Positions 1-64,000 of a DNA stretch of 64,000 nt are shown in pieces (position 1 is the stretch's first letter; the number at the start of each line of letters is the position of its first letter). The notes beneath the pieces are model-generated. The model was not told the origin of the DNA. It ran no database searches and saw only the letters and a list, made by a program, of their open reading frames with translations. The stretch comes from Clostridia bacterium (GTDB taxonomy: Bacteria > Bacillota > Clostridia > Oscillospirales > Acutalibacteraceae): assembly GCA_017415025.1 (NCBI GenBank), contig JAFQJH010000014.1:46846-110845 (forward strand), read 5' to 3'. The translations under genes were made by a program, and so were the position numbers.

Positions 1-1581
1 CTTTACGAGCCTACACAGGGCACGGGACTTGTGCTGACCATTGATGAAACGATTCAGCGTTACCTCGAGGAAGCACTCAGCGAGTGCTACGAGACGAGCA
101 ACTGTCTTTCAGCGACAGGCATAGTAATGGATGTTGATACGGGCGCAATTCTTGCAATGTCAAGTCAGGCAAGCTTTGATTCAAACGACCCCTACAACAT
201 TTACGATACAAGAACCGTTGAAAAGCTCAACGAGATTGAGGACGAAGCGGAGCGCAAAAAGGCTTATACAACCGCTATGTATCAGCAGTGGAGAAACCGC
301 GGTGTCTCCGACCTCTATGACCCCGGCTCGGTTTTCAAGGTCATTACAATGGCGGCAGGACTTGAAGAAAACGTTGTCGAATATGACGAAACCTTCAACT
401 GCGGCGGTTCAATACAGATTATGGACAGACACTATTGGTGTCACAACCATTCGGGTCACGGCACACAGACACTCACGCAGGGACTTATGAATTCCTGCAA
501 CCCGTATTTCATCACAATCGGTCAGCGACTCGGTGTCGAGACCTTCTATAAGTACTTTGAAGCATTCGGTTTTACCGAAAAAACAGGTATTGACCTCGGC
601 GCGGAGGCTTTGCCGAAAGCGGGCATCAACTACCACTCACTTAAGAGTATGACAAAGGTTAATCTTGCCAGCTCCTCCTTCGGTCAGTCATTCCAGGCTT
701 CCCCCATTCAGGTGCTCAACGCGATCAATGCCGTTGTCAATGACGGTAAGCTTATGCAGCCGTACATTGTTGCAAAAACTCTTGATGCTGACGGCAACGT
801 AATCAGCGAGACAAAACCGACGGTAAAGCGTCAGGTTATCTCCGAATCAACGTCGGATAAGATTATTGCTTCAATGGAGCAGGTTTCAACCGCAGGTACT
901 GCAAAGAATTCCTATGTTGCAGGCTATCGTGTTGCAGGTAAAACAGGTACGTCGGACGTTCTCGGCCCGACAGGTGCAACGGGCGAATATATCGCATCCT
1001 TTGCAGGCTGTGCACCGGCAAACGACCCCGAAATTTCAATTATCATCGTTGTCAATGAGCCTCAGGGACAGACGGGCGGCGGCGCAGTTGCAGCTCCCGT
1101 AGCGGCAGAGGTTATCGAAAAAACTCTTACTTATCTTAACATTGAAAGACAGTACACAGAGTCCGAAAAGAGCAAGCTCGACGAGCAGGTGCCGAACCTT
1201 ACGGCCAAGACCGTTTCCGAGGCAAGAGCCGCTCTCAAGGAGCTCGGACTTAAAATCAAGGTTGTCGGCGCAGGCGAGTCGGTCGTTTCCCAGATGCCCG
1301 CATACAGCCAGTACATACCGCAGGGCGGTGTGGTCGTAGTTTATACGGATGAGGAAGAGGCTAAAACAAAGGTTGTTGTTCCCGATTTTACGGGTATGTC
1401 TGTTTCACAGGTCAATTACGAAGCTGTGAAGCTCGGAATAAATGTTAAAATCTCGGGTAACTCTCTGTCAGCGTCGGGACTTACCGCTTACAGACAGAGC
1501 ATACAGCCTGAAAAAGAAGTAGAGTGCGGTTCGACCGTAACCGTATATTTCAGAACAACCTCGGGTGTTTCCGACCATTAA
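1..1581 (+). CDS. Class B penicillin-binding protein with PASTA domains (FtsI/SpoVD type), 5'-truncated by window edge
   Basis: This is a D,D-transpeptidase that cross-links peptidoglycan at the septum or spore cortex. Its beginning lies before base 1: the frame is open through bases 1-30, and the GTG at 31 is internal, not the start. Visible catalytic motifs are SVFK (nucleophile Ser, about base 328), SCN and KTGTS, in the usual order of the transpeptidase domain. Two C-terminal PASTA repeats follow, starting near VPNLTAKTV and VVPDFTGMS. Presence of PASTA favours a SpoVD/PBP2x-like protein over a plain FtsI. It is the first gene here of a division and cell-wall cluster and is followed 57 bp later by murE. 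Family assignment is firm; SpoVD versus division-specific FtsI cannot be settled without the missing N-terminus. Confidence 0.93.
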   Translation, partial: LYEPTQGTGLVLTIDETIQRYLEEALSECYETSNCLSATGIVMDVDTGAILAMSSQASFDSNDPYNIYDTRTVEKLNEIEDEAERKKAYTTAMYQQWRNRGVSDLYDPGSVFKVITMAAGLEENVVEYDETFNCGGSIQIMDRHYWCHNHSGHGTQTLTQGLMNSCNPYFITIGQRLGVETFYKYFEAFGFTEKTGIDLGAEALPKAGINYHSLKSMTKVNLASSSFGQSFQASPIQVLNAINAVVNDGKLMQPYIVAKTLDADGNVISETKPTVKRQVISESTSDKIIASMEQVSTAGTAKNSYVAGYRVAGKTGTSDVLGPTGATGEYIASFAGCAPANDPEISIIIVVNEPQGQTGGGAVAAPVAAEVIEKTLTYLNIERQYTESEKSKLDEQVPNLTAKTVSEARAALKELGLKIKVVGAGESVVSQMPAYSQYIPQGGVVVVYTDEEEAKTKVVVPDFTGMSVSQVNYEAVKLGINVKISGNSLSASGLTAYRQSIQPEKEVECGSTVTVYFRTTSGVSDH

Positions 1582-1638
1582 TTTAAGCTGGTTAAAAGCA
1601 AAGGACGTGTAAACAGAATATTTTTGGAGGCGTTTTGA

Positions 1639-3075
1639 ATGAAGCTTAAGGCTTTATTACAGGATGTTGAAACAAAAAGTGTTTACACTGTTAACCCCGA
1701 TATCACCAATGTATCCGACAATACCGACAAAATCCGTCAGAACGGCTTGTTCGTCTGTGTAAGAGGTGCAAAAACAGACGGTCATCTCTTTGCACGTAAG
1801 GCACTTGAAAGAGGAGCGGCGGTAATTATCTGTGACCACGATATCGGCATATCAAATTCCGTCATCGTTGAGGATACACGCAAGGCTTATGCCCTCATCA
1901 GTGCAAGGTTTTACGGCTCGTGCCACAGAAAAATGAAGATTATCGGCGTAACGGGCACAAACGGCAAAACAACGGTGTCGTATCTTATCCGCAAAATCCT
2001 TGAGGATTCGGGCTGTAAAACGGGACTCATCGGAACGGTTAATGTTATCATCGGCAAGGAAAAATATCCCGCCGACCTCACAACTCCCGACCCCGTTGAC
2101 CTTCACCGATACCTGATGCTGATGCATATTGCAGGCTGTAAGATCTGTGTTATGGAGGTCTCGTCGCAGGCACTCTGCCAGGACAGAGTTTACGGCATCA
2201 ACTTTGAATGTTCGGTTTTCACCAATCTTACTGCAGAGCATCTTGATTATCATAACACGATGCAGGACTACGCAAAGGCGAAGCAGCTGCTTTTTGAATC
2301 GTCAAAAATATCCGTGATAAATGCCGACGATGCCTATGCTTCTCAGATGCTCGAGGCCGCTTGCGGTGAAAAGCTTACTTATTCAACGAGCGATTTTTCG
2401 GATTATTCGGCATCCGATATCAGATTAACAAAATCGGGTGTTACATATAAGCTTAAAACAAAAAAGAGCGAATATAACGTTTCCTATGACTGTATAGGCG
2501 TTTTCTCCGTTTATAATTCAATGGCGGCGATAGCTGTTGCTGATGCAATCGGCGCTAATACGGATAAGGCTGTGCGCAGCGTCGCGCGCTTTGACGGAAT
2601 TATCGGCAGGATGGAAAGGGTTGAAAATTCCTTCGGCATCAATATCATCATTGATTATGCTCATACTCCCGATTCCCTGATGAATGCATTGACTACTCTT
2701 CGCGCGCTGTATGACGGAAGGCTGATAACTGTTTTCGGTTGCGGCGGCGACAGAGATAAATCCAAACGTCCCGAAATGGGACGTGTTGCGACACGGTTCT
2801 CAGATTTCGTATTTGTAACGTCCGACAATCCGCGCAACGAAAACCCCGAAAGCATAATAAACGATATAGTAAACGGTATACCAAAAGAAAAATATTTCCG
2901 TATAACCGACCGAAAGCTTGCAATTAAATCGGCTCTCTATTCCGCAAAGGCAGGGGATACGGTGCTTATCGCAGGTAAGGGTCACGAGAAATATCAGATA
3001 CTAGGTACGCAGAAAATATACTTTAACGAAAGAGAAATTATAAAAAAACTTTTAGAAGACAAGGCGAGGTTTTAA
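1639..3075 (+). CDS. murE: UDP-MurNAc-L-Ala-D-Glu:meso-diaminopimelate ligase
   Basis: Cytoplasmic ATP-dependent Mur ligase that adds the third stem-peptide residue. The P-loop GVTGTNGKTT lies near residue 104, and the C-terminal DNPR motif (in TSDNPRNENPE) is the signature of enzymes that take meso-diaminopimelate rather than lysine, so the organism should have DAP-type peptidoglycan. Length (478 aa) is normal. The ATG at 1639 follows a good ribosome site, TTGGAGG, 8 nt upstream. murF begins 2 nt after its stop, so the two are probably translationally coupled. Confidence 0.97.
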   Translation: MKLKALLQDVETKSVYTVNPDITNVSDNTDKIRQNGLFVCVRGAKTDGHLFARKALERGAAVIICDHDIGISNSVIVEDTRKAYALISARFYGSCHRKMKIIGVTGTNGKTTVSYLIRKILEDSGCKTGLIGTVNVIIGKEKYPADLTTPDPVDLHRYLMLMHIAGCKICVMEVSSQALCQDRVYGINFECSVFTNLTAEHLDYHNTMQDYAKAKQLLFESSKISVINADDAYASQMLEAACGEKLTYSTSDFSDYSASDIRLTKSGVTYKLKTKKSEYNVSYDCIGVFSVYNSMAAIAVADAIGANTDKAVRSVARFDGIIGRMERVENSFGINIIIDYAHTPDSLMNALTTLRALYDGRLITVFGCGGDRDKSKRPEMGRVATRFSDFVFVTSDNPRNENPESIINDIVNGIPKEKYFRITDRKLAIKSALYSAKAGDTVLIAGKGHEKYQILGTQKIYFNEREIIKKLLEDKARF

Positions 3076-3077
3076 AA

Positions 3078-4436
3078 ATGAAAAAATTATTGTTAAGTGA
3101 AATTGCCTCTGCTGTCGGCGGAACAGCGAACGGTGAAGCTGAAATCAGCGGCATCTGCATTGACAGCCGACTTTGCGAAGAGGGCTTACTTTATATCGCG
3201 ATACACGGCGAAAACTTTGACGGACATAATTTTACCGCAAGTGCACTCGAAAACGGAGCAACGGCGGCAATGATTCACCACGACGTTGATTGTGAAGGAC
3301 TTTTTATCCGCGTTGATGATACACGCGAGGCCTTCCTGCGTCTTGCAAATTGGTTCCGTTCAACGTTTGATATTCCCGTTGTCGGACTTACGGGAAGTGT
3401 CGGCAAAACTACAACGAAGGAAATGACCTGGGCGGTGCTCAGTGAAAAATACAATACAATCAAAACCGAGGGTAATCTCAATAACGATATCGGTCTTCCG
3501 CGTACTCTTATGCGCTTTGAAGAGGATACTCAGGCGGCTGTTATCGAAATGGGAATGAGCAACAAGGGTGAGATTTCCGTTCTTTCAAAAACGGCAGAGC
3601 CCACAATTGCGATAATCAGCAATATCGGCGTTTCCCATATGGAAAGCCTCGGTTCACGCGAGAATATCTGTGCCGCAAAGCTCGAAATTCTCGACGGTCT
3701 GCGTGAGGGCTGTCCGATTCTTCTCAACGGCGATGACCCTTATCTTGCAAGTGCAAAAATTGAAGGACACCCGGTGATTTATTACGGCATCAACGATAAA
3801 TTCTGCGATTTCCGTGCAACAGACGTCCGTCAGGATGATGACACGACCTCATTCGTCATCAACTACGGCGAAGGCAAAACGCAGAATGTTACGATTCCAA
3901 CTATCGGAATTCATAACGTATATAACGCGGTGGCGGCATTTGCTACGGGCTTACAGCTCGGCGTAACGCCCGAGCAGGCGGCAGAGGGACTGAAAAAATA
4001 TCAGCCCTCGGGAATGAGACAGCGTGTTAAGATTGTCAACTCAATCCGCTTTATCGAGGATTGCTATAACGCAAGTCCCGATTCACAGCAGGCGGCACTT
4101 CGTATGCTTTCCACTGTTCAGGCAAAGCGTAAAATTGCCGTTCTCGGTGATATGCTTGAGCTTGGCGCAATCAGTGAGGAGGCTCACAAAAACGCGGGAC
4201 TTCTTGCGGCAAGAAACAGAATTGACTTCCTTATGACCTACGGTGAGCTTTCGCAGGCAACTGCAGAAAGAGCACTCGAATGCGGCGTTCCCGTTGTAAA
4301 GAGCTTTCTTGACAAAAACGAGCTGGCAGATACACTCGTCAGCTTCCTTCAGGAGGGTGATGCGGTACTCTTTAAGGCAAGCAGGGGAATGGCACTCGAG
4401 GATGTAATAAATAATATCTATGACAGAATAAAATAA
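3078..4436 (+). CDS. murF: UDP-MurNAc-tripeptide:D-Ala-D-Ala ligase
   Basis: Third Mur ligase of the pathway, adding the D-Ala-D-Ala dipeptide to give the UDP-MurNAc-pentapeptide that MraY uses. The ATP-binding loop GLTGSVGKTTTKEM sits near residue 106, followed by the central motif NNDIGLP and the C-terminal Mur ligase domain. Length 452 aa is typical. The start at 3078 lies directly downstream of murE with the ribosome site GGCGAGG inside the end of murE. mraY follows after about 58 bp that contain an unusual hairpin (see 4457-4497). Confidence 0.97.
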   Translation: MKKLLLSEIASAVGGTANGEAEISGICIDSRLCEEGLLYIAIHGENFDGHNFTASALENGATAAMIHHDVDCEGLFIRVDDTREAFLRLANWFRSTFDIPVVGLTGSVGKTTTKEMTWAVLSEKYNTIKTEGNLNNDIGLPRTLMRFEEDTQAAVIEMGMSNKGEISVLSKTAEPTIAIISNIGVSHMESLGSRENICAAKLEILDGLREGCPILLNGDDPYLASAKIEGHPVIYYGINDKFCDFRATDVRQDDDTTSFVINYGEGKTQNVTIPTIGIHNVYNAVAAFATGLQLGVTPEQAAEGLKKYQPSGMRQRVKIVNSIRFIEDCYNASPDSQQAALRMLSTVQAKRKIAVLGDMLELGAISEEAHKNAGLLAARNRIDFLMTYGELSQATAERALECGVPVVKSFLDKNELADTLVSFLQEGDAVLFKASRGMALEDVINNIYDRIK

Positions 4437-4456
4437 AAAAACGGATTTCAATTTGC

Positions 4457-4497
4457 AGAAAGGGGTAGCGTGCTTCGGCACGCAAGTGAAAAGTATG
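4457..4497 (+). promoter_or_regulatory. UUCG-capped hairpin between the mraY ribosome binding site and start
   Basis: The only strong Shine-Dalgarno sequence (AAAGGGG, 4459-4465) is followed by a perfect 6-bp stem GCGTGC-TTCG-GCACGC (4468-4483) with a UUCG tetraloop, then GTG (4486) and ATG (4495). Linear spacing from SD to either start is too long. If the hairpin folds, the SD comes within about 5 nt of the GTG, or about 13 nt of the ATG. The function in start selection is inferred. Confidence 0.55.
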
Positions 4498-5508
4498 AAC
4501 AGTACGGTTGCAATTATTTTAAGTGCGGTTTTATCATTGGGAATTACGGGAGTGCTCGGATTTGCAGTCATTCCTTGGCTTCGTAAGCTCAAGTTCGGTC
4601 AGACTATCCTTGAAGAAGGTCCGAAGTGGCACAAGAGCAAGCAGGGTACACCCACAATGGGCGGTGTGATGTTTATCATCGGCATCTTCGTTTCATCTGC
4701 ACTTTTCCTTGTACTCAATATGGTTACGGGCAATAAGCTCGAGCTTACGGGTGATATGAATACAAAGCTCTGGGCAGGTATCATAATGGCTCTTATGTTC
4801 GGTCTTGTCGGCTTTGCAGATGACTACATAAAGGTTGTAAAGAAGCGTAATCTTGGTCTTTCTATCATTCAGAAGTCCGTTATGCAGCTTGTTATCTGCG
4901 GCGGCTATCTTGCAAGCCTTTACCTTGCAATGGGTAAGGACCCGTATATGTACATTCCCTTTATCGGCAATGTAGGTCTCGGCTTCTGGTTCTGGATTTT
5001 AGGCATCTGTGTCATTTACGGCGCAATCAATGCCGTTAATTTCACGGACGGTATCGACGGACTCTGCTCGAGCGTAACTGCAACTGCGGCTGTCTGCTTT
5101 GTTGCAATCGCAGTACTCAATAAATGCTTCGGTGTCGGCATCATTGCGGCGGCACTCCTCGGCGGATGCATCGGATTCTTCATCTGGAACAAGCATCCTG
5201 CAAAGGTATTTATGGGTGACACGGGCTCAATGTTCCTCGGCGGTATGGTTGTTGCTATCGCTTATGCACTTGACTGTCCCGTTATCCTTCTTCTTATCGG
5301 ATTTATTTATGTTATCGAGGCTCTTTCCGACGTTATCCAGATCGGCTATTTCAAGCTGACGGGCGGTAAGAGAATCTTCAAAATGGCACCGATTCACCAC
5401 CACTTTGAAATGAGCGGTTGGAGCGAGAAGAAAATTGATGCAGTTTTCTGCACAGTTAATCTTATTGCGGGAATAATAGGTGTTGTACTTATGTATTTCG
5501 GCAGATAA
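4495..5508 (+). CDS. mraY: Phospho-N-acetylmuramoyl-pentapeptide transferase
   Basis: Integral membrane enzyme that transfers phospho-MurNAc-pentapeptide to undecaprenyl phosphate, making lipid I. Visible family signatures are the TPTMGG motif near the N-terminus, FADDYIK (catalytic Asp-Asp), NFTDGIDGL, and the cytoplasmic MAPIHHHFE loop. About ten hydrophobic segments are apparent. I take ATG 4495 (MNSTVAII...) as the start because it matches the expected N-terminus. A GTG at 4486 would add MKS and fits better with a looped-out hairpin between it and the ribosome site. A TTG further upstream is in frame but lacks a ribosome site. Confidence 0.96.
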   Translation: MNSTVAIILSAVLSLGITGVLGFAVIPWLRKLKFGQTILEEGPKWHKSKQGTPTMGGVMFIIGIFVSSALFLVLNMVTGNKLELTGDMNTKLWAGIIMALMFGLVGFADDYIKVVKKRNLGLSIIQKSVMQLVICGGYLASLYLAMGKDPYMYIPFIGNVGLGFWFWILGICVIYGAINAVNFTDGIDGLCSSVTATAAVCFVAIAVLNKCFGVGIIAAALLGGCIGFFIWNKHPAKVFMGDTGSMFLGGMVVAIAYALDCPVILLLIGFIYVIEALSDVIQIGYFKLTGGKRIFKMAPIHHHFEMSGWSEKKIDAVFCTVNLIAGIIGVVLMYFGR

Positions 5509-5543
5509 AAAATACACGGATGCCTTCAGAAAGGAGAGATCAG

Positions 5544-6815
5544 ATGTCAACGGTTGAATTGACTGAAAATGCGCGAAAGAAGCAGAAACACAACAGCGGC
5601 ATCTTCAGAAAACTTGAAAATATTACGATTTTCCGCGAAAAGCTTTTTGTCAGCGGAGGATTTGATATCATATACTTTATCCTTGTTATCGCATTGTTGA
5701 CAACGGGTCTTATTATGATGGCATCAGCAAGCTACGTCTGGGGTACATTCCGCAATAATGATGCATATCATTACATCAAAAGTCAGGGCTTGGTTGCGAT
5801 AGTCGGCGTTGCGGCTATGCTTGTTATATCAAAAATCAACCCGCAGATAATCAAAAAAATGGCTGTGCTTATCAGCATTATCGGTTTGCTTCTCCTTGTT
5901 CTTGTTCTTTTCTATTATAAGGAGATTCCCGATAAGCCGGGCATCAAGCGTTGGATGGAAATTCCCTTTACCTCAAAAACCTTTCAGCCCTCCGACGTCG
6001 GCAAGGTTGCGATGATAATCGGTCTTGCATGGGGACTTGAAAAGGGTAAAAAATTCCTTGATACGAACATCCTCGCACCGATTCTTTATTTTGGTGTTGT
6101 AGCAATTGTTTCTCTGCTTGTATTTGCCGAAAGTCATCTTTCTGCATTCGTAATGATTTTCGCAATGGGTATCGGAATGCTCTTCCTGAGCGGTATGGAC
6201 AGACGCTGGTTCATCCTGTGCGGAATATTGGGAGTTATAGCGATTATAATTTTCTTCAGTATACGCCACGAAATTCTTAATGAGTATCAGAACGCACGAA
6301 TTGACAGCTTCTTCGTTAAGGATTACGATGATACCGACGGCAGATGGCAGACTAACCAATCGCTGTATGCACTCGGCTCGGGCGGACTTTTCGGTCTGGG
6401 TCTCGGCAATTCAATTCAGAAATATATGTATATCCCCGAACCGCACAACGACTTTATCTTTGCTATCGTCGGTGAGGAGCTCGGCTTTTTCCGTGCAGTT
6501 CTCATCATTATACTTTTCCTTGCTCTTGTTGCAAGAGGCTTTATTATCGCTGAACGAACAAAGAGTATGTATGAGCGTCTGGTTGTTCTCGGAATTTCTC
6601 TTCAGGTCGGAATACAATCGGTGCTCAATATTCTCGTTGTTACCGATATGATACCGAATACGGGTATCTCACTTCCGTTCTTCAGCTTCGGCGGAACGGC
6701 TCTCTTGATTCTTCTTGCCGAAATGGGACTTGTTCTCGGAATTTCAAGAACGGGCTCAAGAAAAGCAAAAATCAGAGATGATAAAATGAAGGAGGATAAA
6801 AAAGATGCTGAATAA
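5544..6815 (+). CDS. ftsW: FtsW/RodA/SpoVE-family peptidoglycan glycosyltransferase
   Basis: SEDS-family polytopic membrane protein that polymerises lipid II together with a class B PBP at the septum. It shows about ten membrane segments, the conserved stretch ESHLSAFVM, and the C-terminal NTGISLPFFSFGGTALL motif typical of FtsW/SpoVE. The N-terminus has a long basic cytoplasmic extension of about 35 residues. I chose ATG 5544 because AAAGGAGAG lies 6-8 nt before it. The upstream in-frame ATG at 5520 overlaps that ribosome site. The end overlaps murG by 11 bp. Whether this is the vegetative FtsW or SpoVE is not decidable here. Confidence 0.93.
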   Translation: MSTVELTENARKKQKHNSGIFRKLENITIFREKLFVSGGFDIIYFILVIALLTTGLIMMASASYVWGTFRNNDAYHYIKSQGLVAIVGVAAMLVISKINPQIIKKMAVLISIIGLLLLVLVLFYYKEIPDKPGIKRWMEIPFTSKTFQPSDVGKVAMIIGLAWGLEKGKKFLDTNILAPILYFGVVAIVSLLVFAESHLSAFVMIFAMGIGMLFLSGMDRRWFILCGILGVIAIIIFFSIRHEILNEYQNARIDSFFVKDYDDTDGRWQTNQSLYALGSGGLFGLGLGNSIQKYMYIPEPHNDFIFAIVGEELGFFRAVLIIILFLALVARGFIIAERTKSMYERLVVLGISLQVGIQSVLNILVVTDMIPNTGISLPFFSFGGTALLILLAEMGLVLGISRTGSRKAKIRDDKMKEDKKDAE

Positions 6816-7935
6816 CAAGAAAATTCTTATCGCAACGGGCGGCACGGGCGGTCACATCAATCCCGCTCTCGCGGTTGCAGGTTATATCAGAGATAATTAT
6901 CCGGAGGCTAAAATCCTTTTTGTCGGTACTGCCGTCAAAATGGAAGCACAGCTTGTTCCTGCGGCAGGCTATGACTTTAAGACGATTGATATTCAGGGCT
7001 TCAGCCGTGACCTTACTCCGAGCGGTATCAAGCAGAATATCGGCACTGTTATAAAGCTTCTCAAATCCTCGTCGCAGGCGAAGAAAATCATAAAGGATTT
7101 TGCTCCCGATGTTGTTCTCGGCTTCGGCGGTTATGTCGGCGGTCCCGTTCTTCGCACAGCCTGCAAGATGGGTATCCCCACCGCAATCCACGAGCAGAAT
7201 GCCTTCCCGGGTGTTACAAACAAAGCACTTGCAAAAACCGTTGATGCTGTTATGCTCACTTCACCCGAAGCTGAAAAATACATTCAGCCGAAAAATCCCT
7301 GCATCGTCACGGGACTTCCCGTCAGAGGTGAGCTGATCTCCGCTGACAGAGAGTTTTCACGCGTTGAGCTCGGTGTGGATGAGCGTCCCGTTATTCTTTC
7401 AATGGGCGGAAGCCTCGGCGCAAGAGTAATAAATACAGCCGTAACACAGCTTATCGAAGAGCGATACGAGCGTAAAAACTGCTATTTCCTCCACGCAACG
7501 GGCAAGGCCGGAGTAGGAATGTTCGACGTTATCGAAAAAGAAAAGGGTATCAGCCTTTCAGAAAACAAGCATATTATGCTTCGTGAATATATCAACGATA
7601 TGCACCGCTGTATGGCGGCGGCTGACCTTGTAATCTGCCGTGCAGGTGCAAGCTCACTCAGCGAAATTCAGGCTCTCGGTAAGCCGTCAATCCTCGTTCC
7701 GTACCCTTATGCGGCTGAAAATCATCAGTATCACAACGCAATGGCACTTGTGAAGAACGATGCGGCTATCCTCATTGAGGAAAAGGATTTCACAGGTGAA
7801 AGATTAATAAAAGAAATCGATGCACTTCTTGCTGACAGAAAAAGACTTGAAGCTCTCGGTCAGAATGCAAAGAAAATGGCAATCTACGATGCAACAGAGC
7901 GCATAGTCGATTGCATAATCAATATCTTAAAATAA
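6805..7935 (+). CDS. murG: UDP-GlcNAc:lipid I N-acetylglucosaminyltransferase
   Basis: Peripheral membrane GT-B enzyme that converts lipid I to lipid II. The N-terminal G-loop ATGGTGGHINPALA, the second loop GFGGYVGGP, and the C-terminal MGGSLGA and RAGASSLSEI motifs are all present. Length 376 aa is normal. The ATG at 6805 lies inside the end of ftsW, preceded by AAGGAGG, which suggests translational coupling. Confidence 0.97.
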   Translation: MLNNKKILIATGGTGGHINPALAVAGYIRDNYPEAKILFVGTAVKMEAQLVPAAGYDFKTIDIQGFSRDLTPSGIKQNIGTVIKLLKSSSQAKKIIKDFAPDVVLGFGGYVGGPVLRTACKMGIPTAIHEQNAFPGVTNKALAKTVDAVMLTSPEAEKYIQPKNPCIVTGLPVRGELISADREFSRVELGVDERPVILSMGGSLGARVINTAVTQLIEERYERKNCYFLHATGKAGVGMFDVIEKEKGISLSENKHIMLREYINDMHRCMAAADLVICRAGASSLSEIQALGKPSILVPYPYAAENHQYHNAMALVKNDAAILIEEKDFTGERLIKEIDALLADRKRLEALGQNAKKMAIYDATERIVDCIINILK

Positions 7936-7999
7936 ATAACACTTTTTCGGAAATATCATAAACTGACAACAGATTGATATTTTCCGAAAGGGTGATTTA

Positions 8000-9253
8000 A
8001 TGGGGCAGTACATAATTGAAGGCGGAAAAAGCCTTTGCGGAAGTGTACGGATACAGGGTGCAAAAAACAGCGCATTGCCGATTTTAGCAGCGACGGTAGC
8101 GGTAGGTACACCGTGCGTAATACATAATTGTCCCGATTTAAGCGACATAGATGCAACTTTAAAAATTCTGCGTTCTCTCGGCTGTGAGGTACACCGCAGT
8201 GTCGGTACGGTATCCGTTGACAGCAGCCGTATATCTTTAAACTCAATTGACGACGTGCTTATGCGTGAAATGCGCTCGTCGATAATTTTCCTCGGCGCAT
8301 TGGTCAGCGCAACGGGGGAGGCGGTTATGACCGCTCCGGGCGGCTGTGATATAGGTCTTCGTCCTATTGACCTGCACCTTGCGGCTATGCGTAAGCTCGG
8401 CATAAGGGTGGCCGAGCGTCACGGAAAAATCCGTTGCTCCTGCAAGCGCGTTCGCGGAAATAAAATAACCCTCTCTTTTCCCAGCGTCGGTGCGACGGAA
8501 AACATCATCCTCGCATCCGTCAGAGCCTCGGGAGTGACGACGATCATCAACGCGGCACGTGAGCCGGAAATCGTTGATCTTGCAATGTTTCTTAATTCCT
8601 GCGGTGCGCGTATTTCGGGCGCAGGGGAGAGCGTGATTGTCATTGAGGGAGTCGAAAGACTGCACAGCGTTCAATATGCAATTATGCCCGACAGAATCGT
8701 TGCGGGTACGTATATGTCAGCGGCGGCTGTAACAGGCTCGTCTGTCATTATTGAGGATGTGATTCCGTCACATCTCGCTCCCGTCTTTTCCTGCTTTGAG
8801 CAGACGGGATGCAGGATTGAGGTTTCAGGTAATAAGCTTCGTATTACTGCACCGAAAAAGCTGTGCGCACCCGATACGATACGCACAATGCCTTATCCGG
8901 GCTTCCCGACCGACTGTCAGGCTATTATGACGGCGGTTGCTTCGGTTGCTGACGGAGTAACACTTATAAACGAGAATATTTTTGAAAACCGTTTCAGACA
9001 CGTTTCCGAGCTTAACCGTATGGGGGCGGATATCCGTGTTTACGATAAGGTTGCCGTTGTGCGCGGTGTTGACCGTCTGCAGGGAGCCTGTGTCGATGCA
9101 ACGGACCTTCGTGCGGGTGCCGCACTTGTGATTGCGGGACTTTGCGCGGAGGGTGTGACGACGGTTAATTCAATTCATTACATAGACAGGGGATATGACT
9201 CCCTTGCAGAAAATCTCACTTCTTTGGGAGTGAGCATCAGAAGGAAGGATTAA
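8000..9253 (+). CDS. murA: UDP-N-acetylglucosamine 1-carboxyvinyltransferase
   Basis: First committed step of peptidoglycan synthesis: enolpyruvyl transfer from PEP to UDP-GlcNAc. The N-terminal GAKNSALPILAA motif and the catalytic-loop sequence GGCDIGLRPIDLHL are visible. The Cys is at the position of the fosfomycin target Cys, so the protein should be fosfomycin-sensitive in principle. Length 417 aa is normal. The ribosome site GAAAGGGTG lies within an imperfect inverted repeat (about 7950-7990, CGGAAATATC and GATATTTTCCG) that could modulate translation or attenuate transcription. divIB begins 1 nt after the stop. Confidence 0.96.
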   Translation: MGQYIIEGGKSLCGSVRIQGAKNSALPILAATVAVGTPCVIHNCPDLSDIDATLKILRSLGCEVHRSVGTVSVDSSRISLNSIDDVLMREMRSSIIFLGALVSATGEAVMTAPGGCDIGLRPIDLHLAAMRKLGIRVAERHGKIRCSCKRVRGNKITLSFPSVGATENIILASVRASGVTTIINAAREPEIVDLAMFLNSCGARISGAGESVIVIEGVERLHSVQYAIMPDRIVAGTYMSAAAVTGSSVIIEDVIPSHLAPVFSCFEQTGCRIEVSGNKLRITAPKKLCAPDTIRTMPYPGFPTDCQAIMTAVASVADGVTLINENIFENRFRHVSELNRMGADIRVYDKVAVVRGVDRLQGACVDATDLRAGAALVIAGLCAEGVTTVNSIHYIDRGYDSLAENLTSLGVSIRRKD

Positions 9254-9254
9254 A

Positions 9255-10235
9255 ATGAAGGAATTTTCACCCGAGCAGGTAGCAAGAATGACACCTGAAG
9301 CAAGGGCGAGATACGAAAAAAGGCTGAAAATAGTCAAACGCAACAGAAAAATTCTTGCAGGAGTATGTACTTTTTTTGTTGTTGCTATCGTCGCGGCTGC
9401 GTTGTGTCTGACCGTTCTTTTTAACATAACCTCAATCAAGGTTACAAAAACGGGCGCGATTTATACTGCAAACGAGATTATCCTTGCTTCGGGACTTAAT
9501 AACGGCGACAATATCCTCCGAACAAACTTTGATAAGGCGGCTGAAAGAATAGAGAAAAATCTGCCTTACGTTCTTGAAGCTACGATAATAAAGAAGCTTT
9601 CGGGCTCGGTTACAATCAGCGTAAAGGATACAACAGCGGCTGTTATTATGAATACCGCTGACGGTTATGCGATAGCAGATATCAACGGCAAGGTGCTTGA
9701 GATTGTCAAGGAAATTCCCGAGGATGCCAAGTTTATGACAATCAAGGCAAAGGGCGAAATTCAAGCTGTCCCGGGTGCGAAGTTTTCTTTTGCCGACTCT
9801 GCCGAAAAGGAGCTTTATGACGAGCTCGTCGGTCACCTGAAAACCGCTGAATTGTTCGACAAGGTGACGGCGATTGACATCAGTGACAGAACCTCCCTCA
9901 AGGTCGAATATCAGAACAGACTCCGCTTGCTTCTCGGCTCATCAGATCAGCTCGAGGTCAAGCTGCGCGGCGGTGTCGAGGTCATTGCCGCAGAGGACAG
10001 CAAGGACCCGAATACAATAGCTGAAATCAACCTTATGATTCCGAAAAAGGTGTTTGTCAATTCTATTGATTCACTTGAAGCTCCGACAGTTATAACCCTT
10101 CCCGAGGAGGATGTTACACAGTCCGATTCGACCGACACAACTGACGTCGAAAGCACGGGATCAACGAGTGAAGTGACGGATAACAGCGAATCTGCTCAGC
10201 AGGAGAATACAACAGAGGTAAATACTTCAGAATAA
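9255..10235 (+). CDS. divIB: Cell division protein DivIB/FtsQ
   Basis: Bitopic divisome protein linking the septal synthases. It has a basic cytoplasmic N-terminus of about 33 residues, one membrane segment (about residues 36-57, rich in V, A and L), a POTRA domain starting near NITSIKVTKTG, and a beta domain. The last 50 or so residues are a Ser/Thr/Glu/Asp-rich low-complexity tail that is probably disordered outside the cell. 326 aa is within the family range. The ribosome site GAAGGAAGG lies in the end of murA. Confidence 0.88.
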   Translation: MKEFSPEQVARMTPEARARYEKRLKIVKRNRKILAGVCTFFVVAIVAAALCLTVLFNITSIKVTKTGAIYTANEIILASGLNNGDNILRTNFDKAAERIEKNLPYVLEATIIKKLSGSVTISVKDTTAAVIMNTADGYAIADINGKVLEIVKEIPEDAKFMTIKAKGEIQAVPGAKFSFADSAEKELYDELVGHLKTAELFDKVTAIDISDRTSLKVEYQNRLRLLLGSSDQLEVKLRGGVEVIAAEDSKDPNTIAEINLMIPKKVFVNSIDSLEAPTVITLPEEDVTQSDSTDTTDVESTGSTSEVTDNSESAQQENTTEVNTSE

Positions 10236-10280
10236 GCATTAAAAAGTTACAAATTTTTTAACCTTTTTAGCCTTTAATGC

Positions 10281-10309
10281 TTGCATTGGTGTAAAAAATG
10301 TGATATTAT
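10281..10309 (+). promoter_or_regulatory. Sigma-A promoter of ftsZ
   Basis: TTGCAT (10281-10286), a 17-nt spacer and TATTAT (10304-10309), with TG one base before the -10 element. It lies about 50 bp before ftsZ, so ftsZ can be transcribed separately from the upstream cell-wall genes. Confidence 0.75.
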
Positions 10310-10358
10310 AGTTTGCGTATCACTAGCAAAATAGATTTTTAAAACGGAGGTCTTTAAA

Positions 10359-11513
10359 ATGGCATTTGAAATTGATAACGATTTTGAAAGCACCGTTCAG
10401 ATAAAGGTTATCGGTGTCGGTGGCGGCGGCGGAAACGCTGTTAACACTATGATTGCACAGGGTATGCAGGGTGCAGAGTTTATCGTTGTAAACACTGACA
10501 AGCAGGTTCTTGTTAATTCACAGGCAACTCACAGAATCCAGATCGGCGAAAAGTCAACTCGCGGTCAGGGTGCAGGCGGCAGACCTGAGGTTGGCGAGAA
10601 GGCAGCCGAAGAGAGCAAGGAAGAAATTTCAGCAGTTCTCAAGGGCACAGATATGGTATTTATCACCGCAGGTATGGGCGGCGGCACAGGTACAGGTGCA
10701 GCTCCCGTTATCGCTCAGATTGCAAAGGAAATGGGCGTTCTTACTGTTGGTGTTGTTACAAAGCCCTTCAAATTTGAAGGTAAGAAGAGAAGCACACTCG
10801 CAGAGCAGGGTATCGCTCGTCTTTCAGAGCACGTAGACAGCCTTATCGTTATTCCTAACGACCGTCTTAAGCTCCTCAGCGACCGTTGCAAGACTCTTTC
10901 AGAGGCATTCCTCGTAGCTGACGAGGTTCTTTCACAGGGTGTTAAGAGCATTTCAGAGCTCATCAAGGTTCCCGGCTTTGTTAACCTCGACTTCGCTGAC
11001 GTTTGCAGCGTAATGAGAGATGCAGGCTACGCTCATATGGGTGTCGGCACAGCTAAGGGTAAGGATAAGAGCCTTCAGGCAGCAGATATGGCTACATCAA
11101 GCCCGCTTCTTGAGACATCTATCGCAGGTGCAAAGGGTGTTATCATCAGCATCACATCCTCACCGGATATCGGTCTTGAAGAAATCGAGACAGCTTGTGA
11201 GTCTATCACAGATAAGGCACATCCGGATGCAAACATCACATGGGGTGTTGCTTTCGACTCAAAGCTCGAGGACGAAATTGTTATTACAGTTATCGCAACA
11301 GGCTTTGACAGCGGTTCAGACGTTGACTTCGGTTCAATTCCCGCATTCAAGGCAACAACAGCTCCCGCAGCACCTATCCGTTCTGCAACAACAGCTCCGA
11401 TCGAGCCTCCCGTTGTAAACGGCGCACAGAAGCCCGCACAGGCAAAGGGTGCAGTTGATGATGAGGATTTCTATGTAATCCTTAACGACATCATCAAAAA
11501 GAAGGGCGAATAA
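10359..11513 (+). CDS. ftsZ: Cell division GTPase FtsZ
   Basis: Tubulin-like GTPase that forms the Z ring. The signature loop [10 protein letters not shown] and the N-terminal [10 protein letters not shown] are intact, and the T7-loop region NLDFADV is present. The C-terminal linker is rich in Ala/Pro/Thr, and the last residues ([18 protein letters not shown]) keep the acidic-hydrophobic-basic order of an FtsZ tail but diverge from the usual 'FDIPxFLR' type. It starts at ATG 10359 after ACGGAGG, has its own promoter, and ends in a strong terminator. Confidence 0.98.
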
Positions 11514-11528
11514 TTAAATAACCTTCAA

Positions 11529-11557
11529 CGGACACACCGCGGTGTGTCCGTTTTTTT
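11529..11557 (+). terminator. Intrinsic terminator after ftsZ
   Basis: Perfect GC-rich palindrome CGGACACACCG/CGGTGTGTCCG (11529-11550) followed by seven T residues. It closes the division and cell-wall cluster. Confidence 0.92.
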
Positions 11558-11654
11558 GCGGTTTGACACCCTGAATCTTCTGTGATATATTATCAACAGA
11601 GACTGACATAGATTATGTTTGTTTTCTGTATCATTAAATCCTCGGGGTGATGTT

Positions 11655-12308
11655 ATGAAGAAGCTTAATGCCAAACGATTGACCTTGATTTGCATTTCAT
11701 TGATAATTGTCGTTCTGTTAGCTCTGCTCATTTGGTATTGCTTCATTTTTCCGAATACTGACACTTACCCAAAAAAGATTGAATGTGTTATCGGTGAAAT
11801 CGTTGAGTATGATAGTTTGAATACTGACTTAGTGTTTATTGATAATTGTGATGTTGAAAACAAACCGATAATTGAAATGACTTCATTAAGGAAATATTCA
11901 AGCGATGACCTTGTTTGTGAATATGAAGAAAATCATAGATTTGAATTTGAAGATTTTAGTTCATATACAAAGTTTAAATCAAATCAGGAAGAACTGAATA
12001 TTTTTGAAGTTGAATTAATTATAGCAAATCACCATAAATCCCAACACTTAATTGATGTTGAATGGGTTAGTGAAGCGACAAATGATATTGTTGTTGCGGA
12101 CTGTAATAACATAGAAGATTGTTATAGGGTTGAAGCCATGAAAGAATCAGTTTACAGCGTTGTTGTGATAACAACGCAGAAAACTCTTTCAATAGCTCAT
12201 TTAAAACAATTGCTCACTGAAACCAATCTAAGACTTAAATTTCGCTTATGCGCATCAAATAGATTGTGGAGTTCAGTAAGCAATGAATATTCAGTACTGT
12301 TTTTTTGA
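11655..12308 (+). CDS. Uncharacterised protein with a single N-terminal membrane anchor
   Basis: 217 aa. A basic N-terminus (MKKLNAKR) is followed by one hydrophobic helix (about residues 9-30) and an acidic extracytoplasmic domain with no motif I recognise. ATG 11655 is preferred because CGGGGTGAT precedes it; an earlier in-frame TTG has no ribosome site. The gene is noticeably more A/T-rich and uses more AAT, GAA and ATT codons than the neighbouring cell-wall genes. It sits alone between the ftsZ terminator and a repeat-filled gap, which fits lateral acquisition. No function proposed. Confidence 0.7.
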   Translation: MKKLNAKRLTLICISLIIVVLLALLIWYCFIFPNTDTYPKKIECVIGEIVEYDSLNTDLVFIDNCDVENKPIIEMTSLRKYSSDDLVCEYEENHRFEFEDFSSYTKFKSNQEELNIFEVELIIANHHKSQHLIDVEWVSEATNDIVVADCNNIEDCYRVEAMKESVYSVVVITTQKTLSIAHLKQLLTETNLRLKFRLCASNRLWSSVSNEYSVLFF

Positions 12309-12344
12309 TAATAGGTACATTTTTTATAAAATAGAAAACAAAAC

Positions 12345-12383
12345 ACCAAGCCGCAGCAGAGAAACCTGTTGCGGCATTTTTTT
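12345..12383 (+). terminator. Terminator of the 'GCCGCAGCAG' family
   Basis: AAGCCGCAGCAG, loop, then CTGTTGCGGC followed by ATTTTTTT. One of a set of near-identical terminators in this window (also near 13381, 49576, 62843 and 63746). Confidence 0.75.
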
Positions 12384-12408
12384 GCACTGAACGAATATCA
12401 GAGTGCAA

Positions 12409-12760
12409 ATTTTAATTTGTCGGGAGGATTTCTTTTTTGTCGTTGCCTTCTCTGTGCAGGCTCCTTTGGAAAGGAGCTGTCCGAAGGACTGAGGATTGAT
12501 AAAAAAGTTAAATTTAACAATCAATCATCCGTCACGCTACGCGTGCCACCTTCTTTGAGCAGTTTCCCCTGAAAGGGGAAATGTCGTGTAGCGACAAAGG
12601 GGTGTTGCGAAGCAACGAGGGAAACAAGATAAATCAAAGAACTTTTTGGTCGCTTACGCTCCACCCATCCGCCCTGTCGGGCACCTTCCCTTTCAGAGAA
12701 GGTTGATTGTCTTTAGATTGATTTGAAAATCAAAAGACTTCAACAAACTCCCAAATTACC
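12409..12760. repeat. Intergenic repeat, module B (copy 1)
   Basis: Header AAATTTTAATTTGTCGGG, then several short hairpins built on CCCCTGAAAGGGG, GTTGCGAAGCAAC and GCCCTGTCGGGC, with the connecting text AAACAAGATAAATCAAAGAA and GGTCGCTTACGCTCCACCC. The same order recurs at 50.9-51.18 kb and begins again at 63.85 kb. This copy has an extra internal segment (AAAGGAGCTGTCCGAAGGACTGAGG) before the common part. No credible gene is inside. Confidence 0.8.
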
Positions 12761-12780
12761 GAACAAATTAAATTTCCTTT

Positions 12781-13070
12781 TGTAGGGCACGGCGCTTGTC
12801 GACGTGCTGAGTTTTAGCAAAAAATAACGGCGTGTCTCAAGAGCCACGCCATATGCGCACAATACGATTGTGTAAGTAGGGGAGCATAGTATGCTTCCGA
12901 AAAAAATCAGACCTAAATTCACGGGCAGATGATATCTGCCCCTACTGACTAAATTTTAAATTGTGCGGTAGGGCGGTGGCTTGCTGCCGCCGTTTTATAG
13001 TCGCGTCGCAGCCCCTTAATGCTTGCAACGCAAACACATCATTCGCGAAGCAAACATCATTCATCATATC
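12781..13070. repeat. Intergenic multi-hairpin repeat, module A (copy 1)
   Basis: A run of consecutive short palindromes: TAGGGCACGGCG/GACGTGC, GGCGTGTCTC/GCCACGCC, GGAGCATAGTATGCTCC, GGGCAGATGATATCTGCCC and GGCGGTGGCTTGCTGCCGCC. Closely matching copies lie at 37.7 and 51.2 kb. Confidence 0.8.
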
Positions 13071-13184
13071 CGCAATTATCGTTACGTTATTAATTTTGCT
13101 GAAAACCAAACTAAATCAATCATCAAATAACATAAATTAATAAATATGGCATTCGATTCTTAATTGTGGTATAATAATTATGCT

Positions 13185-13280
13185 TGGATAAACGAAGACG
13201 GATTAAACGAAATTCAAGTTCTTATCCGCCGTAACAATATCTGGCAGCCTGTCGGAATACTTGAATACAGTGTTGCATAG
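13185..13280 (+). pseudogene. Probable gene remnant (C-terminal fragment)
   Basis: A 31-codon open stretch ending in TAG, beginning WINEDGLNEIQVLIRR, reads like the end of a real protein. It has no start codon or ribosome site, and the reading frame before it is disrupted. It follows a good -10 element (TATAAT at 13170-13175, TGG-extended). Parent family not recognised. Confidence 0.3.
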
Positions 13281-13290
13281 GATTACTGTT

Positions 13291-13371
13291 ATGTTTTGTA
13301 TAAGTGCCGTAATCATAATGACAATACTTGCAGTATTCGTTGCACAGCATATCAAAATATTTAAAAGTTAA
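13291..13371 (+). CDS. Possible 26-aa single-pass membrane peptide
   Basis: ATG 13291 to TAA 13371 encodes one hydrophobic helix (ISAVIIMTILAVFVA) with a basic end (KIFKS). The upstream AGGAT is a weak ribosome site at plausible spacing. It could be a small membrane protein or a fragment of a decayed gene. It lies in a repeat-rich gap, so confidence is low. Confidence 0.3.
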   Translation: MFCISAVIIMTILAVFVAQHIKIFKS

Positions 13372-13380
13372 AAGCTATAA

Positions 13381-13416
13381 GAAAACCGCAGCAAGAGAAA
13401 TCCTGCTGCGGTCATA
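13381..13416. terminator. Terminator downstream of the GH3 gene
   Basis: CCGCAGCA and TGCTGCGG arms with a 10-nt loop. The T-rich side for the minus strand fits termination of the GH3 transcript. Belongs to the recurrent terminator family noted at 12345. Confidence 0.7.
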
Positions 13417-13454
13417 CTTTTTCGGAACGTTAATCCGTACCGGAAACTTTAATC

Positions 13455-16061
13455 TTAAAGTATCTTACCTATAAAGTAAATTACTACATTCAGAATATTA
13501 TTGAGCACGTATTTGATGCCCGACCAGATGTACGGTGACTCAAACTCCCATTCGTCGGGGCTTTCAAGGAAGCTGCCGAGTGAGCCGTCATATTCGTAAG
13601 GCTCAAGGAATGCCTTTGTATGCATCTTTGCGATACAGAGGTTCTTACAAGCCGCACGCAATGCAGTACCGAAGCCGACGGGGTCTCTGTAATAAGCACT
13701 TGTAACGGAGATGATGTGTGACGGAAGATTAACCGCCCAGATACCCGAAAGGATAGTATCGTTACCGTTGTATACTGCAATTACGGGGCTCATATAACCC
13801 GAACCCGTAAAGTTCCACGAATAGTCGGAAACTACAAAGCCCTCAAAACCCCATTCACCGCGGAGAAGGTCGTTGAGAAGTGCCGAGCTGCCGCCGCACC
13901 AATTCGTGCCGATACGGTTGAATGCCGACATCATACCCTTGCAATGAGTTTCCTTAACGGGAATCTCAAAAGCCTTGAGGTAGATTTCACGCATTGTTTG
14001 CTCGTCTGCCCAGGTGAACACACCCTCACGGTGTGATTCCTGATCATTCATAACAAAATGCTTCATCGTTACAACAAGATTCTGCTTGTGGCAGCCCTTG
14101 ATAACAGCCGAAGCCATTTTACCCGAAATCAACGGATCCTCTGAATAGTACTCAAAGTTTCTGCCACCGCGCGGATTTCTGTGGATGTTAGCACCGGGTG
14201 CATACCAGATGTCCGTACCCATATCCTTCGCTTCCTTGCCGACACCCTCACCGAACTGCTCTGCGAGCTCGGTGTTCCAGGTGCAGGCGAGTGCTGTCTG
14301 GCACGGATAAGCCGTACCGCTGTCGTCATAAACAAGACCGTTCTGACCCTTGATGCTTGACGGGCCGTCGTTATCCCATGTGTGGGGGATGCCGAGACGC
14401 TCAACACCTCTTGTGTTGTAGCCACCGTCAATAACCATCATTGCCATTTCATTGAGTGTAAGCTGGTCAAGGAACTTGTCCCAGAGGCTTTCGTCCTCGT
14501 AAACGTCTTGAAGTGTTATAACCTCGTCATATTCAACACCCAGCTTCGGTGCTTCGCCCTCTGTTGCAGGCTCGGGGAGATTGTCAACGTTTTTGATTTC
14601 CTTTGTTGCTTCAAGCACTCTGCAAACGGGATATGTGCCTTCTGCATCCGCTCTTGAAAGCACGGTGAATCCGCTGTAAACATCGTCAAATCTGTTTTCA
14701 ATTTCAGCGCCCGTTGCTTTATCGTTCTTAATGATTTTATCCGACTTAACAACATAATCAAAGGAGTCGATATGCTCTCTTACGTTTTCGCCGAGAATAA
14801 TTTTATAAGTACCTTTTTCAAGCACCCATGCTTCGTTTACCTTATAGTCGTATGAAGCCATATCGTCAGCATCAAAGCTGATTGTGAGTGTTTCGCTCTT
14901 ACCGGGTGCAAGAATATCTGTCTTTGCAAAACCGCCGAGGCAGATTGCACTTTTCTCAATGCCGCCCTCGGTGTAAGGTGCGCTGTAATAAATCTGTGCG
15001 GTTTCCTTACCGCTGAAGTTGCCCGTGTTAGTAACCTTTACCTTGACCGTGATTTTGTCGCCGCTTGTGCTGTAATCAACGATTTCCTTTGTAAAGCTTG
15101 TGTAGGAAAGACCGTAACCGAACGGGAACTGAACCTTATCCTTGGCAAAGGTTTCAAAATAACGGTAGCCGACGTAGATACCCTCAAGGTATTCAACGAA
15201 ATACTTTCCGCCCTTGTATTTATTGTCGCCGAAGCATTCGTTCGACGGGTGGTCGCTGACCTTATATGCAACCGTGTCCGCGAGCTTGCCTGACGGATTG
15301 ATTTTGCCGTTAAGCACCTGTGCAACCGCCGACATTCCGAATTCGCCGGGAATCCAGATGATAGCCGCCGCCTTGATGTTTTCGTAATCCTCGAGCCAGC
15401 CCATTTCCATCACGTTTGCCGTGTTGAAAAGAACGATGATGTTCTCGAAATTTGCATTGAGCTTTTCAAAAAGAGCAATTTCCTCTTCCTTTAACTGAAG
15501 CACCTCTTCGGTAAGGTCTGTACCCTCGGCACTTGTACGGCTGATGATAACAACTGCCGTGTCGGAAAAAGCCTTTGCGTTGCTGATAACCTCGTCATCA
15601 AGCCTTTTGATGTCAAGCTCGTCAAGTGAGCTTTTTGCAAAGATAAGCGCAAGCAGGTTGTTAAGCACGGTGTTATCTGTTTTCGGAGTAGCTGATGTGT
15701 CGCAATACTTTTCGTAAAGTGCGCGAAGCTCCTTGTTGTATTCGATGCCCTGTTCTTCAAGTGCATCATAGAAGGTTATCGGGTCTTCGGAGATAACACT
15801 GCCCGAGCCCGAGCCGCCGATGAACGGGCAAACCGAGCCCGCACCGAAAACATTTACCTTGCCGTCTGAAAGCGGAAGAACGTTATCCTCGTTTTTAAGA
15901 AGGACAAGACCTTCACCCTCAATCTGAATTGCCGTCTGGGATGTTTCGGCAATGATAGCGGGGTCAATGTCGCCGCTCATTGCCAGAGCGTGGGGGATAA
16001 CCGAAAAAGCCATCACCAACGCAAGGAATACCGATAGGAATTTAGTAAATCCTTTTTTCAT
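13455..16061 (-). CDS. Secreted GH3-family beta-glycosidase with inverted domain order
   Basis: 868 aa with a signal peptide (MKKGFTKFLSVFLALVMAFS). The order of GH3 domains is reversed. The C-terminal-type alpha/beta domain (EGLVLLKNEDNVLPL, residues about 45-280) comes first, then a fibronectin-III-like segment, then the TIM-barrel domain with DNDGPSSI, GRNFEYYSEDP, MKHFVMNDQE and the nucleophile region GFVVSDYSW. Swapped GH3 enzymes are known from Ruminococcus albus and Butyrivibrio beta-glucosidases. The last 25 residues (IWSGIKYVLNNILNVVIYFI...) are a hydrophobic or amphipathic helix that could hold the enzyme at the membrane. ATG 16061 is chosen for its GAGAGGTG ribosome site; the upstream TTG overlaps that site. 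Substrate is probably a beta-glucoside, not proven. Confidence 0.9.
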   Translation of the reverse strand: MKKGFTKFLSVFLALVMAFSVIPHALAMSGDIDPAIIAETSQTAIQIEGEGLVLLKNEDNVLPLSDGKVNVFGAGSVCPFIGGSGSGSVISEDPITFYDALEEQGIEYNKELRALYEKYCDTSATPKTDNTVLNNLLALIFAKSSLDELDIKRLDDEVISNAKAFSDTAVVIISRTSAEGTDLTEEVLQLKEEEIALFEKLNANFENIIVLFNTANVMEMGWLEDYENIKAAAIIWIPGEFGMSAVAQVLNGKINPSGKLADTVAYKVSDHPSNECFGDNKYKGGKYFVEYLEGIYVGYRYFETFAKDKVQFPFGYGLSYTSFTKEIVDYSTSGDKITVKVKVTNTGNFSGKETAQIYYSAPYTEGGIEKSAICLGGFAKTDILAPGKSETLTISFDADDMASYDYKVNEAWVLEKGTYKIILGENVREHIDSFDYVVKSDKIIKNDKATGAEIENRFDDVYSGFTVLSRADAEGTYPVCRVLEATKEIKNVDNLPEPATEGEAPKLGVEYDEVITLQDVYEDESLWDKFLDQLTLNEMAMMVIDGGYNTRGVERLGIPHTWDNDGPSSIKGQNGLVYDDSGTAYPCQTALACTWNTELAEQFGEGVGKEAKDMGTDIWYAPGANIHRNPRGGRNFEYYSEDPLISGKMASAVIKGCHKQNLVVTMKHFVMNDQESHREGVFTWADEQTMREIYLKAFEIPVKETHCKGMMSAFNRIGTNWCGGSSALLNDLLRGEWGFEGFVVSDYSWNFTGSGYMSPVIAVYNGNDTILSGIWAVNLPSHIISVTSAYYRDPVGFGTALRAACKNLCIAKMHTKAFLEPYEYDGSLGSFLESPDEWEFESPYIWSGIKYVLNNILNVVIYFIGKIL

Positions 16062-16098
16062 CTCAAGCACCTCTCTCAATAATGATTTGCTTGATAAT

Positions 16099-16171
16099 AT
16101 AATACAAAAAAATTACACAGCCTGTCAATATTTTTATTAAACTTGATTATTATACAATTATGTAGTATAGT
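16099..16171. promoter_or_regulatory. Divergent sigma-A promoters for GH3 (minus) and aldo/keto reductase (plus)
   Basis: Minus strand: TTGACA (complement of 16123-16128), 18-nt spacer, TATTAT (complement of 16099-16104). Plus strand: TTGATT (16143-16148), 17-nt spacer, TATAGT (16166-16171). The two -35 boxes are only about 15 bp apart, so a regulator bound between them could act on both genes. Confidence 0.7.
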
Positions 16172-16201
16172 AAAATTATTAAAGAACAGAGGTGGTTTGT
16201 T

Positions 16202-17119
16202 ATGAAATACATAAACACATATTCAAATGAAATTGAGGTCTCGCAGGTTGCGCTCGGCTGTATGCGTATATCACAGATGACTCCGCAGGAAACGGAAAAA
16301 TACATTTCAAATGCAATCGACCTCGGCTACAACTACTTTGACCACGCCGATATCTACGGCGGGGGAGAGTGTGAAAAGGTATTCGGAAAGGCACTTGCAC
16401 TCAATAAAAGCCTCCGCGATAAAATAATTATCCAGACCAAATGCGGAATCCGTAAGGGAATGTATGATTTTTCGAAGGAGCATATAGTAAGTTCCGTCGA
16501 AAACTCGCTAAAAAATCTCGGTGTTGAAAAGCTTGACGTTTTGCTTCTTCACCGTCCCGATTTGCTTATGGAGCCCGAAGAGGTTGCTGAAGCGTTCGAT
16601 TACCTCGAGTCAAGCGGAAAGGTCGGTGCTTTCGGTGTTTCAAACCACAGTGCATCGCAGATTGAGCTTCTGAAAACCGCCGTTCGTCAGGATATCAAAA
16701 TCAATCAGATGCAGCTAAGTATCACCAATGCAACAATGATAAGCAGCGGCGCGAACGTCAATCTGCAGAACAGGGACGGTACAAATTATGACGGATATCT
16801 CCGTGACTACTGCCGTCTTAACGGTATAACAATTCAGCCGTGGTCTCCGCTTCAGCACGGATTTATTTCGGGAACGTTTCTCGGCAATCCCGATTTCCCC
16901 GAGCTTAACGCAAAGCTGAAATCTTTAGCCGAAAAATACGGTGTAACCGATACGGGTATTGCGATAGCGTGGCTTCTCCGCCTTCCGGATAAAATGCAGC
17001 CCGTAGTCGGCAGTATCAACCCGCAAAGGCTCACAGACATCGCAAAGGCAACGGATATAAATCTTTCCAAGGAGGATTGGTACGACATTTATCTTACCGC
17101 AGGCTATAAATTACCTTGA
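16202..17119 (+). CDS. Aldo/keto reductase
   Basis: Cytoplasmic NADPH-dependent oxidoreductase with a TIM barrel, 305 aa. The catalytic tetrad can be placed: Asp and Tyr in FDHADIYGGG, Lys in IIQTKCGI and His in LLLHRPD. The C-terminal cofactor loop is around VVGSINPQRL. Most similar in type to the YdhF/AKR11-12 oxidoreductases. It is divergent from the GH3 gene and precedes a sugar-type transporter, which suggests a role with sugar metabolites. Substrate unknown. Confidence 0.9.
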   Translation: MKYINTYSNEIEVSQVALGCMRISQMTPQETEKYISNAIDLGYNYFDHADIYGGGECEKVFGKALALNKSLRDKIIIQTKCGIRKGMYDFSKEHIVSSVENSLKNLGVEKLDVLLLHRPDLLMEPEEVAEAFDYLESSGKVGAFGVSNHSASQIELLKTAVRQDIKINQMQLSITNATMISSGANVNLQNRDGTNYDGYLRDYCRLNGITIQPWSPLQHGFISGTFLGNPDFPELNAKLKSLAEKYGVTDTGIAIAWLLRLPDKMQPVVGSINPQRLTDIAKATDINLSKEDWYDIYLTAGYKLP

Positions 17120-17286
17120 ATATTTGTGAGTTTTACCAAACTCGGTGATGAGCTTTTGTGCATTTTTACAATTCTTGTTTTTTATTGGTTTTGTGTAGCA
17201 AAAAAAATCGGTTTGTGGTAAAATTAATCTGTTATGGTGCGATGTCTGTGATGCACGCACAGTTATTAAGAAAAGGGGCTGAAGTT

Positions 17287-19695
17287 TTGGCAGGAAAAGC
17301 AGAATTAGTTCAGAAAGCGAGCAATTTGTTGTCGGATTTCAAGGTTTACTGGAAAAATCCGATGCCGGGCCGTTATATGACCTTTAAGGAAATTGCGGCT
17401 TATTCATTCGGCGGTATTGGTGCATATTTCATTATCACTATGGGTCATGCACTCATCGTCAATATCAATAATATGATAGTCGGCGGTGCGATCGGTGTCT
17501 CTCCGGACCATATGTACATTCTCTATCTTATCGCAACCCTTGCAAACATACCTCTGACAGCTATCAGAGCAAATATGATTGATAACACGAGGAATAAAGC
17601 AGGTAAGTACAGACCGTACCTTCTCTCAATGGGTATCCCGACGGTTTTTATTGTTCTTGCTTATGTTTATTTCCCGTATAAGTCTCTTTACGATATGTTC
17701 CCGATGCAGGCCTTCGGATATGACGGAGGCTATGTTGCAAAGGTTGCAGTTGTATTGATATTCAATCTCTTGCTGCAGTTCTTCTTTAATTTCTTCCAGG
17801 ATTCTTATACGAATCTTATCCACGTTCTTTCTCCGAATACTCAGGAAAGAACTGACGTTCTTGCAATCAAGAGTGTTGTTTACTCACTTGCTCCGTCAAT
17901 TGTCAATATCATTCTTCCCATTGTTTCGGAATTCCTTACGGATAATGATATGTACGATATCAGACTTTACCGTGTCTGCTATCCTGTTTTTGCTATTATC
18001 GGTGTTGTTCTCACGGCAATCGTTTTTGCAAACACCAAGGAAAAGATTGTTCAGGCAAAAACAAGAGTTGTTCAGGTTCGTTTTATCGACGCCTTCCGTG
18101 CGGTTGCGAAAAACAAGTATTTCTGGATTATCGCGCTTGCAGGCTGGCTCGGCTTCCTTGAGTCGTCCTACAGTAACATCCTTTCGTGGACCTTCAACTA
18201 TGCTCACCCGTGTTCGGGCCGCGTAATGGGTCTTATCAATACAGTTGTCGGTAATGCTGCAATGTGGGGTATGATTCTTGCTCCGTTTGCTATCCGTGCG
18301 TTCGGTAAGAAAAAGGTTCTCATCGGCGTCAATACAATGAACATCGTCTGTATTCTTGCAATGGGTATCAATAAGACAAGCATCTATTGGCTTGCAATCT
18401 GCGTTTATTTCAACTGGCTCTTCGGTGCCTTTGAGCAGATTACAACTCCCGCTATTCAGGCGGATATCCGTGACTATCATCAGTTTAAAACAGGTGAGCG
18501 TATCGACGGTATGTTTGCAACCGTTCAGACCATCGGTAATATGGTAACGCTTGCTACTTCATCTGTTTTGCCCTTCGTATACAAAAAATTCGGAATTTAT
18601 GAGGGTAACGGCTATAAGGATTCACCGTTTGATATTCTTGATGTTAATACAGGTAAGCCGGGACTTCTTGAAGATGTTATTTCAACATTGATTATTATGG
18701 CTGCTATCGGTGCATTCCTTAATATGGTACCGTACCTCTTCTATGACCTTACAGAAAAGCAGCAGAAGAGTATCGTTCGTATCCTTAAGATCCGCGCTAT
18801 GTTTGAGGACTACGGTAACGGTATTACAAATGACCGCACTCTCGTTGAAGCAATCGATATTATTAACGATGCAAAGTCAATGGTCAATAAGGAGCCTGTT
18901 GCACTTTCAAAGAAGGATAAGAAGGCAGACAAAAAGGCTTATAAGGAAGCCCGTAATTATAACGAAGAAATCGAAATTGCAAAGCAGGTATGTGCAGAGC
19001 TTGATAAGTTCTCTAGTGAGGAATACGAAATTAAGCTCAGAGCAAATCAGGCTACGTACAGTGCAGGTCTTGCAGGTCTCTTCTATGCTGAAAAATCAGA
19101 GATCAAGAGAGAGCTTGCTCTTGCAAAGGCTATGCCTAAGTCAACCGAAGAGGAGAAGGAGCTTCGCAAGTTCTCAATTGAGGTTGCACAGAAGAAGCTT
19201 GCTTCACGCACAGCAATTGATGCTCATTACAAGTCACTTGCAGATTTTGTTCAGCCCGATTTCTCAATTCTCGAGTCATATTACGATGCCGAGGATGCTT
19301 GCGACGAAAAGCTGAGAACGCTCTACGCTCAGCAGGCTGAGGCTAAAAAGCAGAAGGATAATGCAAAGGCAAAAGAGCTTAAAGTAACTATTCAGCAGGT
19401 TAAGGTTGAAAAGGCAAAGGCTCAGAAGGCTGCGAAGGCAGAAATGGAGCTTCACGCAGTATTTGCCCGTGCCGCAAAGCCGTATCTTGATGCTGAAAAG
19501 ATGATGAAGCAGAAGGAAAATTATGCTCACTACGAGGAGCTTGAAGCTCAGTACTATGAGGCGAAGGCGAGAGTAGAAGAAGAGGACAGACTCAAAATAG
19601 AAGAGCAGAAGCGCGAAGAGGCTGAAAAGCAGGCAGATAAAGCAAGACGTCTTGCAGAAAAAGCCGCAGCAAAAGCAGCAAAAAAGAATAAGTAA
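17287..19695 (+). CDS. GPH/MFS-type transporter with a long charged coiled-coil C-terminal tail
   Basis: About 802 aa. Residues 25 to about 490 form a 12-helix MFS_2-like (glycoside-pentoside-hexuronide:cation symporter) domain with an N-terminal MTFKEIAAYSFGGIGAYF segment. The remaining 300 or so residues are cytoplasmic, almost entirely Lys/Glu/Ala/Gln with heptad-like spacing, ending AEKAAAKAAKKNK. Ordinary GPH symporters end soon after helix 12. I prefer TTG 17287 because AAAAGGGG lies 8 nt before it; upstream in-frame ATGs lack a ribosome site and overlap the promoter region (TGG-extended TAAAAT at 17219-17224). Substrate is unknown; the context (GH3, aldo/keto reductase) suggests an oligosaccharide or glycoside. 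Confidence 0.85.
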   Translation: MAGKAELVQKASNLLSDFKVYWKNPMPGRYMTFKEIAAYSFGGIGAYFIITMGHALIVNINNMIVGGAIGVSPDHMYILYLIATLANIPLTAIRANMIDNTRNKAGKYRPYLLSMGIPTVFIVLAYVYFPYKSLYDMFPMQAFGYDGGYVAKVAVVLIFNLLLQFFFNFFQDSYTNLIHVLSPNTQERTDVLAIKSVVYSLAPSIVNIILPIVSEFLTDNDMYDIRLYRVCYPVFAIIGVVLTAIVFANTKEKIVQAKTRVVQVRFIDAFRAVAKNKYFWIIALAGWLGFLESSYSNILSWTFNYAHPCSGRVMGLINTVVGNAAMWGMILAPFAIRAFGKKKVLIGVNTMNIVCILAMGINKTSIYWLAICVYFNWLFGAFEQITTPAIQADIRDYHQFKTGERIDGMFATVQTIGNMVTLATSSVLPFVYKKFGIYEGNGYKDSPFDILDVNTGKPGLLEDVISTLIIMAAIGAFLNMVPYLFYDLTEKQQKSIVRILKIRAMFEDYGNGITNDRTLVEAIDIINDAKSMVNKEPVALSKKDKKADKKAYKEARNYNEEIEIAKQVCAELDKFSSEEYEIKLRANQATYSAGLAGLFYAEKSEIKRELALAKAMPKSTEEEKELRKFSIEVAQKKLASRTAIDAHYKSLADFVQPDFSILESYYDAEDACDEKLRTLYAQQAEAKKQKDNAKAKELKVTIQQVKVEKAKAQKAAKAEMELHAVFARAAKPYLDAEKMMKQKENYAHYEELEAQYYEAKARVEEEDRLKIEEQKREEAEKQADKARRLAEKAAAKAAKKNK

Positions 19696-19701
19696 AAGTT
19701 A

Positions 19702-19734
19702 AAGAGAACTGTCACGCGGCAGTTCTCTTTTTTA
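19702..19734 (+). terminator. Terminator after the GPH transporter
   Basis: AAGAGAACTG and CAGTTCTCTT arms with an 8-nt loop, followed by a run of T. Confidence 0.88.
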
Positions 19735-19783
19735 TGTGCTGAAAAAATACTATGTAAAATCTCGAATTTTTTTCAAAAAAATA

Positions 19784-19812
19784 TTGAAAACTATAATATA
19801 TAGTGCTATAAT
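19784..19812 (+). promoter_or_regulatory. Sigma-A promoter of the CofE-like gene
   Basis: TTGAAA (19784-19789), 17-nt spacer, TATAAT (19807-19812) with a TGC extension. About 50 nt of leader precede the ribosome site AAAGGAG. Confidence 0.8.
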
Positions 19813-19868
19813 CTATCGTTGTAAAAAAATTGTGTATATGTTTTTCGTATACAAAGGAGTTGTTCATT

Positions 19869-21062
19869 ATGAGTCGTATGATAGGTACAGTTTCCCGCGG
19901 TGTCAGAGCACCGATTATCAAAGAGGGCGACGATATTGTTGAAATCGTAACGTCTTCTGTTCTTGAAGCCTCAGAGGATGCAGGCTTTAAGTTCAATGAC
20001 CGTGATATCGTTGCAATGACAGAGGCTATTGTTGCACGTGCGCAGGGTAACTATGCAACAGTTGATGATATCGCTGCAGACGTTAAAGCAAAGTTCGGCG
20101 GCGAAACAGTCGGTGTTATTTTCCCGATTCTCAGCCGTAACCGTTTTGCAATCTGCCTTCGCGGTATTGCAAAGGGCGCAAAGAAAGTTGTTATTATGCT
20201 TTCATACCCCTCAGATGAAGTTGGTAACCACCTCATCTCAATGGACGCTATCGACGAAAAGGGTGTAGACCCGTACAAGGATGTTCTTTCAACTGCAAAG
20301 TACCGTGAGCTCTTCGGTTATGAAAAGCACACCTTTACAGGCGTTGATTATGTTGAGTATTACGAGAACCTTGTCCGCGATTGCGGTGCAGAGTGCGAGA
20401 TTATCTTCGCAAACAATGCAAAGGCTATCCTTGATTATACAAAGAACGTTCTCTGCTGTGACATTCACACAAGAGCACGTACAAAGAGAATCCTCAAGGC
20501 TGCAGGTGCTGAAAATGTTTACGGTCTTGACGAAATCCTCAATGCTCCGGTAAACGGAAGCGGCTTCAATGCTGATTACGGTCTCCTTGGCTCAAACAAG
20601 GCAACAGAGGATAAGGTAAAGCTCTTCCCGCGTGATTGCCAGCCCGTTGTTGATGCTATTCAGAAGAAGCTCTACGATGCAACAGGCAAGAAAATTGAGG
20701 TTATGGTTTACGGCGACGGTGCATTCAAGGATCCCGTAGGCAAAATCTGGGAGCTTGCTGACCCCGTTGTTTCACCGGCTTATACAAGCGGCCTTGTAGG
20801 CACACCGAACGAGCTCAAGCTCAAGTATCTTGCTGATAACGAGTTTGCAGCACTTTCAGGCGACGAGCTCAAGGAAGCAATCAAGGGCAAGATTCAGGAG
20901 AAGGACGACAACCTCGTTGGCAATATGGTTTCCGAGGGTACAACCCCGAGAAGACTTACAGACCTCATCGGCTCGCTTTGTGACCTCACATCAGGCTCAG
21001 GCGACAAGGGTACACCGATCGTCTTCATTCAGGGCTACTTCGACAACTACACAACAGACTGA
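19869..21062 (+). CDS. CofE-like (F420-0:gamma-glutamyl ligase family) protein
   Basis: 397 aa cytoplasmic protein resembling the F420_ligase family, which adds glutamate to coenzyme F420-0 in archaea and actinobacteria. Visible family features are the N-terminal GTVSRGVRAPIIKEGDD..., NDRDIVAMTEAIVARAQGN, and a C-terminal GDGAFKDPVGKIWELADP segment. No F420 biosynthesis genes are seen here, and Clostridia of this type are not known to make F420, so the substrate is probably another gamma-glutamyl acceptor. ATG 19869 follows AAAGGAG. It has its own promoter and a terminator, and codon use looks like that of highly expressed genes. Confidence 0.8.
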   Translation: MSRMIGTVSRGVRAPIIKEGDDIVEIVTSSVLEASEDAGFKFNDRDIVAMTEAIVARAQGNYATVDDIAADVKAKFGGETVGVIFPILSRNRFAICLRGIAKGAKKVVIMLSYPSDEVGNHLISMDAIDEKGVDPYKDVLSTAKYRELFGYEKHTFTGVDYVEYYENLVRDCGAECEIIFANNAKAILDYTKNVLCCDIHTRARTKRILKAAGAENVYGLDEILNAPVNGSGFNADYGLLGSNKATEDKVKLFPRDCQPVVDAIQKKLYDATGKKIEVMVYGDGAFKDPVGKIWELADPVVSPAYTSGLVGTPNELKLKYLADNEFAALSGDELKEAIKGKIQEKDDNLVGNMVSEGTTPRRLTDLIGSLCDLTSGSGDKGTPIVFIQGYFDNYTTD

Positions 21063-21067
21063 TAACA

Positions 21068-21102
21068 GAAAGTGCCTTATATTTAATATAGGGCACTTTT
21101 AA
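21068..21102 (+). terminator. Terminator after the CofE-like gene
   Basis: AAAGTGCC and GGGCACTTTT arms around an AT-rich inner stem. The next gene (YbaK type) starts 17 nt further, so readthrough or a promoter inside this region is needed for it. Confidence 0.75.
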
Positions 21103-21118
21103 AATAGCAGGTAATAAT

Positions 21119-21607
21119 ATGAAACAAAAAGTATACGATTTTCTGAATAATCAAAACATAAAATACGAGGTCACAGATCACGCACCTGTTTTCACAATGG
21201 AGGAAATGCAGGCAGAAGGGATTGACAAGCTGGGAACAATCTGCAAAAATCTCTTTATCCGTGACCAGAAGGGCAAAAAGCACTTTCTTGTTACCGCCGA
21301 TGATGCAACCCGCATCAATCTCAAGGAGCTCGGCACAAAGCTTGAAGCAGGTAAGGTCAGCTTTGCATCTGCCGAAAGACTTGAAAAATATCTCGGCGTA
21401 ACAACGGGCTGTGTTTCACCTCTCGGTGTGCTTAATGATGCAGAACACGCGGTAACGGTGGTGCTTGATAAAAAGCTCGTCGGACTCGACCGCCTCGGTG
21501 TCCACCCGAACGATAATACGTCAACTCTTTTCCTCTCCTTTAATGACCTTGTCAAAGCAATCGAGGCAATAGGCAACGAATACATAATTATTGATTTTGA
21601 AGATTGA
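21119..21607 (+). CDS. YbaK/ProX-type aminoacyl-tRNA deacylase
   Basis: 162 aa protein of the YbaK/EbsC/ProX editing fold that hydrolyses misacylated tRNA in trans, in particular Ala- or Cys-tRNA(Pro). The family pattern is visible: a conserved Lys in KNLFIRDQKGKKHFLV, and TTGCVSPLGVLND near the C-terminal half, the typical substrate-binding loop. Length agrees with stand-alone ProX proteins. Which tRNA it edits cannot be deduced. Confidence 0.88.
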   Translation: MKQKVYDFLNNQNIKYEVTDHAPVFTMEEMQAEGIDKLGTICKNLFIRDQKGKKHFLVTADDATRINLKELGTKLEAGKVSFASAERLEKYLGVTTGCVSPLGVLNDAEHAVTVVLDKKLVGLDRLGVHPNDNTSTLFLSFNDLVKAIEAIGNEYIIIDFED

Positions 21608-21620
21608 ACCAACAGCAATA

Positions 21621-21648
21621 AAGGGACTGCACTCGCAGTCCCTTAATC
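21621..21648. terminator. Bidirectional terminator between convergent genes
   Basis: Perfect 10-bp stem AAGGGACTGC/GCAGTCCCTT with loop ACTC, serving the YbaK gene (+) and the YkgJ-type gene (-). Confidence 0.8.
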
Positions 21649-21669
21649 TTTAGGCTTACTACCGTCATC

Positions 21670-22137
21670 CTATTCTAAAAATTTTCCTATTTCATCAATA
21701 TCTTCTGTAATATTCTCAAGAAATTTTCTGCATTCTTCATCCCTTGCAAGTATCTTTCCGACCTTTTTGACAGCCTTGAAAAACTTCGGGTCAAATTCTA
21801 TTTCATCACTGTGCTCAAGCAAAGGACAAAGCCGAACAGCCCTTAAATCAGGCTCGACAAAAATCTTGCCGTTTTCGCTGATTGTCGGAAAAAACGGAAA
21901 AATTCTGCACGAAAGGGGACGGCTGCTTCTGTCACACGTACCGTTACATACGGCAAGCCTCTGCCCGTTTTCACCCTCAATAACCGTCAGCGGGCTTTCC
22001 TCACCGGGAAAAAGAAGCATACCCGTTTTGCTGTCACCCTTACAGCACGCGCCGCCGCAAAGCTGACCGCAATCAACCTTCAGCGGTGTCAAATTTCCCA
22101 TAATTTTAAAAATTTTGTCATAATCGGCACATTTCAT
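21670..22137 (-). CDS. YkgJ-type cysteine-cluster protein
   Basis: 155 aa. It contains the cysteine cluster of the CxxCxxCC/YkgJ family: CGQLCGGACCKGDS near residue 20, then CNGTCD and SCRIFPFFP, with RLCPLL further on. These proteins probably bind a metal or Fe-S cluster; the biochemical role is unknown. It is transcribed away from the flavoprotein gene at 22253. Confidence 0.8.
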   Translation of the reverse strand: MKCADYDKIFKIMGNLTPLKVDCGQLCGGACCKGDSKTGMLLFPGEESPLTVIEGENGQRLAVCNGTCDRSSRPLSCRIFPFFPTISENGKIFVEPDLRAVRLCPLLEHSDEIEFDPKFFKAVKKVGKILARDEECRKFLENITEDIDEIGKFLE

Positions 22138-22193
22138 ACACTCATCTCCAAAAATAGTATAACATACAACTGTTTTATCGGCAACATTTACGA

Positions 22194-22222
22194 TTGAATT
22201 GTTTACTGTAATATGTTACAAT
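22194..22222 (+). promoter_or_regulatory. Sigma-A promoter of the tandem flavodoxin-fold gene
   Basis: TTGAAT (22194-22199), 17-nt spacer, TACAAT (22217-22222) with a TGT extension. Confidence 0.65.
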
Positions 22223-22252
22223 TAAACGAAAATGTATAAAAGGATGTTGAAT

Positions 22253-23650
22253 ATGAAAATAGCGGTTATCAACGGCAGTCCGAAAGGTAAATACAGCATC
22301 ACTCTACAACACGTTAATTATCTTGAAAGAAAATATCCCGGGCACGAGTTCTGTGTCCTCCACGCGGGACAGAAAATAAAGGCACTCGAAAAGGACTTTT
22401 CAAACGCAAAGGAATTGCTGGAGCCATCGGATGCAGTTCTCTTTTCCTATCCCGTTTATACCTTCCTTGCTCCCTCACAGCTTCACCGTTTTATCGAGCT
22501 TGCAAAGGAAAACGGTGTTAATCTTAAGGATAAATATGCAACGCAGATTTCAACCTCAAAGCATTTTTACGATATAACTGCACACAAATATATTGAAGAA
22601 AACTCACTTGATATGGGTATGCGATATATCCGCGGACTTTCCGCCGATATGGAGGATCTCTTATCCGAAAAGGGCAGGGAAGAGGCGGAAAAATTCTTTG
22701 ACCGCTTCCTCTGGGCAGTTAAAGAAGAGGTTTATACCTCCGCATCCGCAAAGGTGTCCGATTATATTCCCGTTCCGGCAAAGCCTGCACCGCAGCAGGC
22801 TGAACAGAAGACCGATAAGGACGTTATTATCCTTACGGATGAAACTGATTCCGCTTCAAGCCTTTCCACGATGATTGAACGCTTCCGTGCGGTTTTCGGC
22901 TACAAGACAAGAGTTGTCAATATCTCCGAATATCCTCTCGCAGGCGGATGTCTCGGCTGTTTCCGCTGTGCCGTCAGTGAGAAGTGCGTTTATAAGGATA
23001 ATTTCGATACCTTCCTTCGTGAAAAAATCCAGACAGCCGATGCCATTGTCTATGCATTCAAGATTTCCGACCATTCAATGGGCTCGCGCTTCAAAATGTA
23101 CGATGACAGAAACTTCTGCAACGGACACAGAACCGTGACCGTCGGTATGCCCGTCGGCTATCTCGTCTCGGGTAATTATTCCGAGGAAAAAAACGTTTCA
23201 ACAGTTCTTGAAGCCCGAAGTGAAACGGGCGGCAACTTCCTTGCAGGTGTCGCAACCGATGAATACGATACGGATAAGCAGATCGACACTCTTGCAAAGT
23301 CACTTGCCTTTGCGCTTGAAACAAAGCATACCGCGCCTGCGAATTTCTGGGGTGTCGGCGGAATGAAAATCTTCCGCGACCTTATCTATCAGATGCGCGG
23401 TATGATGAAGGCTGACCATAAGTTTTATAAAAAGCAGGGCATCTATGATTTCCCGCAGAAAAATAAGGGCAAGGCAATGCTTATGTATGCCGTCGGCGCA
23501 CTTCTTTCCAGCGAGAAGATTCTTTCAAAAATGGGCAACAAGATGAATGAAGGTATGCTGATGCCTTACGAACAGTTATTCAGAAAAATGGATGCCGAAA
23601 ATCCTCCGAAAAAGACCACAGTTCCGACAAAGGAACCCGTGACAAAATAA
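22253..23650 (+). CDS. Tandem flavodoxin-fold (NADPH-dependent FMN reductase-like) protein
   Basis: 465 aa. Two flavodoxin-like domains are joined. The N-terminal one begins MKIAVINGSPKGK (FMN phosphate-binding loop). The C-terminal one begins near residue 195 (DVIILTDETDSASS) and carries GGCLGCFRCAVSEKC, a cysteine pattern of iron-sulfur flavoproteins and related reductases. The second domain's phosphate loop lacks the canonical GSPR form. A polar linker rich in Pro/Ala/Gln joins the domains. I chose ATG 22253 for its AAAAGGATG ribosome site; ATGs at 22232 and 22244 are in frame but less well placed. Likely a cytoplasmic electron-transfer or quinone/FMN reductase; partner unknown. Confidence 0.75.
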   Translation: MKIAVINGSPKGKYSITLQHVNYLERKYPGHEFCVLHAGQKIKALEKDFSNAKELLEPSDAVLFSYPVYTFLAPSQLHRFIELAKENGVNLKDKYATQISTSKHFYDITAHKYIEENSLDMGMRYIRGLSADMEDLLSEKGREEAEKFFDRFLWAVKEEVYTSASAKVSDYIPVPAKPAPQQAEQKTDKDVIILTDETDSASSLSTMIERFRAVFGYKTRVVNISEYPLAGGCLGCFRCAVSEKCVYKDNFDTFLREKIQTADAIVYAFKISDHSMGSRFKMYDDRNFCNGHRTVTVGMPVGYLVSGNYSEEKNVSTVLEARSETGGNFLAGVATDEYDTDKQIDTLAKSLAFALETKHTAPANFWGVGGMKIFRDLIYQMRGMMKADHKFYKKQGIYDFPQKNKGKAMLMYAVGALLSSEKILSKMGNKMNEGMLMPYEQLFRKMDAENPPKKTTVPTKEPVTK

Positions 23651-23657
23651 ATAACAA

Positions 23658-23688
23658 GACCCACGACAGATTGTCGTGGGTCAGCTTT
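23658..23688. terminator. Bidirectional terminator between flavoprotein gene and pflA
   Basis: GACCCACGACA/TGTCGTGGGTC, an 11-bp stem with a short loop, flanked by a T-run on the plus strand. Confidence 0.85.
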
Positions 23689-24381
23689 TTACAGCATATT
23701 TCTTAATTCTTCCATCCGTTCCTTGGTCGGCTCGGGCGTGTTTGTCAGCGGAAACTCAATTCCGAGACTCAGATACTTCGTCTCGCACATCTTGCGGAAG
23801 GCGAGCAACTCAACCGAATCAACGCACCTGTGAGAATCACGGATAGCTTTCAGCTTTTCGATGTTTTCCTCTGTATCATTTAGCGTCGGTATAATAACCT
23901 GTCTCAATGTTGTCGGAATTGACATTTTATCGAGATAATCAAGAAATTCAAGCACCGGCTTTAAAGAACAGCCGACGTTTTCGCGGTAATCATCATCGTT
24001 CGTGTACTTGATATCAAGCAGAACTCTGTTTGTCACTTCAAGCAGCTTTTTAACATCCTCGTTCAGAACCGAGCCTGACGTATCAAGACAGGTGTTGATG
24101 TCCTTGAATCTACAAAGCCTGAACAGCTCTGCAACCTCACGTGCCTGCAACAGCGGCTCTCCGCCCGAAACGGTGATTCCGCCGTCGTTTCCGAAATATT
24201 CCTTGTAGCGTTCGGCTCGGCTTGCAAGCTCCTCGGGGGAAAAATCTTTGGCCTCTGTCATATTCCACGTGTCGGGGTTATGACAGCACTTGCATCTTAA
24301 ATGACAGCCCTGCGCAAAGACCACAAAGCGCACTCCGGGACCGTCAAGCGTACCGAGCGACTGTATCGAATGCACCTTCAT
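23689..24381 (-). CDS. pflA: Pyruvate formate-lyase activating enzyme
   Basis: Radical SAM enzyme (230 aa) that installs the glycyl radical on PflB. The CxxxCxxC cluster motif is visible as CHLRCKCC near residue 29, preceded by GPGVRFVVFAQG. SGGEPLLQ, the SAM-binding GGE motif, follows near residue 80. It starts 1 nt after the pflB stop, on the same strand, giving a normal pflB-pflA operon. Confidence 0.96.
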   Translation of the reverse strand: MKVHSIQSLGTLDGPGVRFVVFAQGCHLRCKCCHNPDTWNMTEAKDFSPEELASRAERYKEYFGNDGGITVSGGEPLLQAREVAELFRLCRFKDINTCLDTSGSVLNEDVKKLLEVTNRVLLDIKYTNDDDYRENVGCSLKPVLEFLDYLDKMSIPTTLRQVIIPTLNDTEENIEKLKAIRDSHRCVDSVELLAFRKMCETKYLSLGIEFPLTNTPEPTKERMEELRNML

Positions 24382-24382
24382 T

Positions 24383-26614
24383 TTACATAGCCTCGTGGAA
24401 GGTACGGCTGATAACCTCTCTTTGCTGTTCGCGTGAAAGCTTGTTGAAGTTTACTGCATAGCCCGAAACACGGATTGTAAGGTTGGGGTATTCCTCGGGA
24501 TTTTCGTAAGCCTTGAGAAGTGTCTCGCGGTTCATCACGTTTACGTTGATGTGATGAGCCTTCTTTGCGAAATATCCGTCAAGAATTGATACAAGATTCT
24601 TGCTTCTTTCCTCACCGTTTGTTCCGAGAGTCTCGGGTGTGATTGAGAATGTATTTGAAACACCGTCACGGCAATCGTCATAGCTGATTTTTGCAACCGA
24701 ATTGAGCGATGCAAGTGCGCCGTTTTCCTCGCGGTTGTGCATCGGGTTAGCGCCGGGAGCAAAGGGCTCGCCGTCACCTCTGCCGTCGGGAGTAGCAGCT
24801 GTGTTCTTGCCGTACATAACATTCGATGTGATTGTAAGCACGGAAAGAGTATGAATCGCATTTCTGTATGTCGGTGTTTTGCGAAGCTCTGTGATAACCT
24901 TGTGCGCCATATCCTTTGCGATAAGGTCAACCCTGTCGTCGTCGTTGCCGAATTTCGGGAAATCACCTACGGTATCAAAGCCTTCAATATAGCCGTTGGT
25001 GTTTCTTATCGGGCGCACCTTTGCGTGCTTGATTGCTGAAAGTGAGTCAGCAACAACCGAAAGACCTGCAATACCGAAGGCCATAAAACGCTCAACCTCG
25101 GTGTCGTGAAGAGCCATCTGAGTCTTTTCGTAAGCGTACTTGTCGTGCATATAGTGGATAACGTTCATCGTGTTGACGTAGAGATGCATAAGCCACTCAA
25201 TATACTTGTCAAAACGCTTCATAACCGTATCAAAATCAAGGCTTGTTCCTTCAATAACGCTCATCTGCGGACCGATGTGCATATCGCTTGAAGTGTCATA
25301 ACCGCCGTTAAGAGCGATAAGAAGAAGCTTTGCAAGGTTACAGCGTGCGCCGAAGAACTGCATCTGCTTGCCGATTTTCATTGCGGAAACACAGCAGGCG
25401 ATAGCGTAATCATCGCCGTAAATCGGACGCATAACGTCGTCGTTCTCGTACTGAATCGAGTCAGTATCAACGGAAACCTTTGCGCAGAAGCGCTTGAAGC
25501 TCTCGGGAAGAGCTGTTGACCAGAGAATTGTTATATTCGGTTCGGGTGACGAGCCGAGAGTGTAGAGCGTGTTAAGAAGACGGAAGCTGTTCTTTGTAAC
25601 AAGGCTTCTGCCGTCCTCACCCATACCGCCGACAGCCTCTGTAATCCACATCGGGTCGCCGCCGAAAAGCTCGTTGTATTCCTGTGTTCTAAGGTGACGT
25701 GCAATACGGAGCTTGATAACAAAATCGTCCATAAGCTCCTGCGCGCCTTCTTCCGTGAGAGTGCCGTTTGCGATATCGCGCTCGATATAAATATCAAAGA
25801 AGGTGCTCACTCTGCCGAGCGACATGGCCGCACCGTTCTGCTCCTTGATAGATGCGAGATAAGCAAAATATGTCCACTGAATAGCCTCGCGTGCGTTCTT
25901 TGCAGGCTCGGAGATATCGTAGCCGTACATAGCCGCCATTTCCTTCATAAAGCCGAGGAAGGTGATCTGCTGGAAAAGCTCTTCAGTCTGACGTGTTGTT
26001 TCCTGGTTGAAGTTGCCGTTTGCCATATTTGCCTTATCAGCCTTTTTAGCGGCAATAAGTCGGTCAACGCCGTAAAGAGCAACTCGTCTGTAATCGCCGA
26101 TGATTCTGCCTCTGCCGTAAGCATCGGGAAGACCTGTAATAACGTGTGAACGTCTTGCGGCACGCATTTCATCGGTATAAGCGCGGAAAACGCCGTCATT
26201 GTGGGTTGTGCGGAACATAAATTCCTGCTCAACCTTGTCACTCAATTTATAGCCGTAAGCGGCGCAGGCCTGACGAGCCATACGGATACCGCCAAAGGGA
26301 TTTACACCGCGCTTTAACGGACTGTCGGTCTGCATACCGACGATAAGCTCGTTTTCTTTGTCAATATATCCGGGAGCATAGCTTGTAAGAGAAGAAACGG
26401 TCTCTGTATCAATATCGAGAACACCGCCCTTGGCACGCTCATTTCTGAAAAGCTCCTGCACCTTAGCCATAAGATTGTCAGTGCGTTCGGTAGCCTTTGA
26501 AAGGAAAGCCTCGTCACCGCAGTATTCCTTATAGTTCTGCTGAATAAAGTCACGGACGTTTATCTCGTCCTGCCATACTCCGCCGTTAAATCCGTTCCAG
26601 TTTTCGTGTATCAT
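24383..26614 (-). CDS. pflB: Formate C-acetyltransferase (pyruvate formate-lyase)
   Basis: Converts pyruvate and CoA to acetyl-CoA and formate. About 743 aa, normal length. The Cys-Cys active-site pair is visible in IACCVSAM and the glycyl radical loop near the C-terminus as RVSGYAV. ATG 26614 (MIHENWNGF) follows AAGGAGTG; a GTG 9 nt upstream overlaps that site. The 5' leader of more than 180 nt holds a ZTP-type riboswitch and terminator. With ackA at 28.5 kb it forms the formate/acetate fermentation branch. Confidence 0.97.
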
Positions 26615-26644
26615 ATTTATCACTCCTTATAATCAACAACCACT

Positions 26645-26692
26645 AAATCGTCCCTGAAAGGGGAGATGTCACGAAGTGACAGAGGTTTTTAA
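26645..26692. repeat. Module-B-like repeat fragment in the pflB leader
   Basis: CCCTGAAAGGGGAGATGTCACGAAGTGACAGAGG resembles part of module B (CCCCTGAAAGGGGAGCTGGCACGACGAAGTCGTG...). It sits between the riboswitch terminator and the pflB ribosome site, so it is transcribed as two small hairpins in the 5' UTR. Confidence 0.6.
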
Positions 26693-26696
26693 AAAA

Positions 26697-26800
26697 CAAA
26701 AAAGGACAAATCAGTATCAACTGACTTGCCCAGACGGTCGGCTGTTCGCCATTTGCATTCCCTTGCGGTAATCCGCTGATCCGTCAGTCATGCAATGGTT
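26697..26800 (-). promoter_or_regulatory. ZTP (pfl-motif) riboswitch with overlapping terminator, upstream of pflB
   Basis: Read on the minus strand, ACTGACGG, GGGAATGC and CCGACCGTCTGGGCA match the conserved parts of the pfl motif, which senses ZTP/ZMP, the signal of low 10-formyl-tetrahydrofolate. GACGG and CCGTC form P1. The terminator stem GGGCAAGTCAGT/ACTGATTTGTCC followed by seven T uses the same GGGCA as the aptamer, so ligand binding should prevent the terminator (an ON switch). Formate from PflB can feed formyl-tetrahydrofolate synthesis, which fits. Assignment is from memory of the consensus. Confidence 0.82.
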
Positions 26801-26815
26801 TAAATTTACACTCAT

Positions 26816-26844
26816 ATTTTATAACATTTCATCCCTTTTGTCAA
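26816..26844 (-). promoter_or_regulatory. Sigma-A promoter of pflB
   Basis: TTGACA (complement of 26839-26844), 17-nt spacer, TAAAAT (complement of 26816-26821). The start site falls just upstream of the riboswitch. Confidence 0.75.
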
Positions 26845-26954
26845 CTGTAATAAGAATGAAAACTTTGACAATAAATCAGAGCCGAAACATAAAAATAATA
26901 TGCAGTTTTAACTTTTGTTATATCATAAATGTAACATCCCGCTTGGTTTTGATA

Positions 26955-27020
26955 AATTTTAATTTGTCGGGAAGACTAAAATCTGTTTTGTAAGACACGG
27001 CGCTTTCCGACGTGCCGAAG
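26955..27020. repeat. Fragment of the intergenic repeat (module header plus start of A)
   Basis: AAATTTTAATTTGTCGGG followed by TGTAAGACACGGCGC and CCGACGTGCCGAAG, matching the first hairpin of module A. The rest of the module is absent. Confidence 0.6.
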
Positions 27021-27025
27021 AAGGC

Positions 27026-27106
27026 TTTTCTTTCCCTTACGGCTTCAAGCACGGCAAGGTCATAGAGATAACACAAGAGGAATATGAGAGACTCAAAAAT
27101 ATGTAA
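27026..27106 (+). pseudogene. Probable gene remnant (C-terminal fragment)
   Basis: 26 codons ending in TAA read FSFPYGFKHGKVIEITQEEY followed by ERLKNM, which looks like a genuine protein end. There is no start codon or ribosome site, and the frame runs into the repeat fragment upstream. Followed by a terminator. Confidence 0.35.
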
Positions 27107-27141
27107 AAAAAGGAAGTATCACCGCGATACTTCCTTTTTTT
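27107..27141. terminator. Bidirectional terminator
   Basis: GGAAGTATC/GATACTTCC stem (27112-27134) flanked by A- and T-runs. It can serve tmcAL on the minus strand and the remnant on the plus strand. Confidence 0.8.
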
Positions 27142-27164
27142 ACTGTCAAATCTTAATTTATCTG

Positions 27165-28364
27165 TTATCCGACAACAACAATCCCTGTCGTCTTCTCTCT
27201 TCCGCACGGCAGAATAGCGGGTGAGGAGAGGGAGAAAACGTCCGTGCACATATCCTCAAGCAGGAATACCTGTCTGCCGTAGTCGTCAAGCTCGTCAAAG
27301 TCCGATGCTTTTGTAACAATCGGAAGTGTTGCTGTTTCCTTTGCCTCTTTAAGGATTTCCTTGCCCTTCTCGTTCATCGCAAGTACACGGATGTACGGCG
27401 GATTTCCCTTATAATCGTCAGTAACAAAGCCCATAAATGCGTGGAGTACAATCCTGCGGATTCTCGCGTGGGAATAACGCTTTGTTTTAGCAAGAGCATA
27501 AAGCTCGTCAAGGGTTCTTGCTTTGAGCGCCGCATCGTGAATACGGAATTCAATACCTTCGCTAACATCGGGTGACTTGCCGATTGCCTCAGCGGTAAGC
27601 TGTCGCATACAGCAAAGGATGCTGAACTCAAGCTTTTCGTTAAGACAGGGTGCTTTTCCGTCGAATAACTCTCGGTTGTAGATATCAGCCGCCGACTCGG
27701 GCATATATCTTTCCCATTCGCGGTTATTTTCCTTCATCATTCTGCGGATTTCAGAAGCTGATGCAAAATTTCCGCTCGTCTCAAAGGAATCGTGCGAAGC
27801 ACCGTTGCGGCGTATGGTCATCGGAATCATATCCGAACCGAGCTTGTCGAGAGCGTTGAGGTATTCAATGCCGAGCGTGTTGTTTGCGCCTTCAAGAATA
27901 TTAAAAAATCTGTTGCCGCAGACCGAGCGCAGAGCCTCTGCCCTTGCGCTTGCAAAGCCGAGTCCGACCTCAAGATTTTCTTTGAGCTTTTCGTTGACCT
28001 CTTCGCTGTTTATCGCATCCTTGCAGGCGATAAGCTCGTCGATGTTGCCGCACTCACTGCCGAAGCTGAGCATCTCGACACAGCCGAGTGCCTCAAGCAG
28101 AGAAACCGCACCCTCTGCAAAGCGCTGTGCGTAGGACGTGCTCCAGAGTGTCGGCAATTCAATAACAAGGTCAATTCCGTTCTGTACTGCCATTTCAGCT
28201 CTTGCCCATTTGGAAAGAATAGCAGTCTCACCGCGCTGAACGTAGTTTGAGCTCATCACGGCAACGGTGTGTGTCAGCTCACCCAATTCCTTGCTTTTTT
28301 CAATCTGATACCTGTGGCCGTTGTGAAAAGGGTTGTATTCCGCCACAATTCCGCCGATTTTCAT
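27165..28364 (-). CDS. tmcAL: tRNA(Met) cytidine acetate ligase
   Basis: 399 aa, YlbM family. It uses acetate and ATP to make N4-acetylcytidine at the wobble base of elongator tRNA(Met). The nucleotidyltransferase signature GIVAEYNPFHNGH is at the N-terminus, and SSNYVQRGE and ASEIRRMM follow. I chose ATG 28364 because TTGGAGG lies just upstream; the longer in-frame extension has no ribosome site. It is divergent from acetate kinase across about 100 bp, linking an acetate-consuming RNA modification with acetate metabolism. Confidence 0.93.
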   Translation of the reverse strand: MKIGGIVAEYNPFHNGHRYQIEKSKELGELTHTVAVMSSNYVQRGETAILSKWARAEMAVQNGIDLVIELPTLWSTSYAQRFAEGAVSLLEALGCVEMLSFGSECGNIDELIACKDAINSEEVNEKLKENLEVGLGFASARAEALRSVCGNRFFNILEGANNTLGIEYLNALDKLGSDMIPMTIRRNGASHDSFETSGNFASASEIRRMMKENNREWERYMPESAADIYNRELFDGKAPCLNEKLEFSILCCMRQLTAEAIGKSPDVSEGIEFRIHDAALKARTLDELYALAKTKRYSHARIRRIVLHAFMGFVTDDYKGNPPYIRVLAMNEKGKEILKEAKETATLPIVTKASDFDELDDYGRQVFLLEDMCTDVFSLSSPAILPCGREKTTGIVVVG

Positions 28365-28393
28365 ATATAATCCTCCAAAATGTAAATTTTGAC

Positions 28394-28422
28394 TTGAAAA
28401 ACACAATCTATATGATTATAAT
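28394..28422 (+). promoter_or_regulatory. Sigma-A promoter of ackA
   Basis: TTGAAA (28394-28399), 17-nt spacer, TATAAT (28417-28422), in the tmcAL/ackA divergent gap. Confidence 0.78.
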
Positions 28423-28464
28423 ATAACAGAAATCAATTTGATACAATATCTTGGAGGGAAAAAT

Positions 28465-29673
28465 ATGAAAATTCTTGTTATTAATGCAGGCAGCTCTTCT
28501 CTTAAGTATCAGCTTATTGATATGGAGAACGAGTCTGTGCTTGCAAAGGGTATCTGCGAGCAGATCGGTAACGACAACAGCGCATTCACACATAAGGTTC
28601 CTGCTGATGACAGCAAGGTTATTAAGGACAAGCCTGTTGCAATGCCTGACCACGCAACTGCAATTCAGGTTGTTATTGATGCACTCACAAGTGAGGCAAA
28701 CGGCGTTATCTCATCAATGAGCGAGATTGATGCAGTCGGTCACCGTGTTCTTCACGGCGCAGAAAAGTTCAGCGGCTCTGTTCTTGTAACAGACGAGGTT
28801 GAAGAGACAATCAAGGAATGCTTTGAGTGGGGCCCGCTTCACAATCCCGCAAACCTTACAGGTATCAAGGCTTGCCAGGCTATTATGAAGGACGTTCCGC
28901 AGGTTGCTGTTTTTGATACAGGCTTCCATCAGTCAATGCCCGACTATGCTTATATGTATGCTCTTCCCTATGAGTACTACGAGAAGTACGGTATCCGCCG
29001 CTACGGCTTCCACGGTACATCTCACCGCTTTGTAAGCGCAAAGACAATCGATCTTCTCGGCAAACCCGAGCACAGCAAGGTTATTACCTGCCACCTCGGC
29101 AACGGCTCATCAATCGCTGCTGTTGTTGACGGCAAGTGCTTTGATACAACAATGGGTGTAACTCCTCTTGAAGGTATTATGATGGGTACACGCTGCGGTT
29201 CAATCGACCCCGCTATCGTTCCTATCATTATGAAGAAGGAAGGCCTCACACCTGACCAGATGGATGCAGTTATGAACAAGAAGTCAGGTATGCTCGGCAT
29301 CTGCGGTACAAGTGACAACAGAACAATCGAGTCCCGCGCAAAGGAAGGCGACGAGAGAGCAAAGCTTGTTGAGTCAATGCTCTGCCACCAGCTCACAAAG
29401 TACATCGGCAGCTACGCTGCAGCAATGGGCGGTGTTGATGCAATCGTATTTACAGGCGGTATCGGCGAAAACAACCCGCAGTACAGAGATCGCGTTTGCG
29501 ATAAGCTCAAGTTTATGGGCGTTGAAATCGACTATGATGTGAACAATCAGATGAGAAGAGGTCCCGAGGGCGAAATCTCAACTCCGAACTCAAAGGTTAA
29601 GGTTTACGTTGTTTGCACAAACGAAGAGCTTATGATTGCAAGAGATACAAAGGAAATCGTTGAGGCTCTTTGA
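28465..29673 (+). CDS. ackA: Acetate kinase
   Basis: Converts acetyl phosphate and ADP to acetate and ATP, the ATP-forming end of acetyl-CoA fermentation. 402 aa. Motifs: N-terminal NAGSSSLKYQL, RRYGFHGTSH, HLGNGSS and the ATP-binding FTGGIGEN. ATG 28465 follows TTGGAGGG; the upstream ATG is out of register with a ribosome site. Strongly biased codon use suggests high expression. No phosphotransacetylase gene is adjacent. Confidence 0.97.
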   Translation: MKILVINAGSSSLKYQLIDMENESVLAKGICEQIGNDNSAFTHKVPADDSKVIKDKPVAMPDHATAIQVVIDALTSEANGVISSMSEIDAVGHRVLHGAEKFSGSVLVTDEVEETIKECFEWGPLHNPANLTGIKACQAIMKDVPQVAVFDTGFHQSMPDYAYMYALPYEYYEKYGIRRYGFHGTSHRFVSAKTIDLLGKPEHSKVITCHLGNGSSIAAVVDGKCFDTTMGVTPLEGIMMGTRCGSIDPAIVPIIMKKEGLTPDQMDAVMNKKSGMLGICGTSDNRTIESRAKEGDERAKLVESMLCHQLTKYIGSYAAAMGGVDAIVFTGGIGENNPQYRDRVCDKLKFMGVEIDYDVNNQMRRGPEGEISTPNSKVKVYVVCTNEELMIARDTKEIVEAL

Positions 29674-29676
29674 TAA

Positions 29677-30105
29677 ATGAAAATATTTATCGATGCTGAC
29701 GGCTGTCCTGTGGTGGATATAACCGTTTCGGTTGCGAAAAAGCATTCGTTGCCCTGCTACATAATCTGTGACACGGCGCACGAATTCAGCAAGGACGGTG
29801 CCGAAACCGTTGTTGTTGAAAAGGGTGCGGACAGCGTTGATTTTAAATTGGTCAATCTCGTCACGGCAGGGGATATAGTCGTAACGCAGGATTACGGACT
29901 TGCGGCAATGTGCCTTGCGCGAAAGGCTGTTCCGATTAGTCAGAACGGACTTGTGTTTACCGATAAAAACATAGATGAGCTTCTTTTCTCACGCTATGTT
30001 TCAAAGAAAATCCGCAACGCAGGCGGCAGGCTCAAAGGCCCGTCGAAGCGCACGCCCGAACAGGACGAGCGTTTTCTGCAGGCACTTGAGGGCTTAATAA
30101 ACTGA
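29677..30105 (+). CDS. YaiI/YqxD (UPF0178, DUF188) family protein
   Basis: 142 aa cytoplasmic protein with a PIN-like fold predicted for the family. N-terminal MKIFIDADGCPVVDITVSV and internal IVVTQDYGLAAMCLARKA are characteristic, and GGRLKGPSKRTPEQDERF is the conserved C-terminal signature. It starts 3 nt after ackA, so it is in the same transcript. The conserved Asp residues suggest a nuclease or metal-binding role, but no function is established. Confidence 0.9.
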   Translation: MKIFIDADGCPVVDITVSVAKKHSLPCYIICDTAHEFSKDGAETVVVEKGADSVDFKLVNLVTAGDIVVTQDYGLAAMCLARKAVPISQNGLVFTDKNIDELLFSRYVSKKIRNAGGRLKGPSKRTPEQDERFLQALEGLIN

Positions 30106-30114
30106 ATATCTGAA

Positions 30115-30143
30115 GCAGAAAGTTCAAGGACTTTCTGCTTTTT
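30115..30143 (+). terminator. Terminator after ackA-yaiI
   Basis: GCAGAAAGT/ACTTTCTGC with a 6-nt loop and a T-run. Confidence 0.88.
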
Positions 30144-30146
30144 CTC

Positions 30147-30175
30147 TTGTATTTATACCGCAAAAAAGCTATAAT
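30147..30175 (+). promoter_or_regulatory. Sigma-A promoter of the GH95 gene
   Basis: TTGTAT (30147-30152), 17-nt spacer, TATAAT (30170-30175). Confidence 0.7.
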
Positions 30176-30203
30176 ACAAATATTAACCGAAAGGAGTAAT
30201 AAT

Positions 30204-32867
30204 ATGGGAGTTTTTATTCGTATTCTTACCATTATTATGACCGTTTTTTCTCTTATAAGCTCGTGGCTTTCGCCGTTCAGCGTATACAGAGAGATTGAAA
30301 CCGAATTTTCCGATTCAACAAAGGCTTCGTATTCAGAGCTTTTCTATGAGCTGAGTGAAACCTCAAACAACCAGGAGACCTGGCGTGAGGGTATGGTATC
30401 GGGTAACGGACTGCAGGGTGTTATCACAAGCTGTGCACCGTATAACGATACTCTGATTTATCAGAATATGCACTTTAATTTGCCTAACCGGAACATCCGT
30501 TACACTCCCGTGTCAAAGGATGAGCTTGAATATGTCAAGCAGAGCATTACGGCAGGTGAGGATATAATTGATAATCTTCCCTATGATAATGTTTATGCTT
30601 ATCATCCGGGCGGAGTTCTGCGTATAAAGCAGAACAAGCTTATGAGAACAGGCTATGCAAGATATACCGATTACGAGACGGCGCAGGTCGGTGTAAGATA
30701 TTCCGATATCTGCGGCACCTGGCAGAGAACAACCTTTACCTCTAAGGCTGACGGAGTTACTATCACAGAAATCGGCTCATCCTCAACCGGCAGTAAGGTT
30801 GATATCACCCTTTCAATGGACAACATCTCTGCTATTGCGAAATTCGGCGGCGGTGACGAAACAAACCTTAAATACAAGAAGCTCGTCGGTGAGAATTGCG
30901 ATTATATCTCATTTGTAGCTCATTATCCCGATTACGAAAACAGCGAGCTTAAAGAGGGCGGCTACTCAACAACGGTTTATGTTGTTGCTGAGGGTGGCAC
31001 AAAGAGCGTTGTTGACGGCAAAAAGGTAAAGGATTCGCAGTATTGCGCTGATACAAATCCGCAGATTAAAATCAAGGATGCGGATAACGTTTACCTCCTT
31101 GCAATTTCGGACAGAACTCACACAATGGGTGCTTACGACGACTTCGCAAAGGCTGAAAGCTATGAGCTCGTTGACTCACTTGTTGCAAGAGCAAAGGCTG
31201 TTGCCGACAAGTATACCGTTGACGGCAAGTTCAGCTATGATGATGCACTCAAGGCACATACAGACCTTTTTACTCCCGAATACAATAAGGTAACATTCAA
31301 ACTCGGCACGGACGACTGTACAAAGCCGAACGAACAGCTTGTACTTTCACAGATTCTTAAAGATGAGCTCAATTCTGACCTTATGGAGAGATTCTACTAT
31401 AATGCAAGATATGCTTATCTTTGCTGTGCAGGCTATGAGACACCGCGTCTCGGCGGTATATGGTGCGGTGAGTGGAATACCTCCTGGGGCTGCCGCTTTA
31501 CACAGGATGCTAATGTCAATCTTCAGGTTTCCTCGATGAACACAAGTAATCTCGACAGCGCCTACATCGGCTTTGCAAACTTCATTCTCCGTCAGGTACC
31601 CGACTGGGAGGAGAATGCTTATGCAACCCACGGCTACACGGATGCAATTCAGGCTCCCGTACATTCAGACAGCGATAAGGCTATCCTTATCGAGAGTAAC
31701 TACGGCTATCCGTTCAGATATTGGAACGCAGGTACAAACTGGATGCTTCAGCCTCTCTATGAGACACTTATGTGCTACGGCGACGTGCAGATTCCTTTGA
31801 ATGACGAATTTGACCTCGAAAGACTCAAGTCAGTTCTTTCAATGACTCAGGAGGACCTTACGGATGCGGATATCGCGGCTATCGAAGCAAAGGGCTACCT
31901 TGATTTAAGAAGTGAGGTTCTTCTTCCGCTTCTTACAAAGGCGGCGAACTATTGGGAGCAGATGTTCTCACCCGAATATTACACTGCGGCTGACGGCTCA
32001 ATCCATTACGAAAAGGGCAAGACCGAGCTTAATGAGGGCGAGACCTATACAATCCTCCCGAGCTATTCTCCCGAGAACAACCCCGCAAACTATCCGAACC
32101 CCTCAACAGCTAATACAGCGATTGATATTTCCGCTTGTAACAACACCTTCGAAATGCTCATCGACATTATGAAGAGCGTTGACGAAAATGCAGATACAAG
32201 CAAGTGGGAGGAGCTTCTCACTAAAGTGCCGCCGTATCTCTATGACGAGACGGGCGCACTCAAGGAGTGGGCAACGTCCGACTTCGAGGAGAATAACCTC
32301 CACCGTCACATCAGCCATCTCTACTGCGCTTGGCCGATGTTCGAAACACAGGAGAATCCCGACCTTTACAAGGCTTGTGTTCAGGCTATTGAAAACAGAG
32401 CGAGTGAAAACGAAGCAAGCCACGCGTTTGTGCACAGAGCACTTATTGCCGCAAGACTCAAGGATTCCGAAAACGTAACGGGCGCACTTGTTGATCTTGT
32501 AAGCCGCGGAATTTTCTACGATTCGCTTATGACGAACCACCACTATAACCGAAGCAGTGCATATTGTACTGACTTTGCAATCGGTTATCTCGGCGTTGTT
32601 CACGAAAGTCTCCTGTATTCATACACAGGCAAAATTGAGCTTCTTCCCGCAGCACCGCAGTCTGGCTTTGATATCGGTCAGATTAAGGGACTCAAGGCAA
32701 GAACTCAGGCAACAATCGACGAAATGAGCTGGGACCTTGAAAAAGGAACGGCAACGGCAACGATTACATCAGATATTGCACAGACAATCACAGTCTCCTG
32801 CGGTATCTCCGATGCAGTTCAGACCGTAACCTTTGCCGCAGGCGAAACAAAGACAATTTCATTCTGA
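30204..32867 (+). CDS. Secreted or membrane-anchored GH95-family glycoside hydrolase
   Basis: 887 aa. The N-terminus MGVFIRILTIIMTVFSLISSWLS.. is a signal peptide or anchor. The family pattern of GH95 (alpha-L-fucosidase/galactosidase) is visible: an N-terminal GNGLQGV segment, GGIWCGEWNTSWGCRFT with NVNLQ (compare LQGIW...PWGSKYT...N in GH95), HRHISHLYCAWPMFE and SHAFVHRALIAARLKD. The C-terminal beta-sandwich ends in a TITVSCG segment. ATG 30204 follows GAAAGGAG. Likely substrate is alpha-L-fucose or alpha-L-galactose on host or plant glycans. The motifs diverge from typical fucosidases, so activity may differ. Confidence 0.85.
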   Translation: MGVFIRILTIIMTVFSLISSWLSPFSVYREIETEFSDSTKASYSELFYELSETSNNQETWREGMVSGNGLQGVITSCAPYNDTLIYQNMHFNLPNRNIRYTPVSKDELEYVKQSITAGEDIIDNLPYDNVYAYHPGGVLRIKQNKLMRTGYARYTDYETAQVGVRYSDICGTWQRTTFTSKADGVTITEIGSSSTGSKVDITLSMDNISAIAKFGGGDETNLKYKKLVGENCDYISFVAHYPDYENSELKEGGYSTTVYVVAEGGTKSVVDGKKVKDSQYCADTNPQIKIKDADNVYLLAISDRTHTMGAYDDFAKAESYELVDSLVARAKAVADKYTVDGKFSYDDALKAHTDLFTPEYNKVTFKLGTDDCTKPNEQLVLSQILKDELNSDLMERFYYNARYAYLCCAGYETPRLGGIWCGEWNTSWGCRFTQDANVNLQVSSMNTSNLDSAYIGFANFILRQVPDWEENAYATHGYTDAIQAPVHSDSDKAILIESNYGYPFRYWNAGTNWMLQPLYETLMCYGDVQIPLNDEFDLERLKSVLSMTQEDLTDADIAAIEAKGYLDLRSEVLLPLLTKAANYWEQMFSPEYYTAADGSIHYEKGKTELNEGETYTILPSYSPENNPANYPNPSTANTAIDISACNNTFEMLIDIMKSVDENADTSKWEELLTKVPPYLYDETGALKEWATSDFEENNLHRHISHLYCAWPMFETQENPDLYKACVQAIENRASENEASHAFVHRALIAARLKDSENVTGALVDLVSRGIFYDSLMTNHHYNRSSAYCTDFAIGYLGVVHESLLYSYTGKIELLPAAPQSGFDIGQIKGLKARTQATIDEMSWDLEKGTATATITSDIAQTITVSCGISDAVQTVTFAAGETKTISF

Positions 32868-32910
32868 TATAACAAAAACGGAGTCTTTAAGACTTGTGCT
32901 CTAAAGGACA

Positions 32911-32950
32911 GTAAAAAAGCTGTGTAGAAATTTTCTACACAGCTTTTTAC
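32911..32950 (+). terminator. Terminator after the GH95 gene
   Basis: AAAAAGCTGTGTAGAAA/TTTCTACACAGCTTTTT near-perfect inverted repeat (about 32914-32947). Usable in both directions. Confidence 0.88.
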
Positions 32951-33042
32951 TATCTCAAAATATGGTGAAACGGTTTGCTTTACGACAATGTGGTGTTACG
33001 ATCGCGATATTGTCCTTCGGACAGTTTTAAATATAAAATTGT

Positions 33043-33630
33043 TTATTCGCTCACGGTTTGCAATATATGTAATCTTTTTTGAGCCATTTCAAGTGTGTTT
33101 CGCATATATTCTTCCATATATTCCCAATCTGGTTCGCCATTTTTTTCAGGTAATTTAACTTCCATACTTGAAATAATATCCCTGTTCATCTTATCGGAAT
33201 AGTCAAATCTTTTTCGTGTTATTCCTCTAATACTTGATATTATAAAAAGAGCAGTATATTTATTATAAACAATGTTTTTTTCTTCTCTTGCATACATACC
33301 TTGTACATGCGGATATCCAATAAATTGCATATCCTGATAAAACATTGTATTTGTTCCTGATGTTGTATCGCTAAAAGTTATTATATTAGCTTCTGTTGTA
33401 TCAAGATTTGAATATCCCGTAATCCCATTGTTATGTGACGAATTTCCTATCACTGGATTTATTCCATCTTCATTGAATAGATCCCTATTTGTTAACTTGT
33501 ATGCTTTGGTTGGATGAATATCAAACCAATCCCCTAATTTAAATGGCTTCCAAGTACTTGTATCTATTTCCTTGGTTGGATATGTACCAAACAAGGCTCT
33601 TTTCATATCATCTTTATTCATTGTCGCCAT
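33043..33630 (-). CDS. Restriction-modification specificity subunit (single TRD)
   Basis: 195 aa. The pattern KLGDWFDIHPTKAYKLTNRDLF, NSSHNNGITGYSN and a C-terminal helix (EYMRNTLEMAQKR) is that of one target-recognition domain plus one spacer helix, as in type I HsdS or BcgI-type S subunits. Those usually have two such halves (350-400 aa), so this is half-length and would have to dimerise, or is truncated. It overlaps the methylase gene by 17 bp, on the same strand. Codon use is A/T-rich compared with the neighbours. Confidence 0.8.
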   Translation of the reverse strand: MATMNKDDMKRALFGTYPTKEIDTSTWKPFKLGDWFDIHPTKAYKLTNRDLFNEDGINPVIGNSSHNNGITGYSNLDTTEANIITFSDTTSGTNTMFYQDMQFIGYPHVQGMYAREEKNIVYNKYTALFIISSIRGITRKRFDYSDKMNRDIISSMEVKLPEKNGEPDWEYMEEYMRNTLEMAQKRLHILQTVSE

Positions 33631-35431
33631 TATTCCATATACCTCCTTTTCCTGTAGCTATCTTCATAAGCGTAGCACTTAGTAGCGAATCGTATAATTC
33701 ATCAGTATCAATGCTTTGATTGAACATTACATAATCAAGAGCCGTTCCGAGAAAATCTTCCTCACATAGAACCGTTTCCTCTATTGGTATTTGATATGAC
33801 AAGTGCTCTTTAGGTGAAATCCATTGTACGGTACTATCGCCTGCTTGTTTGTGTATTATGTCAACCCACTTATCTTCTATTGCAGGCCAACGACCTTTTA
33901 CATCATGGCGGCCTTGATTCTTAACAGTTTCTAATCCATCTTCCTTTATATAACAACCAAAAATCTCTTTGTCCCCTTGCGGAACTCCAGCTTCAAACAC
34001 AAATATTGAAGTAGTAACGCCTTCATTGAATGTTTTTTCAGGTAATTTAATAATCTTTTTCAAACAATGATTTTTTATTATGCTTTTCCCATTGCTTCCA
34101 TCTGTTTCAAGTTTTTTATCTGGCAAAATAAAAGCACACTCTGTATGTATTGCTACATTATCTAATACATTTTTTACAATTTTTAGGCAACCATATGTTG
34201 TTTCAAACGGGGGATTCATCAATACTTTTGTAATTGGTTTAGACTTTATCCATTCACCTGCTGTTATTGTTCTGCTATCTAAATGTTCTAGATTGGTTTT
34301 ACCATCTTTGTGAATGAGCATATTTGCACATACAAGCGCATATAATTCACGGTCAAATTCAATACCAAATAATTGTTCTCGCTTTATCTTTATAGCTCTT
34401 CTTGTTTCAGTACCGCCAGATTCATGCATCATCATACTCATAGCCTTTACAAGAAATCCACCAGAACCGCATGCTGCATCAAGTACATAATCTGTTTGAT
34501 GAACATCAATAATTCTGTACATAAACGAGGTTATGTGTTCTGGAGTAAATACTTGCCCAGATTCGGATTTTTTCTTATATCTGTTAAATTCATTAAAGAA
34601 GATACCCATTACGTCTTCTCCACGCCAACTATTTGAATTTATGCATTCAGATATTTCTGAAACCCATTTTATGAAATCATCAATTGCTTCCTGATTTTCA
34701 TTGGTATTCATTTTTATTTCCGAATACACTTCAAGAAGCAGTCCTATTTTTTGATTCTGACGTTTATCATTAGCTAAAGATTTAGCTAATGTGGAATGAA
34801 TAGCTGTATGGAAAGTTGCATAGTCCATACCCTCACACAAAAGAGCTCCATATCTTTTGGCTACAAGAGCACATGCTGTAAATATCATTCTGTGATACAG
34901 ATTTTTTATGCCAAATTTTTTGTGTAAGCAATTATTTATTTTGCTAGTTAAGTTATATATCAAATGTTTGTCTATGCTAGAATCCAAGCAATAGTTCTTG
35001 TAAAAATTCTTATTTTGAAGTTCTGTAGGAACATCTTTTTTCTCTTCTTCGTTTACAAAAACCTTGCATTCTATGCCGTTGTATAAAATTCCAATTACTG
35101 TTGAATATTTACTGTTGGCTATTTTTACGTTATTAAGAAGCTCATTGATATATGAGGTGTTCTCAACACTTTTGTCAGATGACTTTGTTTCAAGAATTAT
35201 TGCAATGTTGCCACAATCATTTGGTAAATACCATCCATCTGGTTTGTGATTAGAGCCTGCTCCCTTAAATCCTAATTGTTTAAATGTTGTTAATTGTCCA
35301 GTACCTTGTTGCACTTCTGCTTCTGATTTATCAAATCCTAATATTTGTTTTGCACCTTTATGAAAACCATCTTTATCAGTATAACCATCTCTAACCTCAT
35401 CTTCGGTTAAACAAGCGATTTTATTTGCCAT
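33614..35431 (-). CDS. BcgI-like restriction endonuclease/adenine methyltransferase fusion
   Basis: About 605 aa. The N-terminal 140 residues contain a PD-(D/E)xK-like nuclease core (PDGWYLPN...IILETKSS). A helical region follows, then an N6-adenine methyltransferase with motif I DAACGSGGFL and motif IV NPPF. This is the arrangement of type IIB/IIG RM subunits such as BcgIA, working with a separate S subunit, and differs from type I systems because no HsdR helicase is present. MANKIACL at 35431 follows GGAGG; an ATG at 35446 is possible. The start overlaps the upstream regulator gene. A/T-rich, consistent with lateral transfer. Confidence 0.83.
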   Translation of the reverse strand: MANKIACLTEDEVRDGYTDKDGFHKGAKQILGFDKSEAEVQQGTGQLTTFKQLGFKGAGSNHKPDGWYLPNDCGNIAIILETKSSDKSVENTSYINELLNNVKIANSKYSTVIGILYNGIECKVFVNEEEKKDVPTELQNKNFYKNYCLDSSIDKHLIYNLTSKINNCLHKKFGIKNLYHRMIFTACALVAKRYGALLCEGMDYATFHTAIHSTLAKSLANDKRQNQKIGLLLEVYSEIKMNTNENQEAIDDFIKWVSEISECINSNSWRGEDVMGIFFNEFNRYKKKSESGQVFTPEHITSFMYRIIDVHQTDYVLDAACGSGGFLVKAMSMMMHESGGTETRRAIKIKREQLFGIEFDRELYALVCANMLIHKDGKTNLEHLDSRTITAGEWIKSKPITKVLMNPPFETTYGCLKIVKNVLDNVAIHTECAFILPDKKLETDGSNGKSIIKNHCLKKIIKLPEKTFNEGVTTSIFVFEAGVPQGDKEIFGCYIKEDGLETVKNQGRHDVKGRWPAIEDKWVDIIHKQAGDSTVQWISPKEHLSYQIPIEETVLCEEDFLGTALDYVMFNQSIDTDELYDSLLSATLMKIATGKGGIWNNGDNE

Positions 35432-35612
35432 TTCCTTTTCCTCCATTTTCTTCCTGCTTCTTTAGGTATTCATCAGCCGCTTTGTTAAATAAGTCTGCCA
35501 TACTATGCATATTGTCATCGTAAGCAATGGCTGCAAGTAAACGTTTTACTTTATCGGGGTCCATTCTGAATTGGACTTGTCTGGTACGATTGGCTTTATT
35601 CTCTTTAACCAA
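35421..35612 (-). CDS. Small ribbon-helix-helix-like regulator of the RM operon
   Basis: 63 aa from TTG 35612, which has GGAGGTG 8 nt upstream; a longer frame exists but its start would lie inside the operator. NRTRQVQFRMDPDKVKRLLAAIAYDDN has the beta-strand-helix-helix pattern of MetJ/Arc proteins, with a basic Gly/Lys tail. It is the first gene of the RM operon and overlaps the methylase start. Two identical palindromes in its promoter suggest it represses its own transcription, doing the job that C proteins do in other RM systems. That role is inferred. Confidence 0.65.
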   Translation of the reverse strand: MVKENKANRTRQVQFRMDPDKVKRLLAAIAYDDNMHSMADLFNKAADEYLKKQEENGGKGNGK

Positions 35613-35628
35613 AGATAGCACCTCCAAA

Positions 35629-35681
35629 ATGATATCATTATATCTTGAAATAATGATATCATTTATTATATGATTTGTCAA
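35629..35681 (-). promoter_or_regulatory. RM operon promoter with paired palindromic operator
   Basis: TTGACA (complement of 35676-35681), 17-nt spacer, TATCAT (complement of 35653-35658). Two perfect 10-bp palindromes ATGATATCAT lie at 35629-35638 and 35653-35662, 24 bp apart centre to centre. One covers the -10 element and the other the start region. This is a good operator for a ribbon-helix-helix dimer pair. Confidence 0.7.
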
Positions 35682-35705
35682 CAATTTTGTCACATACCAG
35701 AACAC

Positions 35706-36003
35706 GCAGGGAAAATATTCATCACATTTTTCAAACGCTTAGAATATCCTAAAACCTTATAAGAGAAGCACAAGAAAAAGCAGAAACGAAATTCGTTTCT
35801 GCTTTTTAAGTTTCTGTCCCTAAGTAGGTGTTGTACCCTTAAGGATTCAATAGCACTATTGCCCAAAAATAATATCACTCTGCCGAAAGGCAGAATAACA
35901 CTTGATAAAAAATAAATTTTAATAGCGCACTTACTCACCACCGGAGGTGTAAGTGTAAAAAAGAGGTAACACGGTTTTATCTGTATTACCTCTTTTTCTG
36001 TCC
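35706..36003. other. Gap with two terminators, no credible gene
   Basis: Contains a 16-bp perfect hairpin AAAAAGCAGAAACGAA/TTCGTTTCTGCTTTTT (35775-35807), small hairpins CTGCCGAAAGGCAG and CACCACCGGAGGTG, and a second terminator AAAGAGGTAA/TTACCTCTTT (about 35959-35995) that closes the membrane-protein operon on the minus strand. A 106-codon open frame here spans these hairpins and is judged spurious. Confidence 0.65.
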
Positions 36004-37254
36004 TTAGCAATCTTGCTCATACGACTCCGTTTTTTTCTTGTAATATCTGTCTGTTATCATAACCGTAACAATAATCATTGTGATGATAAAAATTGCAAAG
36101 GTTCTGTAACCCGATGCCCACACGGTAGGGGAGAAGCCCATAATCAAACGCGTTCCCAATCCGACAGCAAGGATGAAATATACTTTTAATACTTCAAGCT
36201 TATCCTTGAATAAAACCGCAAGTGAAACCAAAACGCATACGGCTGTCAGAACAAAAATTATGTCGGGCACAATTTCAAAAGAATAAACCGCCTTGTTCAT
36301 TTTATAGTTCTGCATACCGCCCGTGATGAAAGTGACGACATCCGTATTTTTCAAAGGTGTTACGGAAATCACGGAGAAGACGGTCGAAAAAACACAAGGA
36401 AATAAAGCCGAAATTCTGAAAAAGATATTTTTGCTTGCTTTAAAAACCGTGTATGCAAGAAAACCGCTGAAAGCAATGAAAGCAACGCTTGCAAAGCTCA
36501 ATTTCATCGTCATACAGTAAAAAGTTGAAGAAAAGCCGAGCTCAAGCTTGTTAAAAATATTCAAATCACCGTATTCGGGGAAATAACGTCCTATCTCCCT
36601 GACCATTCTTGAATTGTCGCCGTTTATGTTACCGAAATAAGCAATCAGCAGACCTCCGACACTGATAACAGCCTGAACAAACGGAAAAAGACGTACACGT
36701 TTGTTATATATCATCAGCGCACAGCCGAGCACAAATACAAAGGTCAGTACCGCACTCATCATTTCCATATTCAGTGCGTAAAAAAGAAGCGGTATTCCGA
36801 TTAAATAAAGAGGTTTAAAGCCTTGACCGCCGTACAGCTTTTGAAAAATCAGAATATTGATTACCGCAAAGGTGATCGGCCACAGATAGTTTACTGTCGT
36901 TGCGATAAAGCCTGCGTCAACAATAATCATCGTCGGATATATCATCGTGATGCAGAGGAGTATATCCGTAATTCTTCTGTTTTTTGACGGGATAAGCTCA
37001 CTCAAAGCCTTAATAAGAACAGTCAGAATTGCAGGATTCGCGATTCTCCAAAGAAAATGCCAACGGCAGAATATGTAGGTCATTGAATCCGTCAACAGCC
37101 TTGACGAGCCCTTAAGAAATTCGGTAAGTCCGACAACAGCTTCGGCATTGAAAATTGAATCGTCGCCCCAATCCAGCGGCAAAAACAAATGCACCGCAAG
37201 AGCGAGAAAATAAAACTTCAGAAAGAAAGTCTTACCGCTTTCCGATTTATTCAT
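36004..37254 (-). CDS. Polytopic membrane protein, DUF6056-like
   Basis: 416 aa with about 11 hydrophobic segments. The N-terminal loop after helix 1 (LPLDWGDDSIFNAEA) carries acidic residues, as in GT-C-type glycosyltransferases and DUF6056 proteins. TDSMTYIFCRWHFLWRI and a helix-rich remainder follow. ATG 37254 overlaps the end of the upstream cupin gene by 8 bp. It may transfer or export a sugar or lipid for cell-surface glycans. Specific function unknown. Confidence 0.65.
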   Translation of the reverse strand: MNKSESGKTFFLKFYFLALAVHLFLPLDWGDDSIFNAEAVVGLTEFLKGSSRLLTDSMTYIFCRWHFLWRIANPAILTVLIKALSELIPSKNRRITDILLCITMIYPTMIIVDAGFIATTVNYLWPITFAVINILIFQKLYGGQGFKPLYLIGIPLLFYALNMEMMSAVLTFVFVLGCALMIYNKRVRLFPFVQAVISVGGLLIAYFGNINGDNSRMVREIGRYFPEYGDLNIFNKLELGFSSTFYCMTMKLSFASVAFIAFSGFLAYTVFKASKNIFFRISALFPCVFSTVFSVISVTPLKNTDVVTFITGGMQNYKMNKAVYSFEIVPDIIFVLTAVCVLVSLAVLFKDKLEVLKVYFILAVGLGTRLIMGFSPTVWASGYRTFAIFIITMIIVTVMITDRYYKKKTESYEQDC

Positions 37255-37594
37255 AAACAATCACCGCAATCAGCTCGACAGTCTCGTCACCCTCGTTGGC
37301 GATTGAGTGTCCCGTACCCGTGGGACAAACCATTGTGTCGCCTGCATTAACGGTTACGGTCTTGTCGCCGTCAGTGTACTGCGCAGTACCTGTTATAATG
37401 TAAAAAATCTCTGCATCGTGCTCGTGGATGTGGTAACCGATGCTTGAACCGGGCTCGAGAATAATTTTGCCGAGAAGCCTGCCCTTGTCGTTCATCTCTG
37501 CGGCAGACACAAAATTCTCGATTTTAACCGTACCGTTACCGCCTCGCATCTGCTCGCGTACGTCAATCTTGTATTCATCATTACGTCTTATCAC
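37247..37594 (-). CDS. Small cupin-domain protein
   Basis: 115 aa single cupin barrel. The metal-binding motif 1 is visible as GYHIHEHDAEIFYIITG and motif 2 as AGDTMVCPTGTGHSI. Start is probably GTG 37594, 6-7 nt after TTGGGGTG. It is the first gene of a two-gene operon with the polytopic membrane protein. Cupins of this type bind a metal and often a small sugar- or acid-type ligand; the substrate is unknown. Confidence 0.85.
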   Translation of the reverse strand: MIRRNDEYKIDVREQMRGGNGTVKIENFVSAAEMNDKGRLLGKIILEPGSSIGYHIHEHDAEIFYIITGTAQYTDGDKTVTVNAGDTMVCPTGTGHSIANEGDETVELIAVIVYE

Positions 37595-37713
37595 AAAATC
37601 ACCCCAAAATTATTTTCTTTAATATATCATCAAAATGAAATTTTTTCAAGCACCTGAGCTATGAACATCAACGGAAACAGATTATGAATTGTCAATCAGA
37701 CTAGAATCTGTTT

Positions 37714-38032
37714 TGTAGGGCACGGTGCTTGCCGACGTTCCGAAGATTTAGCAAAAAATAACGGCGTGTCTCAAGAGCCACGCCATACGCGCCCTAATAC
37801 GATTGTATTAGTAGGGGAGCATAGTATGCTCCCGAGAATTACATCAAAAACCGCGGGCAGATGATATCTGCCCCAACTGACTAAATTTTAAATTGTGCGG
37901 TAGGGCGGTGGCTTGCTGCCGCCGTTTTATAATCGCGTCGCAGCCCCTTAATGTTTGCAACGCAAACACATCATTCGCGAAGCGAACATCATTCATCATA
38001 TCCGCATTGCGGATATATCGTTGCAAAGTCAA
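37714..38032. repeat. Intergenic multi-hairpin repeat, module A (copy 2)
   Basis: Same order of palindromes as copy 1 (TAGGGCACGGTGC..., GGCGTGTCTCAAGAGCCACGCC, GGAGCATAGTATGCTCC, GGGCAGATGATATCTGCCC and the GGCGGTGGCTTGCTGCCGCC block), ending in CATATCCGCATTGCGGATAT. Module B is not present before it. No gene inside. Confidence 0.85.
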
Positions 38033-38070
38033 AGACTTTGCACGATAAACCCCAATTTACCAATTGACCT

Positions 38071-38376
38071 TCACGCTCTCCACAGATACTTATTCAAATC
38101 AATATGTCCGTCTTTTTCGAAAACAATTCCCTCGTTTTCAAGCATCTGCCGCTGAACGTCTTTTCCGCCGAATGCGAAGCTGTCGGCAACACGCCCCTCA
38201 CGGTTGACAACTCTGTGACAGGGGATAACGCCGGGCGCGGGATTGTTGTGTAAAGCATATCCGACCACCCGTGCCCAGCGCGGATTGCCCGCAAGCATAG
38301 CCACAAGCCCGTAGGTTGCAACCTTACCTTCGGGTATATTACAAACAACCTCGTAGATTTTTTCGAAAACTGTCAC
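38071..38376 (-). CDS. MGMT-family (Ogt C-terminal domain) protein
   Basis: 101 aa, consisting of only the DNA-binding/methyl-acceptor domain of O6-alkylguanine-DNA alkyltransferases. The motif IPCHRVV retains the acceptor Cys, unlike the Trp of alkyltransferase-like proteins. The helix-turn-helix part (GKVATYGLVAMLAGNPRWARVVGYALHNNP) is normal. The N-terminal ribonuclease-like domain of full-length Ogt is missing. It may repair O6-alkylguanine or act as a sensor. Single gene on the minus strand. Confidence 0.88.
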   Translation of the reverse strand: MTVFEKIYEVVCNIPEGKVATYGLVAMLAGNPRWARVVGYALHNNPAPGVIPCHRVVNREGRVADSFAFGGKDVQRQMLENEGIVFEKDGHIDLNKYLWRA

Positions 38377-38410
38377 GCAATCACCTCAACGAATATTTTT
38401 TGCGTTCTGA

Positions 38411-39481
38411 CTAAAAAGATTCAAATTCATTGACTGAAACAAACTCCCAATCAGTAAAACTGTTATCTTTTAGGTTGAACAGTTGTGCGAGTTCGTTACA
38501 GTATGTTTTTACATAATAATTTTTTATCATTATATACGTTTTGCAACAATCTTTTTTTATTTTACATTCAAGTTTTCTGTTCATAAACTGGAAAGTCGCA
38601 GTAAGTATTTCTGACACAATATCTTCAGCTTTCTGATACTCGTTACTATTTATAAGCTTTTGAATGTTCTTCTTTTTCTTTGAAAGCATTTTCCAAAATT
38701 TTTCAAGGTAAGCTTTATCTTGCTCGATAACAAAATAGTGTGGTTCCTCTTCTTTTTTTATAGATAAAACCATATTTCTGCATCTGTTTCTTAAAAGCGG
38801 GGACATATTGCTGATTAAAGACTCCGATTCCTCGTCTTTTTTGCAAAATGTATAAAGCAAAACGGCAACATAATCTCTTTGTTCGTTTGGCTGTGAGTCG
38901 TACTTGTAAGATAAATCTAATGCGTCGTTTGCTTTGTCAAATTCGTGCATATATGTATAGACGGTTGCAATGTCATAATAAACCTGACTTAAAACTTTTT
39001 TTGCTTTGAAATTAACTGTGTCACTGCCGTAAAAAGATGCGGTTTGATTGTAGTAGAACAGAGCCTTGGTACATTCAGACTGCTTTTGTGCCAGCTTTGC
39101 TGTTCGGTAGTATGGTTGGAAAGCCACATTGAAAGTAAACTCGAGATTACAGTCCAACATACGGTTGTAATGCTGCTTCATTTTTTCTTCATTGCCGATG
39201 AACTCATAATTAAGACCGGTAAAATAGCTGAGTGCAGCCGTGTCGAAATCGTTAAAGCAGAAATTATTAAGCAATTCGAGCTGCGGTATGGCCTCATTGA
39301 ATCTGCGCTGTGAAATCTTGATAAGTGCCGATGTCAGATGAATCTGAGCTTCATCGTTTTCTTCAAAAGCGTTAAGAAAAATCTCACCGAAGGCCCTGCC
39401 GTGAATAATTCTCCATTGTTTATAGTTGTCGCTGTCTAGAGCCTGTTCCTTTAAAAGATAACAGAATTCGTTTATATCCAT
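38411..39481 (-). CDS. Uncharacterised helical (TPR-like) protein
   Basis: 356 aa with helical pairs of TPR character (for example FNEAIPQLELLNNF, ALSYFTGLNYEFIGNEEKMKQHYNRML, ALFYYNQTASFYGS, YYDIATVYTYMHEFDKANDALDLSYKYD). No signal peptide or membrane segment. It is the last of three minus-strand genes spaced 4 to 13 bp apart, so one transcript. I do not recognise a family. Codon use is A/T-rich and Cys is more common than usual. The three genes may be a horizontally moved unit. Confidence 0.7.
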   Translation of the reverse strand: MDINEFCYLLKEQALDSDNYKQWRIIHGRAFGEIFLNAFEENDEAQIHLTSALIKISQRRFNEAIPQLELLNNFCFNDFDTAALSYFTGLNYEFIGNEEKMKQHYNRMLDCNLEFTFNVAFQPYYRTAKLAQKQSECTKALFYYNQTASFYGSDTVNFKAKKVLSQVYYDIATVYTYMHEFDKANDALDLSYKYDSQPNEQRDYVAVLLYTFCKKDEESESLISNMSPLLRNRCRNMVLSIKKEEEPHYFVIEQDKAYLEKFWKMLSKKKKNIQKLINSNEYQKAEDIVSEILTATFQFMNRKLECKIKKDCCKTYIMIKNYYVKTYCNELAQLFNLKDNSFTDWEFVSVNEFESF

Positions 39482-39485
39482 AATA

Positions 39486-39926
39486 TCACCTGCTCAAAGC
39501 GTTTTCTTCAATTTCACCGAGCATCGATTTTTCAAGAGTCAGCGTTTTTCTGAAAACTCCCTTTAAACTGTACGGAGTGTAGAATGAAACGGCGTCTCCC
39601 TGAGAAGTGAAAATAACGGTTTTTATTGCATCGGAAATACCGCTAGTGGCAAGACCTACCTGAGTGCTGTAAGAGAACAGAGCGTATGTAAACGGTAAAT
39701 CCCTCAGCTTTTGCAATACGAAGCAGTATGCTTTGTCAACATCAATATTTCCGTCAGCAGGCTGAAGACAAACTAACTGGTTAGAATCAGAGTCTTCTCC
39801 TTTTATCATAAGCATGGGTAATAAGCATTTATCGTCTCTGATAATTTCGGCAGAGGTTGCAATATGCTCATTAAGCAATTCAATAATATCGTCCTGAACT
39901 GATACATCAAAGTCTTTGAAATCCAT
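39486..39926 (-). CDS. Uncharacterised small cytoplasmic protein
   Basis: 146 aa, no membrane segment. DDIIELLNEHIATSAEIIRDDKCLLPMLMI at the N-terminus and ISDAIKTVIFTSQGDAVSFYTPYSLK suggest an alpha/beta fold. It begins 13 nt after the previous gene's stop and ends 4 nt before the TPR-like gene. Size and context would fit an immunity- or secretion-accessory-like protein, but nothing diagnostic is seen. Confidence 0.65.
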   Translation of the reverse strand: MDFKDFDVSVQDDIIELLNEHIATSAEIIRDDKCLLPMLMIKGEDSDSNQLVCLQPADGNIDVDKAYCFVLQKLRDLPFTYALFSYSTQVGLATSGISDAIKTVIFTSQGDAVSFYTPYSLKGVFRKTLTLEKSMLGEIEENALSR

Positions 39927-39939
39927 TTTTATTCTCCGT

Positions 39940-40416
39940 TCAAAATTTTTTATTCTTAAAAAACGATTTTACTTTATCGAAAAAGCTTTCTTCGTGCGGG
40001 AACGGTTCATCTAAAATCCATGGTAATGAAATTCCTGTAATGCTGATAAAAAAGCAAGGCTCCGTCTGTTCGCTAGGGAACCAATCTTGCGGTGTGTCAC
40101 CTTTGGAAATTTTTATGTGAAAACCGTCAATATCTGTTTCGTATATTCCTTCACCTTTAATTTTGCCGGTTACAGTATATGCGACAAATAGATAATCAAT
40201 ATGATCCTTCATTTCAATATCTGCCGACTCGTCCGGGCGGCAAATATCGATGCCGAACTCCGACAGAAAAGCAGTAAGCTCATCTGAAAGTGTTTTGATC
40301 TGAGCGTATAGATTGCGACACCCGGGACAATCACAAATTGAATTAGATAAATAATACTCTTTTGTTTTTTCAATGTCTGCACAAAAGACAAAATTGCCCT
40401 TTTGAATCTTATCCAT
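39940..40416 (-). CDS. Uncharacterised protein with an N-terminal CDCPGC motif
   Basis: 158 aa. The N-terminal part has a CDCPGC segment followed by a helix (NLYAQIKTLSDELTAFLSEFGI), which may bind a metal. The middle is beta-rich (YLFVAYTVTGKIKGEG, DGFHIKISKG), and the C-terminus ends SFFKNKKF. ATG 40416 follows GAGGTG 6 nt upstream. First gene of the three-gene operon. The pattern 'Cys-rich N-terminus, then interaction with a bound partner' resembles some immunity-type proteins, but this is only a loose likeness. Confidence 0.65.
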   Translation of the reverse strand: MDKIQKGNFVFCADIEKTKEYYLSNSICDCPGCRNLYAQIKTLSDELTAFLSEFGIDICRPDESADIEMKDHIDYLFVAYTVTGKIKGEGIYETDIDGFHIKISKGDTPQDWFPSEQTEPCFFISITGISLPWILDEPFPHEESFFDKVKSFFKNKKF

Positions 40417-40517
40417 ACATCTCACCTCAAAGAAATTATATCATAATTTGTTATGATTTTCAATGATATATGGTATTGCCTTATATATTATCCGCTGAAT
40501 CCGAAACCTTACATAAA

Positions 40518-40684
40518 ATGAAATCCTTGCTGATGCAAGGATGAAATCAGCTAACGCTGATGAAATCTTCAGCTTTGCCTCAGATGAAATTAAATCCACC
40601 CATCCGCCGTAGAGGCGGGTTTCATCCAACGAAGTTGGATTTCATCGTCGAAGACGATTTCACCCACCTAAAAAGGTGGATTTA
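40518..40684. repeat. Hairpin array separated by ATGAAAT/ATTTCAT boxes
   Basis: Short hairpins (TCCTTGCTGATGCAAGGA, TCAGCTAACGCTGA, TCCAACGAAGTTGGA, TCGTCGAAGACGA, CCACCTAAAAAGGTGG) alternate with ATGAAAT at 40518, 40541, 40560 and 40584. The box then appears inverted, as (A/G)TTTCAT, at about 40619 and 40639 and as ATTTCAC at 40657. The two halves have opposite polarity around about 40600. No gene inside. Confidence 0.75.
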
Positions 40685-40687
40685 GTT

Positions 40688-40720
40688 GAAAAACCGACAA
40701 GTCGAAACTTGTCGGTTTTT
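40688..40720. terminator. Terminator of the tRNA-Ser transcript
   Basis: AAAACCGACAAGT/ACTTGTCGGTTTTT stem with a CGAA loop, immediately downstream of tRNA-Ser on the minus strand. Functional in both directions. Confidence 0.85.
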
Positions 40721-40722
40721 CA

Positions 40723-40811
40723 TGGCGGAAGCGGTGGGATTCGAACCCACGGTACCGTGAGGTACAACTGATTTCGAGTCAGTCCCGTTATGACCACTTC
40801 GATACGCTTCC
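40723..40811 (-). tRNA. tRNA-Ser(CGA)
   Basis: 89 nt with CCA encoded. Acceptor stem GGAAGCG/CGCTTCC, anticodon loop CTCGAAA in stem ACTGA/TCAGT (anticodon CGA), long variable arm (TACCTCACGGTA), and T-loop GGTTCGAATCC. The long variable arm is that of class II serine tRNA. A terminator lies just downstream. Confidence 0.95.
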
Positions 40812-40903
40812 GTATTTAACTGTCGTTTTAGCTTTTCGTTCAAAACGCTCGTATATTTTAGCAAAAAATGAGCTTGATGTCAAGATATTCATTACTTTTA
40901 ATA

Positions 40904-40933
40904 TTGATTTTCTTATGTTAATTATGATAAAAT
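40904..40933 (+). promoter_or_regulatory. Promoter of the NuoE/NuoF/NfnB-like operon
   Basis: TTGATT (40904-40909), 18-nt spacer, TAAAAT (40928-40933). The tRNA-Ser gene is transcribed in the opposite direction from the same gap. Confidence 0.6.
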
Positions 40934-40959
40934 CATATTTATGTTTAGGAGGTCTTGTT

Positions 40960-41448
40960 ATGTCTTGTTGCAACTGCAAAAAAAGTGATTTATCGCTTAT
41001 AAAGGATGTGCTTGATAAGTATGCCGATGTTGACGGCAGTCTTATCACTGTTTTACAGCACGCACAGGATATTTACGGCTATCTGCCGACGGATGTTTTA
41101 TATCATATTGCCGAAAGGGTAGGTGTGTCACCGGCAAAGGTTATGGGTGTCGCAACCTTCTATTCACAGTTCAGGCTTCAGCCTGTCGGCAAGTATCTTA
41201 TTATGCTCTGTCAGGGTACGGCATGCCACGTCAACGGCTCTGAAAAAATTGAAAAAGCAATTTTTGACGAGCTTGGCATTTCTGATGGCGAGACCACGCA
41301 GGACGGACTTTTTACCCTCAAAAACGTTGCCTGCCTCGGCTGTTGCAGTCTTTCTCCCGTTATGATGATCAACGATGAAACCTACGGCAGTCTTACTCCC
41401 GATAAGGCAAAAGAGATTTTGAAAAGCTTAAAGTCAAAGGAGGCGTAA
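40960..41448 (+). CDS. NuoE/HydC-like [2Fe-2S] thioredoxin-fold subunit (StnC-like)
   Basis: 162 aa. The [2Fe-2S] thioredoxin-like ferredoxin pattern is visible as CQGTACHV and CLGCCSLSP, with VMGVATFYSQFR upstream, as in NuoE. The N-terminal MSCCNCKK is an extra Cys-rich piece. ATG 40960 follows TAGGAGGT. First gene of a three-gene operon with a NuoF-like and an NfnB-like subunit; no hydrogenase H-cluster subunit is encoded, so this is more likely part of a transhydrogenase than of a HydABC hydrogenase. Confidence 0.9.
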   Translation: MSCCNCKKSDLSLIKDVLDKYADVDGSLITVLQHAQDIYGYLPTDVLYHIAERVGVSPAKVMGVATFYSQFRLQPVGKYLIMLCQGTACHVNGSEKIEKAIFDELGISDGETTQDGLFTLKNVACLGCCSLSPVMMINDETYGSLTPDKAKEILKSLKSKEA

Positions 41449-41451
41449 GGG

Positions 41452-43194
41452 ATGCGTATAGTTGTCGGTCAGGGTAGCTGCGGAATTGCCGCTGGTGCTG
41501 CGAAGGTTTATTCAGCCATTAAAAACATCGTTCCCGATACCTGTGAGCTTACAATCACGGGCTGTATCGGTATGTGCTTCCTCGAGCCTATTGTTGATAT
41601 TTATGACGGTAATAATCTTATCAAGCGTCTTGTAAAGGTTCAGCCGTCCGATGCTCAAAAGATTATTGCTTTTGTCAGCGGTGATGAAAATGCCGTGAAT
41701 GACATTGAAATCACAGATGAGGACAAGGATTTTCTTTTAAAGCAGACGAGAATTGCTCTTCGCCATTGCGGTGTTATCAATCCCGAAAAAATTGAAGAAT
41801 ATGTTGCCGATGACGGCTATAAGGCACTTGAAAAGGTGCTCGGAACAATGACCCCCGAAGAGGTTATTGAAGAAATCAAGATTTCGGGTCTTGCAGGCCG
41901 AGGCGGCGCAGGCTTCCCGACCTGGTTCAAGTGGAATGCCGCACGTCAGGCACAGGGAGATTACAAATATCTTATCTGCAATGCCGACGAGGGCGACCCG
42001 GGCGCATTTATGGACAGAGCGGTTATCGAAAGTGACCCGCATAACCTTATTGAGGGTATGCTTATCGGTGCTTATGCTATCGGAGCAAAAGAGGCTGTGG
42101 TTTACGTCAGAGCCGAATATCCGCTTGCAATCGAACGTCTTACAAAAGCTATTGCCCAAGCCGAAGAAAAGGGCTATCTTGGTGACAATATCCTCGGCAC
42201 GTCCTTCTCCTGCAAAATGCGTATTAAGGCAGGTGCAGGTGCGTTCGTCTGCGGTGAGGAAACCGCACTTATTGAGTCTCTTCAGGGCGAGAGAGGTATG
42301 CCGCGTCTCAAGCCTCCGTTCCCCGCACAGTCAGGCTATTGGTATAAGCCGTCTAATATTAACAATGTTGAAACCTTTGCGAACGTTTCGTGGATAATTC
42401 TCAACGGCGGTGAGGCCTTCTCCGCTATGGGTACTGAAAACAGCAAGGGTACAAAGGTTTTTGCTCTTACGGGTAAGATCAAAAAGGGCGGACTTGTCGA
42501 AATTCCTATGGGTAAAACACTCCGCGACGTTATCTTTGATATCGGCGGCGGAATCAAGAACGATGCACAGTTCAAGGCGGTGCAGATGGGCGGTCCGTCG
42601 GGCGGCTGTATTCCTGCCGAGCTTCTTGATACCATTATTGACTATAAAGCACTCGGCGCAACGGGTGCGATTATGGGCTCGGGCGGTATGGTTGTTATGG
42701 ATGAGTCAACCTGTATGGTAAGTATGGCACAGTTCTTCCTTGATTTTACAGCCAAGGAGTCCTGCGGTAAGTGCGTTCATTGCCGTATCGGCACAAAGCG
42801 TATGCTCGAAATCCTTAACAGAATTGTAAAGGGTGAGGGTAAGAACGGTGACATCGAGCTTCTTGAAGAGCTTTGTTACAGCATCAAGGACGGTGCACTC
42901 TGCGGTCTCGGTCAGACAGCACCCAATCCCGTGCTTACTACTATAAAGTATTTCCGCAACGAGTACGAAGCACATATCAACGAGAAAAAATGTCCTGCAA
43001 AGGCTTGCTCCGAGTTGCTTTCATACCGAATTGTTGCGGATAAGTGCAGAGGCTGTACACTCTGCTCAAAGAAATGTCCCGTTGAGGCAATCAGCGGTAC
43101 CGTGAAATCTGCGCACAGCATTGATACGTCAAAATGCATCAGATGCGGTGCCTGTTATAATGCTTGTAAATTCAACGCAATTGTTATGGAATGA
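41452..43194 (+). CDS. NuoF/HydB-like NADH-binding subunit with added ferredoxin domain (StnB-like)
   Basis: 580 aa. An N-terminal thioredoxin-like [2Fe-2S]-type domain (GQGSCGIAAGA, GCIGMC) is followed by the NADH/FMN-binding domain (GLAGRGGAGFPTWFKW, CNADEGDPGAFMDR, GAGAFVCGEETALIESLQG), the SLBB fold, the 4Fe-4S-binding CGKCVHCRIGTKRM, and two [4Fe-4S] ferredoxin motifs (CRGCTLCSKKC, CIRCGACYNAC). This order matches NuoF homologues of soluble electron-bifurcating complexes. ATG 41452 follows AAAGGAGG and is 3 nt after the NuoE-like gene. Confidence 0.92.
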   Translation: MRIVVGQGSCGIAAGAAKVYSAIKNIVPDTCELTITGCIGMCFLEPIVDIYDGNNLIKRLVKVQPSDAQKIIAFVSGDENAVNDIEITDEDKDFLLKQTRIALRHCGVINPEKIEEYVADDGYKALEKVLGTMTPEEVIEEIKISGLAGRGGAGFPTWFKWNAARQAQGDYKYLICNADEGDPGAFMDRAVIESDPHNLIEGMLIGAYAIGAKEAVVYVRAEYPLAIERLTKAIAQAEEKGYLGDNILGTSFSCKMRIKAGAGAFVCGEETALIESLQGERGMPRLKPPFPAQSGYWYKPSNINNVETFANVSWIILNGGEAFSAMGTENSKGTKVFALTGKIKKGGLVEIPMGKTLRDVIFDIGGGIKNDAQFKAVQMGGPSGGCIPAELLDTIIDYKALGATGAIMGSGGMVVMDESTCMVSMAQFFLDFTAKESCGKCVHCRIGTKRMLEILNRIVKGEGKNGDIELLEELCYSIKDGALCGLGQTAPNPVLTTIKYFRNEYEAHINEKKCPAKACSELLSYRIVADKCRGCTLCSKKCPVEAISGTVKSAHSIDTSKCIRCGACYNACKFNAIVME

Positions 43195-43203
43195 GGTGAT
43201 TTG

Positions 43204-45231
43204 ATGGATATGATTAAGGTTACGATAAACGGAAAAGAAATAATGGCTGAAAAAGGCAGTACAATCCTTCAAATTGCCGAAAAAAACGGAATAGAAATTC
43301 CTACACTCTGTTATATTGAAGAAATAAAGCCCTACGGCGCGTGCGGTCTTTGCACCGTAGAGATTGAGGGTATGCCGAAGCTTCTGCGCGCCTGCTCTGC
43401 GGTTGCAGGTGACGGTATGGTCATAAGTACAGATACTCCGAGAATAAGACAGTCAAGAAAAATTGCTCTTGAACTCCTTATGTCTGACCACACGGGCGAT
43501 TGCAAGGGCCCTTGCTCGCTCAACTGTCCTGCAGGAACCGATTGTCAGGGCTATGTTAAGCTTATTTCACAGGGTAAATTCAAGGAAGCTGTTGCTCTAG
43601 TCAAGGACAGAGTTCCTCTTCCTGCATCAATCGGCAGAGTCTGCCCTCATCCGTGTGAAACAGCTTGCCGCAGAAAGCTGGTCGAAGAGCCGATTTCAAT
43701 CGCGTTTCTCAAAAGCTTTGCTGCTGACGAGGATTTAAAATCGGGCGATAAATTTATGCCTGAAATTGCCGAAATCACAGGCAAATCCGTCGGAATCATC
43801 GGCGGCGGCCCCGCAGGACTTACGGCAGCATACTTCCTTGCGGTCAAGGGTCACAAGGTAACCGTTTATGATGCAATGCCGAAAATGGGCGGTATGCTTC
43901 GTTACGGTATTCCGCAGTACAGACTTCCAAAGGAAGTCCTTGATATGGAAATTGCCTCGATTGCCGAGCTTGGTGTCGAGATGAAGAATAACGTAAAAAT
44001 CGGTACGGACATCACACTTGATGAAATCCGGAATGCACACGATGCAACACTTGTCGCAATCGGCGCGTGGAAGAGCAGTTCAATGAGAATTGCAGGCGAG
44101 GATTTGGAGGGTGTTTACGGCGGTATTGATTTTTTGCGCAGTATAGCTCTCAAAAATCCCGTAAAAATCGGTGACAGGGTAGCGGTAATCGGCGGCGGTA
44201 ATACGGCAATGGATGCCTGCCGTTCTGCTGTCAGACTCGGCGCAAAAGAGGTTTATGTAATTTACAGAAGAACAAGAGCAGAAATGCCTGCCGAAAAGGT
44301 GGAGATTGATGAGGCGGAGGAAGAGGGCGTAATCTATAAGTTCCTCAATAATCCTGTTGAAATCATCGGCGAAAACGGCAAGGTCAAGGCCGCAAAGCTT
44401 CAGGTTATGGAGCTCGGCGAGCCTGATGCAGGCGGACGCCGAAGTCCTGTTCCCGTTGAAGGTAAGTTCGAAACAATTGAGCTTGACAACGTAATTATGG
44501 CTATCGGTCAGAAGATAAGCATCAGCGGCTTTGAAGTACTTGAATTGACGGACAGAGGAAATATCTCGGCTGATACAAAGACCTTCAGAACGTCTCTTGA
44601 CGGCGTGTTTGCTGTCGGTGATGCAACCAACCGCGGAGCTTCAATTGCTATTGAAGCTATCGGCGAAGCGCAGAAGGCATCACAGGTTATCGACAGCTTC
44701 CTTCAGGGTGCAATGGTGGGCTATAAAAAGCCCTATGTATCCGAGCGTGTAATAACAGCGGAGGATTTGGCTGACAGACAGAAAATAAGCCGCGCAAAAA
44801 TGCCGCAGAGAAGCCCCGAGGCGCGCAGAAATGACTTTGATGAGGTAAATCTCGGATTTGACCGTGAAACCGCAATGAACGAGGCTAAACGCTGTCTTGA
44901 GTGCGGCTGCCACGATTATCACGACTGTAAGCTTATCCGATATGCAAATCAGTATGATGTTCAGCCCGAACGCTTTGCAGGCGATAAGCATAACTGCAAA
45001 AAGGAGCAGAAGCTTGTTTATATCGAACGCGATCAGAACAAATGCGTGCTCTGTAATCTTTGCGTGCGCGTCTGTGACGAAGAGGTCGGAAAGAGCCTTA
45101 TCGGACTTGTCGGCAGAGGCTTTACAACTGTTATCAAGCCCGAGTTTGCGGATACTTCCGTAACCGAATTCTGCAAAACGTGTCAGAAATGTGTTAATTC
45201 CTGCCCGACAGGAGCACTCAAAACCTTATAA
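43204..45231 (+). CDS. Ferredoxin-NfnB/GltD-like flavoprotein fusion (StnA-like)
   Basis: 675 aa in three parts: an N-terminal [2Fe-2S] domain (CYIEEIKPYGACGLCTVEIEG), a GltD/NfnB-type FAD/NADPH oxidoreductase (VGIIGGGPAGLTAAYFLA; AVIGGGNTAMDACRSAVRLGA; VFAVGDAT), and a C-terminal [4Fe-4S] ferredoxin segment (CVLCNLCVRVC, CKTCQKCVNSC). NADPH binding together with an NADH-binding partner subunit suggests an NADH/NADPH/ferredoxin transhydrogenase like the Sporomusa Stn complex. ATG 43204 follows GAGGTGATTTG. Confidence is high for domains and moderate for the complex. Confidence 0.88.
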   Translation: MDMIKVTINGKEIMAEKGSTILQIAEKNGIEIPTLCYIEEIKPYGACGLCTVEIEGMPKLLRACSAVAGDGMVISTDTPRIRQSRKIALELLMSDHTGDCKGPCSLNCPAGTDCQGYVKLISQGKFKEAVALVKDRVPLPASIGRVCPHPCETACRRKLVEEPISIAFLKSFAADEDLKSGDKFMPEIAEITGKSVGIIGGGPAGLTAAYFLAVKGHKVTVYDAMPKMGGMLRYGIPQYRLPKEVLDMEIASIAELGVEMKNNVKIGTDITLDEIRNAHDATLVAIGAWKSSSMRIAGEDLEGVYGGIDFLRSIALKNPVKIGDRVAVIGGGNTAMDACRSAVRLGAKEVYVIYRRTRAEMPAEKVEIDEAEEEGVIYKFLNNPVEIIGENGKVKAAKLQVMELGEPDAGGRRSPVPVEGKFETIELDNVIMAIGQKISISGFEVLELTDRGNISADTKTFRTSLDGVFAVGDATNRGASIAIEAIGEAQKASQVIDSFLQGAMVGYKKPYVSERVITAEDLADRQKISRAKMPQRSPEARRNDFDEVNLGFDRETAMNEAKRCLECGCHDYHDCKLIRYANQYDVQPERFAGDKHNCKKEQKLVYIERDQNKCVLCNLCVRVCDEEVGKSLIGLVGRGFTTVIKPEFADTSVTEFCKTCQKCVNSCPTGALKTL

Positions 45232-45237
45232 AAAACC

Positions 45238-45268
45238 AAGCCGTTGCTTCACCTTAAAGCAACGGCTA
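45238..45268. terminator. Terminator overlapping the end of the DUF1294 gene
   Basis: AGCCGTTGCTT/AAGCAACGGCT stem with an 8-nt loop. It serves the plus-strand operon; the DUF1294 stop on the minus strand lies inside it. Confidence 0.75.
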
Positions 45269-45509
45269 AAATTATAATATGTAAAATCATTTCAATCGGA
45301 AGTCCTGCCATAAACTTGGCATGGCGCGTTTTATGGTGTATAATGAGCATAGCTACAAGCATTGCCGCGGCACCGCCGAGAAGTCCTGACAGCATCAGCG
45401 TTTTTTCACTGATTCTTCTTCCGCCTGCCTTTGCCGCGATTTTGTCGTATACGGTCAGAATAACCGAAATTACCGATATAACGGCAATCCATATAAAAAT
45501 ATATTTCAT
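45249..45509 (-). CDS. Small membrane protein, DUF1294 family
   Basis: 86 aa with two to three hydrophobic segments. The family pattern is seen as VYDKIAAKAGGRRISEKTLMLSGLLGGAAAMLVAMLIIHHKTRHAKF. Function unknown. Its 3' end overlaps the terminator of the converging transhydrogenase-like operon. Confidence 0.85.
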   Translation of the reverse strand: MKYIFIWIAVISVISVILTVYDKIAAKAGGRRISEKTLMLSGLLGGAAAMLVAMLIIHHKTRHAKFMAGLPIEMILHIIILAVALR

Positions 45510-45571
45510 AATTCCCCCGAAGTACTTATATTATTAAATTGATTTTATCATAACTTTTCGTGAGGCACAAG

Positions 45572-46738
45572 ATGAAAAAACTACTCTGCGTTATATTTTC
45601 AATACTGTTTCTTTTGTCGGGCTGTGTAACAACATCCGATGAACCGCCGAAATCCGAGCCCGAAAAGGTATCTGCCGTCTGGATTTTTTACAGCGAGCTT
45701 TCAATGCTGGGCGAAAAAAGTAAGAACGAAGGAACGTTTACAGCAAAGGTTGAAAAAATGCTCGATAACTGCGTTGAATGGGGGATTAATACCGTTTTTC
45801 TTCAGGTTCGACCGTTCAGCGACAGCTTTTATAAATCCGACATCTTTCCTTGGTCGTATTATCTGACGGGCAAGCAGGGAAAGTCTGTTGATTACGACCC
45901 GCTTGAAATCTGCATTGAGCTTGCCCACGAAAGGGGACTCGCTCTCCACGCGTGGATAAATCCCTTCAGAATTGCCTTTGATGATGATGCTTCAAAGCTT
46001 TCTGAAAATCATCCCGCTCTCGATTGGATAAATAACAAAACAGCGGACGTGGTTTTCGTAAACGGCGGAATATATTATTCTCCTGCTTCATCTTCCGCGC
46101 AGAGGCTTGTTCTTGACGGAGTTCGTGAAATCGTTAGGAAATACGACGTTGACGGAATACATATTGATGACTACTTTTATCCCTCAACCGATAAGTCGGT
46201 CGATAAGGCATTCTATAAGCAATATACCGACGGCGGCGGAAAGCTTGAGCTTGACGAGTGGCGGCTTAATACCGTTTCAGCCTTTGTTTCGCAGATGTAT
46301 ACGGTTGTAAAATCCGAAAATTCCGATTGCATATTTTCAATAAGTCCTGCAGGAAATACCAACAATAATTATGAACAGCAATATGCCGACGTCAGGCTCT
46401 GGTGCTCGCGGCGCGGCTATGCCGATTGGATAATTCCCCAGCTTTACTACGGCTTCGAAGACGAAGCCTTGCCGTTTGACAAAGCATTGAACGAATGGAG
46501 CGGACTCAATACAATCGGTGCCGTCAGAATGATTTACGGTATCGCCGCCTATAAGGTTAACAACAGTGACGCCGAGTGGCAGGCAGGCACGGGAATTATT
46601 GATAAACAGCTTGCGCTTCTTGAAGAAGACGGCAACTGCTGCGGCGCGGCATATTTTTCCTATGCAAGCCTTGCCGATAAGTCAAGACAGCCTGAATTCA
46701 GGAATATCAGCTCTTTCTTAGCTGACCCTTCAGAATAA
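45572..46738 (+). CDS. GHL10 (glycosyl-hydrolase-like, YngK-type) lipoprotein
   Basis: 388 aa. The N-terminus MKKLLCVIFSILFLLSGC ends in a lipobox (LSGC), so it is a membrane-attached lipoprotein. The GHL10 core follows: AVWIFYSELSML, FLQVRPFSDSFYKSDIFPWSYYLTG, HAWINPFR, DGIHIDDYFYP, FSISPAGN and WIIPQLYYGF. The family is related to glycosidases that act on peptidoglycan or bacterial polysaccharides; substrate unproven. ATG 45572 is preferred over an upstream GTG that overlaps the ribosome site. Confidence 0.88.
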   Translation: MKKLLCVIFSILFLLSGCVTTSDEPPKSEPEKVSAVWIFYSELSMLGEKSKNEGTFTAKVEKMLDNCVEWGINTVFLQVRPFSDSFYKSDIFPWSYYLTGKQGKSVDYDPLEICIELAHERGLALHAWINPFRIAFDDDASKLSENHPALDWINNKTADVVFVNGGIYYSPASSSAQRLVLDGVREIVRKYDVDGIHIDDYFYPSTDKSVDKAFYKQYTDGGGKLELDEWRLNTVSAFVSQMYTVVKSENSDCIFSISPAGNTNNNYEQQYADVRLWCSRRGYADWIIPQLYYGFEDEALPFDKALNEWSGLNTIGAVRMIYGIAAYKVNNSDAEWQAGTGIIDKQLALLEEDGNCCGAAYFSYASLADKSRQPEFRNISSFLADPSE

Positions 46739-47105
46739 AAGAAAGTATTGTACCGGGTATGCATATCAGAAACCACAGGAACGAAAACAACGGGCAAATC
46801 TGACCGAAGAGATTGAATTTTTCGTCGGAATAGTCCCATACGTTCCAATGCAGTCCTCGGTTTACGAGCATACCGACGCTGAACTCGATTGCGGTAATCA
46901 CAAGACAGCCGACAAGACAGCGCAGTATCAGGCTGTTGGTCTTCATATTGACGTTAATCAGATAAATCAGAAGAAACGCAACACCGCCCGTAATTGTCAT
47001 TGTCCAATGCGTGTAGCCTCTGGTCACAACCTCAACGAGGCTGTAAATTACGGCACCGAAGCCGAACACCGTGAAATATTCGCGAAAATTAACCTTATTT
47101 AACAT
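46707..47105 (-). CDS. CmpB-type putative ABC transporter permease
   Basis: 132 aa with four hydrophobic segments. The pattern FGFGAVIYSLVEVVTRGYTHWTM...WNVWDYSDEKFNLFGQICPLFSFLW matches the small 'putative ABC transporter permease' family common in Firmicutes. ATG 47105 follows AAAGGTG. It overlaps the tail of the converging lipoprotein gene by 32 bp. Transport activity has not been shown for this family. Confidence 0.8.
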   Translation of the reverse strand: MLNKVNFREYFTVFGFGAVIYSLVEVVTRGYTHWTMTITGGVAFLLIYLINVNMKTNSLILRCLVGCLVITAIEFSVGMLVNRGLHWNVWDYSDEKFNLFGQICPLFSFLWFLICIPGTILSFILKGQLRKS

Positions 47106-47139
47106 AAAATCACCTTTGATTATATTGCCCGAAAAAAGG

Positions 47140-47175
47140 AAAGGAACCTGCCTTGTGCAAGTTCCTTTTTTTGGT
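47140..47175. terminator. Bidirectional-looking terminator before the CmpB-type gene
   Basis: AAGGAAC and GTTCCTT arms with a 12-nt loop, A-run on the left and T-run on the right. It ends the beta-propeller-like gene on the minus strand. Confidence 0.65.
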
Positions 47176-47197
47176 AGGTTTACTATAGTCACCCTAA

Positions 47198-47884
47198 TTA
47201 TTTATCTTTTGCCTCGATGCAATAAACGCCTGATTCAAGAACAACGTATTCCATAAAGCCGACCTTGAAATACTTTTTGATAGGCTCGTTAAATGAAAGG
47301 TAATCCTTGACGGAATAGTCTTTGAGGCTGATTGTGCGCACCTGATTATTGTATTCGGTGCAGACAAAAAGCTTATCATCGCTTTTAAAAATGGAAATCG
47401 GCTGTCTGAATGCAACGGAAGCGCCGCCGCCAATGCGAAGGAGCACGCGCTTTTCAATCGGTGAGAACTTTACGATTGAGTTGCGGTCGGGGACAACGCA
47501 CCAGAAGCAGTTACCGTCCATAGCAAGGCTTCGGATGGGGCAGTTCTGATAGACGAGCTTTTCCTGCATCGCGATTGAACCGTCTGAATCAAAGATGTTC
47601 ATATTACCGTCATCAAAGAGGGTAACAACGCCGTTGCTTTTGAGTACGGCGGCATCGCAGGCTATGTAATTGCCGAGCTTTTTGGCAATTTCTCGGTACT
47701 GCAATCCGAATTTCGCTTCAAGATAGGTTTTTATTTTAACAGGAAGTGTTCTGTCACCGTCCTGGTCATATACATAGAATGCAACAGTTTCCTGACCGTT
47801 CGGCAGCTTGGCGCGCTGTGCATAGATAAAGCCGATTTCAAGAGGTACAACGTCAAGCAACTGTGCCTTTACAATTCTTAACAA
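47198..47884 (-). CDS. Uncharacterised beta-propeller-like protein
   Basis: About 228 aa from TTG 47884, which has GGTGAT just upstream; a longer frame reaches 47908. The middle is made of repeated beta-strand blocks (GVVTLFDDGNMNIFDSDG, SLAMDGNCFWCVVPDRNSIVKFSP, KLFVCTEYNNQVRTISLKD) of the type seen in NHL/WD-like propellers, and there is no signal peptide. It lies directly downstream of the probable 6S RNA on the same strand. Function unknown. Confidence 0.6.
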   Translation of the reverse strand: MLRIVKAQLLDVVPLEIGFIYAQRAKLPNGQETVAFYVYDQDGDRTLPVKIKTYLEAKFGLQYREIAKKLGNYIACDAAVLKSNGVVTLFDDGNMNIFDSDGSIAMQEKLVYQNCPIRSLAMDGNCFWCVVPDRNSIVKFSPIEKRVLLRIGGGASVAFRQPISIFKSDDKLFVCTEYNNQVRTISLKDYSVKDYLSFNEPIKKYFKVGFMEYVVLESGVYCIEAKDK

Positions 47885-47913
47885 TTTTATCACCCGTAAT
47901 TTTATCAATAAGA

Positions 47914-48101
47914 AACCCCGCCAAGCCGCTTACAACCGATAGTAACCTGCGGTTAAAGCAGGTGGGTGCTTCCCCGGCAGTTCACGCTCCCTTCGTCCGC
48001 AGGGCGGGAGGTCTGCAATCCGTGCCGGGAGATAAGCTCCCGTAAAATACAATTGTAGGGTTAATATGGGCTGCAAGTTATCGCACAAGGCAGGGGGAAC
48101 C
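47914..48101 (-). ncRNA. ssrS: Probable 6S RNA
   Basis: About 185-190 nt. Read on the minus strand, the ends pair: CCCCCTGCC/GGCGGGG and CTTGCAGCC/GGTTGTAAG form the closing stem. A central bubble follows whose 3' side holds the small hairpin ACCTGC-TTTAACC-GCAGGT. An apical arm pairs CTCCCGGCACG with CGTG...TGCCGGGG and CTCCC with GGGAG. A competing hairpin CGGGAG/CTCCCG could form on refolding. This is the plan of 6S RNA, which binds the sigma-A RNA polymerase. Exact ends are estimated. No separate promoter is obvious, so it may be processed from the DUF1292 transcript. Confidence 0.65.
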
Positions 48102-48108
48102 TTAACAA

Positions 48109-48405
48109 TTATTCGTCAAAGTCAAACATTTCGGAAAGTCTTTCCTCAAAAGCTTTGCCGACCTCGTTGAACTCCTTTTCGTTCTCGATCGGGCAAAGAT
48201 ATGTTTCGCCGTTTTTATCCTCTTCAACCTTGAGGATGATGAGCTCGCCGTCGTCATCAAGGATTTCCTCTGCATCGTCATAGACGGGGAGCAGAGCCAC
48301 GTAACGTCCGTCATCAGTCTCGATTCTGTCAAGCTCTTCAAAAATATGTTCAACGCCGTTCTCATCAACAACGCTTACAATATCGGGGTTAAAATCTTCA
48401 GCCAT
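48109..48405 (-). CDS. DUF1292 (YrzB-type) acidic protein
   Basis: 98 aa, strongly acidic. The family pattern is seen as VVDENGVEHIFEELDRIETDDGRYVALLPVYDDAEEILDD. Function unknown; the gene is conserved near alaS-yrzL-yrrK in other Firmicutes but stands alone here. Its stop lies only a few bases before the probable 6S RNA, suggesting a shared transcript. Confidence 0.88.
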   Translation of the reverse strand: MAEDFNPDIVSVVDENGVEHIFEELDRIETDDGRYVALLPVYDDAEEILDDDGELIILKVEEDKNGETYLCPIENEKEFNEVGKAFEERLSEMFDFDE

Positions 48406-48527
48406 TTTATTTTCCTCCGTAAGATTATCTCGTACATTATATTTTAACCTTAAACGCCTGAATAGTCAAGATAAATTAGAATTAAGTCAAAATATATAAA
48501 ATTTTTCAACTTTTTTCAAAAAAACTA

Positions 48528-48556
48528 TTGACAAACGCAAAAACGTATGCTAATAT
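48528..48556 (+). promoter_or_regulatory. Near-consensus promoter of the repeat-bearing transcript
   Basis: TTGACA (48528-48533), a 17-nt spacer and TAATAT (48551-48556) with a TGC extension. One of the strongest promoters in the window. Transcription should start near 48562. Confidence 0.85.
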
Positions 48557-48623
48557 AAAGGCGAACCAAGGGAAAACATAACAAAATAACACATGAGAGA
48601 TGTGAAGTAAGGAGGCGAGTCCA

Positions 48624-48674
48624 ATGAACTTTGAAGAATCACAATTTAATAGGGCCGCCGCAGGTCAGAGGTAA
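48624..48674 (+). CDS. 16-aa ORF at the head of the repeat transcript
   Basis: ATG 48624 to TAA 48674 encodes MNFEESQFNRAAAGQR. The ribosome site AAGGAGG (48609-48615) is the best match to consensus in the transcript, with 8 nt spacing. The following GCGAGTCC is similar to the GTGAGTCC of the later units, so this may be the founder unit. Hydrophilic, no membrane segment. Confidence 0.5.
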   Translation: MNFEESQFNRAAAGQR

Positions 48675-48844
48675 ATCTTACAAAAGACGGTGTGAAGAAA
48701 CCGAAATTAATGAATTTATCATCAAAGATTTCAATGTGATTTGCGAAGCGGCAGGCGAGTGGGAACGCCCACATTATATAGCAGGCCGATCGTAAGATCA
48801 AAACCTAACTATAAAATTCATAAAATTAAATTTTCAGTTTTGTT

Positions 48845-49128
48845 AAATCTGAAAGAGTGAGTTGAAATGTACAAGTAATCTTAAAACGAGAAAAAGAAAT
48901 TTTTAAAGAGAGTGAGTCCTATGCACATCTGAATTTAATTCTCAAAAAATTATGAGAGAGTGAGTACGATGTTCAAATAAACTTATTCCAATAAAATTCA
49001 ACTCGGAAGAGAGTGAGTGACATGTACATCTAGCGTTTTAAATTATCAGAAAATGTAAAGGTGTGAGTCCAAAGTACTAGTCATTATTAACTTATAGTAA
49101 AAGTAAAGGCGTGAGTCCAACATTCTAG
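48845..49128 (+). repeat. Tandem array of six SD-like/GTGAGT units, ~50-nt period
   Basis: Consensus AAAGRGNGTGAGTCC followed by ATG, two codons and stop in the first four units. Distances between GTGAGT cores are 55, 48, 53, 50 and 48 nt. Linkers are A/T-rich and not conserved. The core AAAGAGAG could also pair with CTCTCTTT of the terminator. Confidence 0.75.
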
Positions 49129-49141
49129 CTTAATAAAATCA

Positions 49142-49171
49142 AGAGAGCCGTCATTCGGCTCTCTTTTTTTG
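49142..49171 (+). terminator. Terminator of the repeat transcript
   Basis: AGAGAGCCG/CGGCTCTCT stem, loop TCATT, followed by a T-run. Confidence 0.92.
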
Positions 49172-49190
49172 TTTAAATCGGTGTAATGTA

Positions 49191-49263
49191 AAGCTCTGAT
49201 GAGCCTATATAAAGTTTGATTCCCCCACATAGTGAGGGAATTTGTGCAGCAGCAACAGAGCTT
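49191..49263. repeat. Inverted repeat with nested hairpin
   Basis: AAGCTCTG (49191-49198) pairs with CAGAGCTT (49256-49263), and between them GATTCCC/GGGAATT forms an inner stem. It sits between two terminators facing each other and has no promoter that I can see. Possibly part of an RNA read from either side. Confidence 0.45.
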
Positions 49264-49299
49264 ATAAGGTTTAATTCGTTGCGCTTTATGTACCGAAAT

Positions 49300-49513
49300 A
49301 AAAAAGCGCGCCAACCGAAGTCAACGCGCATAAAACGCAACTCCAATTGTCGCCAAACAATCAATTCGAAGCATAGGTGAAGGATATTACACCACATAGC
49401 TAGCCTCTCCAGAGTTGCATTTTTTGCATACTAAAAAAGCTAACTTAAAAAAAGGTATAATATTCCTATAAAAATAAATACACCTATTGCTACGAATATT
49501 CTGATTGTTTGGC
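49300..49513 (-). ncRNA. Rod-shaped structured RNA with its own promoter and UUCG terminator
   Basis: Read on the minus strand, the 5' end GCCAAACAATCA (from 49513) pairs perfectly with TGATTGTTTGGC (complement of 49352-49363). Inside come ATTCG/CGAAT, AGC/GCT, ATAGGTG/CACCTAT, then a large U-rich asymmetric bulge, then AGG(A)ATATTATACC/GGTGTAATATCCT, and a wobble-rich stem TTAGCTTTTT/GAGAGGCTAG. A terminator stem GCGCGTTGAC-TTCG-GTTGGCGCGC (complement of 49306-49329) with T-run follows. The plan, a near-continuous rod with an internal bubble, is 6S-like; GCAACTC/GAGTTGC offers an alternative fold. Identity unproven. Confidence 0.6.
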
Positions 49514-49519
49514 AAAGAC

Positions 49520-49548
49520 ATTATAACACAGCTTTTTCCGCTTTGCAA
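49520..49548 (-). promoter_or_regulatory. Sigma-A promoter of the rod-shaped RNA
   Basis: TTGCAA (complement of 49543-49548), 17-nt spacer, TATAAT (complement of 49520-49525) with a TGT extension. The predicted start (7 nt downstream, 49513) is exactly the first base of the 12-bp terminal helix. Confidence 0.82.
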
Positions 49549-49575
49549 CTTTTTATCCGATAAATTATCCAAACA

Positions 49576-49614
49576 AAAAGCCGTAGCAAGATTTCTCCTG
49601 CTACGGCTTAAACT
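49576..49614. terminator. Terminator after the metallophosphoesterase gene
   Basis: AAGCCGTAGCAAG and CTGCTACGGCTT arms. Member of the recurrent 'GCCGTAGCAG' terminator family. Confidence 0.8.
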
Positions 49615-49622
49615 ATGCTGTT

Positions 49623-50804
49623 TTAGAATACAATCCTTGCCGGATAGCTTGAAAGCTTTGCAAAGAAGAGTGCAACCTTATCCATAAAGATCCAGAAGCC
49701 TGCCTTGAATTTGCTGATACCCATTTCCTCGCGGAAATCCTCGTATTCGTAAGCTAATTCGTTTACCGTGATAACCTCTGATTCAAAGGTATTCGGAGAA
49801 TCCTCCTTGATTGTAATAAGTCTGCTGCCTCTTACAATCTCTTTGCCGTAAGCGTTGTAGGAAATACCGGGTGAGTTGATAAGCTTGATATTCTTATACT
49901 CGGTCTCATAAGTGTTTACGTGGTCGTGACCTACAAGAACACCGAGTACGTCGCCGTTTTCAGCCATTTTATCGACCTGGCCGTAGTTTACAACACCGGG
50001 TGAGGGGGGCTCGTAGATGTGGCCCGTGAATGCGCTTGTGTTCGGGAAAATAACGGGGTAGTGCTTACCGCCGTTGTATGTTTCTGTTATAGGGTCAAGT
50101 GCATATTTAACAGAAGGAAACATAGCCTCATAAACGTCGGGCGGAATCATATGCTGGAAGGCGATAGAATAAACCGTTTCGCCTGCCTCTTCCTTGAGGT
50201 CTGCATAAGTCTCGCTGTACCATTCAATCTGGTCGGTTCTCACGCTGTCATAACCGAGTCTGTTGCCGTTTTCATCCTCTGCATAAGTGTTTGAATCGAA
50301 CATCCAGAGGTTGAACTTAACCTTTTCGCCGTCAGATGAGTAAACGGGAAGGTTATGTGTTGCCGTACCCGTAAGCTCGGGAACTGCATCGTAAGCAAGA
50401 CAGTATTTTCCGCCCGCTTCCTGATACATTTTAAGAAGCTCGTCCTTTTCAACGCCCTGCTCGTGGTCGTGATTGCCGAAAACAAGCGTAAAGTATGTCT
50501 CGTGCTCAACATAGGGAGCAACAAGCTCCTTGATTGCCTCAAGCTTTGTCTCCTTCGGTCCTACGGTGTTGTCACCGCCGAGAACAACAAGGTCGGGCTT
50601 GTAAACGTCAAGCATATAGTTGATGTAGGTGAACATTTCCTTGTGCGCGGGGTATCCGTCCTGACAGTCACAGATATGAAGAATGCTGAACTCTCCGTCA
50701 CTGCCGAACTGTAATTTTGCAGGTGCTTCAGCCGCAAAGGCAGGAATAACACTGCCGATGAGCATAAGGCACGCAAGCGTGATTGAAATTATTGTTTTTT
50801 TCAT
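49623..50804 (-). CDS. Secreted calcineurin-like metallophosphoesterase
   Basis: 393 aa with a signal peptide (MKKTIISITLACLMLIGSVIPAFA). Metallophosphoesterase motifs: ILHICDCQDG (D-x-Q in place of the usual D-x-H), VVLGGDN, VFGNHDHE and GVLVGHDHVNTY. The C-terminal 25 residues (FKAGFWIFMDKVALFFAKL...) form a hydrophobic or amphipathic helix like that of the GH3 enzyme, suggesting membrane retention. ATG 50804 follows GGAGG. It probably cleaves a phosphomonoester or diester outside the cell; substrate unknown. Confidence 0.9.
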   Translation of the reverse strand: MKKTIISITLACLMLIGSVIPAFAAEAPAKLQFGSDGEFSILHICDCQDGYPAHKEMFTYINYMLDVYKPDLVVLGGDNTVGPKETKLEAIKELVAPYVEHETYFTLVFGNHDHEQGVEKDELLKMYQEAGGKYCLAYDAVPELTGTATHNLPVYSSDGEKVKFNLWMFDSNTYAEDENGNRLGYDSVRTDQIEWYSETYADLKEEAGETVYSIAFQHMIPPDVYEAMFPSVKYALDPITETYNGGKHYPVIFPNTSAFTGHIYEPPSPGVVNYGQVDKMAENGDVLGVLVGHDHVNTYETEYKNIKLINSPGISYNAYGKEIVRGSRLITIKEDSPNTFESEVITVNELAYEYEDFREEMGISKFKAGFWIFMDKVALFFAKLSSYPARIVF

Positions 50805-50899
50805 CAAAAAACCTCCTTAACACTATAATTATACCCTTTTGCGATTGCTGCTGTCAATTAACCCAAAGTAGAAAACAAAGAGCCTTTTTTGTGAATTTT

Positions 50900-51190
50900 T
50901 CCGTCTGTCCCTGTATTTAATAAATTTTAATTTATTGGGGAGAAATAAAAAGTCAGTAGAACAATGGCGCCCCTGAAAGGGGAGCTGGCACGACGAAGTC
51001 GTGACTGAGGGGTTCGTTGCGAAGCAACGAGAAAAACAAGATAAATCAAAGAATTTTGTGGTCGCTTACGCTCCACCCATCCGCCCTGTCGGGCACCTTC
51101 CCTTTCAGGGAAGGCTACTTGTCTTTAGCTTGTTTCAAAATTGAAGAGACATCGACAAACCCCAATTTATCGAATAAAACTCGATTAATT
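50900..51190. repeat. Intergenic repeat, header plus module B (copy 2)
   Basis: AAATTTTAATTTATTGGGGAGAAATAAAAAGTCAGTAGAACAATGGCG, then CCCCTGAAAGGGGAGCTGGCACGACGAAGTCGTGACTGAGGGG, GTTGCGAAGCAAC, GGTCGCTTACGCTCCACCC and CCTTCCCTTTCAGGGAAGG. Nearly identical to the text from 63,850 to the window end. Confidence 0.85.
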
Positions 51191-51195
51191 TCGTA

Positions 51196-51550
51196 GGGTT
51201 CGGCGCTCGCCGACGTGCCGAAGATTCAGCAAAAAATAACGGCGTGTCTCAAGAACCACGCCCTACATACCTTAATACGATTGTGTTAGTAGGGGAGCAT
51301 AGTATGCTCCCGAGAATTACATCAAAATTCGCGGGCAGATGATATCTGCCCCTACCGCCTCAAATGAAACTCGCGCGGTAGGGCGGTGGCTTGCTGCCGT
51401 CGTTTATAATCGCGGCGCAGCCCCACAGCTTTTGCCGAAGGCAAATATTTCGCTTTGCGCAAGCAAAATTTCGCACACCGTAAGGCGTATTTAGCATCTG
51501 CGATAGCGGATATTTAGCTGCAGAGGATTTTCTCTGCCCCACAAACTCCC
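51196..51550. repeat. Intergenic multi-hairpin repeat, module A (copy 3)
   Basis: Directly follows module B, as in copy 1. Contains the same palindromes (GGCGTGTCTC, GGAGCATAGTATGCTCC, GGGCAGATGATATCTGCCC, GCGGTAGGGCGGTGGC). The tail differs, with a TTTGCCGAAGGCAAA and ATTTCGCTTTGCGCAAGC region. Confidence 0.85.
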
Positions 51551-51571
51551 AATTTTTATACCGAAAAAACC

Positions 51572-51600
51572 AACAGGTCGGCATCTGCCGACCTGTTTTA
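51572..51600. terminator. Terminator after the GH2 operon
   Basis: AACAGGTCGGCA/TGCCGACCTGTT, 12-bp stem with a 2-nt loop, A-run on the left that becomes the T-run for the minus strand. Confidence 0.9.
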
Positions 51601-51608
51601 GTGTAAAC

Positions 51609-56395
<4,787 letters not shown>

Positions 56396-56425
56396 ATCAA
56401 AATCCCTCCATTTTAATTTTTTGTT

Positions 56426-56454
56426 ATAATACCATATATTGTGAGATTGTTCAA
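56426..56454 (-). promoter_or_regulatory. Sigma-A promoter of the GH2 operon
   Basis: TTGAAC (complement of 56449-56454), 17-nt spacer, TATTAT (complement of 56426-56431) with a TGG extension. Confidence 0.75.
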
Positions 56455-56507
56455 TAGAAAATGCACATAAAGTGTTTTTGACGGCATAAATTTTATTGCG
56501 ATTTTTC

Positions 56508-56536
56508 TGTACAAAATAACATATTTATGATATATT
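56508..56536 (+). promoter_or_regulatory. Weak promoter of the YlmH-like gene
   Basis: TGTACA (56508-56513), 17-nt spacer, TATATT (56531-56536) with a TGA extension, divergent from the GH2 promoter. Confidence 0.5.
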
Positions 56537-56557
56537 TGTTCTGAGGTGAAACGGCAG

Positions 56558-57322
56558 ATGACGGATAACGAGCTATTATTGGCAAGGGTGGAGGATTGCA
56601 TTACCGCGTGTGATGAATCTTACCTTATAACAAGCACAAACTTTCTTGATATCTATCAGCAAAGCACGGTGATTGAATATCTGAAAAAGCGCAGTGAGGT
56701 TAAATATAAGCTTTATGGCGGCTTTGATGACAGCGAACGCAAAACAGCCGTTTTCTTTCCCGATTATGCCGACGGTGTTGATTACATAAAAGAAAATCCC
56801 GACCTTTCACCCATAACTGCTCTCAATATAAAAAAAGACAGCTTTTCCTCACTTTCACACCGCGATTACCTCGGTGCCGTAATGGGACTCGGCATCAGGC
56901 GCGAGGCTGTCGGAGATATAATCGTTTCCGATAAGGGCTGTTCGATGGCAGTCATAAAAAGCGTTGCTCCGTATATCAAAGAAAACCTTACCTCTGTCGG
57001 CAGAGGAAGTGTTAAGGTCGAAATCAGCGAAAGCTTTGACAATACAGGCAGCGAGGCTGTTTTTGAAACAAAGCGGTGTTATGTCTCCTCAATGCGGCTT
57101 GATGCCGTTGTTGCGGTCGCATTTTCGCTTTCAAGGAATACGGCGGCGGAGAAAATCCGAAGGGGAGAGGTGCTGATGAACGGCGTTGTAATGTCAAAGC
57201 CGGATACCAGAGTACCCTTCGGCGCAAAGCTTGTAATCCACGGCAGCGGAAAGGTTATAGTTGATGAAGATGTCGGTGTCACCAAAAAAGGAAGACAGGC
57301 ATTTCTTATAAAAAAATACTGA
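56558..57322 (+). CDS. YlmH-like S4-domain RNA-binding protein
   Basis: 254 aa. An N-terminal YlmH-type domain (FLDIYQQSTVIEYL, YKLYGGFDDSERKTAVFFPDYAD, ALNIKKDSFSSLSHRDYLGAVMGLGIRREAVGDIIVS) is followed by a C-terminal S4 domain (SSMRLDAVVAVAFSLSRNTAAEKIRRGEVLMNG). In B. subtilis YlmH acts in ribosome-associated quality control. Here it lies far from the ftsZ cluster. ATG 56558 is preferred because an upstream in-frame GTG overlaps the ribosome site GAGGTG. Confidence 0.9.
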   Translation: MTDNELLLARVEDCITACDESYLITSTNFLDIYQQSTVIEYLKKRSEVKYKLYGGFDDSERKTAVFFPDYADGVDYIKENPDLSPITALNIKKDSFSSLSHRDYLGAVMGLGIRREAVGDIIVSDKGCSMAVIKSVAPYIKENLTSVGRGSVKVEISESFDNTGSEAVFETKRCYVSSMRLDAVVAVAFSLSRNTAAEKIRRGEVLMNGVVMSKPDTRVPFGAKLVIHGSGKVIVDEDVGVTKKGRQAFLIKKY

Positions 57323-57340
57323 TTAAAGGTTGGTGCTTAT

Positions 57341-58069
57341 ATGTTAAATATTGCTCACAGAGGCTTCAGCGGCAAGTATCCCGAAAACACTCTTCTTGCC
57401 TTTCAGAAGGCGATTGAAGCGGGCGCAGACGGAGCGGAGCTGGATGTTCATCTGACAAAGGACAATGAGCTTGTCGTTATTCACGATGAGCGTATTGACA
57501 GAACCACGGACGGCGAGGGCTTCGTTGCAGATTACACCTACGGGGAGCTGTCACGTTTTGATGCGAGTGCAACGTTTAAGGATGTTTACGGCTTTAATAA
57601 AATTCCTACTTTGCGCGAATATTTTGAGCTTGTAAAGCCCGTTGACGGCTTTATAACCAACATCGAGCTTAAAACAGGCTTCAACGAATATCCGGGAATC
57701 GAGCAGGCTGTATATGACCTTATCAGAGAGTTCGGACTTGAGGACAGAACGATAATTTCCAGCTTCAATCATTACAGCGTAATGCGCTTCAAGGCACTTG
57801 CACCGCAGATTAAATGCGGCTATCTTGTTGCCGATTGGATTTACAACTTCGGCGAATATGCAAGCTCAAGAAATGTCGAGTGCGTTCATCCGCATTTTGT
57901 TTCACTCAACGAAGGAAGCGTTGCGGAGATTAAATCACATTGTGTTCAGATTAATACCTGGACTGTCAACACTCCCGAAGAGGTTGAACGTCTTTATAAC
58001 CTCGGGGTTGATGCCGTTATTACGAATTATCCTGATATGGCAAAAAGCGTAATTGACAGCAAAAAATAA
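57341..58069 (+). CDS. Glycerophosphodiester phosphodiesterase
   Basis: 242 aa cytoplasmic TIM-barrel enzyme that releases glycerol 3-phosphate from phospholipid head groups. Motifs: N-terminal IAHRGFSGKYPENT with catalytic His, the metal-binding ELDVHLTKD and VVIHDERIDRTTDG, and NIELK. No signal peptide. It starts 18 bp after the YlmH-like gene and is probably co-transcribed. Confidence 0.93.
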   Translation: MLNIAHRGFSGKYPENTLLAFQKAIEAGADGAELDVHLTKDNELVVIHDERIDRTTDGEGFVADYTYGELSRFDASATFKDVYGFNKIPTLREYFELVKPVDGFITNIELKTGFNEYPGIEQAVYDLIREFGLEDRTIISSFNHYSVMRFKALAPQIKCGYLVADWIYNFGEYASSRNVECVHPHFVSLNEGSVAEIKSHCVQINTWTVNTPEEVERLYNLGVDAVITNYPDMAKSVIDSKK

Positions 58070-58090
58070 TGAAAATCTTTAAAAAATCCC

Positions 58091-58119
58091 TTGAAATTCA
58101 CAATATATAGTAGTAATAT
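58091..58119 (+). promoter_or_regulatory. Sigma-A promoter of the DapA-family gene
   Basis: TTGAAA (58091-58096), 17-nt spacer, TAATAT (58114-58119). Confidence 0.75.
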
Positions 58120-58153
58120 AAACCCAAACAACAGATTTTAAGAAGGTGCTTTT

Positions 58154-59053
58154 ATGTTTACAGGTAAACCCGAAGAATTCAGAGGCGTGTATTCGTTGCT
58201 CCTTACTCCCTTCAAAGAGGATAAGTCAATCGACTACGACGTTTATGCACAGTACGTTGAGTGGCAGGCAGCAAAGGGCTCACATCATCTTTTCTCGGTA
58301 TGCGGCAGTGCAGAGATGACTACGCTTACACCCGAAGAAAGAATCAAGTGTGCCGAGATTGCCGTTAAGCACGCTAACGGTGCAGAGGTTGTCGCTACCG
58401 CTAACCTTGAGCCGACCTGGAAATATCAGGTTGAAGAGGTCAAAAGAATGGAGCAGACAGGTGTTGACGGACTTGTTTTCGTAACAAGAGGTGTCGGCGA
58501 TAAGGATGAGCAGATTGTTGATTATCTTTCAGAGCTTGCCGAGCATACAACGCTTCCCGTTCTTCTCTATGAGTTCCCCGGTTTCCAGCCGCACTGTATG
58601 TCAGGCAAGGCTTACGGTGAGCTTGTTAAAAACAGCAAGTTCAAGGGCATCAAGGATACGACCTGTTCACTTGACCGCATAAAGGAAAAAATTGCCGTTC
58701 AGGGCGAATCGGCAGTTCTTCAGGCAAATATCCCGTTCCTCTTTGATGCCTACGTTGCAGGCGCAAGAGGTGTCTGTGCAACTCCTACATCCTGCGGTGC
58801 AGGTCTTTTCCGTAAGATGTACGATGAGTTCTTTGTTGAAAATAACATCGAAAAAGCTCGCGAAACATACAACGAGATTATTCTTCTTGATAATGCAATC
58901 GACAGCGGCTTTAACGCAAGCGCAAAATACCTTGTTCAGCTTCAGGGTATCCCGATGACAACCGTAACAAGAACAGGCTCCAAGGTTGACGCACCGAGAA
59001 GAAGAAGCATCGAAGCTTTCCACGAATACGCAACCAACAAGGGTATCCTTTAA
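58154..59053 (+). CDS. DapA/NanA-family class I aldolase
   Basis: 299 aa TIM-barrel protein that forms a Schiff base with a Lys. The catalytic Tyr lies in LLYEFPG and the Lys in FKGIKDTT. The usual SGTTGE of dihydrodipicolinate synthase is replaced by CGSAEMTTLTPEER, so this is probably not DapA itself but a related aldolase for another keto acid. ATG 58154 follows AGAAGGTGC. Its own promoter and terminator make it a single-gene unit, with a TetR gene downstream. Substrate unknown. Confidence 0.85.
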   Translation: MFTGKPEEFRGVYSLLLTPFKEDKSIDYDVYAQYVEWQAAKGSHHLFSVCGSAEMTTLTPEERIKCAEIAVKHANGAEVVATANLEPTWKYQVEEVKRMEQTGVDGLVFVTRGVGDKDEQIVDYLSELAEHTTLPVLLYEFPGFQPHCMSGKAYGELVKNSKFKGIKDTTCSLDRIKEKIAVQGESAVLQANIPFLFDAYVAGARGVCATPTSCGAGLFRKMYDEFFVENNIEKARETYNEIILLDNAIDSGFNASAKYLVQLQGIPMTTVTRTGSKVDAPRRRSIEAFHEYATNKGIL

Positions 59054-59081
59054 TACTTATTAAATTTGAATAAACTGTTAA

Positions 59082-59110
59082 CAAAGAGTCCGATTATCGG
59101 GCTCTTTGTT
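59082..59110 (+). terminator. Terminator after the DapA-family gene
   Basis: ACAAAGAGTCCGA/TCGGGCTCTTTGT, 13-bp stem with a TTA loop. The T-run after the stem is short. Confidence 0.75.
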
Positions 59111-59129
59111 ACATTTATGCTGTTTTGTA

Positions 59130-59156
59130 TATACATTTATGCCCGAAATGTATAAT
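59130..59156 (+). promoter_or_regulatory. Inverted-repeat operator over the tetR promoter
   Basis: TATACATTT (59130-59138) and AAATGTATA (59146-59154) form a perfect 9-bp inverted repeat with a 7-bp spacer. It overlaps the TATAAT -10 element at 59151-59156. The size and position fit autorepression by the TetR-type regulator whose gene starts 59 bp downstream. Confidence 0.65.
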
Positions 59157-59214
59157 AAGCCGTCTTGAAAACAAGTTTTTTATGTGTTAAAATCTTTCAA
59201 AAGGGGGCGTTACA

Positions 59215-59823
59215 ATGGCAACGCAAAGCTCTGGCGAAAGAACCAAGCTCTTGATAGCTGACTCATTGAGGAAGCTTATGAAAAAGAAGTCTCTTGATAA
59301 AATCAAGATTCGCGAAATAGTTGAGGATTGCGGAGTTAACCGTCAGACGTTTTATTACCATTTTCAGGATATTTATGCTCTTGTCGAATGGATTTACACC
59401 TATGACGGCAGACGTATAGTTGACGACCACAAGAACGATCCGAATTGGAACGGAATAATTATAGAGATGTTCGAATATCTCGAGGAGCATCACGAGGAAA
59501 TTCGCTGTGTTGTCAATTCCAAGGCTGATAAATTCTTCCACGATTTCATTTATGAAAAGGTCGGAACTGTTATCAGAATCTCGATTGATACTGCTTCAAA
59601 AGATATGAAGGTTCAGGAAGGCTACAAGGAGTTTATCGTTAAGTTCTATACCTACGCTATCTGCGGTGTTGTTGAAGCGTGGATGAAAAACCGTAATGCT
59701 TCCAAGCTTTCGAGCGAAGAGCTTATCCGTATGTTCACCCTGACTATCAAAGGTAATATTCAGGCGGCTCTTGCCCGCTGTGAGGCTGAAACGGCACAGT
59801 TAATAAAGGAAAATAACAGTTGA
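59215..59823 (+). CDS. TetR-family transcriptional regulator
   Basis: 202 aa. The N-terminal helix-turn-helix reads KIKIREIVEDCGVNRQTFYYHFQDIYALVEW, typical of TetR/AcrR. The C-terminal part (DhaS-like, with KFYTYAICGVVEAWMKNR) would bind a small ligand or partner. It lies between the DapA-family gene and the valS T-box; its TGA stop overlaps the -35 box of the valS promoter. The best operator candidate is in its own promoter. Regulated genes unknown. Confidence 0.9.
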   Translation: MATQSSGERTKLLIADSLRKLMKKKSLDKIKIREIVEDCGVNRQTFYYHFQDIYALVEWIYTYDGRRIVDDHKNDPNWNGIIIEMFEYLEEHHEEIRCVVNSKADKFFHDFIYEKVGTVIRISIDTASKDMKVQEGYKEFIVKFYTYAICGVVEAWMKNRNASKLSSEELIRMFTLTIKGNIQAALARCEAETAQLIKENNS

Positions 59824-59848
59824 CAAATTTAATATATAATGCTAAAAT
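59820..59848 (+). promoter_or_regulatory. Sigma-A promoter of valS
   Basis: TTGACA (59820-59825), 17-nt spacer, TAAAAT (59843-59848) with a TGC extension. The -35 overlaps the tetR stop codon. Confidence 0.85.
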
Positions 59849-59854
59849 ACTTCG

Positions 59855-60096
59855 GAAAAAGACATTGACGAAGAGGGGCTTTACCCGAACCCTTAAAGAG
59901 AGCTGTTGGTCGGTGCAAAACAGCAGGAGTTAAGTAAGGCTTGTAGCTTCCGAGTCGGAGAGAAGAAAACGAAAGTGATTAGACCTCTCCCGTTATGCTT
60001 CGTAAAAGCACCTGAAAGAGGTATTCTTATGAATACAATTTGAGTGGTACCGCGGGTTTTCAGCTCGTCTCAAAGCTTTTGAGACGGGCTTTTTTA
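59855..60096 (+). promoter_or_regulatory. T-box riboswitch controlling valS
   Basis: About 240 nt of leader. The T-box core GTGGTACCGCGG (60044-60055) with UGGU bulge would pair with a tRNA acceptor end having discriminator A, as in tRNA-Val. Stem I with its apical hairpin GCTGTTGGTCGGTGCAAAACAGC (59902-59924) precedes it; a GTA at 59934 is a possible Val specifier. The terminator AGCTCGTCTCAAA/TTTGAGACGGGCT (13-bp stem, from 60062) with T-run follows. Uncharged tRNA should prevent termination. Confidence 0.93.
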
Positions 60097-60129
60097 TTTT
60101 TTATGTTAATTATTTAGGAGGAGATATAT

Positions 60130-62829
60130 ATGGCAAAGGATCTTGCAAAACAGTATGATCCCAAGGACGTTGAAGACAGAACCTATAAATTCTGGCTTGA
60201 CGGCAAATTTTTCCACGCAAAATGCGACCCTGAAAAGCAGGCGTATACAATCGTTATACCGCCGCCGAACATCACGGGTCAGCTTCATATGGGACACGCT
60301 CTCGACAATACTCTTCAGGATATTCTTATCCGTTACAGACGTATGCAGGGCTATGACACACTCTGGCTTCCCGGCACAGACCACGCTTCAATCGCAACTG
60401 AGGCTAAAATCGTTGAAGCTATGGCGGCTGAAGGTCTTACTAAGGATGACCTCGGCAGAGAGGGCTTTCTTGAGCGCGCCTGGGACTGGAAGGAAAAGTA
60501 TGGCGGCAGAATTATTGAACAGCTTAAGAAATTAGGCTCATCCTGCGACTGGGACAGAGAGCGCTTTACTCTTGACGAGGGCTGCAGCAGAGCAGTCCGC
60601 GAGGTTTTCGTAAGACTTTATGAAAAGAACCTCATTTACCGCGGTAACAGAATGGTTAACTGGTGTCCGTATTGCCAAACATCAATTTCAGATGCTGAGG
60701 TTGAATACAGTGAGCAGGACGGTAATTTCTGGCACCTTCTTTACACGGTTAAGGAGACAGGCGAAAAGCTTGAGCTTGCAACAACAAGACCTGAGACAAT
60801 GCTCGGTGATACGGCTGTTGCAATCAATGCGGAGGATGAAAGATATGCTCATCTTCACGGCTGTCACGTCATTCTTCCGCTTCTCAATAAGGAAATTCCC
60901 ATCGTTTGCGACGAGCACGCAGATATGACAAAGGGAACAGGTGTTGTTAAAATCACACCGGCTCACGACCCCAACGACTTTGAGGTCGGCAGACGCCACA
61001 ACCTTCCTATGGTCAGAACATTTACCTATGACGGTCATATGACAGGTGCGGCTGAAAAGGCAGCTTACGACGAGCTTGTTGCAAGCGGAAAGGCTGCTGC
61101 CGACGAGCCCGAGGTTCTCGACTGCGGCAAGTATGCAGGTATGACAACAATGGAGGCCCGTAAGGCTATCCTTGCAGACCTTGAAGAGGGCGGATATATC
61201 AAATATATCGAGCCGCTCAAGCACGAGGTCGGCACTTGCTACCGCTGCCATTCAACAATTGAGCCTATGGTTTCAAAGCAGTGGTTCGTCCGTATGGAGC
61301 CTCTTGCAAAGCCTGCTATTGAAGCTGTTGAAAAGGGAGAAACTGTTTTTGTTCCCGAACGCTTCACAAAGAACTATATGAACTGGATGAGAGGTACACG
61401 CGATTGGTGTATTTCTCGTCAGCTCTGGTGGGGTCACCGTATCCCTGCGTGGTACTGTGCTGATTGCGGTGCAACTATGGTTTCAAAAACCGATATTGAT
61501 ACCTGTCCGCATTGCTCAAGCAAGAACATCGAGCAGGACAGCGACACTCTTGACACCTGGTTCTCGTCAGCACTCTGGCCGTTCTCAACTCTCGGCTGGC
61601 CTGATGAAACACCCGAGCTCAAGCATTACTATCCCACAAGCACACTTGTTACGGGCTACGATATCATTGGCTTCTGGGTAAGCCGTATGATCTTCTCCGC
61701 CCTTGAATATACAGGTCAGGTTCCGTTTGATACAGTTCTCATCCACGGTCTTGTCCGTGATGCACAGGGCAGAAAAATGTCAAAATCTCTCGGCAACGGT
61801 ATTGACCCGCTCGAGGTTATTGACAAGTACGGTGCGGATGCTCTTCGTCTTACTCTTGCAACGGGTAACAGCCCGGGTAACGATATGCGCTTCTCTGACG
61901 ATAAGGTAAGTGCAAGTCGTAACTTTGCAAATAAGATCTGGAACGCCGCAAGATTCATTCTTATGAATCTCGGTGAGGACGAAAAGGCACCTCACGTTCC
62001 CGAAAACCTTGCACTTGAGGATAAGTGGATTTTAAGCCTCTACAACAAGCTTACAAAGGAAGTAACGGACAACCTTGATAAGTTCGAGCTCGGCATTGCT
62101 CTGCAGAAGCTCTATGACTTTATCTGGGATATCTTCTGCGACTGGTATATCGAGATTGCAAAAATCCGTCTTAATTCAGGTGACGAAAAGGCTGCACAGA
62201 CAGCACGCGATATGCTTGTTTACATTATGTCGAATACACTCAAGCTTCTTCATCCGTTTATGCCGTTCATCACAGAGGAAATCTGGCAGACTCTTCCGCA
62301 CGACGGCGAGTCAATTATGATTTCCGAGTGGCCTGTATATAACGAGGAGTTCAACTTCTCCGCAGACGAGCAGGAAATGGAAAGAATTATGGAGGCAGTC
62401 CGTGCTATCCGTAACCGCAGAGCAGAAATGAACGTTCCGCCGTCAAGAAAGGCGAAGTATTATATCGCAACCGCTTATAAGGATACGTTCTGCCAGGCAG
62501 GTATCTTTATGCAGAGACTTGCATCCTGCTCCGAGGCAGAGATAGGCGACAGCTTCGAGTTTGACGATGCAGTCTGCGTTGTTACAACGGATGCGAAGAT
62601 TTACATCCCGATGGGTGACCTCGTTGACTTTGAGGCAGAAATCGCACGTCTTGAAAAGGATAAGGCAAAGGAACTCAAGGAGCTCGAATTCATTGAAAAG
62701 AAGCTCAATAACGAAAACTTCGTTGCTAAAGCACCGGCAGCAGTTGTTGAAGGTCAGCGCGAAGCCGCACAGAAGCTCCGCGACAAGATCGTAATGATCG
62801 ACGAAAGCCTTGCAAAGCTTCGCAAGTAA
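60130..62829 (+). CDS. valS: Valyl-tRNA synthetase
   Basis: 899 aa class I synthetase. HIGH-type motif PPPNITGQLHMGHAL is near residue 39 and KMSKSLGNG is the KMSKS loop. The editing domain includes TTRPETMLGDTAVAIN. WYLS-type tail helices and a C-terminal coiled coil (EAEIARLEKDKAKELKELEF) are as expected. ATG 60130 follows TAGGAGGAG. Controlled by the T-box upstream. Confidence 0.98.
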   Translation: MAKDLAKQYDPKDVEDRTYKFWLDGKFFHAKCDPEKQAYTIVIPPPNITGQLHMGHALDNTLQDILIRYRRMQGYDTLWLPGTDHASIATEAKIVEAMAAEGLTKDDLGREGFLERAWDWKEKYGGRIIEQLKKLGSSCDWDRERFTLDEGCSRAVREVFVRLYEKNLIYRGNRMVNWCPYCQTSISDAEVEYSEQDGNFWHLLYTVKETGEKLELATTRPETMLGDTAVAINAEDERYAHLHGCHVILPLLNKEIPIVCDEHADMTKGTGVVKITPAHDPNDFEVGRRHNLPMVRTFTYDGHMTGAAEKAAYDELVASGKAAADEPEVLDCGKYAGMTTMEARKAILADLEEGGYIKYIEPLKHEVGTCYRCHSTIEPMVSKQWFVRMEPLAKPAIEAVEKGETVFVPERFTKNYMNWMRGTRDWCISRQLWWGHRIPAWYCADCGATMVSKTDIDTCPHCSSKNIEQDSDTLDTWFSSALWPFSTLGWPDETPELKHYYPTSTLVTGYDIIGFWVSRMIFSALEYTGQVPFDTVLIHGLVRDAQGRKMSKSLGNGIDPLEVIDKYGADALRLTLATGNSPGNDMRFSDDKVSASRNFANKIWNAARFILMNLGEDEKAPHVPENLALEDKWILSLYNKLTKEVTDNLDKFELGIALQKLYDFIWDIFCDWYIEIAKIRLNSGDEKAAQTARDMLVYIMSNTLKLLHPFMPFITEEIWQTLPHDGESIMISEWPVYNEEFNFSADEQEMERIMEAVRAIRNRRAEMNVPPSRKAKYYIATAYKDTFCQAGIFMQRLASCSEAEIGDSFEFDDAVCVVTTDAKIYIPMGDLVDFEAEIARLEKDKAKELKELEFIEKKLNNENFVAKAPAAVVEGQREAAQKLRDKIVMIDESLAKLRK

Positions 62830-62839
62830 ATAACAAACC

Positions 62840-62880
62840 CAAGCCGTAGCAGTTCAAATTCCTGCTGCGGCTTGAAAATT
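62840..62880 (+). terminator. Terminator after valS
   Basis: AAGCCGTAGCAG/CTGCTGCGGCTT with a 9-nt loop containing TTCAAATTC. Member of the recurrent terminator family; the loop is identical to that at 63746. Confidence 0.85.
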
Positions 62881-62891
62881 TTTATAATATT

Positions 62892-62925
62892 GTAGGGCGG
62901 TGGCTTGCTGCCGCCGTTGGGTGCT
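62892..62925. repeat. Fragment of module A
   Basis: GTAGGGCGGTGGCTTGCTGCCGCCGTT, one hairpin of module A without the rest. Confidence 0.7.
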
Positions 62926-63112
62926 GTAATGATAATGTGTAGGTTTGACATCAAAAATTTGTTGTGATACAATTAAAAAAAGGATTTGCTAATACACGAC
63001 ACACAACTCCGTCCCTCTGTGTTTTAATAATAGAGCCTTAAAAAAACCGGAAAATATGCAAGTATACTCGGTAAAAAATCAACTATCGTTATTGATATGT
63101 ATTGGTGGTAAT

Positions 63113-63682
63113 ATGGAGAAAAAAGAATTTCAAAAGATAGTCAGAACAAGACTGAAAAAAGAAGGATTCATGGTTAAAGGTAATTATGCTCATAAGATTT
63201 TAGATGATGATTACCTTATTGGTGTTGAGATGGATCACCATCCGTTTTGTAAAGGATATTTTATATACTATGGCGTTATTTATTTACCGGATGATATAAA
63301 ATTTCCGCCATTTAAAGGCTTTTTTGATTGGCGCAATCGATTTGATTTTACCAAAGATCCGAAAGATGATTTGAATAATTATCCGTTAGAAGAACACATT
63401 AACGGATTCATAGATTATGACGAAGATTCTTTAGAAAGATATTTCGAATATGATATTAGAACAGGGGAAGATTTAGCAATCCAATTGGATATTAATATCA
63501 AAAAAAAATTATCTTCAGTTTATGATAAAGAATTTGCATTAAATATTTATCGTGATAATACGGATTCTTTGGCAAGACTCCCAGAATTGACCGTAGCAAA
63601 AATTTTAGACCTGTATGATATCGACAGAGATAAAATTAACAGTTACAGGAAAAGCAAAGGCTTTACAAAGTATGATTTTTAG
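63113..63682 (+). CDS. Uncharacterised DUF4304-like protein
   Basis: 189 aa, hydrophilic and rich in Asp, Lys, Tyr and Phe. The N-terminal EFQKIVRTRLKKEGFMVKGNYAHKILDDDYLIGVEMDHH resembles the start of DUF4304 proteins. ATG 63113 follows TTGGTGG. It is more A/T-rich than valS and lies alone between repeat elements, as with the orphan at 11655. No function known. Confidence 0.6.
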   Translation: MEKKEFQKIVRTRLKKEGFMVKGNYAHKILDDDYLIGVEMDHHPFCKGYFIYYGVIYLPDDIKFPPFKGFFDWRNRFDFTKDPKDDLNNYPLEEHINGFIDYDEDSLERYFEYDIRTGEDLAIQLDINIKKKLSSVYDKEFALNIYRDNTDSLARLPELTVAKILDLYDIDRDKINSYRKSKGFTKYDF

Positions 63683-63743
63683 GAAGTAATAAGAAGACAG
63701 GGGACGACCTCTGTGTTTGACAAAATAAAACCAAATAATTAAA

Positions 63744-63785
63744 AAAGCCGTAGCAGTTCAAATTCCTGCTACGGCTTAATTTCTG
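63744..63785 (+). terminator. Terminator of the 'GCCGTAGCAG' family
   Basis: AAAGCCGTAGCAG, TTCAAATTC loop, CTGCTACGGCTT. Nearly identical to that after valS. Confidence 0.8.
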
Positions 63786-63849
63786 CGCTGTATGAGAAAA
63801 TTTACCGCCGAACGGTAGGGGACGGCGCCTCGACGTCCCGTTAAATCAG

Positions 63850-64000
63850 CACAAATTTTAATTTGTCGGGGAGAAATAAAAAGTCAGTAGAACAATGGCG
63901 CCCCTGAAAGGGGAGCTGGCACGACGAAGTCGTGACTGAGGGGTTCGTTGCGAAGCAACGAGAAAAACAAGATAAATCAAAGAACTTTGTGGTCGCTTAC
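63850..64000. repeat. Intergenic repeat, header plus start of module B (copy 3), runs off the window
   Basis: AAATTTTAATTTGTCGGGGAGAAATAAAAAGTCAGTAGAACAATGGCGCCCCTG and onward through GTTGCGAAGCAACGAG to GGTCGCTTAC at the edge, almost base for base as at 50,920-51,070. Confidence 0.85.

Follow-up and report, generated by a model that had tools for sequence, protein, structure and literature searches.

The window, as we call the whole 64,000-nucleotide stretch of DNA analysed here, comes from a Clostridia bacterium genome of 2.09 Mb that is 83.6% complete. At 48528-49171 of its plus strand lies a putative transcription unit whose boundaries, as comparison with related sequences indicates, are set by a promoter and a terminator. 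The near-consensus extended promoter proposed by the initial annotation is recognisable as TTGACA-17-TAATAT with TG before the -10 box (48528-48556), and its TTGACA shows no change across an alignment of seven species (L001-L007). Downstream of it are a 5' hairpin, CACAT/ATGTG (48590-48604), for which three relatives (L005-L007) carry another matched pair, CTCAA../TTGAG, both read off the alignment with no formal count, and an ORF of 16 codons, ORF1 (MNFEESQFNRAAAGQR, 48624-48674), preceded at 48609-48615 by the SD AAGGAGG, the perfect ribosome site ascribed to it. The unit ends, as had been claimed, in a strong intrinsic terminator (10-bp stem, 5-nt loop and T run, 49141-49171, the stem-loop itself covering 49141-49165) with no gene after it: no same-strand gene was found within 1.6 kb 3' of the element in the window, and the next gene, coding for a calcineurin-like phosphoesterase (metallophosphatase), lies on the minus strand at 49623-50807. 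On the other side, a gene for a DUF1292 protein (PF06949; 48109-48405, minus strand) is the divergent neighbour of the element, and a 6S RNA detected by Rfam (47911-48099, minus strand) lies downstream of that gene. A 6S RNA is also present near all ten homologous loci of the genus, beyond DUF1292 as in the window. DUF1292 and 6S RNA form a conserved pair in their own right, since a scan of 20 DUF1292 loci from other genera detected the RNA in 18. The window further contains a Gut-1 RNA (RF01706; 40614-40688, minus strand) that adjoins a tRNA, a T-box leader (59856-60075, plus strand) and a ZMP/ZTP riboswitch (26721-26801, minus strand).

Between ORF1 and the terminator runs a row of six units of about 50 nt, whose GTGAGT cores start at 48857, 48912, 48960, 49013, 49063 and 49111, with spacings of 55, 48, 53, 50 and 48 nt in that order. 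All six lie on the plus strand. In units 1 to 4 the core is followed by a minigene made of ATG, two sense codons and a stop: ATG-TAC-AAG-TAA in unit 1 (ATGTACAAGTAA, 48857-48878), ATG-CAC-ATC-TGA in unit 2 (ATGCACATCTGA, 48912-48932), ATG-TTC-AAA-TAA in unit 3 (ATGTTCAAATAA, 48960-48980) and ATG-TAC-ATC-TAG in unit 4 (ATGTACATCTAG, 49013-49033). Unit 5 (49063-49080) has AAG at the start position (AAG-TAC-TAG) and unit 6 (49111-49128) has ACA (ACA-TTC-TAG). This layout agrees with the one originally read from the DNA, to which we add that units 5 and 6 also end in a stop, one codon on.

Within the window alone, the excess of GTGAGTNNNATG, a pattern that misses unit 1 with its one extra base, is modest (it occurs three times where 0.37 would be expected, and three is attained by 2 of 100 shuffles). 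The array is nevertheless far beyond chance because homologues keep ATG and stop. In the seven-species alignment, the ATG and stop columns of units 1 to 4 are invariant in 7/7 species and no indel occurs within units, while the linkers drift (46, 20, 52, 55 and 70% invariant in order, the last value being that between units 5 and 6). SD plus core is 86-100% invariant, whereas the sense codons drift as well, the last codon of unit 1 being AAG, AGA or AAT. A stop after one codon is kept in 6/7 species in unit 5 and also in unit 6, where the codon itself is variable. The spacing between ATG and stop, which homologues had been expected to reveal as kept or lost, is thus kept in close relatives, and unit number, the other property to be compared, does differ in more distant species, as do the stops.

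DNA of the element matches 11 of 18 genus genomes, its own included, in a search of 60 relatives; beyond the genus, two genomes (G048, G050) give short and weak matches. In the long-form homologues of the genus, ORF1 has 16 codons in 10 of 11 cases and 17 in the other (L008). Two further genus genomes (G016, G017) carry at the same place a predicted transcript of only about 170-180 nt, in which an ORF1 of 8 codons is accompanied by a pair of minigenes, ATG-AAA-TAA together with ATG-TAC-AGT-TAA or with ATG-AAA-TAG. These two congeners (loci L091 and L092) lack the GTGAGT core and have GTGGTTCC or GTGGTACC in its stead, with their minigenes kept. No copy was found in the remaining 5/18 genus genomes: four of them (G003, G007, G009, G013; 61-86% complete) have no DUF1292 match either, and in the fifth (G005) DUF1292 is present with no element within the 1.1 kb read.

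To what extent the reading frame is constrained outside the genus was judged from GGTGAGTCCNATG sites, chosen blind to stops in 80 family genomes and all read. Such sites, 43 in number, were found in 31/80 genomes, against one match in all for the reversed pattern. A stop exactly one or two codons after the ATG occurs in frame in 20/43 sites and off frame in 5/43 and 5/43; given the 7.9% expected from an off-frame stop rate of 54/1290, the in-frame value has p = 1.3e-11. The remaining 23/43 sites are ORF1s, longer ORFs or chance matches. The same search with AAG in place of ATG returned 26 sites in 19/80 genomes (backward control, 3), and in 14 of these 26 a stop lies one or two codons on in frame, the two other frames giving 4 and 1. 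AAG units thus keep in-frame stops too, although AAG is not known to be an efficient start codon, so the frame constraint may partly arise from something else. These units may start weakly, may descend from minigenes or may have a 3' part with another role; taking them as plain silent copies does not explain the frame constraint. We also considered by eye a GTG at -9 as the true start of the ATG minigenes, and rejected it, several of them having no NTG there and the SD-like word being too close. A start and an early stop are conserved in frame, as in minigenes generally, and translation is predicted.

Related elements are widespread in the family. From the loci read, some thirty genera of this bacterial family carry a predicted transcript with a short ORF1, often an AAG unit, at least one minigene and a terminator, so ordered that promoter and ORF1 are followed in some by a long middle region and then by AAG units, minigenes and terminator. 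The window array is one expanded form of this family, whose members in many genera usually include an AAG unit and in many cases end with just one minigene. To search for ORF1 starts we built R1, a sequence model 43 nt long, from 26 stretches. DUF1292 is present in 73/80 family genomes, and 70 loci from 69 genomes were fetched with the upstream side of DUF1292, some clipped by contig ends. At E up to 0.05, R1 matches 33/70 loci (32/69 genomes, 31 genera), a count that is not independent because 19/26 building stretches lie in those loci and two more of the 26 (L001, L009) have the same sequence as L055 and L067; in one of the matched loci (L143) the match is about 1.5 kb from DUF1292. In 200 family genomes, R1 is found in 81 at E up to 0.01 and in 56 at E up to 0.001. 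At 0.001 the numbers are 23/147 genomes for the order and 12/196 for the class, own and family genomes included; three class-level matches (L244, L245 and L246, starting MNSETSF, MGSEAQTS and MKSEEQIS) look real by eye; others may be chance.

Copies in the family are divergent from DUF1292 or located elsewhere. Free-standing compact copies away from DUF1292 were seen in L205, L206, L210, L211 and L214, and inspection by eye suggests that the following gene on the same strand has its own promoter-like sequence in L210 and L211. At the other extreme, arrays of 6-9 units exist, L149 having six clear units after ORF1 and perhaps a seventh. A minigene often lies near the terminator. Other genera include minigenes of one codon (ATG-AGA-TAA, ATG-AAA-TAA, ATG-ACT-TAA), and several other minigenes have different cores, e.g., GGTATAGACC, GGTTAGACC and GGATAGTCC. 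Some isolated observations deserve mention. In L129, once oriented, CCAATGTAA is a start codon immediately followed by a stop, behind the SD-like stretch GAGGCTTAG. In L267 (contig C25 of G193), GAGGTGAGTCCAATG-TAC-AAT/AGT-TAA minigenes occur at two places about 0.9 kb apart, directly 5' of near-identical terminator-like sequences and near a gene of a possibly phage-like region. In L243 and L248, from other families of the class, minigenes with a strong SD (ATG-GGC-TTT-TAA, ATG-GGC-TAT-TAA; around 1501) stand shortly upstream of a gene whose product starts like a secreted protein. Among viral contigs, 16 and 22 stretches match minigene patterns, which by a rough estimate is not above chance.

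A large structured non-coding RNA with spacer repeats, in which translation has no role, is a reading that we hold very improbable. It draws on a domain in the 5' half of the element (48759-48799, plus strand, ten genus sequences) composed of a GTGGGAACGCCCAC hairpin, a ATAGCAGG box and a GATCGTAAGATC hairpin, and on the long versions seen in other genera. The GTGGGAACGCCCAC hairpin is invariant in the ten sequences and hence uninformative. The GATCGTAAGATC hairpin has compensatory changes: both sides change in 3/4 pairs (12/500 shuffles reach 3), and neither the number of cells changed on both sides nor the covariation score is reached by any of 500 shuffles, although further pair types are reached by 493/500. 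Sliding the structure by -1 also gives 3 such pairs, but with 48.9% of cells paired versus 94.4%. The pattern of this domain was found in 9 contigs of a contig collection, most from rumen, gut or faeces. Against this reading, the units themselves are not paired above shuffles while their frame is kept, and the element has no Rfam match. On the window, no match above the gathering score falls in the element; on the 10 genus homologues and 20 + 20 further loci, known RNAs (6S, tRNA, RNase P, T-box and others) were found only outside it; and the 10 matches that a permissive search of 48400-49250 yielded are weak (E 0.21 to 9.4), all of them far below the gathering score. ROOL, GOLLD, OLE, raiA and HEARO, which the initial annotation wished to see excluded first, are not matched above the gathering threshold in the element or its homologues.

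Pairing around the starts was assessed by comparing the best stem between a start region and the 67-nt stretch after it with 60 base (not dinucleotide) shuffles. Minigene stems average 11.54 versus 11.90 in shuffles, 55/60 of which reach the mean (64 sites, a few of them probably incidental), and AAG-unit stems 12.03 versus 11.96, with 25/60 (35 sites, one of them dropped because its sequence was too short). A hairpin TGAGT...ACTCA noticed by eye in AAG units (L010) was dropped, that class not being above shuffles. ORF1 stems, in contrast, average 13.97 versus 12.53 and no shuffle of 60 reaches their mean (29 sites, a class that includes at least three later ORFs taken by rule, L069, L071 and L129). 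Taken singly, most ORF1 stems are not significant. The clearest is GCGTTTC/GAAACGC (L132, p about 0.02), followed by AGTCCAA/TTGGACT (L169) and TGGCTGA/TCAGCCA (L210), both with p about 0.03, and GCTTGTC/GACAAGC (L142, p about 0.07). The predicted stem of the window's own locus (48614-48659, plus strand), in which GGCGaGUCC just 5' of the ORF1 ATG faces GGGCCGCC within ORF1, has p about 0.5. Comparative evidence thus places minigene starts in unpaired sequence, whereas ORF1 starts tend to be predicted to pair with their own coding region. Pairing conserved without the frame would have spoken against the minigene reading; the converse is found, since the units are not paired above shuffles. That reading therefore stands, with a frame kept within the genus and enriched across other genera, units devoid of conserved pairing and no Rfam match.

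Across the wider family, ORF1 mostly has 8-30 codons, and its N-terminus in the loci read is often M-x-S/F/C-E-x-x-Q-F-like. Seven ORF1 peptides of 24-34 aa gave no NCBIfam family; their Pfam matches, zf-C2H2_11 (E 0.00047) and PPR_1 (E 0.086), are sub-cut-off and were taken as chance. A box, ACAATTTAATA, lies in ORF1 of L001 (about 48641-48651 of the window) and was also seen in L129, L134, L148, L153 and L205; across much of the genus it falls inside ORF1, in other genera outside it.

Mean SD duplex energies, calculated with an assumed 16S tail that was found in 0/18 genus genomes, are -16.9 for ORF1 (29), -14.2 for AAG units (35) and -11.5 for minigenes (64), and seven picked ORF starts of the window range from -2.2 to -12.7. 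Other windows of the same transcripts average -4.8 (1348), a contrast that is partly built in because the unit finder demanded an SD-like word. An extended pairing of the 16S with GGUGA(G)UCCAA was abandoned, the 16S tail being assumed and found in 0/18 genus genomes, and only the SD energies were kept. Of 68 spacings, the two smallest (17 and 19 nt) were taken for double calls and the next is 43 nt; starts at least 43 nt apart give each unit room for one ribosome. Within the genus, tandem duplication by itself could account for the regular spacing.

The core itself invites another interpretation, anticipated in part by the initial annotation, namely that GUGAGUCC (GCGAGUCC at ORF1) serves as a recognition site for a protein or a trans RNA, the array acting as a sponge that frees ORF1 from repression and ATG and stop being incidental. 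The core is common to ORF1, ATG units and AAG units, the last retaining it without a start codon, and the 86-100% invariance of SD plus core in seven species agrees with such a binding site. That claim is weakened by the congeners with GTGGTTCC or GTGGTACC, since L091 and L092 keep their minigenes with the core gone. The enriched in-frame stops, the several minigenes with other cores (GGTATAGACC, GGTTAGACC, GGATAGTCC) and the nature of the core, for the most part an extended SD, also tell against an array of binding sites, which we regard as unlikely.

We propose, at about even confidence and from sequence comparison, that these elements form an undescribed RNA gene family in which a strong promoter drives a short free-standing transcript bearing ORF1 and minigene units that would park idling ribosomes. 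The transcript would offer, besides ORF1, one to about seven open start sites, each with a stop one or two codons further on, and often an AAG look-alike alongside. Translation would begin at each ATG, yield a peptide of two or three residues and end before the ribosome has moved out of its initiation footprint, so that a ribosome would idle at each unit. Holding ribosomes on the RNA would then be the most likely purpose, and ribosome capture is favoured because no gene follows in the window. Among its possible consequences we favour titration in trans of initiating ribosomes or of initiation or termination factors, since unit number is expanded in the genus and compact versions contain little beyond ORF1 and the AAG unit, with their minigenes. 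According to work cited in PMC8708949, a strong SD lets the ribosome stay on a minigene and initiate there anew, which raises toxicity. The leader minigenes of that study are reported to act in cis, not in trans, which counts against trans titration.

The main rival to ribosome capture is a role in cis, possible although we lean against it, in which parked ribosomes would keep RNases away from an untranslated, AU-rich RNA whose real product would be ORF1 or the structured domain. The linkers are AU-rich, the minigene is often near the terminator and longer forms carry a domain with compensatory changes. Moreover, PMC8708949 cites long pauses on minigenes as protecting or stabilising the transcript, and its authors, whose leader minigenes are reported as cis-acting, suppose a protection of AU-rich mRNA. 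Such a role is harder to reconcile with compact L091, L092, L205, L210 and L211, which have no domain and only an ORF of 8-15 codons to protect, and with arrays of 6-9 units where one or two sites should do.

Depletion of specific peptidyl-tRNAs, also suggested initially, is not supported. A trap of this kind, as proposed for phage lambda bar, would deplete particular tRNAs by drop-off from minigenes; the title of Hernandez-Sanchez 1998, as cited in PMC8012679, attributes the bar effect to peptidyl-tRNA accumulation and tRNA starvation, and the one-codon minigenes ATG-AGA-TAA, ATG-AAA-TAA and ATG-ACT-TAA do occur here. Yet the last sense codons (AAG, ATC, AAA, AGT, AGA, GGC, CAC, CAG, GTT, TTC, TTT, TAT, GCA, ACT and ACG) differ widely, between genera and even from unit to unit of a single RNA; they point to no shared tRNA, and we consider depletion of a single tRNA quite improbable.

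The ribosome-parking elements could also be viewed, more speculatively and with considerable doubt on our part, as a translational counterpart of 6S RNA, from which the element is separated only by DUF1292. By this analogy the RNA would be a strongly transcribed decoy, assembled from repeated start sites that each run straight into a stop, which soaks up initiating ribosomes and tunes translation capacity. AAG units might retain 30S subunits that do not begin translation, and ORF1, under the control of its hairpin, would serve as a gauge of ribosome supply.

No described family with such a layout is apparent, in agreement with the initial annotation: Rfam gave no match, and no recognisable description of such a gene was found in a literature search whose coverage excluded most subscription journals. 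A human-microbiome survey (PMC8040213) reportedly lists thousands of candidate structured RNAs and could contain the family. Single minigenes are already known from phage and leader elements; a gene that stands alone, is kept in about thirty genera of one family and encodes nothing but a short peptide and a series of ORFs of two or three codons was not found described in that search. Minigene ORFs fall far under the usual length cut-offs, a warning for annotation. If these RNAs do park or count ribosomes, they would represent an RNA-based control of translation capacity in bacteria.

Several known systems bear comparison. ROOL, GOLLD, OLE, raiA and HEARO are long free-standing RNAs, some from related bacteria; unlike them, the array conserves reading frames and not a fold, and has no Rfam match. 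A lambda bar minigene has one codon between ATG and stop. The present units share with it an SD, an ATG and an early stop, after one to two codons (two in the window), and the exact bar layout with one codon is found in other genera. Unlike bar, they belong to transcripts of their own in which several minigenes are combined with ORF1 and AAG units, and the fixed last codon or tRNA of bar has no equivalent here, codons varying within and between RNAs. The leader minigenes described in PMC8708949 (EHEC LEE1/LEE4, axe-txe mg1/mg2, B. subtilis ycbK) are likewise tiny ORFs behind an SD, with effects exerted through ribosome occupancy, positive or negative, and RNA protection supposed in some; theirs precede a gene, within its leader, and affect it in cis, whereas in the window no same-strand gene was found within 1.6 kb downstream. 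Tandem RNA repeats also recall ToxI-like type III RNAs, but the repeats here are translation starts, and no toxin gene was found beside them in the window, the neighbours being DUF1292, 6S RNA and the metallophosphatase. In type III toxin-antitoxin RNAs of the ToxI kind, the tandem repeats are tens of nt long. 6S RNA mimics an open promoter for RNA polymerase. As a possible analogy only, both would be decoys that mimic the site their machine binds, the difference being that the present element would mimic translation start sites for ribosomes.
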